Origin: Gammaproteobacteria bacterium
Lineage (GTDB): Bacteria > Pseudomonadota > Gammaproteobacteria > Steroidobacterales > PWYM01
Direction: 5' to 3'
Assembly: GCA_020832005.1 (NCBI GenBank)
Contig: JAFIFN010000029.1
Coordinates: 1-34,588, forward strand
DNA length: 34,588 bases
The position numbers were made by a program, and so were the translations under genes. This document shows, piece after piece, positions 1-34,588 of the stretch (positions are counted from its first letter, which is position 1; every line of letters starts with the position of its first letter). Below the pieces are notes generated by a model. It ran no database searches and was not told the DNA's origin. It saw only the letters and a program-made list of their open reading frames with translations.

Positions 1-2
1 CG

Positions 3-1367
3 GAACCAGGGCGCGAAATACTCAGCTGGTCGCGCGGCCACCTGCCCGGGCGACGTGTCGAGACGCGGCCTGCGCTCGCGGCCGTGCTCGAACGCAACCT
101 GCCCGCCGGCATGCGTGCCGAGGTGATCGATGCGGCCGGGTGGCGGCTCGCCAGTGGCGGCATGCTGGCACCCGTGCCCCGCCTCGAGCAGGAGGCATCG
201 GTTTGGATCGCACTGCGAAACCGGGTATTCGAGTGGTGGCTGCAAGGCGACGAACTACCCCGACCCAGCGATGCAATCAATCCGCAGGCACGCACCGCCG
301 GTACCGAGATCGACCTGGCTGCACAGGGCGACACCGCGATGGCGCGCTATCGCATTGCCGATGGCACGGTGCTGGCCGTGGCAGTGCCGCTGGCCGGCGG
401 CGGCACGCTGCTGCTCGAGCAGGGCAGCGCGGAGATCATCACGCTGACCAATCGCGCGCTGACCGGCGTGCTGACGATGGCATTGGGCATCATGGGCCTG
501 TTCGCGGTGCTGCTGCTGGGCTATGCCAGCTGGCTGTCCTGGCGCATCGCGCGGCTGAGCCGTGCTGCGCGCGGCGCGCTGGGGCCGCGCGGAGAGCTCA
601 CCGCGTCGCTGCCCGGCACCGGCCAAGGCGACGAACTCGGTGACCTCGCGCGCAGCTTCGAAACCCTGCTCCAGCGCCTCGACGGCTATACCGGCTACCT
701 GCGCAGCCTTGGTGGCAAGCTCTCGCATGAACTCAAGACGCCGCTGGCGGTGGTCAACTCATCGCTGGAGAATCTGCCGGCCGATGCGCCACCGGCAGAG
801 CAGGCGCCCTACCTGGCACGGGCTCGCGCGGGGACGGCGAGGCTCGGAAACATACTTGCATCACTGTCGGAGGCCACGAAGGCCGAGGATATGGTCCGTC
901 ACAGTGCGCGCGAGCGCTATCGCCCGGCGCCGGTGGTGGAGAGCTGCGCGCGTGCCTACCAAGCACTGCACACCGGGCGACAGTGGCGCTGGCAGCTGGC
1001 AGACGCACCCGGGGGCCTGGACGGCTCACCCGAACTGCTGGCCCAGGCACTGGACAAGCTTATCGACAACGCCGTGGAGTTCTCCGCGGCCGACGGCTTG
1101 ATCGAACTCAAGCTCTCCCAGCGGCGAGGCCAGTGGATCCTGTCGGTGACCAATGAGGGCGCGTCTCTGCCGGCGGACGCAGGCGATTCGCTGTTTGACT
1201 CGCTGGTATCGCATCGAGCTGGCCCTTCGGCGCAGCCGCACCTCGGGCTGGGGCTGTATATCGTGCGACTGGTGGCCGAATTTCACGGCGGATATGCGCA
1301 GGCGGAGAATGTCGAGCGCGGTGTGTGCATCTCGCTGCACCTGCCTGTCGTGCCGCTCGCCGATTGA
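3..1367 (+). CDS. Sensor histidine kinase, 5' end outside window
   Basis: This is a membrane-bound two-component sensor kinase. The frame is open from base 3, so the GTG at 84 used by the ORF track is only the first internal start and the gene begins upstream. Numbering from that GTG, residues 1-120 are the end of a periplasmic sensor region. A membrane segment lies at about 125-149 and a HAMP-like linker at 150-205. The phosphoacceptor His is in LSHELKTPL (about residue 215). The ATPase domain shows an N-box (LDKLIDNAVEFS) and a G-box (LGLGLYIVRLV). The general layout recalls the 'proteobacterial dedicated sortase system' kinase family. That subfamily assignment is tentative, because the sensor domain is incomplete and no sortase or response regulator is visible. 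Any partner regulator would lie upstream of the window. Confidence 0.9.
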   Translation, partial: EPGREILSWSRGHLPGRRVETRPALAAVLERNLPAGMRAEVIDAAGWRLASGGMLAPVPRLEQEASVWIALRNRVFEWWLQGDELPRPSDAINPQARTAGTEIDLAAQGDTAMARYRIADGTVLAVAVPLAGGGTLLLEQGSAEIITLTNRALTGVLTMALGIMGLFAVLLLGYASWLSWRIARLSRAARGALGPRGELTASLPGTGQGDELGDLARSFETLLQRLDGYTGYLRSLGGKLSHELKTPLAVVNSSLENLPADAPPAEQAPYLARARAGTARLGNILASLSEATKAEDMVRHSARERYRPAPVVESCARAYQALHTGRQWRWQLADAPGGLDGSPELLAQALDKLIDNAVEFSAADGLIELKLSQRRGQWILSVTNEGASLPADAGDSLFDSLVSHRAGPSAQPHLGLGLYIVRLVAEFHGGYAQAENVERGVCISLHLPVVPLAD

Positions 1368-1440
1368 CGGCGGGTGCCTGCCTGCTCACCGCCGCACGGT
1401 TATGATGCGTCTCGGGGCGCAACTGTGGAGACATGATCCG

Positions 1441-2139
1441 GTGAACATCACACGCAATCTGCTGTTGTCAGTGCTGTTGCTGTTGTCTGGCGCGGTCCTG
1501 GCGGGCGAGTCCAAGCAGCCAGTCAGCAGCCTCGGCGGCGAGCTCGATGAACTGCTCAGCTGGATGACCGGTGAGTTCGACAACCGGCAACAGGTCGAGC
1601 ACGGCGAGAATCATCTGGCCACAGCACCCGTCGAGCCCGGCCGCGCACCCGACCTGCTCTACCCTGTATTTGAGCGCGTGCACGCACCGGCGCTGGGTGA
1701 CCACGTGGTCTACCTGCAATGGCCGATCGGCGCCCCCGACGGGCGACTGCAACGCCAGCGCCTGTGGAGTTTCCGCGTGGATCACGCACGCAATGCGCTC
1801 GTCATGGACTTCTACACCTTGCGCGACGCCGATCGCTGGCGTGATGCGCAGCTGGCGCCTGACACTGCGGTAAGCGAGATCACGGCCGATGATGTGATTC
1901 CCTATCCGCCGGCCTGCGGCCTGCCGTTTCGTCGTCATGCCGATGTGTTCATCGGCGAGATCCCGCCAGGCGAGTGCCTGATCGTCTCGCAGGAGACCCG
2001 CACCGAGATGACCATCAACGCCCGCGTCATCGTCGGGCGCGACCAGCTCTGGTATGACGAGTCCGGCGTGCGCCCGGACGGCAGCGTGGTATTCCGCGTG
2101 CCGGCATCGGGCAGCTACCAGTTCAGGCGACGGGATTGA
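1441..2139 (+). CDS. Exported CpeT/CpcT-family protein
   Basis: The 232-aa product matches the CpeT/CpcT fold, a beta-barrel family named for cyanobacterial phycobilin lyases. Many non-phototrophic homologues of this family have no known function. Visible marks are WMTGEFDN near residue 40, VYLQWP, RQRLWSF and the Cys-containing YPPACGLPF. The ORF track extends to 1153, but that overlaps the kinase. GTG at 1441 is chosen because GGAG lies 10 nt upstream and the start yields a clean Sec signal peptide (residues 1-21, ending VLAG). Nothing in the window suggests phycobiliproteins, so a lyase role is unlikely. The role in the envelope is unknown. It faces the minus-strand dehydrogenase gene with about 30 bp between the stops. 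Confidence 0.85.
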   Translation: MNITRNLLLSVLLLLSGAVLAGESKQPVSSLGGELDELLSWMTGEFDNRQQVEHGENHLATAPVEPGRAPDLLYPVFERVHAPALGDHVVYLQWPIGAPDGRLQRQRLWSFRVDHARNALVMDFYTLRDADRWRDAQLAPDTAVSEITADDVIPYPPACGLPFRRHADVFIGEIPPGECLIVSQETRTEMTINARVIVGRDQLWYDESGVRPDGSVVFRVPASGSYQFRRRD

Positions 2140-2168
2140 ATCCATAGCCGCCGAGAACGGCAGCTTTC

Positions 2169-3305
2169 CTAGCCGAAGTCGGTAATCACGACCTTGCCGA
2201 CGTGGTTGGCGGCATCCAGGTAGTCCAGCGCCTCGCGCGCCTCGGCGAAGCTGAAACTGCGGTCGATATGCGGACGCACGGCATTCATGGCGCAGGCACG
2301 CAGCAGGTCCTCGAGCATGCGACGGCTGCCCGAGGTGATGCCCTTGAGCACGAGGTTGCCGAAGTACAGGGGCGAGAGATTGGGCGCCTGGCCGCCGCCC
2401 TGGTCGAGCGCGCCGAGCAGACCGACGCGCGCATTGGGGGCACAACAGGCCAGCGACTGGGGCAGCGTGCCCAGTCCGACGGTTTCCACGACGATGTCCA
2501 CGCCACGCCCGCCGGTGCGCTCACGCACGACCTGTTGCCACTGGGGCTGCTGGCGGTAGTTGACCGTGATATCGGCCCCCAGGTCGCGTGCGATCGCAAG
2601 CTTGTCATCACTCGACGAGGTGATGGCCACACGCGCGCCATTCATTTTCGCGATCTGCAGGGCCAGGATGGCAACACCGCCGGTGCCCAGCGTCAGCACG
2701 GTGTCGCCCGGCTTCACGCGACCCAGCGTCTCGATCACCGCCCAGGCCGTGATGCCGGCAGCGCCGAGTGCGGCGGCCTCAGCGTAGGCCATCCCCTCGG
2801 GCAAGTGTACAAGCGCTGATGCGGGCAGCGTGATGTACTCGGCCAGCCAGCCGTCGGCTGTCACGCCCAGGTCGTGGGCGAACACCTCGGGCACGTAGTC
2901 GCCGTCCAGCCAGCGAATGAAATGTGGCGCCGTGACCCGGTCGCCCGGTGCCACCTCAGTCACGCCTGCGCCCACCTCTACCACTTCGCCGGCACCATCG
3001 CCGACCGGGATACGCGCTTCGGGTTGCCGCGCGCCGTAGCGGCCGCGCAGCATCAGAAGATCCCGGTGGTTGAGGGCGGCTGCACGTACGGCGATACGCA
3101 CCTCGCCCGGGCCGGGCGGGTGCGCCGTCGCCTGCCCGCGGCGCAGCGAGTCCAGGCCCTGCTGGTCACCGACCTGGTAGCAGGCGAAGCTCAGGCCCGC
3201 CGCCGCGTCATCTGCTGTCATCCCACGGGCAGGCACGGCTGCCGCTGCGGCAACGCCCAGGCTCCCGGCCAGTGCAGCGCGTCTGCTGAGCTTTTGTGAA
3301 GACAT
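2169..3305 (-). CDS. Quinone-reductase-like MDR dehydrogenase with Tat-like leader
   Basis: The 378-aa product is a medium-chain dehydrogenase/reductase. It has a GroES-like N-terminal half (ALNHRDLLMLRGRY, GDGAGEVVEVG) and a Rossmann half with the nucleotide loop GTGGVAILALQIAK, followed by NHVGKVVI at the C-terminus. The catalytic-zinc Cys is replaced by Asn in the ALNHRD segment, and the structural-zinc Cys cluster is absent. It is therefore probably a zinc-free NAD(P)H oxidoreductase rather than a classical alcohol dehydrogenase. The oddity is the first ~28 residues, SRRAALAG followed by an Ala-rich hydrophobic stretch and AR-G, which looks like a Tat leader. Family members are normally cytosolic. 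GGAG lies about 9 nt before the ATG. The DUF6134-like gene is 62 bp upstream on the same strand. Confidence 0.88.
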   Translation of the reverse strand: MSSQKLSRRAALAGSLGVAAAAAVPARGMTADDAAAGLSFACYQVGDQQGLDSLRRGQATAHPPGPGEVRIAVRAAALNHRDLLMLRGRYGARQPEARIPVGDGAGEVVEVGAGVTEVAPGDRVTAPHFIRWLDGDYVPEVFAHDLGVTADGWLAEYITLPASALVHLPEGMAYAEAAALGAAGITAWAVIETLGRVKPGDTVLTLGTGGVAILALQIAKMNGARVAITSSSDDKLAIARDLGADITVNYRQQPQWQQVVRERTGGRGVDIVVETVGLGTLPQSLACCAPNARVGLLGALDQGGGQAPNLSPLYFGNLVLKGITSGSRRMLEDLLRACAMNAVRPHIDRSFSFAEAREALDYLDAANHVGKVVITDFG

Positions 3306-3367
3306 CTGGGCACTCTCCGCTTCGCATGGACCTGTGATTAGACCATGCGAGTGTACCCAGCCGTGCT

Positions 3368-4075
3368 TCAGGCGTCCTCGTCGGCGCGGACGTATGCGAG
3401 CAGGCGGTCATTGGCCACCCGCGACTCCAGGCCCAACCAGCGACCATCCTCGCTGGCGTAGAAGACGCGGATATCGGTGGCATCCGTCGTATCGGTACCC
3501 TCGGCGACGATGCGGAACCCTTGCGCGCTGACGCTCGAGCCGTTGCGGGACCACTGCTTGTCGCCGAGGGGCTCGACACGCACATCGAGATACTCGCCTG
3601 TCTGCGAGTTCAGCAGGCGCGAGGCCTGCAGGAACGCACGATCCCAGTAGGCGAAACTCATGACACAGTCGCCATCAAATTCGAACGGCTCGGAGCCGGT
3701 CTCGACGCGGAAGACATCCTCGTCACGACGTCCATCGACCTGGTAGCGATCACCATTCGCCGTGGTCCGGGAGCTGATGCCACGCAGACAACCATCGTCA
3801 CCCCATTTTTCGGTGTTTTCGTGGCGATACCGATATACGGGAATGCCCAGCACACGCACGTCGAAGCGTGCCTCGCTGTGAACCTGGGTGCCGCCGGCCT
3901 CCGGCGATATGACGAAACGGTGTTTGCCGATTTCGCGATCGTCGAGCAGCACCCTGAACGTCAACTGGTCGGCCTGGACGGCGCCCTGCTCGGCGAAGAC
4001 CGGCGGGGCGGCCAGCACCATGGACAGCAGCGCGGCACAGGCGCTGGCATTGAGCTTGCGGGTGATAAGCGTCAT
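3368..4075 (-). CDS. Secreted DUF6134-like protein
   Basis: The product is 235 aa with a Sec signal peptide (residues 1 to about 28, ending PVFA). The remainder looks like a beta-rich periplasmic domain with LLDDREIGKHRF near its start, SEARFDVRVLGIPVYRYRHEN in the middle and CVMSFAYWD further on, a pattern I associate with DUF6134. Function is unknown. The ORF track starts at 4474, but that extension runs through the divergent acetyl-CoA hydrolase gene and is not protein-like. The ATG at 4075 has GGAG about 10 nt upstream and begins directly at the signal peptide. It may be co-transcribed with the downstream dehydrogenase (62 bp gap). Confidence 0.8.
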   Translation of the reverse strand: MTLITRKLNASACAALLSMVLAAPPVFAEQGAVQADQLTFRVLLDDREIGKHRFVISPEAGGTQVHSEARFDVRVLGIPVYRYRHENTEKWGDDGCLRGISSRTTANGDRYQVDGRRDEDVFRVETGSEPFEFDGDCVMSFAYWDRAFLQASRLLNSQTGEYLDVRVEPLGDKQWSRNGSSVSAQGFRIVAEGTDTTDATDIRVFYASEDGRWLGLESRVANDRLLAYVRADEDA

Positions 4076-4229
4076 CGGTTCGGGGCTCCGTAGCGTCAGG
4101 AGGCCGCGCGGTCCGCGCGCCGACCTCGATGTTTGTTGTCTGCTATTTCGCTGACGGGGGCGGGGTGGATTCAGCGCCGGTGCCGGCCTCGGATGCGCTC
4201 CTGGTAGATGGCAGGCATGATATGGAGGC

Positions 4230-6143
4230 ATGGAGACGCAACTTGAGGAAGTCACCGAGACCATCCTGAGCCGCGTGGGCAAGCACGTGGTGCTGGCGCT
4301 GCCCCTGGGGCTGGGCAAGCCCAACCCCCTGGTCAATGCCCTGTACCGGCGGGCAAAGGCCGATGCCGGTATTCGCCTGGACATCGTCACCGCGCTGTCG
4401 CTGGATCTGCCCACGCCGGGTAGCGATCTGGAGGCCCGCTTCCTGACGCCGTTTCTCGACCGCCACTTCGGCACCGATTACCCCCGCCTGGAGTACGTCG
4501 CAGATCTCGCCGCCCGGAAACTTCCGGACAACATCACCGTCACCGAGTTCTACCTGCAGTCGGGCAGCCAGCTTGGCAATCCGCTGGTGCAGCGCCGCTA
4601 CATCAGCAGCAATTACACGCATGTGGCGCGAGACCTGATAGATCGCGGCGTGAATGTCGCCATGCAGCTGGTGGCCGAAGGTGAACTCGATGGTCGCAGG
4701 CGTTACAGCCTGTCGTGCAATCCTGATGTGACGCTGGATTTGATGGATCGGCTATCACGCCGGCCGGATCTCGACTGCATGCTGATCGGCCAGGTGCATC
4801 GCGAGCTGCCGCTGATGCATGGCGATGCGCTGGTCGACGAGGATTACTTCGATGTCCTGCTGCCGGCCGGTGACGACTATCGGCTGTTCGCGCTGCCGCG
4901 CGGCCCCGTCAGCCTGCAGGACCACTGGGTCGGCCTGCAGGCCAGTCGCCTTGTCGCCGATGCCGGCACGCTGCAGATCGGCATCGGCTCGCTCAGCGAT
5001 GCACTGGTCAACGCACTGATTCTGCGGCAGAAGCACAACGCGTTGTATCGTCGCGTGGTCGCCGAAACCGACGGAGATGCCGGCACGCTGACGGAGAAGA
5101 TCGGCGGACTCGCCGAGTTCGAGCGCGGCCTTTATGGCGCCAGCGAAATGTTCATGGATGGCTTCATGCACCTGTATCGCGCCGGCATCCTCAAGCGCGA
5201 GGTGTTCGAAGACGCCAGCCACCAGGCCCAGTCCGATGCCGGCACCCTGCCCGAAGAGTTGCGTGGGCGCGGCGCCATCATGGATGGCGCATTCTTCCTG
5301 GGCTCTCACGAGTTCTATGCGTTCCTGCGCGAGCTCTCCGAATCCGAGCGGCCGCGCTTCCGGATGACGTCAGTCGGGCGGGTGAACCAGCTCTATGGCG
5401 GCAATGAAGCGCTGGAGGTCGCCCAGCGCAGGCGTGCGCGCTTCATCAACAGCTGCATGATGGTGACGCTCACCGGCGCTGCGGTCTCCGATGGCCTGTC
5501 CGATCACCAGGTCGTCAGCGGCGTGGGCGGACAGTACAACTTCGTGGCGATGGCCCATGCCATGGAGGATGGACGCAGCATCCTTATGCTGCGCAGCACG
5601 CGCACCCAGGGGGGCAAGTTGCGCTCCAACATCGTCTGGGAGTATCCGCATACGACCATCCCGAGACATCTGCGCGACATCGTCGTCACCGAGTATGGCG
5701 TGGCCGACCTGCGCGGGCGCAGCGATGAAGAATGCATCCAGGCACTGCTGTGCATCTGTGATGCGCGATTCGTCTCCGAACTGGCCGACAAGGCGGTCAA
5801 GGCAGGCAAGCTCAGCGAACATTGGCAGCCGCCCGCACAGGTTCGCGGCAATACCCCCGACAGGCTGGCCGATCGCCTGCGCGCCACCGGGGCCTCTGAG
5901 CACTTTGCCCGCTTCCCGTTCGGCAGTGACTTCACCACGCTGGAGCAGCAGCTAGGGGCTGCGCTCAAGCGCCTGCAGGCCATGCAGCGCAAGCGCTGGC
6001 CGCTGCTGGCCGCCGCCCTGCGAGGCGATCCGGCCCGCTGGCCCGAGGCCATGGCCAGAATGCAGCTGGATCGGCCGCAGGGGCTGAAAGACCGACTGAT
6101 CGCGCGCCTGCTGGCCGCCGCGCTTACCGAAACTGCGCGCTAG
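4230..6143 (+). CDS. Acetyl-CoA hydrolase/transferase family protein
   Basis: The 637-aa protein belongs to the class I CoA-transferase/acetyl-CoA hydrolase group, cytosolic enzymes that move CoA between carboxylates or hydrolyse acyl-CoA. Residues 10-60 ([18 protein letters not shown]) form the N-terminal CoA-transferase lobe. The C-terminal domain carries the family signature [10 protein letters not shown] followed by [16 protein letters not shown] and [14 protein letters not shown]. It is longer than the ~430-aa butyrate-type transferases and fits the ~640-aa bacterial subfamily. Substrate cannot be read from sequence. The frame has a stop at 4218, so ATG 4230 is the earliest start. Its only Shine-Dalgarno-like GGAGG sits 1 nt from the ATG, which is unusually close. 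It is divergent from the DUF6134-like gene. Confidence 0.9.
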
Positions 6144-6254
6144 TCTGGAAACGGACACACCCGCGTCGCCGGCCATCGGCCGTGTCGCGGTCGCCCGGGC
6201 CTGCCGGGCAGCATTCACGCAAGCTGCACCCTATCGGCAGCGCGCCCGGCTGCC

Positions 6255-6260
6255 TATACT
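6255..6260 (+). promoter_or_regulatory. Possible -10 box upstream of ABC operon
   Basis: TATACT lies 26 nt before the ABC ATPase ATG, in an otherwise GC-rich 142-bp gap. It differs from TATAAT at one position. No convincing -35 hexamer was found at the expected distance, so this is a weak call. Confidence 0.3.
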
Positions 6261-6285
6261 TCACCGCCGGAATCCGATCCCGCTG

Positions 6286-7296
6286 ATGACACGCACCCAA
6301 CTCACTGTGAACCCGACCACCACCCCCGCCGCACAGCGCGACGCTGCCCGCGAGACCTCCCCGGCCGACGACCGCGTCATGCTGTCGATCGAGCACCTGT
6401 CGAAAGTCTACGCGGACGGTTTCAAGGCGCTGGACGATGTCAGCCTCGAGGTGCGACGGGGCGAGATTTTTGCGCTGCTGGGCCCCAATGGTGCCGGCAA
6501 GACGACCCTGATCGGCATTGTCTGTGGCCTGATTACGGCCAGCAGCGGCAGTGTGCGCGTCGATGGCCACGACATCGTGCGCAATTATCGCGCCGCACGC
6601 AGCCTGATCGGACTGGTGCCGCAGGAACTCACCACAGATGCCTTCGAGAAGGTCATCGACACCACGGCCTTCAGCCGCGGCCTGTTCGGGCTGGCGCCCA
6701 ATCCGGCGCATATCGAGAAGGTGCTGCGCGACCTTTCACTCTGGGACAAGCGCAACAGTCGCGTGCGCGAACTCTCAGGCGGTATGAAGCGCCGGCTGCT
6801 GATCGCCAAGGCGCTGGCACACGAACCCGAAGTGCTGTTTCTCGATGAACCCACGGCCGGTGTCGACGTGGAGCTTCGCCGCGATATGTGGCTGCAGGTC
6901 CGCGCGCTGCGCGAGCGCGGCGTGACGGTAATCCTGACCACCCACTACATCGAGGAAGCCGAGGAGATGGCCGATCGCATCGGCGTGATCAACCACGGTG
7001 AGCTGATCCTGGTGCAGAACACCACCGAGCTGATGCGCAGGCTCGGCAGCAAGCAGCTGACCTTGCAGCTCAACGAGCCACTGCAACAGATTCCGGAGAT
7101 GCTCGCTGAGTATGAACTCGAACTCAGCGAGGACGGGCATACGCTGATCTACACCTATGACACCCACGGTGAACGTACCGGCATCACCGCCCTTCTCAGC
7201 GACTTGAGCCGCGCCGGTGTGCGCTTCACGGATCTGCGCACGCGCGAGACCTCGCTCGAAGAGATCTTCGTCAGCCTGGTGAGTCCGCAGTCATGA
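6286..7296 (+). CDS. ABC-2 type exporter, ATP-binding subunit
   Basis: The 336-aa ATPase energises the membrane protein encoded next to it. It contains Walker [10 protein letters not shown], the Q-loop region [14 protein letters not shown], signature LSGGMKRR, Walker [13 protein letters not shown] and the switch His in [15 protein letters not shown]. After about residue 255 there is a C-terminal accessory domain. The layout is like E. coli YadG; the substrate is unknown. A second in-frame ATG at 6380 starts directly at the domain ([11 protein letters not shown]). The first 31 residues are low-complexity, so either start is possible and neither has a strong ribosome-binding site. The stop overlaps the next ATG by 4 bp (ATGA), so the two genes are translationally coupled. 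Confidence 0.93.
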
Positions 7297-8054
7297 ATCT
7301 TCGCGCAGTGCAGACCATCTATCTGTTCGAGATGTCGCGGACGTTCCGCACGCTGCTGCAGAGCATTCTCGCGCCGGTATTGACCACATCGCTGTATTTC
7401 GTCGTGTTCGGGGCAGCGATCGGCGCGCGTATCCCGGAGATGGGTGGCGTGAGCTATGGCGCGTTCATCGTGCCCGGCCTGATCATGCTGATGCTGCTGA
7501 CGCAGAGCGTCTCCAACGCCTCTTTCGGCATTTACTTTCCGCGCTTCTCGGGCACCATCTACGAGTTGCTCTCGGCACCGGTGTCGTCGTTCGAACTGGT
7601 GCTGGCCTTCGTCGGCGCGGCGGCAACCAAGGCTATCCTGATCGGGCTGATCACGCTAGCCACGGCCAGTGCCTTTGTGCCGCTGGAGATCGCCCACCCG
7701 GTATGGATGGCCGCGTTCCTGGTGCTGACCGCCGTGTCGTTCAGCCTGCTCGGATTCATCCTCGGCATCTGGGCGGACTCCTTCGAAAAACTCGGCTTCG
7801 TACCGCTGCTGGTGATCACCCCGCTGACTTTTCTGGGCGGGACGTTCTACTCGCTGGATATGCTGCCACCGTTCTGGCAGACGGTAAGCCTGGTCAACCC
7901 GGTCGTCTACCTGGTCAGCGGTTTTCGCTGGAGCTTCTACGGGGCGGGTGATGTCAGCGTGGTGGCAAGCCTGGCCGTGGTAGCCATCTTTCTGGTGGTG
8001 GGACTGACAGCGGTGTGGTGGATTTTTCGCAGTGGTTACCGGCTCAAGCCCTAG
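7293..8054 (+). CDS. ABC-2 type exporter, permease subunit
   Basis: The 253-aa integral membrane protein has about six hydrophobic segments: after an N-terminal cytoplasmic stretch, around residues 25-45, 60-80, 105-130, 140-160, 170-190 and 225-245. It carries the ABC-2 family signature [16 protein letters not shown] followed by [12 protein letters not shown]. It resembles E. coli YadH and pairs with the ATPase immediately upstream through a 4-bp overlap. The probable role is export of a lipid, polysaccharide or drug-like substrate, which the sequence does not specify. Confidence 0.93.
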
Positions 8055-8182
8055 GCGCCGCGCCGTGTCGTGCGCTATCGGCAACCGAGAAACGAATAAG
8101 TAGATTTCCACATTCCGGTGTGGAAGGCTTTGCTCTACCGTGAATCCTTGTTCGCCAATGCGCGAAATGCGGGATTTCGGAC

Positions 8183-9538
8183 ATGTCCAACAGAACCAAC
8201 GGTGACAAAGCCTGCAGCGACACGCTGGGCCTGAGCCGGCGAGAATTGTTGCAGGCGCTGGGTGGCGGGGCGATCGCCGCGGCGGGTGCAGGTGGCCTGC
8301 TTTTGCCGTCGCCGGCACGTGCGTATCGGACCAACGCTCGCATCGTCATCGCCGGGGCCGGCGCTGCCGGTCTCGCTGCAGCCAACCGACTGTCCCGCGC
8401 GCTCGAAGGCGCGCACATCACCCTTATCGACCGCCGCAAGCGACACGTCTACCAGCCAGGCCTGACGATGATCGCGACCGGGATCTGGCAGCCTGGCAAG
8501 ATCATCGATGAGAACCGCCGCTATGTACCGCGCAATGTGGAGTGGGTCGATGCGATGGTCGCGGAGTTCGATCCCGACGCCGATCGCCTCGTCACCGATC
8601 AGGGCCAGGTCATCGACTATGACTATCTGCTCGTCACCACCGGACTGCACCTGGACTTCGCCGCGATCGAGGGCATGGATCCTGCGCTGATTGGCCGCGA
8701 GGGCATAGGCTGCGTCTACGACACGCCCGAGCACGCTGTCGGCACCTGGCAGATGATCGATCAGTTCATCAACGCCGGGGGCCAGGGGCTGTTCACCCGG
8801 GGGCCGGGCGGCATCAAGTGCGCCGGTGCACCGCTCAAGGTGGCGATGCTTGCCGAGGATCTGGCCTCTCGGCGTGGTCGCCGGGAGGCACTGCAACTTT
8901 CCTACAACGCCCCGTCCGACGGCTTGTTTTCACAGCCACAGATAGATGGTTTCCTGCGTGAGGAATTCCCTGCCAGGGACATCGCGATCAACTGGCATCA
9001 CCGCCTCGTCGGCATCGAACCGGAGCGGCGCAGGGCGAGCTTCCAAACGCCGCAGGGGATGGCACGCCTGGACTACGATTTCATTCACGTGGTGCCACCG
9101 ATGCGTGCACCCGATGCACTGGGCGACAGTGCACTGGCCTGGCAGACCGGCCCGTTCGCCGAAGACGGCAACTGGCTCGAGGTCGACCGTCACTCGATGC
9201 GCCATACCCGCTATCCGAACGTCTTCGGTGCCGGTGACTGCGTGGGCACGCCGATCGGCAAGACGGCAGCCAGCGTCAAGGCCCAGGTCCCGGTGGCGGT
9301 TGCGAACCTTGTCGATACAATCCGCGGGCGGGAGTCGGGCGCCGCCTATAACGGGTATACTTCGTGCCCTTTGATCACCCGACGGGGCCGGGCAATGCTG
9401 GTTGAGTTCGACTACTCGCTGGCGATGGTGCCGTCATTTACGTTCATCGACCCCTACCGCGAGCACTGGGTCCCGTGGGTACTGAAGGAGCAGATGCTCC
9501 AGGCAGCCTATAACGCGATGCTGCGCGGGCGAATCTGA
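8183..9538 (+). CDS. sqr: Sulfide:quinone oxidoreductase, Tat-exported
   Basis: The 451-aa flavoprotein is predicted to oxidise sulfide and pass electrons to quinone. A Tat leader is clear: LSRRELLQ followed by a hydrophobic run and PARA (cleavage near residue 47). The FAD dinucleotide loop GAGAAG is at 58-63 and the second FAD motif VFGAGDCVG near 348. Three cysteines sit where SQR needs them: C177 (GIGCVYD), C213 (GGIKCAGAP) and C395 (YTSCPLITRRG). The C-terminal tail is amphipathic, as expected for monotopic membrane binding. FccB of flavocytochrome c sulfide dehydrogenase is the main alternative, but no cytochrome partner is present and the YTSCPL motif favours SQR. It heads a tight series with a small membrane protein and a porin. 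Confidence 0.85.
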   Translation: MSNRTNGDKACSDTLGLSRRELLQALGGGAIAAAGAGGLLLPSPARAYRTNARIVIAGAGAAGLAAANRLSRALEGAHITLIDRRKRHVYQPGLTMIATGIWQPGKIIDENRRYVPRNVEWVDAMVAEFDPDADRLVTDQGQVIDYDYLLVTTGLHLDFAAIEGMDPALIGREGIGCVYDTPEHAVGTWQMIDQFINAGGQGLFTRGPGGIKCAGAPLKVAMLAEDLASRRGRREALQLSYNAPSDGLFSQPQIDGFLREEFPARDIAINWHHRLVGIEPERRRASFQTPQGMARLDYDFIHVVPPMRAPDALGDSALAWQTGPFAEDGNWLEVDRHSMRHTRYPNVFGAGDCVGTPIGKTAASVKAQVPVAVANLVDTIRGRESGAAYNGYTSCPLITRRGRAMLVEFDYSLAMVPSFTFIDPYREHWVPWVLKEQMLQAAYNAMLRGRI

Positions 9539-9571
9539 CGCGCTTGCGCGCGCCTCGCTGGAGAAACAATC

Positions 9572-9931
9572 ATGGCTTTTTCACTCGCGGGCATCTTCGC
9601 CGTGCTGCTGGAACTGATCCGCCCCTGGTGGCTGTGGCTGGCGATTCTGGTTGCCATCGAGATACTCGTGCTTGGCACATTGCTGCTGCGCCGCCGCCGA
9701 GGTGCCGCACCGGGCTGGCGGCGTGCGCGTCCGATGGCGCTCGCGGTAGGGGTGACGGGCGCTGTAGCAGGTTGTGTATTCGCGTTGTGGTTGACGCAGG
9801 CGGGCTTCGACGATCTCGCCGGCTGGCTCGACTTCGTGTCGCTGATCGCTGTGGGCTTGGGCGTGGGCGTCGGGCTGGCCATACTCACCTGGCCGGTGCT
9901 GACGCTGCTGCGGACACCACGCGCTTCATGA
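9572..9931 (+). CDS. Small inner-membrane protein, DUF5368-like
   Basis: The 119-aa protein has hydrophobic segments at about 5-34, 53-73 and 82-112, with a basic loop (LLRRRRGAAPGWRRAR) between the first two. That gives three to four membrane spans. It may belong to DUF5368, a tentative recollection. GGAG lies 8 nt before the ATG. It begins 33 bp after sqr and its stop overlaps the porin ATG, so it is probably co-expressed with SQR. A role in anchoring or assisting sulfide oxidation is inferred from position only. Confidence 0.75.
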   Translation: MAFSLAGIFAVLLELIRPWWLWLAILVAIEILVLGTLLLRRRRGAAPGWRRARPMALAVGVTGAVAGCVFALWLTQAGFDDLAGWLDFVSLIAVGLGVGVGLAILTWPVLTLLRTPRAS

Positions 9932-11022
9932 GCCCTGTGGGCGCTGGCAGCCAGCGCATCGCGCTGCGACGCATATGTCTGATGTCCGCCTTGGTCGCAA
10001 GCCTGGCAGCCCTGCCGCCCGGCACCGCCGCGGCAGCCGGCACTGAGCCGGACTCGGGGTTCAGCCTCCTGCTGCGCATGCAGCCGGAACTCGTACACGT
10101 CAGCGGCAGTGCCGCCGAGGCCCGCGACGGTGAGGGCTGGTATCTCACCGACGGCTGGAGCGGCGGCAATCGCAACAGCCAGAACTGGGGCGCGCTGTTC
10201 ATCGATGGTCATCAGCGCATCGCCGAAGGCGTCACTGTCGTCGCGCGACTGGGCTTTAACGTGAATATGGAAGGCTTTGCCGACGGGCGTGCGCGCCAGC
10301 GCGAGGTCCAGGCCGGGATCCGCGGGCCGCTCGGCCAGCTGCTCGTCGGACGACTGGAAACGCCCTACAAGGTATCCAGTCTCGGCTGGGACCCGCTGAA
10401 CGCCACATTCATGCAGGCCCGCGCCAACAGTGGCCGCTCTGGCGGGCCGTTCGGCCATGGCAGCTATGTCGATCGCGCCATCGAGTATTCACAGACCTGG
10501 AACGGCATCGGCGTGCGCGTGTTCATGGCGCTCGACGACAACAGTGCCAGCGATAACGCAGGAGGCACCTCCGGGCGCAACGCCTGGTCAACATCGCTGA
10601 GCGTACCGGTGGGACCGGTCCAGCTGATGTTCGCGCATATCGATGCAAGCCGTCTCGACGGCGGCCCTGACAGGCGCACCGGCACAAAGCTCGGCGCCCG
10701 TTACGCCGGTGATGACTGGCGGATCGGCGGACACTACGAGGTCCGCGGACGCGGACTGGAGCACGGCGATTTCCTGTTCGTCAACGCGGAACGCGGATTC
10801 GGCCCCTGGCGGCTGATGGCCAGCTACGGCCGCTTCGAGAACGACGCCGTGGCAGGCAACGACGGTCGTTACAACGCGCTCGGCGCGCGCTACGTCGTGA
10901 GCCGGAACTTTTCGGTGCACGGCGGCGTACGCCGAACCCGACGCGACCTGACCGGCACCGAGAATGTCGTCGGCCTCGGCTTTCGCATCCTGCTGGAGAC
11001 CGGGAATCTGCTGGCGCGATAG
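9928..11022 (+). CDS. Outer-membrane porin, Gram-negative type
   Basis: The 364-aa product has an N-terminal signal region and then alternating beta-strands typical of general porins. Supporting segments are the QAGIRGPLGQLLVGRLETPY stretch (strand plus conserved loop-3 region) and a C-terminal strand ending VVGLGFRILLE. The ORF track starts at 9544, inside the preceding gene. ATG 9928 overlaps that gene's stop by 4 bp (ATGA) and suggests coupling. ATG 9982 would give a more compact signal peptide (MSALVASLAALPPGTAAAA) and is a real alternative. The terminal residue is Arg rather than the usual Phe. The porin's solute is unknown. Confidence 0.85.
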   Translation: MSPVGAGSQRIALRRICLMSALVASLAALPPGTAAAAGTEPDSGFSLLLRMQPELVHVSGSAAEARDGEGWYLTDGWSGGNRNSQNWGALFIDGHQRIAEGVTVVARLGFNVNMEGFADGRARQREVQAGIRGPLGQLLVGRLETPYKVSSLGWDPLNATFMQARANSGRSGGPFGHGSYVDRAIEYSQTWNGIGVRVFMALDDNSASDNAGGTSGRNAWSTSLSVPVGPVQLMFAHIDASRLDGGPDRRTGTKLGARYAGDDWRIGGHYEVRGRGLEHGDFLFVNAERGFGPWRLMASYGRFENDAVAGNDGRYNALGARYVVSRNFSVHGGVRRTRRDLTGTENVVGLGFRILLETGNLLAR

Positions 11023-11116
11023 TGCCCACGCGCGCTGCGACCGCAGCAAGCCGTAACCATCGCAATTTGCGACGCAGTTCGTGGGCGCTGCTGGATCGAA
11101 TCCGGACTATCGCACC

Positions 11117-11476
11117 ATGGATGAACGCGAACAGTCCCTGCGCACCCTCTACGTCGCACTTGCCGGCGGCGCGGCCCTGTGGATCGCGACGATGGCTGCG
11201 ACGGGCCGCAGTGAAGCCTGGGACTCGCCCTGGTACTGGGATGTCACCTATCCGCTGTGCATTGCCCTGGCTGCGCTGCTCGGATACCTCACGCCCTATC
11301 GTCCGTGGCGCTGGGGCCTGGCAATCATCATGATCCAGGCACCGGTGGTGATGTTCACCAGCGGCAACTCGTGGAATCTCCTGCCGATCGGCATCGCGCT
11401 GTTTCTGGTCATGTCCTTGCCGGCAATCGCGGCGGCGGTGGTCGCGGCGCGCCTGCGCCGCTGGAGGGACGGCTGA
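11117..11476 (+). CDS. Small membrane protein of unknown function
   Basis: The 119-aa protein has hydrophobic spans at about 13-27, 41-60, 66-81 and 88-110, giving four likely transmembrane helices, and a basic C-terminus (RLRRWRDG). ATG 11117 is preferred over the track's 11081 because the extra 12 residues are not hydrophobic or conserved-looking. No family was recognised. Its stop overlaps the next ATG by one base (TGATG), so it forms a coupled pair with the following gene. Confidence 0.7.
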   Translation: MDEREQSLRTLYVALAGGAALWIATMAATGRSEAWDSPWYWDVTYPLCIALAALLGYLTPYRPWRWGLAIIMIQAPVVMFTSGNSWNLLPIGIALFLVMSLPAIAAAVVAARLRRWRDG

Positions 11477-11727
11477 TGGTGCTGTTCCAGGGGCTGTTTT
11501 TCAGCGTCATCGGTCTTGGACTGCTGGCGGTGAGCTATCAGAGCCTGGGACGCGGCTGGCTGCCCTGCGGCCCGAACGGCTTTCGCGGTCGCGTCGAAGT
11601 GCAAAGACGCACACAGCCGGTTGCGTACTGGACGCTGTTGGCCGGCTACACGCTGTTCGCCTTGTGGGTGCTCAGGTACGGCGTGGGAATTCTGTTCGGC
11701 ACAATGGACCCGCTGCCGCTGTCTTGA
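11476..11727 (+). CDS. Very small membrane protein, 83 aa
   Basis: The 83-aa protein has two hydrophobic helices (about 3-22 and 49-72) joined by a polar loop with a single Cys (WLPCGPNGFRGR). The ORF track begins at 11257 inside the upstream gene. ATG 11476 is chosen for the TGATG overlap with the upstream stop. No family was recognised. It ends 10 bp before the convergent kinase gene. Confidence 0.65.
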   Translation: MVLFQGLFFSVIGLGLLAVSYQSLGRGWLPCGPNGFRGRVEVQRRTQPVAYWTLLAGYTLFALWVLRYGVGILFGTMDPLPLS

Positions 11728-11737
11728 AGGCGATCGC

Positions 11738-14320
11738 TCAGGGCGTCCGTGCAGCGAGTTCGAGGTCGACGAACTGCCGTTTGGTTTCAATCACCCGGGG
11801 ATGAGCGGGCCCCAAGCGGTCGATGCGGATCTCCAGGGCCGCGTCCAGCAAGGCCCGAGCCTCATCGAGGCGGCCTTGCCGCTGACGCAGCACAGCCAGG
11901 TTGGCGGAGATATCGGCCACGCTCGGATGATGATTCCCGAATGCCAACTGCTTGATTTCGAGCGCCTCGAGCAGCAGCGTCTCCGCGTGCGCCCACTCCT
12001 CGCGGTGCAGCGCAATTCGTGCCATCGCATTGAGACTTCTGCCTATGCTTCTGTGCTGCTCAGGCAATCTGGCACGCCTGATTTCCAGGGCCTCGGCCCA
12101 GTAGCGCTCCGCCCCCTCGATATCATCCAGCCCGAGGCGGACCTGGCCCATCATGTGCAGCAGGGCTGCGTTTCGGGGATGGTCATCCCCCAGCGTGCTG
12201 CGCCTCAGCCGCAGCGCCTCAACGTACATCGCGTAGGACTCGTCCAGCCGACCCAGCGCCATCAGGCTGGCCGCCACGTTACCCATCGAGGTCGTCGTGT
12301 ACGGATGCTCGGGGCCCACATCCGGATCGTTCAGCCGCAGGGTGAGCGCTTGTTCGAACTCATCCAGCGCCTCGGCGATACGTCCCTGCTGCCACAACAC
12401 GGCACCGAGATTGTTCCGCGATAACGCTTCCTCATAGGCACTCGCATCCAGGCGAAGACGGATTTCCAGTCCTTCGCGATGCGCCGCCTCGGCACCGCCG
12501 TACTCGCCGAGGGCATTGAGCGTCGCGGCAAGGTTATTAAGCACCGCGGCACGCTGCAGTTCATCGCCGGTGTCCACCAGGGCCAGGGCTTCATGGAACG
12601 CTGCCGCGGCTTCACGTTGAGCACCGTTTTCTGCAAGCGCCAGGCCCAGCGCGTTATAGGCATCTACACGCTCGCGTGGCAGATCTTCGGACACATCCGC
12701 CAGCACGGCTACCGCTTCCGCCATGAGTGCCACAGCCCGCGTGGTCTCGCCCAGATTACGAAACACATAGCCGAGCGTGACCAGCATTGCGGCCTGCACA
12801 TCAGGCGTTTCTGCGAGTTCGCCGGCGCGCTCCACGCCGCGCTCAACCAGGGACATGACCGTCAGCGCGTCGGGTTCGGACGCGAAATGCGGATCAGCGG
12901 AGCGGAACAGGTCGACGAGGTAATCACTGGTCGCCTGCGCCCGCCTGGCATCGCGCTCTGCGCGCTGGGCAGCCGCCTCGGCGCGCATGGCCTCGAGTTC
13001 CGCGCGGTCGCGCTCGGCACTCAGGCGCTCGGTATGCACGAACAGGGCGCCGATCGCCAGCAGCGGGAGCACAAGCGCCGCCGGCAGACCGAGCGGATGC
13101 CGCCGTGCGAATTTGCCAAGCCGGTAGCCAACACTGTCCGCGCGGGCCCGAATCGGCAATCGCCCGCGATGCCGTGCGAGATCATTGGCCAGTTGTTCCA
13201 CCGTCGCATAGCGACGATTCGGCTCCTTGCGCAAAGCGACCTGGCAGATGATGTCCAGGTCACCGCGAAGCAGTCTTCGCAACCGCGGTACAGTAGTCGC
13301 GCGGCGCACGGCCAAGGCATCGGAGTCGGCAGACTCGTAGCAGTCCCCGGAATCTTCCAGTCGCCGCGACGGCGCCAGGGGTGCAATATCCAGTATGGCG
13401 CGACGCAGATCCTCAGCCTCGCCGAGCTCACCCCGATACGGCGAGCGTCCACACAGCAGCACATACAAAAGCGCACCGAGCGCGTAGACATCGCTGGCGG
13501 TCGTCACCGCGTGTCCCATGATCTGCTCGGGGCTGGCCCACATCGGTGTCATCGGCCGTCCGCCCAAGCGGGTCAACTCGCTTGCCTGACCGGCCCCGTC
13601 GTCATCGCTTAGTACCTTCGCGATACCGAAATCCAGCAGTCGCACATCACCATCGCCGGTGACGAGAATATTCGAGGGCTTGATGTCACGGTGGACGACA
13701 AGGTTGCGGTGGGCATACTGGACCGCATCGAGCACCTGTTCAAACAGTCGCAGGCGCTCTTCGACATTCAGGCGCAGACTGTCGCAGTAGTCGGTGATGG
13801 CTATTCCGTCAACATACTCCATGACCAGATAAGGCCAGCCTTCCCGCGTGGTGCCGCCGTCGAGCAATCGCGCGATGTTCGGGTGAGCCAGTCGTGCCAG
13901 GAGCTGGCGTTCAGCTTCAAAGCGACCGACCAGTGCTTCGCTGCCCGGGCCCACAGCCAGCAGCTTCACGGCCACCTGCTGTTCGAACTCGCCATCGTCC
14001 CGACAACCCAGATACACGACGCTCATGCCGCCGCGACCGATTTCGCGCTGCAGGCGATAGGCGCCTGCCCGCTCAGGCATCGCGAAGGTGTCGGAGGCAG
14101 TGAGACCCAGTCGTCCAGCAAGCCGGCCAAGGCGCCGCTCACCCCGGGCATGCGCTGCGAGCAACTCGCGGACGAGTTTCCGGACCTCGGGATCATCCGT
14201 CGCCTGGGCGAGATGCGCTTCCCGGGTGTCCGGCGACAGCGACAGACTCTCCAGCAACAGGGCTTCGACTTCAGGCGTGATCTGCACTGGCGCCCCGGCC
14301 GAATCCGGCTGGCCGGTCAT
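11738..14320 (-). CDS. Transmembrane Ser/Thr protein kinase with C-terminal TPR repeats
   Basis: The 860-aa bacterial Hanks-type kinase has its kinase domain at about 88-385: glycine loop IGRGGMSVVYLG (94-105), ATP Lys in VAVKLL (119), catalytic VVHRDIKPSN (HRD 210-212), DFG at 230-232 and WASPEQ near 261. All catalytic residues are present. A single membrane helix follows at about 409-429, then an Ala/Glu/Arg-rich coiled coil (432-465) and tetratricopeptide-like repeats from about 485 to 850, placing the TPRs in the periplasm. Its ATG overlaps the stop of the ECF sigma gene (ATGA), so the pair is coupled. This sigma/kinase pairing is a recurrent arrangement, and phosphorylation-linked regulation of the sigma factor is plausible but unproven. 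It is paralogous to the kinase at 16635. Confidence 0.93.
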   Translation of the reverse strand: MTGQPDSAGAPVQITPEVEALLLESLSLSPDTREAHLAQATDDPEVRKLVRELLAAHARGERRLGRLAGRLGLTASDTFAMPERAGAYRLQREIGRGGMSVVYLGCRDDGEFEQQVAVKLLAVGPGSEALVGRFEAERQLLARLAHPNIARLLDGGTTREGWPYLVMEYVDGIAITDYCDSLRLNVEERLRLFEQVLDAVQYAHRNLVVHRDIKPSNILVTGDGDVRLLDFGIAKVLSDDDGAGQASELTRLGGRPMTPMWASPEQIMGHAVTTASDVYALGALLYVLLCGRSPYRGELGEAEDLRRAILDIAPLAPSRRLEDSGDCYESADSDALAVRRATTVPRLRRLLRGDLDIICQVALRKEPNRRYATVEQLANDLARHRGRLPIRARADSVGYRLGKFARRHPLGLPAALVLPLLAIGALFVHTERLSAERDRAELEAMRAEAAAQRAERDARRAQATSDYLVDLFRSADPHFASEPDALTVMSLVERGVERAGELAETPDVQAAMLVTLGYVFRNLGETTRAVALMAEAVAVLADVSEDLPRERVDAYNALGLALAENGAQREAAAAFHEALALVDTGDELQRAAVLNNLAATLNALGEYGGAEAAHREGLEIRLRLDASAYEEALSRNNLGAVLWQQGRIAEALDEFEQALTLRLNDPDVGPEHPYTTTSMGNVAASLMALGRLDESYAMYVEALRLRRSTLGDDHPRNAALLHMMGQVRLGLDDIEGAERYWAEALEIRRARLPEQHRSIGRSLNAMARIALHREEWAHAETLLLEALEIKQLAFGNHHPSVADISANLAVLRQRQGRLDEARALLDAALEIRIDRLGPAHPRVIETKRQFVDLELAARTP

Positions 14321-14889
14321 GACTCGGCCGCCTCTCCCAGGTGACGTTCGAGCCAGATCTTCGCCAGTTCCCAGTCACGCCTCACGGTGCTGACGGAGAT
14401 GCCGAGCGCCTCACTGGTTTCCTCGGTCTGGAGCCCGGCGAAGAAGCGGCATTCGATCACGCGCACCTGGCGGGGGTTGCTCGCCTCCAGCGACTCAAGC
14501 GACTGGTGCAGAGCCAGCACATCGGTGGCAAGCGACTGGTCGGGTGCCGGCATCAGCGCCTCGGCCTGCGTCAGACCCACCTGCTGCGGGTTGCTACCCC
14601 GCTTGGCGGCGCTCACCCGCTTGGCCTCATCGACGAGGATATGACGCATCGCCCGGGCCGCCACGGCGAAGAAGTGCCCGCGGTTCTGCCACTGCGGGTT
14701 TGGCAGCTGCACAAGCTTCAGATACGCCTCGTGCACCAGCGCGGTGGCGTTGAGTGTCTCGTTGCCCTGCCACCGGCGGCGCTGCGCCGCCGCCAGGGTC
14801 TTAAGTTCCGAATACACCGCCTCGTACAGGCGGTCGAGGGCACCCCGATCGCCGGCTTCTGCCTCTTTAAGAAGCTGGGTAATCTCCAT
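14317..14889 (-). CDS. ECF-type RNA polymerase sigma factor
   Basis: The 190-aa protein has sigma-70 region 2 at about 15-95 (LYEAVYSELKTLA, ALVHEAYLKL, HFFAVAARAMRHILVDEA) and region 4 at about 125-185 (RQVRVIECRFFAGLQTEETSEALGIS, a helix-turn-helix). It matches the TIGR02999-like ECF group that is often located beside TPR Ser/Thr kinases, as here. No anti-sigma factor is visible, so the adjacent kinase is the likely controller. The ATG at 14889 lies in the 3' arm of a perfect hairpin whose loop holds the GAGGAG ribosome-binding site. The last 4 bp overlap the kinase start. Confidence 0.93.
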   Translation of the reverse strand: MEITQLLKEAEAGDRGALDRLYEAVYSELKTLAAAQRRRWQGNETLNATALVHEAYLKLVQLPNPQWQNRGHFFAVAARAMRHILVDEAKRVSAAKRGSNPQQVGLTQAEALMPAPDQSLATDVLALHQSLESLEASNPRQVRVIECRFFAGLQTEETSEALGISVSTVRRDWELAKIWLERHLGEAAES

Positions 14890-14917
14890 GGACAGGGGTG
14901 CTCCTCAGCCTGTCCAT
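14867..14917 (-). other. Possible 16-codon upstream ORF overlapping sigma start
   Basis: An ATG at 14917-14915 opens a 16-codon frame (MDRLRSTPVHGDYPAS) that ends in TAA at 14867, 20 bases inside the sigma gene in another frame. Translating it would melt the hairpin that contains the sigma start codon. No ribosome-binding site was identified for it. Whether it is translated is unknown. Confidence 0.3.
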
Positions 14918-14918
14918 G
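14887..14918 (-). promoter_or_regulatory. Perfect 10-bp inverted repeat enclosing the ECF sigma translation start
   Basis: CATGGACAGG and CCTGTCCATG are separated by 12 bases. In the sigma mRNA the loop carries GAGGAG and the 3' arm ends with the AUG start codon. As RNA it would be a hairpin sequestering the start. As DNA it could be a dimeric operator. Both readings are inference; the symmetry itself is seen directly. Confidence 0.6.
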
Positions 14919-14924
14919 ATTCTA
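14919..14924 (-). promoter_or_regulatory. Possible -10 box for sigma/kinase operon
   Basis: TAGAAT (5 of 6 matches to TATAAT) lies on the minus strand immediately upstream of the inverted repeat. If used, transcription would start inside the repeat's 5' arm. No good -35 was found, so confidence is low. Confidence 0.25.
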
Positions 14925-14979
14925 CACGCCGATTCCGACGGATCTATAACCAGGCATGCTGGCGATCCGACATGTCCGG

Positions 14980-15720
14980 TCAATTCACGACACTGCCCCC
15001 CGCGGGCGGTGTCACCTCGATCTCCACGAAGTTGCGGCCCGTGAATGTCGGTATTTCTGGCCTGGTGGGCGCGTTGTTCTGCACCTGGATGTAGATGTAC
15101 GGATACGGCGGCTCGTGCGGGGTCCCATTGATGACCTCGAAGACCTGGCCGGCGCAATCACCGAAGTTTTCCGGATCGCTTGAGGCCAGGGCGGTCCCGT
15201 CTAACCCTTGCCATGCGGCGCGCGGATATCGGCCGACGCAGAGCACTGGCCGGTCACGGAAATAACACGTCTGCCCCGAATGCATGAAGCCGGGAAACGC
15301 CGCGGGCACGTCGGCACCATACTGCGCACGGAGTTGCTGGATTGCCTGATCGACGATGTCTTCAGGCGCCTCTTCGATCGCAGCCAGCCACTATTCGAAG
15401 TCCGCGACGCCGGATCCGGTCAGCCAGCCATCGGACTCTGCGAAATCCTGCGCGATACGGTCGATGGCGGCCTGATCGAGTCCGGCTGAGATGAACCCCA
15501 CCGAGTAGAGCAGCAACAGCGTGCTGTCACGGTTGATCTCAGGATCCAGCGCAGCCATGAAAGTCAGCTCCTCGAGTGCGACGGTGAACCCCAGGAAGTC
15601 GCCAAGATACGGAATGCCCCAGTAGTACTTCAGATCGTCGTACTCCCAGCCGTCGGGCATCCAGTAGTCGATGTAGCGCGCAAGAATATGAGTGAACAGG
15701 TTGACGCTGCCCCGGAGCAC
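14980..15720 (-). pseudogene. Unrecognised gene interrupted by one in-frame TAG
   Basis: Two ORFs (15391-15720 and 14980-15309) are in the same frame, and the bases between them also read as good protein: SGVADFE, then TAG at 15393-15391, then WLAAIEEAPEDIVDQAIQQL and on into AAFPGFMHSGQTCYF. The whole frame would be 246 residues with the stop at codon 110. A single C-to-T change of CAG (Gln) would explain it. GTG 15720 has GGAGG 11 nt upstream, but protein-like sequence (TLSLRSALEAENG) continues upstream of it. The nearest ATG (15785) is in a different frame, so a second lesion near the 5' end is possible. No domain family was recognised. Readthrough or a sequencing error remain alternatives to a true pseudogene. 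Confidence 0.6.
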
Positions 15721-15795
15721 GCCGTTTTCTGCCTCCAGCGCCGAGCGCAGGCTCAGCGTCCCGGCAGTTGACGTTGCAGTGTCATGGCGTCTTAC

Positions 15796-16404
15796 TCACA
15801 TTCGGTCAGTGACAACGTCGAAGCGGCCTTCGACACGCACTGTGTCGGTGGGGTCCGGCGGCCCGTCGAGTCGCTGGTAGAACGCCATGTCGGCGCTGAA
15901 TTTCCCAACCAGGCGCACCCGTCCCTGGCGCTGCCGTTCAATCTTCTCGACGATCACATCGGGGCTCAGGGACCGATAAAGAGACGCCTCCATGTCGCCA
16001 TCCAGGTACAGCCGCAAACCCGCCTCCTCAGGGGTACACGGGCACTGGAGATCCAGGCTGGGCAGGCGCATGGACAGGGAAATGGCGTCGTCCTCGGCCA
16101 ACATTTCCCGGGTCGGAAACGCGTGGATGTAAAGGCCGATGCCCCGCGAGGCAGGATTCGGTGAATTCGACAGATCCGCCCACAGGGCTGTGTTGCCATC
16201 CTTGTCGCGATACGTGTGCAGACGCACCGATTCGATTTCGCCATCGTCATGGATGCGCATATCGACCTGCCCGGTCGAGGGCATCGTGACACGTTGCAGA
16301 AACGAACTGCCCGAGCCCTGCGCATGCACGGGCGATGCCGGGACAAGGAAAGTCAGGGTAAGGGCTAGCGCCGGCGCCAGCGCGATCGGCGAGGTTCGTT
16401 TCAT
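15796..16404 (-). CDS. Secreted protein with CPCTP-motif domain
   Basis: The 202-aa exported protein has a signal peptide (residues 1 to about 28, ending PVHA). The mature part has RLHTYRDKDGNTALWADL near 61-78 and QCPCTPEE at 120-127, and ends GRFDVV. The same order of motifs recurs at the C-terminus of the protein encoded at 32556-33989 (LQTFLRDDGNTAAW, PCPCTPE, GRFEAL), so the two share a homologous domain with a paired CxC. I do not recognise a named family. AAGGAG lies 13 nt before the ATG, which is somewhat long. The interrupted gene follows on the same strand, and the second kinase is divergent. Confidence 0.78.
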   Translation of the reverse strand: MKRTSPIALAPALALTLTFLVPASPVHAQGSGSSFLQRVTMPSTGQVDMRIHDDGEIESVRLHTYRDKDGNTALWADLSNSPNPASRGIGLYIHAFPTREMLAEDDAISLSMRLPSLDLQCPCTPEEAGLRLYLDGDMEASLYRSLSPDVIVEKIERQRQGRVRLVGKFSADMAFYQRLDGPPDPTDTVRVEGRFDVVTDRM

Positions 16405-16634
16405 ATTGGTTGGCGAACTCCTTCAGTGGTAGCGCCTTGCGATCGTCAGCTGACGTCCATCGCCAAATGACAGGGCTTGCAACCACAAACGAAATTCGTG
16501 GCGAAACCTGCTCATCTGGACGGGTCGTGAACGCTCTCGGCAGCGTTGTTCGTATTGGTATAGAAGAGCCACTGACTCTCTGGCAAAGTGCCCTGGAGTC
16601 CCGCGTATCCCTCCACCGATGGAGACCGGAGCGC

Positions 16635-19364
16635 ATGATCCGCGAGCACACACCGGAAAACGGACCCGACCCGCTGGCACTCTCTCCGGAGACCGAGGCG
16701 CTGTTGCTGGATGTGCTCGAGCAGCCGCCGGATGCGCGCGGCGACTATCTCTACCAGTCCACCGACGACCCTCAGCTGCGGCAACTCGTCGAGCAGCTGC
16801 TCGCAGTCCACGCCAATGCCGACCGGCGCCTGGGCAGGCTGGCCCGCCGATTGGGTGGTGATTCACAGGCCTCCGCGGCACCGCCGCTGAGCCTGCCGGA
16901 GCGCGCCGGGCCCTACCGGCTGGAGCGCGAACTGGGTCGCGGCGGGATGAGCGTGGTGTGTCTCGGGCATCGCGACGACGGGCAGTTCGAGCAGACCGTC
17001 GCCGTCAAACTGCTGCCCGGCGGCCCGATGCTGGCATCCCTGAGCCGACGTTTCGACGGCGAGCGCCGGATACTCGCGCGCCTGGAGCACCCGAACCTCG
17101 CCCGCCTTATCGATGGCGGCGTCACCGATGAGGGCTGGCCCTATCTGGCGATGGAATACGTCGATGGTGTGCCCATCGACGAATACTGTGACCGCGAGCG
17201 TCTCGACGTGGCGGCACGGCTGGCGCTGTTCGAACAGGTGCTCGAGGCGGTGCAATACGCGCACCGCAACCTGGTGGTGCACCGCGACATCAAGCCGAGC
17301 AATATCCTGGTGACGGGCGACGGTCGCGTGAAACTGCTGGACTTCGGCATCGCCAAGGTGCTCGAAGACGCGGCCGAGAGCGCAGATGCCACGGAGCTCA
17401 CGCGCCTGGGTGGGCGGCCGATGTCGCCGGCGTGGGCCAGCCCGGAGCAGCTCGGCGGCCAGCCCGTGACCACGGCCAGCGACATCTACTCGCTGGGCTT
17501 GCTGCTCTATCGGCTGCTCACCGGCCATCTCCCGCACCCGACGGGCGCTACGGATCTCCAGGCGCTGCGCCAGTCGATGCTCGAGCGGGAACCCACGCGA
17601 CCGTCGCTGAAGGTGCTCGAGGCCGCAGGTGACAACGAGTGCTCACCTGAGGAACTCGCCCAGCGTCGCGCCAGCGGACCGCGCCGGCTGTCACGGGCGC
17701 TCGCGGGTGACCTCGACAACATCGTGCTCACGGCGCTGCGGCGCGAACCCGAGCGCCGCTATGCCACGGCCGAGCAGTTCGCTGCCGATATACAACGTCA
17801 TCGCGCCGGCCTGCCCGTGCGTGCGCGGCCGGACACCTGGGCGTATCGCAGCGGCAAGTTCATCGCCCGACATCGGCTTGCCGTGGCCGGCGCGGTGCTG
17901 GTGCCGATGATGATTATCGGCGGGCTGGTGGTGCACACCGAGCGCCTGCAGGTGGAACGCGACAAGGCCGAACTCGCCGCAGCGCAAGCCGAGCAGGCAC
18001 GCGTGGAGGCCGAAGCGGCTGCGCGCATGGCCAGTCTTGAAGCCCAGCGCAGCGACCGGGTCAGCGACTACCTGGTCAGCCTGTTTCGGGCGGCAGCGCC
18101 TGCCCAAGCGCGAGGCGAGGTCGTTACGGCCCAGGATCTCGTGGCGCTTGGTGCCGGGCAGCTGACCGATCTGGAGACAGAGCCGCTGTTGCGGGCTGCG
18201 TTGTTGACCACGCTTGGCGAGGTCAACGGCGCGCTGGGCCAGTATCGGGAAGCGAACAGCCTGTTCGCTGAAGCGCTGGAGATCTACCGGGGTGATCCGG
18301 ACGCCGATCCGGCCCTCACCGCAGAGGCGTGGAATTATTTCGGGGTCAGTCTGTTTCGTCTGGGTCAGCTCGCCGAAGCGGAGCAGGCCTACCAGGAAGC
18401 GTTGGCACTCGCGCCGGAGGCTGCACGACAGTTACGCGCCCGCACGCTCAATCATCTCGGCGTGGTGTACGTCGTCTCCAACCGTTTCGCCGAATCCAGC
18501 GATGTCCTGGAAGGCGCCCTTGCGCTGCTCGAAGACTTGGCGCCGGGCAGCGCGGATCACGCCAGTACGCTGAACATTCTCGGCACGGTGCGCTCGCGAC
18601 AGGAGCGCCATGACGAGGCCATCGCGATGCTCGAACAGGCGCTCGCGATTCGACGGTCGCTGTATGGCGACGATCACCCGGAGACGACCATCGCACTGAG
18701 CAACCTCGGCACAGTATTGTCCGAAGCAGGTCGCCCCGCTGAGGCCCGGATACACATCAGCGAGGCACTCGAGATCGATCGGGTGATCCTCGGTCCCGAT
18801 CACCCAAGCCTGGCCACGCTGTTGCTGCAGCTTGCTTCGCAGGAACTGCTGCTCGGGGACCCTGCGGCCGCCCGGGGGAACCTGCGACAGGCACTCGATA
18901 TCCAGATCGCCCAGGTCGGAGAGATTCATCCCCTAACCGGGTTCATGCTTCACAACAAGGCGCGTGCGCTGAATGACCTGGGCGAGCAGCGCGCAGCAGA
19001 GGAGTATTATCGTCGGGCAATCGACGTCGGCAGGGCGGTTCACGGCAGTGAAGATCGGGTGCTTGCCGCCTCGTTGCAAGGGCTCGGCGACATAAAAACC
19101 GAGCAGGGCCTGTGGGAGGAAGCGGAGGTGTTGCTGACGCAGTCCCTGAACATGCGTCGTAGCCTGCTGGGCGATGACAGTGAACAGAGCGCTGAATCGT
19201 ATCTGGCGCTCGCGCAACTGGAATCGAGACGTGGTCGGTATGAACAGGCTTTGGCGCATGCGCTCGCCGCGCAGGCCATCTACCGGCAGCGGCTGGCGGC
19301 CGACGATTCCCGCAGGCTGGACGCCGACGCGCTGGTGGAGTCGATTCGTGACGACTTACGGTAA
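16635..19364 (+). CDS. Second transmembrane Ser/Thr kinase with TPR repeats
   Basis: The 909-aa protein is paralogous along its whole length to the kinase at 11738-14320. Its kinase domain has ELGRGGMSVVCLG (about 99-111), ATP Lys 125, VVHRDIKPSN (HRD 216-218), DFG 236-238 and WASPEQ. A membrane helix near 415-440 is followed by a coiled coil and TPR-like repeats to the C-terminus. The ORF track start at 16410 adds 75 non-homologous residues. ATG 16635 matches the paralogue's N-terminus (SPETEALLLDVL versus TPEVEALLLESL) and has GGAG 10 nt and 3 nt upstream. Unlike its paralogue it has no adjacent sigma factor. Its 3' end overlaps the next gene by 17 bp. Confidence 0.92.
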   Translation: MIREHTPENGPDPLALSPETEALLLDVLEQPPDARGDYLYQSTDDPQLRQLVEQLLAVHANADRRLGRLARRLGGDSQASAAPPLSLPERAGPYRLERELGRGGMSVVCLGHRDDGQFEQTVAVKLLPGGPMLASLSRRFDGERRILARLEHPNLARLIDGGVTDEGWPYLAMEYVDGVPIDEYCDRERLDVAARLALFEQVLEAVQYAHRNLVVHRDIKPSNILVTGDGRVKLLDFGIAKVLEDAAESADATELTRLGGRPMSPAWASPEQLGGQPVTTASDIYSLGLLLYRLLTGHLPHPTGATDLQALRQSMLEREPTRPSLKVLEAAGDNECSPEELAQRRASGPRRLSRALAGDLDNIVLTALRREPERRYATAEQFAADIQRHRAGLPVRARPDTWAYRSGKFIARHRLAVAGAVLVPMMIIGGLVVHTERLQVERDKAELAAAQAEQARVEAEAAARMASLEAQRSDRVSDYLVSLFRAAAPAQARGEVVTAQDLVALGAGQLTDLETEPLLRAALLTTLGEVNGALGQYREANSLFAEALEIYRGDPDADPALTAEAWNYFGVSLFRLGQLAEAEQAYQEALALAPEAARQLRARTLNHLGVVYVVSNRFAESSDVLEGALALLEDLAPGSADHASTLNILGTVRSRQERHDEAIAMLEQALAIRRSLYGDDHPETTIALSNLGTVLSEAGRPAEARIHISEALEIDRVILGPDHPSLATLLLQLASQELLLGDPAAARGNLRQALDIQIAQVGEIHPLTGFMLHNKARALNDLGEQRAAEEYYRRAIDVGRAVHGSEDRVLAASLQGLGDIKTEQGLWEEAEVLLTQSLNMRRSLLGDDSEQSAESYLALAQLESRRGRYEQALAHALAAQAIYRQRLAADDSRRLDADALVESIRDDLR

Positions 19365-20373
19365 CTTCGAGACCCCCGAGCCCCGGCCGAGCCACATCCG
19401 CTCGCCGCTGCGGATCTTCTTTCTCGTCATGGTGTCGTTCGTGCTGATCCCGATGGCGCTGATGCTGACGCTCGGTGGCGTGACCTCGTTGTTGCTGGGC
19501 GAGGGCGCTGAGGCTATGAGATACCTCGTTCCGGCGACGCTGGTGATCGGCGGCCTCGTGCTTCTGACGCGCTGGGCCGTGCGACGCCTGCCGGTGAACG
19601 CCGACGGCAGCGTGGGCGGGCGGGTGCTGCGTGTGAACTATCCCGACCTTGCCCGACAAGAGGAATTCCGGATGCCCGAGCCGGGTGCCGGGAAGCCGCG
19701 CACCGCGCCGGGGCGCCGGCCCGCGATCCGCTGGCAACCGGGCGGCGCGATCGCGCCCGACCGGGAGGCATGGACCGCCGGGAGTTGCCTGGCCGTGGCC
19801 ATCGTCTGGCTGGTGGCGGGCGGCGGCATCGTCAGTCTCGCCACGATGATGGCGGCCTCCTCGTCCATGTCACTGGATCTCGGTTTCTTCGTCGCGGCCG
19901 GCGGTCTGGTCCTGGTGCCGTCCATCGGCATGTTCGTGATGTCACTGGTACTGCGTCACCGCACTCGCGACTGGCAGGCCTGCCGCGTCGAACTGCCCGA
20001 TGGCCCGGGCCGACCGGGCGAGTCATTCCGGCTGCGCGCCATCCTGCCACACCCGCCTGACCGCACCAGGCGCGTGGAAGCTGCCCTTGTGCACCGCACA
20101 CGACTGCCCGGCACCAGGCGTGACACGCCCGTGCGCCATGCGGAAAACTGGCGGCAGGAGATCGTGGCCCACGCCCGCGCGGATGCCGCGGGCTCAATCG
20201 CCGAGCTGCACTTCGAGCTGCCCGAGGATGCGCCCGCCAGCAGCCAGACGCTGGGTCCTAATGCGAGTCTCTGGCAGCTGGAGCTCAAGGCTGGCGGGAT
20301 GACCGCGCAGGCGCCTGGTTTACGCGGGGAAGCGCGCTTTACCGTGCCGGTGGTGGCGCGGCAGTCGGATTGA
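19348..20373 (+). CDS. Four-TM membrane protein coupled to kinase
   Basis: The 341-aa protein has four hydrophobic helices at about 23-50, 58-77, 145-169 and 178-203, a polar Arg/Pro-rich loop between helices 2 and 3, and a C-terminal soluble domain of about 130 residues (VELPDGPGRPGESFRLRA) that looks beta-rich. The track's ATG at 19174 lies deep in the kinase gene. GTG 19348 has GGTGGAG 7 nt upstream and starts just before the hydrophobic region. The architecture loosely recalls DUF3592-type proteins, but no family is claimed. The 17-bp overlap indicates translation coupled to the kinase, so it may act as a kinase partner or substrate. Confidence 0.75.
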   Translation: MTTYGNFETPEPRPSHIRSPLRIFFLVMVSFVLIPMALMLTLGGVTSLLLGEGAEAMRYLVPATLVIGGLVLLTRWAVRRLPVNADGSVGGRVLRVNYPDLARQEEFRMPEPGAGKPRTAPGRRPAIRWQPGGAIAPDREAWTAGSCLAVAIVWLVAGGGIVSLATMMAASSSMSLDLGFFVAAGGLVLVPSIGMFVMSLVLRHRTRDWQACRVELPDGPGRPGESFRLRAILPHPPDRTRRVEAALVHRTRLPGTRRDTPVRHAENWRQEIVAHARADAAGSIAELHFELPEDAPASSQTLGPNASLWQLELKAGGMTAQAPGLRGEARFTVPVVARQSD

Positions 20374-20500
20374 ACGAGACCGGCCGAGGCGGGCGGGGTT
20401 GAACGACTTTGTCCGGGTTTATCGTTTGATTAACAGGCAACGCCTGTCCGAGTGAACCGGCGTCATCCGACTTTTTCGATCACCTCGTACGGAATCCGTC

Positions 20501-21226
20501 ATGCCTGCCCGCTCATATCTCGTATTACTCACCGCCCTGTCTTTTGCTGCCTGTGGCAGCCCGTCTGATCCGGCGACCTCCAACGGCGCAAGCGATGCCG
20601 GCCCATCGCCACCGCCGGCGGCCGCTCACCAGCAGGCAACAGCCGACCTCGACGCTGCCCGCCTGTGCGAATTGTTCAGTGAAGCAGAAATACGCGCAAT
20701 GTTCGCAATACCGACCGATCAGGCACTGCAGAGGCAACCTTTGACCTCCGAGGCCGGCAGGGTCGAGTGTCGGTATCACTGGACGATCGCGGACCCGGCA
20801 GCGTACTTCGCCGAACAACAAAGCTGCGACATGGCCCGCATGAGCGAGGCGACGCAAGCCCTGATGGCGGCCGGCGGCGACCGTGCAGCCATCGAGGCGG
20901 CAATCCGCGGCGGCGTGGAGTTTGATGAGGACGATTTCGGGCCGAATCGATCTCTCAGTATCAGTTTCATGCCGCGTGAGAATCGGTACGGGGCTCCGGT
21001 CTCGTACGAAATGGCGCTGGCCGCCGTGCAGTACAACCGCACCGATCATGAGGCCCTCGTGATCTCAGGGCATCAGGCGCTGCTGGGCCGGGAAGCTGGG
21101 GGCTACAGATTCATGGTTTTTCCGCCGGATGGGCAGTTCACGATTTCTATAGACCGCGCCTACAGCGAAGCGAACGCGCAGACAGCTGGCCTCGAGATGG
21201 CGCGGCGTATTGCAAGTGCGCTCTAG
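20501..21226 (+). CDS. Putative lipoprotein
   Basis: The 241-aa protein has a type II signal peptide: a hydrophobic run then SFAAC with the lipidated Cys at residue 18. A Ser/Pro/Ala-rich linker follows before a globular domain containing CELFSEAEIRAMF and VECRYHWTI. The two mature-domain cysteines could pair. No family was recognised; the CELFSEAEI pattern resembles small ligand-binding lipoproteins, but this is only an impression. The gene stands 127 bp after the membrane protein and 31 bp before the 805-aa gene. Confidence 0.75.
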   Translation: MPARSYLVLLTALSFAACGSPSDPATSNGASDAGPSPPPAAAHQQATADLDAARLCELFSEAEIRAMFAIPTDQALQRQPLTSEAGRVECRYHWTIADPAAYFAEQQSCDMARMSEATQALMAAGGDRAAIEAAIRGGVEFDEDDFGPNRSLSISFMPRENRYGAPVSYEMALAAVQYNRTDHEALVISGHQALLGREAGGYRFMVFPPDGQFTISIDRAYSEANAQTAGLEMARRIASAL

Positions 21227-21257
21227 ACACACACTTCGACAAGGCAGGTGAACCCAG

Positions 21258-23675
21258 ATGCTGCGGATGAACGGAATCGCCCACGACGTCCTGATCTGGG
21301 GTATTGGCATCGTCGCGCTTGCGGGTGTCGATGTGGTGCATGGGGATTCTGGCCGCCAAGCAACTGTCGACGACTCGCCAGTGGCATTTTCCGGCACCCA
21401 GACCTCCGCCATGGCAGGACAGTCCGATCAGGGTGTTCGTCTGGAAGAAGAGCTTCGCCGCTTGGACCTCCTGATGGACGCATTCGAGGAGCTCCGGTTT
21501 CAGCTCGATCGCACACAGTTTGATGTCGAAGCGCTGAGTCTGGCATTGCAGCCCGGCGGAGCGATCGCCTACCTGGACTACGTCACAAACCAAGTCTACT
21601 TCGAGCAGTATCCCGGATTGCTGCGCGGGGCTGCCGGTGCGCTCATGAGCCGTGCCGGAAACGCCCTCGATCAGGCCGTACTGCTCGCGACTCTGATGTC
21701 CGACGGTGGATACGACGTCAGAATTGTACGAACTGAGTTGACGGGTGCACAGGCCCAACAGTTGATCGAGCAGATGCTGGTTGAGCGATCACCGCATGCG
21801 CCACCTGCTGAGACGGACGTCACGCTTGAGATTCTTGAAGAGATTGCTGAGCTGGTCGGTCGCAGCCCTGAACTGATCGACGCCGCGATGCTACCGATCG
21901 GCGGGGACCCCACCGAGTCTCTGATGGACACTGCAGTATACGAAAGTACCCTTGCGCAAACAGCGATGATTCTCGAACTGCTCGCTGCGCATGATGTTCC
22001 CCTTGGCGATCCGGACTACCTGTCACGGATTCGGAACGAGGCGAAAGACTATTTCTGGGTGGAATACCGTCGTACACAGGCGAACCCCTGGCGCCAGGCG
22101 CATCCCGTATTTCGCGACCCACCGGATTGGCTGGCCACGCTGGAAAGTCTTGAAATACTCGATCGAGAGGTCCCTGAGCCGCTGCAGTACCGCATCCGCT
22201 TCGTCGTATACGCTCAACAAAAGTGGGGGCATGATGAGCGCACCCACATGCTGATGGCGCCCTGGGAGGTCCCGGTCGCCAATCTCGCTGGCCGACCGCA
22301 GGTCTTTCAGCTTACTCCGGACTCTGTGCCGGACGAACAGAGCGAACAACACGTCGATTGGGATCAGCTAAGCGACGACATGCGATTCATGTTTCCGAGG
22401 TTCGGGGAGTTCCTGGCGCCGGGGGCGGTTGCGCTGGATATCCGGGGAAATGTCGCCGACCCGGAGGCTGCGGCCAGCCCGATGGCCGGCGTCTTCGCAA
22501 CTGGCGCGCAGCGCGTCGGCGAGGCCGCCGGCGCTTTGGATGCCCTTGGCCAGACTCAGGCGGGCGACGCTACACCTGAGGCGTTCGTTGACTTGATTGG
22601 CGTGTACGCCGAGTACTCTCTGATCGCTCCGGGGGGTCAGGAGATATCCATTCGTCGTGATCTGCTGGATCCCGAGACAGATGCCCAGTCTCGGCTCGCC
22701 TCATTGTTACGGGAACAGACCTTCATGGTATTCACCGGAGGTCTACCCGATGCATTCATCATTAACGCTTACCTTGATCGAATCCTCGCACTCAGGGAGA
22801 CATTCCGCACGATGATCCGCCTGGGGGCAGGCGAAGGCCCGTTCTCTGTTCCAGCGGCGGAACTTTCGACCGATACACGTTGGCTTGGACACCTGATCCT
22901 TTCGAGATTGTCCGATGCCGAAAACGGACGGAGCGCACCACGCACATACCGGAACGCACCGGGACTGGTGATCTACGAAACCGATACGATCGATTTATCA
23001 ACAGACTGGCAGCGCATCGACATTGCCACGAACCCCCGGCGTCCGCTGGATGTGAGTCAGAGCGCCGAGCCTGCAGGCGTAGAACTGCTGGTGCGCTCCG
23101 GTGTATGGGAAAGCCATGCGGAGGGCATAGTCATCGGCGCGGACGCCCTGGGGCAGGCTGGAACGATCGGACGAATTTCGGCCGCACTCGCCGCGGGGGA
23201 GCAGCTTGAGGTCATTCATCCTTTCGACGTCTCGTCACTGCGCTCGCTGCGAATGGAGAGCCATGCCCTGGAGGCAATCAGGCAAGACCTGGAATCTGGC
23301 TATGCCGTGATTGTGCCGCGCGCGTTTGCGGAGACCGGGGCGGGGTGGTGGCGGATTGATCCCATGAGAGGCAACACGCTCGCAATGATCGCAGACGGTC
23401 GTGGTGGCCAGGTAAAAGAGTACATGACCGTGAAAGAGGGGAAGGGAATGCTGAAGTTGCTCAAAACAATCAGATTCTCGCAGCACTGCTTCGACGGGAC
23501 CCTGCAGAATGTCGCGGATGCGATGTTCGGTTTCATTACGGTCATGTACGGCGATGTTGGAACATACCTGAGGAGCGTTTACGGTGATGATCTGGATGCC
23601 GCCTCCGAGCGCATGAACGCCTGCGAAAGAACGATCGTGCGCATGCTCATTTCAGCCTCGAATCGACTTCCATAG
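21258..23675 (+). CDS. Large exported protein with degenerate transglutaminase-like core
   Basis: The 805-aa protein has an N-terminal hydrophobic segment (residues 9-28), probably a signal peptide or anchor. Residues 132-159 (AGNALDQAVLLATLMSDGGYDVRIV) have the pattern of the transglutaminase-like core helix, and 264-287 (DYFWVEYRRTQANPW, then AHPVF) the pattern of its His/Asp strand. Asn-Ala stands where the catalytic Cys would be, so it is probably not a conventional cysteine transglutaminase. The remaining ~500 residues match nothing I recognise; the final ~200 have a Cys pair (HCFDGT, NACERT). GGTG lies 8 nt before the ATG. It follows the lipoprotein by 31 bp and is probably co-transcribed with it. 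Confidence 0.75.
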   Translation: MLRMNGIAHDVLIWGIGIVALAGVDVVHGDSGRQATVDDSPVAFSGTQTSAMAGQSDQGVRLEEELRRLDLLMDAFEELRFQLDRTQFDVEALSLALQPGGAIAYLDYVTNQVYFEQYPGLLRGAAGALMSRAGNALDQAVLLATLMSDGGYDVRIVRTELTGAQAQQLIEQMLVERSPHAPPAETDVTLEILEEIAELVGRSPELIDAAMLPIGGDPTESLMDTAVYESTLAQTAMILELLAAHDVPLGDPDYLSRIRNEAKDYFWVEYRRTQANPWRQAHPVFRDPPDWLATLESLEILDREVPEPLQYRIRFVVYAQQKWGHDERTHMLMAPWEVPVANLAGRPQVFQLTPDSVPDEQSEQHVDWDQLSDDMRFMFPRFGEFLAPGAVALDIRGNVADPEAAASPMAGVFATGAQRVGEAAGALDALGQTQAGDATPEAFVDLIGVYAEYSLIAPGGQEISIRRDLLDPETDAQSRLASLLREQTFMVFTGGLPDAFIINAYLDRILALRETFRTMIRLGAGEGPFSVPAAELSTDTRWLGHLILSRLSDAENGRSAPRTYRNAPGLVIYETDTIDLSTDWQRIDIATNPRRPLDVSQSAEPAGVELLVRSGVWESHAEGIVIGADALGQAGTIGRISAALAAGEQLEVIHPFDVSSLRSLRMESHALEAIRQDLESGYAVIVPRAFAETGAGWWRIDPMRGNTLAMIADGRGGQVKEYMTVKEGKGMLKLLKTIRFSQHCFDGTLQNVADAMFGFITVMYGDVGTYLRSVYGDDLDAASERMNACERTIVRMLISASNRLP

Positions 23676-23729
23676 CCTGATGACCGACGACTGAGTGGGT
23701 TTCACGGACTGATCACATGGAGAGTCGCG

Positions 23730-24308
23730 TCACAGGTCATCGATATTCACGCGAACAATCTGCACCCAAGTCCCCTCAAGAATCTCAAGGCGGTCAAGAT
23801 CCACAAACGGAGAATGCACAACCACGCCGAGGCTGCCCATGCCATCGTCCGGCATCAGTATATATTCGTGACGAACCACCGGGCGCCCCTCGGCAGTAGC
23901 TGCCAACGCCAGCGCGCGTGCCGTCCAGTCTTGTCCGATTCGAGTCTCGAAGTCCTCACCAATCATCTCTGCGGTGGCCTGAAGGGACTCGCCGAGATCC
24001 AGCTCAAGTGTGTATGCGGACTGGAGCTCATGCGGCCAGTCCATATCATCGTAGAGGCCTGCCACGGGCGGATCACCCGGGATGCGTCCCACCCACACGC
24101 GAATATCGGCATCTCCCATCTCCATGGTGGCGAACGTGGCCTGCGTTGCGGCGATCACCGAATCGGCCAGCCTTGTGTCCCATGCGTCTGGCACATGCGG
24201 CGGCGCGAGCTGCACCGGCACGGGGGATTGCGCGTGAGCCTTGCCTGACAGGGCCAGCAGGCAGCACGCGAACATCATGGTAAATGGCTTCGATACCAGA
24301 GCATTCAT
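23730..24308 (-). CDS. Small exported protein of unknown function
   Basis: The 192-aa protein has a clear Sec signal peptide (residues 1-27, ending KAHAQ) and no Cys in the mature part. The mature region has DADIRVWVGRIPGDPP and VVRHEYILMPDDG, suggesting a compact alpha/beta domain. No family was recognised. AAGGAG lies 7-8 nt upstream of the ATG. It ends 55 bp from the convergent 805-aa gene and lies 53 bp downstream of the giant VWA gene on the same strand, so it may be the last gene of that transcript. Confidence 0.75.
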   Translation of the reverse strand: MNALVSKPFTMMFACCLLALSGKAHAQSPVPVQLAPPHVPDAWDTRLADSVIAATQATFATMEMGDADIRVWVGRIPGDPPVAGLYDDMDWPHELQSAYTLELDLGESLQATAEMIGEDFETRIGQDWTARALALAATAEGRPVVRHEYILMPDDGMGSLGVVVHSPFVDLDRLEILEGTWVQIVRVNIDDL

Positions 24309-24361
24309 TTTTGACTCCTTGTAGCCCTCCCCGGGGCCAGAAACATCACGGAAAGTCTGTC

Positions 24362-27300
24362 CTAATCGAGAGTGACCAGCGTTGCCACGCCGCCGCGCAG
24401 GCGCTGGTCCTCCAGCCGCCGCGGCGCCTCACCGTCGACGACAATGGTGTGTGTGCCCGCGGCGACCTCGATTTCTTCACCGCCGACAAGACCCGTGGCG
24501 ATGACACTGCCCGCGCGACCCAACACGCGGTAAGGCACGGCGAATGCGCGCTGCAGCGCCAGCACCAGTTCCTCTTCGCTCGCCGAATCGAAATACAGAC
24601 CGCCCGCCTGCGCGGCCAGTGATTCGAACTCGGCCTGGAAGCCCTGGTCGCCGAGCTGAAAGCCGACGATGTTCAGTCGCAGGTCGAAGCCCTGATCGAG
24701 CAGCTGTGCGATCACCGCCTGTGCATCGCCATCGCAGGTCTCCTCGCCGTCGGTCAGCAGCACGACCATCCGTCGGCCAGTCGCATCCGCGAGATCGTCT
24801 GCAGCTTTTGCCAGCGAGTCGGCGATCGGCGTTCTGGCGAGATTGATCGCCGTGATGCCCTCCAGCGAGCTGCGGAAGCCGCTGCGCTGCAGCGGCGACA
24901 GTGGAATCTCGAGATCTGATCGGCAGGCGTTGGCTTCGCGGTTGCCGTAGACCCGCAGCGCGACCGGCGTACCTTCCGGGATGACCTCGATGACTTCGCC
25001 CAGCACGCGCTTGGCAACCTCGATGCGACGCCCGCCTTGCATTCTGCGCAGCATGCTGCCGGAGGCATCCAGGATGATGGACACCGCCCCGGCAGGCACC
25101 AGAGGCTCGGCACTGACAACGCGAAGCCGCGCAGGGCCGGGGTCCTGTTCGAAGCGGCTCGACGCGGTCAGCAGATATTCGGCAGGGTCGCGCAGCTCCT
25201 GTGTGACCCGCTGGAGCGCGGCGTCGAGCTGCGCGGCATCGTAAACCGTTGCGTAGTAGCCGCCATTCACTGCGGCGAAACTCTGCATGGTCGACTGGCG
25301 CCGGCGCAGATCATCAGTAACACGCCCCGGGCGAACCTTGAAGGCATAGACCCGCGGCTTGACCTGTGCCATCGCAGGCCAGAGCGTGCGGCCGATCCCG
25401 CGCATATTGATATCTTCTTCCGCATCACCAATGGCGATGATGGCGCGCTGGCCCGGGCGGTCGCGAAGGGCATCGACCGCATGGATCATCGCCGTGTGCA
25501 CATTGCTGCCCGAGTAGTTGTTGTCGAAGGCATTGAGCCCCAGGGCGACTTCATGCGGGTCGTCCAGGAAGCGCGTGAAGATCGGTGGGCCGTCGAACTG
25601 GATGAACTGGGCCTCATCCAGTCCGGGACGCAGCGAGCGTGCGTACAGGCGCACGGCCCGCTGGATCATGGCCACGTACTGGGCCACCGAACCGCTGGAA
25701 TCCCAGGCGAAAACAATCGACAGCGGTGCCTCGAAGACGCGGATGCGCAACTCCTCCCCAGGCTCCGCGCGCAGCAGTACCTGATGATGGCGTCCGGCGG
25801 TGCGCTCGCTCTCGGGGGTGCGCGGACGGCCGTCTGCGCCCTGGATTTCCAGTCCCGCGCGCAGGCGCTCGACACCACTGAGGGTCAGCTCCATCACGTT
25901 GTGACCCTCCGGCATGCGCAGGCGATACCACGCCTCGGTCTGGCCGAGCTGAACGTGTCCCCTGGCAGGCTCATCGGCAACCAGCGCTGCGGCGGTGGCC
26001 GTGGTCCGGTTGCCCTGCTGCCGCGGCGGCTCGCGCAGGGGCAGCGGGGCCGGGAAGGCATGCTCATACGGCCCGTCCCACCAGTCCGTCCCCCACTCGG
26101 CCAGCGCACTCCGGTAGCTCGCATCAACCGGGGGTTCGTAGATGCGTATCCGGGTCGGCAACATGAAGCTGGCCGCCGCCTCGGCCGCGTTCGATTCGAA
26201 TCGGACATAGCGTGCCCAGACAGGTGTTTCGGCCTGCCAGCGCCCGCCGGAGTCATCGACATCGATCACGGCCACGGTCTCCCATGGACCGATCGGACTG
26301 GCCAGCGCGACCTGCACCGTGAATTGGGAAAAGTGCGGCATGCCCCCTGCAACACGATGGGGCTCGATCACGATCTCGCCGATACGGGCCGAACGCTGGT
26401 CACGAAACCCGATCAGCCATGAAGTAGTCTGTCCGGCCGCCCGTCGCAGCGCGCCCATCTGACTGCCCTCGTCGAGCAGCTGCTCCGCCCAGATGCCGAA
26501 TCCGGCAATCGGGTCGGTATGGATGACGTGGCCGCCCAGCGACAGCTCGGCGAGGTTGAAGCCGCGGCCGCCGCTGAGATCCAGGTCACCCGAGGCCAGC
26601 ACCTTGAAGGCGTTGAGCTCGATGCGCTGCTCGCTGGCCAGTGCCGGCGCGCGCAGGATCAAACGCGCATGACGCGCCATGACGGGCTCGGGCAGCGCGA
26701 ACGCCTGTGGCCTGGCCAATGGCGCCATCTCGGCTTCGAGCACCGTCTCGAAGTGCTCGCCGTCTTCTGACAACGCGACTGCGAACGCCGCCAGCCGCCG
26801 GGCGGGTTCGACGCCTGTCGTATCCAGTACGAACCCGTGGATCGGCGCAGCCGTATCGCCGGCCAGTACGATATCGACATGCTCGCCATGACGGACCTGG
26901 AGGTTGGCGGTTTCCGGCAGGCTGCCGCTGATCAACCGCTCGTGTGCGGTCGTCCCGCTGACCGGGCGTGCGCCAAACTCGCTCCACGCAACGTTGATCG
27001 CGCCAACCAGCGGCTCAGGGAGGACCGCGCCTGGCTGCGGCGACACGGGCCTGGTGGACGGGTCGACCGCAATCTCCAGCGCGGCCGCCACCTGGCGCTG
27101 GTCGGCGTGGCGGGCCGCGAACGCCAGGATAACCGGCTCGGCCGGCGCCAGGTCCCGGCCGCTCAGCGATCGCCAGGCGACTTCGCGTGATTCGCCCGGT
27201 TGAAGCCGGATGTGACTGTCGTCGACTTCGAGCGACCAGGTCCGGTCGCTGGCGCTGCTGATGAGTTCGACCTCGAGCGGCTCATCGCCCTGGTGCTGAA

Positions 27301-29590
27301 GCCGCAGGAGACCCTCGAGCTGCTGGCGCGTGCGTATGAACGGCGCGACCCGCTCGGCCGCGACCTCGGCACTCAATTCCACGGGCAGCGCGGCCGTCAG
27401 CTGCGCCTGCTGCGCGCCGAAATCCACTGACAGGTCGAACTCGCTGTTGCCCTGCAGACGCAGCAGGTAGTCCTGTCCGGCGGCGAGGCGTGCCGGACTG
27501 CTGCGCGCATCGTGTTCCCGCGTCAGCAGGTCGGTGTCCGGATCGTCGGCGTGGAACAGCGCGAGGCGGATCGAACGTGTCCCCTCGACCCGCAATTCAC
27601 TGTCCTGCACAAACCGCGGCAGTCGATACCAGCGTTCGCGCATCGTCGTGTCGAAACGCCCATGGAGTCGAAAATCCTGCGGCAGCGGACGGGCCTGCTC
27701 GGCAAGGCGCTGCGGGTGAAGGACCGTGAGGCGCTGCAGCGGATGGCCTCTTGCAGCAGTGATCTCGTAGCGTCCTTCGCCCGGATCATCAGCGCGTAGC
27801 TGAACATAGTGCGGTCCGGCGTCGAGCAGCAGCGCAGGCGTTGTCGTCTCGCCCGGTGACAGCCGGAACTCCTGCACCGGCCGCGAGCCCCACAGCACCG
27901 TCGCCCGCAGATCCCCGTCATGCGGTGCGGTCAGTGTCAGCGTGATCAGCTCCGGGCCGCGCAGGTCCATCCGCAGGTAGGTGCGCTTGTCGGTCCTGGT
28001 CACATTGCCTTGCAGCGTGGTGCCATCCAGCGGCAGGTCGAACGCCAGTTCGGGTGCATCGCTGGGTTCGGTGACCAGGTTCGGCGGTACCGCGCCGAGT
28101 GACTGCGCCTGGATTTCGTAGTTGCCCTCGTTGCCGGTCAGGGCAAAGATGTGTCGGCCCACATCGAGTACGAGATTGTCGAGGCGCAGCGGACCGGTCT
28201 GTCGCGATGCCCGTCGTGCGCTCTGCAGCGTGGTGTTGTAGCGCCCGCCGCGCTGCACCAGGGAGAGCTCACGGGAAGTCTCACCGCGGGCGATGACACG
28301 CCAGATCTCTGCCTGCCCCTCCACCGTCACGAAGAAGTGTTCGATGTCTCCATCGCGTCCGAAGCTGCCCCGGGCGCGACCGTCAGCGGCCAGCGCCACC
28401 GCCTCTCCAGGCGTGTCGTTGGGTTCGTAGATGACGCCGCGGCGGATGCGCCCACGGCGCTCCCAGCGGATCCTGTAGTCGGTCTCGACGCTGGCCGGGC
28501 GCACGCGCAGGCCATGTGTGCCGGGCTGCAGCACGAGATCGTCGAGCCGCGCCCCCTCGCGGCCCTCGCGACACAGCCGATCAGTGCCGTCCGGGTGCAG
28601 CAGGCAAAGCTCCATGGCGGTTCGCGGCTCGGCCTCGAGGATCAGCGACAGCCGTTGCGCGGTCCATTCTTCACTGAGCTCGAAGCGAAAGAAATCCGGA
28701 TCCCGCGGGCCGGAGCGGCCACTGATCGCATCGCCTTCGCCCACGACAGTCGCCTGCGGCCAGCGGTCGTTTGGCTCGCGTTCCTCGCCGGCCGACACCG
28801 GACCACTGAACTCAAGGTTGATGACCCGTGGGCCGGCATGCCCATCGGCGATCTGCACCAGGTATTCACCTGCCGGCAGCATCAGGTTTGCCAGCCGTGC
28901 GCGACCGGCCCGGTCGACTTCGCGGCTCGCCACCTGCTGGCCCTGGGCGTCGTGTATCCGCAGTTCGGCTTTTCGCCCGGGTGGCACATGGCCGGCGAGG
29001 GTCACGGCGGCCTCCTCCCCAGCCTCATGCGAGAAGCGATACCAGCTTTCGGCCTGCATGGCGTAGTGGTGCAGTGGTCGGCGCTCGGTGATGCGCTGCG
29101 CTGCGTCGGCCTGTGCGTCGGTGGATGGGGGCAGCGATTGCGTCGGTGAGGAGCGCAGGAACACGCGATAGCTCCCGGCGGCTGCCATCCGGGCGCGACT
29201 GATACCGAGCAGGTAATCGCCTTCCTCGACGACCAGACCCTCGAGGACGGCGCGTGGTGATTCGGGCTCGGCCTGGAGCGCGACCAGGACCTCGGGGGAT
29301 TCGTCGGGATCACCCGACCAGCGCAGCAGATCCACGCGCGTGAGGCCGCCCGGGATGCCTTCGAGTTCGATCGTCCACAGCCGCGCGGCCGCAGCGTCCT
29401 CCACACTCCACAGGAAGAAATCCTGGTCGTCCTCGTAGAGCTCGCCGACCAGCGTCGCTTCACCCCTGACCGGGGTGGCCTGGGCCGGCTGATTGTTCGG
29501 CTCACGCTCCACGACAACGCGTGAGGACTGGGCTGACAGCAGGACTGGCCAGAGCAACAACGCAACACGCAGCGTCCGGGACATCCGCAT
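24362..29590 (-). CDS. Giant exported protein with PPC-like repeats and two VWA domains
   Basis: The 1742-aa secreted or surface protein has a signal peptide at residues 1 to about 20. Repeated EPN-type modules, as in pre-peptidase C-terminal (PPC) domains, begin near residues 28, 269, 388 and 513 (EREPNNQPAQAT, EREPNDRWPQAT, YEPNDTPGEA, TEPSDAPELA). The middle has a discoidin-like stretch around GFVLDTTGVEPARRL. Two von Willebrand A domains follow, with metal-site motifs DSSGS at 1297 and DASGS at 1508; the second also has LLTDGEETCDGD. A short beta-rich tail ends GGVATLVTLD. The track's ATG is far upstream. The AAGGAG at 29606-29601 fits ATG 29590 (10 nt), while ATG 29599 is only 1 nt away. 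There is no peptidase domain. An adhesion or complex-assembly role is inferred. Confidence 0.85.
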   Translation of the reverse strand: MRMSRTLRVALLLWPVLLSAQSSRVVVEREPNNQPAQATPVRGEATLVGELYEDDQDFFLWSVEDAAAARLWTIELEGIPGGLTRVDLLRWSGDPDESPEVLVALQAEPESPRAVLEGLVVEEGDYLLGISRARMAAAGSYRVFLRSSPTQSLPPSTDAQADAAQRITERRPLHHYAMQAESWYRFSHEAGEEAAVTLAGHVPPGRKAELRIHDAQGQQVASREVDRAGRARLANLMLPAGEYLVQIADGHAGPRVINLEFSGPVSAGEEREPNDRWPQATVVGEGDAISGRSGPRDPDFFRFELSEEWTAQRLSLILEAEPRTAMELCLLHPDGTDRLCREGREGARLDDLVLQPGTHGLRVRPASVETDYRIRWERRGRIRRGVIYEPNDTPGEAVALAADGRARGSFGRDGDIEHFFVTVEGQAEIWRVIARGETSRELSLVQRGGRYNTTLQSARRASRQTGPLRLDNLVLDVGRHIFALTGNEGNYEIQAQSLGAVPPNLVTEPSDAPELAFDLPLDGTTLQGNVTRTDKRTYLRMDLRGPELITLTLTAPHDGDLRATVLWGSRPVQEFRLSPGETTTPALLLDAGPHYVQLRADDPGEGRYEITAARGHPLQRLTVLHPQRLAEQARPLPQDFRLHGRFDTTMRERWYRLPRFVQDSELRVEGTRSIRLALFHADDPDTDLLTREHDARSSPARLAAGQDYLLRLQGNSEFDLSVDFGAQQAQLTAALPVELSAEVAAERVAPFIRTRQQLEGLLRLQHQGDEPLEVELISSASDRTWSLEVDDSHIRLQPGESREVAWRSLSGRDLAPAEPVILAFAARHADQRQVAAALEIAVDPSTRPVSPQPGAVLPEPLVGAINVAWSEFGARPVSGTTAHERLISGSLPETANLQVRHGEHVDIVLAGDTAAPIHGFVLDTTGVEPARRLAAFAVALSEDGEHFETVLEAEMAPLARPQAFALPEPVMARHARLILRAPALASEQRIELNAFKVLASGDLDLSGGRGFNLAELSLGGHVIHTDPIAGFGIWAEQLLDEGSQMGALRRAAGQTTSWLIGFRDQRSARIGEIVIEPHRVAGGMPHFSQFTVQVALASPIGPWETVAVIDVDDSGGRWQAETPVWARYVRFESNAAEAAASFMLPTRIRIYEPPVDASYRSALAEWGTDWWDGPYEHAFPAPLPLREPPRQQGNRTTATAAALVADEPARGHVQLGQTEAWYRLRMPEGHNVMELTLSGVERLRAGLEIQGADGRPRTPESERTAGRHHQVLLRAEPGEELRIRVFEAPLSIVFAWDSSGSVAQYVAMIQRAVRLYARSLRPGLDEAQFIQFDGPPIFTRFLDDPHEVALGLNAFDNNYSGSNVHTAMIHAVDALRDRPGQRAIIAIGDAEEDINMRGIGRTLWPAMAQVKPRVYAFKVRPGRVTDDLRRRQSTMQSFAAVNGGYYATVYDAAQLDAALQRVTQELRDPAEYLLTASSRFEQDPGPARLRVVSAEPLVPAGAVSIILDASGSMLRRMQGGRRIEVAKRVLGEVIEVIPEGTPVALRVYGNREANACRSDLEIPLSPLQRSGFRSSLEGITAINLARTPIADSLAKAADDLADATGRRMVVLLTDGEETCDGDAQAVIAQLLDQGFDLRLNIVGFQLGDQGFQAEFESLAAQAGGLYFDSASEEELVLALQRAFAVPYRVLGRAGSVIATGLVGGEEIEVAAGTHTIVVDGEAPRRLEDQRLRGGVATLVTLD

Positions 29591-29777
29591 GGTCGGCATT
29601 CTCCTTGCCAGGCAGTCAGGCGACCGAAGCGTCGAGTTTCCGACGGGGAGGCGCCACGAACAACCCTCGGAAAATACCTGAGCAGTTTTGCCGACGGATC
29701 TCGTTTGAGAGGAGGTGACCGCAGTATTCGTGTGCGGCGCCGTGACCCCTGAAGCCACATCCGCAAGGAGAAATCCG

Positions 29778-30368
29778 ATGACCGATTTGCCCCGTCCTCA
29801 CGCGCTGGATCGTCGGCGCCTGCTCATTGGTACGGCCCTGCTGGTCGGTGCTGCGACCGTGGCACCAGTGACCCTCGGCCGCGAGCAAGGCCGCCTGGAG
29901 ATCCGCGTGCGCGATCCGAGACGACTGGAGGGACTACGTGGCGAGGAGCTTCGCAGAGCCTTGCTGGAACACCTCCAGATTCGCAGCGCAGATGCCAGAG
30001 AGGCGATTCCCGTCGCGCTGTGCGTCGTTCGCGTGGAAGGCGGCCGTGTCGCCGAGGTGTTCATGTCTGGGGAATTCCGCGCGGCGGGAGGTGAGAACTC
30101 AATCCCTGGGGGAGACATGTTTATCCCTGGAGGGGATATGTTCTTTCCACGAGATATGTTCATCCCGGGCGGAGACATGTTCATCCCGGGGGGCGATATG
30201 TTCTACCCACCGCAGGGGGCGGAGCGGTACGCCGCCGAGGCTGCCGTTCGCGTGCTGGGCGAGCAACGCGCCGAGCATGGGCTGTTCTTCGTGGTGATTG
30301 CGGCAGATCCGCGGGTTCGCGAGTCGATCGCCTCATCGGGCACCGCGCTCCCCCTGGCTCGCGGTTAG
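29778..30368 (+). CDS. Tat-exported protein with GGDMFIP heptad repeats
   Basis: The 196-aa protein has a Tat-type leader (DRRRLLIG, hydrophobic run, end near residue 34). Residues 35-105 are a small alpha/beta domain with one Cys. Residues 109-142 are five near-identical units, IPGGDMF x2, FPRDMF, IPGGDMF x2, ending YPPQG. A short alpha/beta tail (RYAAEAAVRVLGEQRAEHGLFFVVIA) closes it. The protein contains no Trp. ATG 29778 has AAGGAG 7 nt upstream. The track start (29715) would add a non-signal extension. A flavoprotein gene begins 7 bp after the stop. No family was recognised; metal binding through Asp/Met or modification of the repeat are possibilities only. Confidence 0.8.
   Translation: MTDLPRPHALDRRRLLIGTALLVGAATVAPVTLGREQGRLEIRVRDPRRLEGLRGEELRRALLEHLQIRSADAREAIPVALCVVRVEGGRVAEVFMSGEFRAAGGENSIPGGDMFIPGGDMFFPRDMFIPGGDMFIPGGDMFYPPQGAERYAAEAAVRVLGEQRAEHGLFFVVIAADPRVRESIASSGTALPLARG
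30102..30203 (+). repeat. Five-unit IPGGDMF-encoding tandem repeat
   Basis: Four 21-base units and one 18-base unit encode IPGGDMF, IPGGDMF, FPRDMF, IPGGDMF, IPGGDMF. Synonymous positions differ between units (CCT/CCG, GGG/GGA/GGC, GAC/GAT). The peptide is therefore conserved more tightly than the DNA, which argues for selection on the protein rather than a fresh duplication. Confidence 0.9.
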
Positions 30369-30375
30369 TCCGGCC

Positions 30376-31560
30376 ATGCGACCTTGCCGTGGAGTTCGAC
30401 GGCGCGCAGGGACCCTCGCGGATGCCGTGGTGGTGGGCGGCGGCCCTGCGGGCTGTCTGGCCGCGACGCTGCTGCACGCGACCGGTAGACGGGTCCTGCT
30501 GTTGCACCGTTCGCGCGGTTCGCATGGCAAAGGTGCGGGTGCGCACGCGCATCGGATCCCCTCGGAAAGCTGGCTGGCCCTGGAGCGGATTCTGCCCGGT
30601 CTTCATCGTGAGGTGATTGAAGCAGGCGCAACGCAGGGGTCGCTGCATTGTCTCTCCGCCGGCGCCGGGAACGACGCTGCGGTTACGCCATGGTTGTCAC
30701 GTCGACTACTGGACCGTCTGATGCGCAGGCGCACAGCGGCCGCCGGGGTGATCGTCAAGGACGTCTCTGCACTGCACGTCGCAGCACTGACGACACGGCA
30801 ATGGGAGATCGACTACCAGCCCGCCGATGGGCGCAGTCGGATCGCCCATTCGCGCGCACCGCTGCTGGTCGACGCCAGCGGGAGTGCACGCGCCGCGCTT
30901 GCGGGTGTAGCCGGCGCACTCGGGTCTGCGATCCCCCTGCTGCAGGTGCCGGGGCAGGATCATTACTGGTCCGTACGACTGGCGGATATTGCGCTGCCAT
31001 GGGGCGCCGGCGCGTTAAGTCTCGATAGTGACAGGGCAGGCAGGGTCATCATCCAGCGCCTGGAGTCGGGTTCAGACGACGGGGCCACGCATCTGCTCAC
31101 GTGCATTGTCCGCGGTGAATCCCGCGGCACGGAAGGTGCGAAGCCGACTCCCACTGATCTGCTCTCCGCTCTGTCTGCGGATCCCGAGCTGGCCGACATG
31201 CTCGCCAATGCCCGACCGGTGGCGCCGCCGAACCGCTTTGGCCCGCTGCCGATTCAACTGCTCCAGATGCACCGCGTCGGTGCCGCTGCGCCCGACTGGC
31301 TTGCGCTGGGCGATGCCTTGCTGGTCACGCCACCGGCGAAAGGGCTGGGTATCGCCTGGGCGGTGCTGCAAGCCGAGCGTCTACGCGCGGGCCTCGATGC
31401 CGGCCTTGAGTCCGACGAGCTTCGCCGCAGCCTCGGTGAGTTCGCCGAGGCGGCGTGGCTGAGCGCCAGCTTCGAACAAGCGCTCGAGGATGACGGCTTT
31501 CACCCGCGCAATTCGTTTGACCTCTTGAGAGACCAGAGCGAGGAGTCATGTCATGCGTGA
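30376..31560 (+). CDS. FAD-dependent monooxygenase-like flavoprotein
   Basis: The 394-aa protein has the FAD loop VVVGGGPAG (about 18-26), a central LLVDASGSARAALAG segment and the second FAD motif WLALGDALLVTPPAKGLGIAWA near residue 320. This order fits the PHBH/geranylgeranyl-reductase/halogenase superfamily, which includes LodB- and QhpG-type flavoproteins that modify partner proteins. Halogenase hallmark WxWxIP is absent. The track start at 30298 overlaps the previous gene; ATG 30376 begins shortly before the FAD loop and leaves a 7-bp gap. No signal peptide is present, so it acts in the cytosol, before Tat export of its neighbour. Its stop overlaps the next ATG by 8 bp. Confidence 0.85.
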   Translation: MRPCRGVRRRAGTLADAVVVGGGPAGCLAATLLHATGRRVLLLHRSRGSHGKGAGAHAHRIPSESWLALERILPGLHREVIEAGATQGSLHCLSAGAGNDAAVTPWLSRRLLDRLMRRRTAAAGVIVKDVSALHVAALTTRQWEIDYQPADGRSRIAHSRAPLLVDASGSARAALAGVAGALGSAIPLLQVPGQDHYWSVRLADIALPWGAGALSLDSDRAGRVIIQRLESGSDDGATHLLTCIVRGESRGTEGAKPTPTDLLSALSADPELADMLANARPVAPPNRFGPLPIQLLQMHRVGAAAPDWLALGDALLVTPPAKGLGIAWAVLQAERLRAGLDAGLESDELRRSLGEFAEAAWLSASFEQALEDDGFHPRNSFDLLRDQSEESCHA

Positions 31561-32518
31561 ACGTTGCAAGGGAACGTCTTTCGGATCACAGGTGATCGGC
31601 ACGCTGGCCGTCGTCCTGGTGCTGTCGCCGATCGATGCATCCGCCCAATTCATCGACCGGTTGCGCGACGCCGCGCGGGGTGCCGCCGAGCGGGAGACCC
31701 AGCGGCAGGTCGAGATCCGCGTTCGCGAGACCGTGCGCTGCGCCTTCGGCGAGATTGAATGTATCCAGCGGGCGGAATCGGAGGGCCACGACGTCGAAAT
31801 CGTCGATGCCCAGGGCCAGGTCATGAGTCCGGCCGACGTGGAGGCACTTTCGGCCGGCGCCGCCGGTTTCGCGCCCGCTGCGCCACCGCCTGGCGCGGGC
31901 GCGTTGCCGACTGCGGTACCCGGCGCTGCCACCGGTGCGGCACACCAGTTCGTAGCGGGCAGCCATGTGCTGTTCTTCGATGACTTCGCTAACGGTCGCG
32001 TCGGGGACTTCCCAGGCGGGCTCGAGTTCGTCCGCGGCAACCTGGAACTCGTCGAGTGGCAGGGCCGGAAGCTGCTGCGCGCCACCGGGCCGAGCCGTTT
32101 CCGGGTCGCGCTGCCCGGCGCGCTGCCGGAGAGTTTCACGCTGGAGTTCGATCTGCACGTCGGCGACACCGGCCTTGATGAGAACGCCGTATTGACCCAG
32201 ACCCATGATGGCGCGCTGTTCGAGTACGAGGGCAACTATTTCGCCCTGGGGGGACTGGGGCCCGACGGCAACATGGGCTTGCGTGGCCGTAACCTGCCGA
32301 CCGCTGTGGTCGAGTCGCGGCGTACGGAGGCCGCAGTTGTGCCGGTGCGCATCCTGGTGCAGGGCAGTACGACGCGGATGTTCCTCGAGGATCAACGCAT
32401 CGTGAACGTCCCCAATGCGCAGCTCGCGCGCGGCAACGTGCTCGAGTTCCGACTCAACGGCAGCGACCAGTCCCCGAGCCACATCACGGGGATCCGCGTG
32501 GCCACACAGGCGCCGTGA
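31553..32518 (+). CDS. Secreted LamG/concanavalin-like protein
   Basis: The 321-aa protein has a signal peptide (to about residue 32, DASA-Q), an Arg/Glu-rich helical segment with a Cys pair (VRCAFGEIECIQ), an Ala/Pro-rich linker, and from about residue 130 a beta-sandwich-like domain (HVLFFDDFANGRVGDFP, LEFDLHVGDTG, VPVRILVQGSTTRMFLEDQRI). That second half resembles concanavalin-like LamG modules found in some OmpA-type surface proteins. AGGAG lies 7 nt before ATG 31553; the start is nested in the end of the flavoprotein gene. Binding of a glycan or envelope polymer is possible but not shown. Confidence 0.8.
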   Translation: MRERCKGTSFGSQVIGTLAVVLVLSPIDASAQFIDRLRDAARGAAERETQRQVEIRVRETVRCAFGEIECIQRAESEGHDVEIVDAQGQVMSPADVEALSAGAAGFAPAAPPPGAGALPTAVPGAATGAAHQFVAGSHVLFFDDFANGRVGDFPGGLEFVRGNLELVEWQGRKLLRATGPSRFRVALPGALPESFTLEFDLHVGDTGLDENAVLTQTHDGALFEYEGNYFALGGLGPDGNMGLRGRNLPTAVVESRRTEAAVVPVRILVQGSTTRMFLEDQRIVNVPNAQLARGNVLEFRLNGSDQSPSHITGIRVATQAP

Positions 32519-32555
32519 ACTGCGCGGCACAACCCCACCGCCGGAGGGTGGAGCG

Positions 32556-33989
32556 ATGAGAACAGTGAGCACGGCTTTCAACGGACTCTGTTTGGCTGTC
32601 GCAGCAGGCCTGGCCTGGCCGCTTGCGTTGCAAGCCGCCGAGGGCCTGTACCTCGAGCAGCGCATGTCCACCGAACAGCAGCGTGACCATGACGAAAGTC
32701 ACATGCGCAGCTGGGTCCAGGACGAGCGCTTTCGCATGGAGTTCGTCGACAGCGAACATCCCTTGTTCGCGGCAGGCACCTACATGCTGAGTCTCGACGG
32801 CGGCGAGACCAGCTATCTCGTCGATCCGGCGGCGCAGACCTACACACGGGTCGCGCCGGCCGAAATCGCCGAACAGCTGTTCGCCGGGCTGACGGCCATG
32901 GAGGACGAGGGCGGCGACGGGGCCACCCGCCAGATGATCGATATCCAGTTTTCGGACGTGTTCTCGGAAGATCTGGGCACGGCGGCTGGCGAACCCGTGT
33001 TGGGATACTCCACAACGATTCACCGCGTACGCTCCGGCTACACCATGGAGCTCAAGGTGCTGTTCATGACTCATCGCCAGAGCGTGGAGACGGTCACCGA
33101 GCTCTGGGTCACCGGCGAGATCGACTCGCCACGCATCAGCGCATGGTTCGACATCGGCACGGTGACGGGTAATGAAGAGTCCGATGCCGCGCTGATCGAC
33201 CCGCTGGCGTCAATATCGGGCACGGTGCTTCGATCGGTGCACGAGACGACCGTTCGCGCCGGCCGCCGCGGTCGGCCACAACAAAGCCGCAGTGTCATGG
33301 AGGTCACCGCACTGAGGCACGAGTCCATCGACAGCAGCCTGTTCGAACTGCCCGCAGGCTTTGCCGAGCAGTCACTGGCCATGCGCCTGGGCGGTACCGA
33401 GATGCCTTCAGTGGCCCGCGGGCCCGAACCCTCCGGGGGTGCCGTGCGCCGGGTCGGGCGGATGTTCGGCGGTGTGTTCAACCGTGAATCGGACGACGAA
33501 GAGCGCAGCCTGGAGGAACGTATTTCCACCCTGATGCGGGTGCCCACCGGTGACCTGGAACTGCTCATGGATGGCAAAGCACTGAGGCTGCAGACCTTCC
33601 TGCGCGACGACGGCAACACCGCGGCCTGGGTGGCACAGGCCGATGGCAGCTTCGCGGTGTTCGTCAATGGCTTTCATGACGGCCACGACGGCTATCGGGA
33701 CACCATCAGTGTCCGTGCCATTGTCAGCGGGTTCGACACGCCGTGCCCGTGCACCCCCGAAAGAGTCGTCATCCGGTTCCACCAGGGCGACGATCGGATG
33801 ACGAACTTCTACGAGTCGACCGATGCGGAGCTCGTGTTTACCCAACTGGACCGCAACGGCGATCAACTCGAGGTGGCCGGCGAGTTTGCCGGGCCTTTCG
33901 GTTTCAAGCGCGATATGGACTCGACCCCGGGACAGCGCATCCACGGTGAGGGCCGCTTCGAGGCGCTGGCGAACCGCGCCGGGCATTGA
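32556..33989 (+). CDS. Secreted two-domain protein: DUF4412-like plus CPCTP domain
   Basis: The 477-aa protein has a signal peptide (residues 1 to about 27). Residues 28-285 look like a DUF4412-type module (YLEQRMSTEQQ, SWVQDERFRMEF, YLVDPAAQTYTRV). A linker with a basic patch follows. Residues 345-470 match the secreted protein at 15796-16404: LQTFLRDDGNTAAW, PCPCTPE at 396-402, and C-terminal GRFEAL. The ORF track extends to 32415; ATG 32556 has GGAGGGTGGAG just upstream and starts at the signal peptide. It is the last gene of the four-gene run, 37 bp after the LamG-like gene. Function is unknown; the paired-Cys domain may be redox- or metal-related. Confidence 0.82.
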   Translation: MRTVSTAFNGLCLAVAAGLAWPLALQAAEGLYLEQRMSTEQQRDHDESHMRSWVQDERFRMEFVDSEHPLFAAGTYMLSLDGGETSYLVDPAAQTYTRVAPAEIAEQLFAGLTAMEDEGGDGATRQMIDIQFSDVFSEDLGTAAGEPVLGYSTTIHRVRSGYTMELKVLFMTHRQSVETVTELWVTGEIDSPRISAWFDIGTVTGNEESDAALIDPLASISGTVLRSVHETTVRAGRRGRPQQSRSVMEVTALRHESIDSSLFELPAGFAEQSLAMRLGGTEMPSVARGPEPSGGAVRRVGRMFGGVFNRESDDEERSLEERISTLMRVPTGDLELLMDGKALRLQTFLRDDGNTAAWVAQADGSFAVFVNGFHDGHDGYRDTISVRAIVSGFDTPCPCTPERVVIRFHQGDDRMTNFYESTDAELVFTQLDRNGDQLEVAGEFAGPFGFKRDMDSTPGQRIHGEGRFEALANRAGH

Positions 33990-34127
33990 TCCCGCACTGC
34001 CGGTATGCAGCTCGGACGCGAGGCATCGAGAACGCCAATCTCGCCTTCGATCCAGCCGAAGAGCCGCCGACCCTGTGGGCCTCAAGCCGTGCACAGCACT
34101 ATGACGTTCAGGCTGCCTATATCCCCC

Positions 34128-34133
34128 TATACT
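34128..34133 (+). promoter_or_regulatory. Possible -10 box before amidohydrolase
   Basis: TATACT lies 31 nt before the amidohydrolase ATG in the 175-bp gap after the four-gene run. No clear -35 accompanies it. It would give this gene its own promoter. Confidence 0.3.
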
Positions 34134-34164
34134 CAGGTCAGTACAACAGCTGGGGGAAAATTCA

Positions 34165-34588
34165 ATGTGCAAACATCAACCGGTGTTGCGGCATCGTGTG
34201 GCCAGATCCCTTCGTGGATGGGCAGTATTGTGCCTCCTCGTCGGCGCATGCTCTCTGGGTGCCCCCGCCCTGGGAGCCCCCGCCGACATCCTCCTTAAGA
34301 ACGTCAATGTCGTGGAAGTGCGGCATGGTGTCTTGCTCTCTGGCCAGGACGTGCTCATCAGCGATGGTCTGATCAGCGCGGTGGTGCCTCACCGGAGTCA
34401 GCCTGTACACGCAGCAACGGTCGTAGCTCTCGAGGGGGCCTACCTGATACCGGGGCTGTGGGACATGCATGCCCACATCCGGTCCTACGAAGGCCTAGAC
34501 ATCCTGCCCATGTTCGTTGCCCACGGTGTCACTGGGATTCGCGATCTCGGGCTCACCGACTTCGGACTCATCCGGCGATGGCAGGACG
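34165..34588 (+). CDS. Exported amidohydrolase, 3' end outside window
   Basis: This gene is absent from the ORF track because it runs off the window. ATG 34165 with GGGGGA about 8 nt upstream opens a frame to the last base (141 codons). The N-terminus is a signal sequence with LLVGACSLG, a possible lipobox (VGAC), then an imidazolonepropionase/adenine-deaminase-like start (DILLKNVNVVEV). The metal-binding HxH motif is present in IPGLWDMHAHIR, followed by HGVTGIRDLG. This identifies a metal-dependent hydrolase of the amidohydrolase superfamily located in the periplasm or on a membrane. The substrate cannot be told; exported members often act on peptides or cyclic amides. Confidence 0.88.
   Translation, partial: MCKHQPVLRHRVARSLRGWAVLCLLVGACSLGAPALGAPADILLKNVNVVEVRHGVLLSGQDVLISDGLISAVVPHRSQPVHAATVVALEGAYLIPGLWDMHAHIRSYEGLDILPMFVAHGVTGIRDLGLTDFGLIRRWQD

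Follow-up and report, generated by a model that had tools for sequence, protein, structure and literature searches.

The surroundings of the gene studied here are best compared with the EcfK-PknS and EcfP-PknT pairs, i.e. ECF43 sigma factors paired with PknS-type kinases. The TPRs of PknS are described as periplasmic, and activation of PknS via its periplasmic region is left as an open question (PMC13147305). The cysteine motif has a described counterpart in mitochondrial CHCHD4, whose redox motif is a CPC pair (PMC12114033).

The window analysed here is a whole stretch of 34,588 nucleotides from the genome of an uncultured gammaproteobacterium, and it encodes two proteins with a CPC-type domain. 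P0001 is a stand-alone domain protein of 202 aa encoded on the minus strand (15796..16404; translation from the plus strand runs into stops), and its gene lies upstream of genes for an ECF43-type sigma factor and a PknS-like kinase. P0002 is a fusion protein of 477 aa on the plus strand (32556..33989), in which the CPC-type domain occupies the C-terminal ~160 residues (about residues 315-477, 33498..33986), and it is not beside a kinase. Only these two copies were found in the 4.18 Mb genome. Alignments and profiles show that P0001 is paralogous to the C-terminal part of P0002, and that these two domains belong to an undescribed gammaproteobacterial family and evolve under purifying selection.

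Two paralogous domains

Residues 48-201 of P0001 match the C-terminus of P0002 in BLASTP with 60.8 bits (E=2e-15, 25% identity, 154 aa), which bears out the shared domain proposed in the preliminary description. That proposal was built on motifs said to follow each other in the same order and spacing. DGNTA(L/A)W, CPCTPE and EGRF(D/E) are indeed common to both proteins in the same order (D69/C121/E192 in P0001, D352/C397/E465 in P0002), but their spacing is similar rather than identical, the gaps being 52 vs 45 and then 71 vs 68 residues.

Similarity was also found outside the CPCTP pentapeptide. With the pentapeptide masked and 4000 shuffled sequences as the control, P0001 reaches 27.0 bits against a domain profile of the two 477-aa orthologues, where the best shuffle has 14.7; in the reverse direction P0002 reaches 16.0 bits against the P0001-side profile, where the best shuffle has 7.9. 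A profile of the remote relatives described below (alignment A6), in whose input CPCTP never occurred, scores both proteins as well, with 15.3 and 14.0 bits against a best shuffle of 7.5. When all three motifs are masked, the direct similarity between P0001 and P0002 falls to 5.7 and 0.7 bits, i.e. to the level of the shuffles, and is not significant, as one would expect if the two proteins had converged by chance on short motifs. Such a convergence is nevertheless hardly credible in view of the E-value of the pair, the significance that persists without CPCTP and the independent profile that recognises both proteins. Taken together, the masked-profile scores and those of the remote-relative profile mean that the similarity extends past the pentapeptide, yet is concentrated in the motifs.

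The architecture is as first described: P0001 stands alone behind a signal-like N-terminus (~residues 1-28, by eye), and the domain of P0002 follows a DUF4412-like module. The match of the N-terminal half of P0002 to DUF4412 (PF14371) is borderline in hmmscan (E=4e-4, 20.6 bits vs a cut-off of 21.6), covers profile positions 83-191 only (32946..33362, plus strand) and reaches 21.9 bits in a genome-level search. The CPC domain of P0002 falls outside this match, and P0001 contains no DUF4412-like part. Hydrophobic N-termini are found by eye in P0001, P0002 and their relatives, and this suggests that both are putative exported proteins.

Relatives and distribution

A peptide-pattern scan of genome contigs gave a sole match, the MAG PLM2.Bin7, in which both proteins are present on separate contigs (L009 and L010); the scan used two narrow patterns that remote relatives could escape. 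The orthologue of P0001 is 86% and that of P0002 98% identical. A single-protein search in 59 related genomes returned the two copies of the window only, a two-row profile run on 396 genomes of the order returned the present genome only, and early profiles found no further convincing member in the 396 order and 369 class genomes.

In a search of a phylum sample with profile A2 a relative appeared in G1054 (E=6.8e-7). G1054 belongs to a family that we take to be Halomonadaceae-like from the neighbouring genes, and 81 sampled genomes of that family contained seven members (alignment A6). Two other matches of the A2 search are probably due to chance: the stretch at G970 (E=0.003) has a long ORF for a VWA-like protein opposite or next to it, and the stretch at G891 (E=0.009) has internal stops. 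A profile-profile comparison (hhalign) of the four CPC-type rows with the seven A6 members gave a probability of 95.4% (E=1.7e-8, 127 columns), and the combined profile added one more relative, L037 in G473 (E=1.3e-18). A phylum sample searched later yielded no additional genome with the domain. Viral contigs yielded no relative with profile A2 and no usable stretch with profile A10, and tblastn against plasmids gave no match for P0001, a remote relative or the lipoprotein-like protein discussed below. Within the sampled genomes the distribution of the family in gammaproteobacteria is sporadic.

The A6 members and L037 resemble the CPC-type proteins in their size (~150 aa), in the signal-like N-terminus and in a common pattern (G.LDGe..W..L, (A/T)-F, YTS, G...G.LAL, I.V.FD..A). 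They differ in that they are only 15-24% identical to P0001, lack CPCTPE and have other gene neighbours. Those examined lie near dppA/mpl-type genes or near genes for a PPIase and an ABC transporter, while the one outside the family sample, L037, is next to flagellar genes (flgM/flgN-like); none of the remote relatives examined is beside kinases.

P0001 has no family match in Pfam (none at E<=10), NCBIfam or PHROGs, and PDB sequence searches gave nothing meaningful for the domain. DUF6252 (PF19765), whose strand pattern presumably resembles that of the domain, was used as a lead and was rejected as an identity, as its model has no match anywhere in the genome at E<=1. Compared with PLM2.Bin7, dN/dS is 0.21 for P0001, 0.26 for the domain of P0002 and 0.11 for the N-terminal part of P0002; these values come from single pairs and a simple counting method, and fit real genes on which purifying selection acts. 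What emerges is a small family of probably exported domains that is absent from every library searched.

AlphaFold models made from a four-row alignment had a mean pLDDT of 39.1 for P0001 and 33.0 for the fusion protein P0002. The drafts of the domain consist of nearly all strands, about nine in number, and the domain is probably beta-rich. Because pLDDT reaches only 39 and 33 the models are unfit for fold assignment, and neither the modelled fold nor the loop position of CPC is secure at these values.

The sigma factor and kinase genes around P0001

The ECF sigma factor gene (TIGR02999/PF07638) is located at 14317..14889 on the minus strand. Its sigma2.2 region, NATALVHEAYLKL, is ECF43-like: by eye, and compared with the motif given in PMC13147305, the acidic DxxD is replaced and the conserved Thr is kept. 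The adjoining gene on the same strand (11738..14320) overlaps it and codes for a PknS-like Ser/Thr kinase with a kinase domain and C-terminal TPRs. A second PknS-like kinase gene (16635..19364, plus strand, the start being taken as the ATG at 16635) is divergent from P0001. The sigma factor has two paralogues in the same genome (G000:C136:18147-18680, 46% identity; G000:C21:370-903, 39%), and its best relative among four congeners is 43% identical. None of the further ECF sigma loci looked at, in this genome and in two congeners, has a CPC-type protein nearby. A promoter scan of 14200-16900 gave nothing above chance. PADLOC gave no match for the CPC proteins, and its matches on the second kinase reflect the kinase domain.

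Between P0001 and the sigma gene there is a remnant of a lipoprotein-like gene (14977..15785, minus strand). The ATG at 15785 reads MTLQRQLPGR and then a stop, a TAG interrupts the frame that survives, and ~1.3 kb is missing in comparison to the 632-aa open frame of PLM2.Bin7 (L009:5893-7761). In PLM2.Bin7 the gene for P0001 is followed by that for the 632-aa lipoprotein-like protein and then by the sigma factor gene, and the second kinase gene is divergent. This conserved order is weak evidence because the two CPC-type genomes are very close relatives, and the decay of the lipoprotein-like gene in the present genome indicates that the cluster is in flux.

Two further observations concern the kinase genes. 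The kinase-coding part of the second kinase is mostly 94-100% identical to PLM2.Bin7 (dS 0.05), and its TPR-coding part (~18317-19317) is ~63-85% identical to the same contig (L009; dS 0.70), which suggests a mosaic gene with recombination of the sensor part. An inverted repeat (13455-14079 / 16894-17518; 625 nt, 71% complementary) derives from the two oppositely oriented kinase genes and suggests an old duplication.

The domain had been thought to tie the kinase region to the heptad-repeat cluster. This part of the proposal gained no support, as what connects the two regions is paralogy within one genome, and no functional link between them was found. The repeats themselves are five imperfect 21-bp tandem copies (30102-30203), and in the protein encoded at 29718-30365 they give rise to the (I/F)PGGDMF heptads. 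A protein of 1798 aa, encoded at 24362-29758 (minus strand), matches VWA at its C-terminus and, weakly, F5/8 type C.

The cysteine pair

CPCTPE corresponds to residues 121-126 of P0001 (16027..16044, minus strand) and residues 397-402 of P0002 (33744..33761, plus strand). The preliminary description took the paired cysteines to suggest a redox or metal site and left their invariance to be checked. Within the CPC type the pair is constant: both Cys are kept in 4/4 sequences (the two window proteins and their two PLM2.Bin7 orthologues), as is the Glu after CPC(T/I)P, although the pentapeptide itself is not invariant, since the PLM2.Bin7 orthologue of P0002 (L010) has CPCIPE, i.e. Ile in place of Thr. 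Beyond the CPC type the constancy ends. The position of CPCTPE is gapped in 8/8 remote relatives (the seven A6 members and L037, which has no Cys at all), and a segment of this kind was seen only in this genome and in its close relative PLM2.Bin7. As all eight remote relatives lack the segment, the pair is not supported as the defining site of the domain; judged from these alignments it is a putative lineage-specific insertion of six residues outside the core of the domain, where the word insertion assumes that the A6 state is the older one. On that assumption a single lineage of the family would have gained the Cys pair with this short segment. The pair contains the only Cys of the mature CPC-type proteins (C12 of P0002 sits in the signal-like segment), which fits a possible loop disulfide or metal site.

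Proposed role

The explanation that we favour as a whole, i.e. an exported binding module with a CPC loop and a possible kinase partner, has in our estimate a probability of about 45%. We suggest that the domain is exported and acts outside the cytoplasm as a beta-rich structural or binding module, which would be used either alone (P0001) or fused to another exported, DUF4412-like module (P0002). The six-residue insertion would place the only two mature Cys in a loop between two strands. Once exported, the two Cys would most likely be joined in a tight CxC disulfide and so make the loop rigid, or else they would bind a metal, and in either state the loop may alter what the domain binds. Judging from gene position, P0001 could act in the periplasm as a partner to the adjacent PknS-like kinases, which have TPR domains, and this partnership could feed the ECF43-type sigma factor. 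Such a partner role is possible because the sigma factor is ECF43-like and the kinase carries TPRs like those of PknS, which are periplasmic according to PMC13147305.

Other readings give the cysteines, or the neighbourhood, a different weight. The CPC pair might be a redox-active or disulfide-exchange site, which would make P0001 and P0002 periplasmic thiol oxidoreductases or redox sensors; there are only two Cys, all four sequences have them whereas the residue that follows can be T or I, and CPC is the redox motif of CHCHD4 (PMC12114033). We nevertheless find this doubtful, as the rest of the CHCHD4 architecture is absent, the relatives do without the segment, and searches of Pfam, NCBIfam, PHROGs and PDB for a thioredoxin-like or other known thiol oxidoreductase gave no family match for P0001, nor was any oxidoreductase family matched by the two proteins in Pfam, NCBIfam or PDB. 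Soft metals are bound by CxC pairs in many proteins, and together with the Glu kept 4/4 after CPC(T/I)P this speaks for a metal-binding site in a periplasmic metal chaperone or sensor. Beyond the pair the four-sequence alignment offers neither another Cys nor an invariant His or Met as a partner, and the family scans made here recognised no gene for metal transport or resistance, so we hold a metal site to be improbable.

An exported P0001 might also take no part in the kinase pathway; its CPC insertion would then be a stabilising or neutral lineage-specific loop. The absence of kinase linkage in the remote relatives examined and a cluster in flux agree with this. On the other side, the dN/dS of 0.21 and the two Cys kept in all four sequences speak for a protein that matters, and probably for a pair that does too, and we consider an entirely unconnected P0001 rather unlikely. 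At the opposite end, P0001 could provide the periplasmic input to a pathway of ECF43 sigma factor and kinase, with a CPC loop that senses redox state or metal and docks on the periplasmic TPR domain of a PknS-like kinase, and with P0002 as a second, envelope-linked input; in this full form the idea is very improbable. The finding itself is real but modest, a further uncharacterised exported domain that carries a clear motif.

Comparison with known systems

The likeness to CHCHD4 is limited to the CPC pair, as nothing else of its architecture is found in P0001 or P0002. The likeness to the EcfK-PknS and EcfP-PknT pairs concerns the neighbours of P0001. The sigma2.2 Thr is alike (NATA here vs the QTTA consensus), and the window kinase likewise has C-terminal TPRs and a gene that overlaps the sigma gene; a CPC-type protein is not mentioned in the available part of PMC13147305. 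If P0001 were a partner of the kinase TPRs, it would bear on the open question raised in that source, i.e. how PknS is activated via its periplasmic region.
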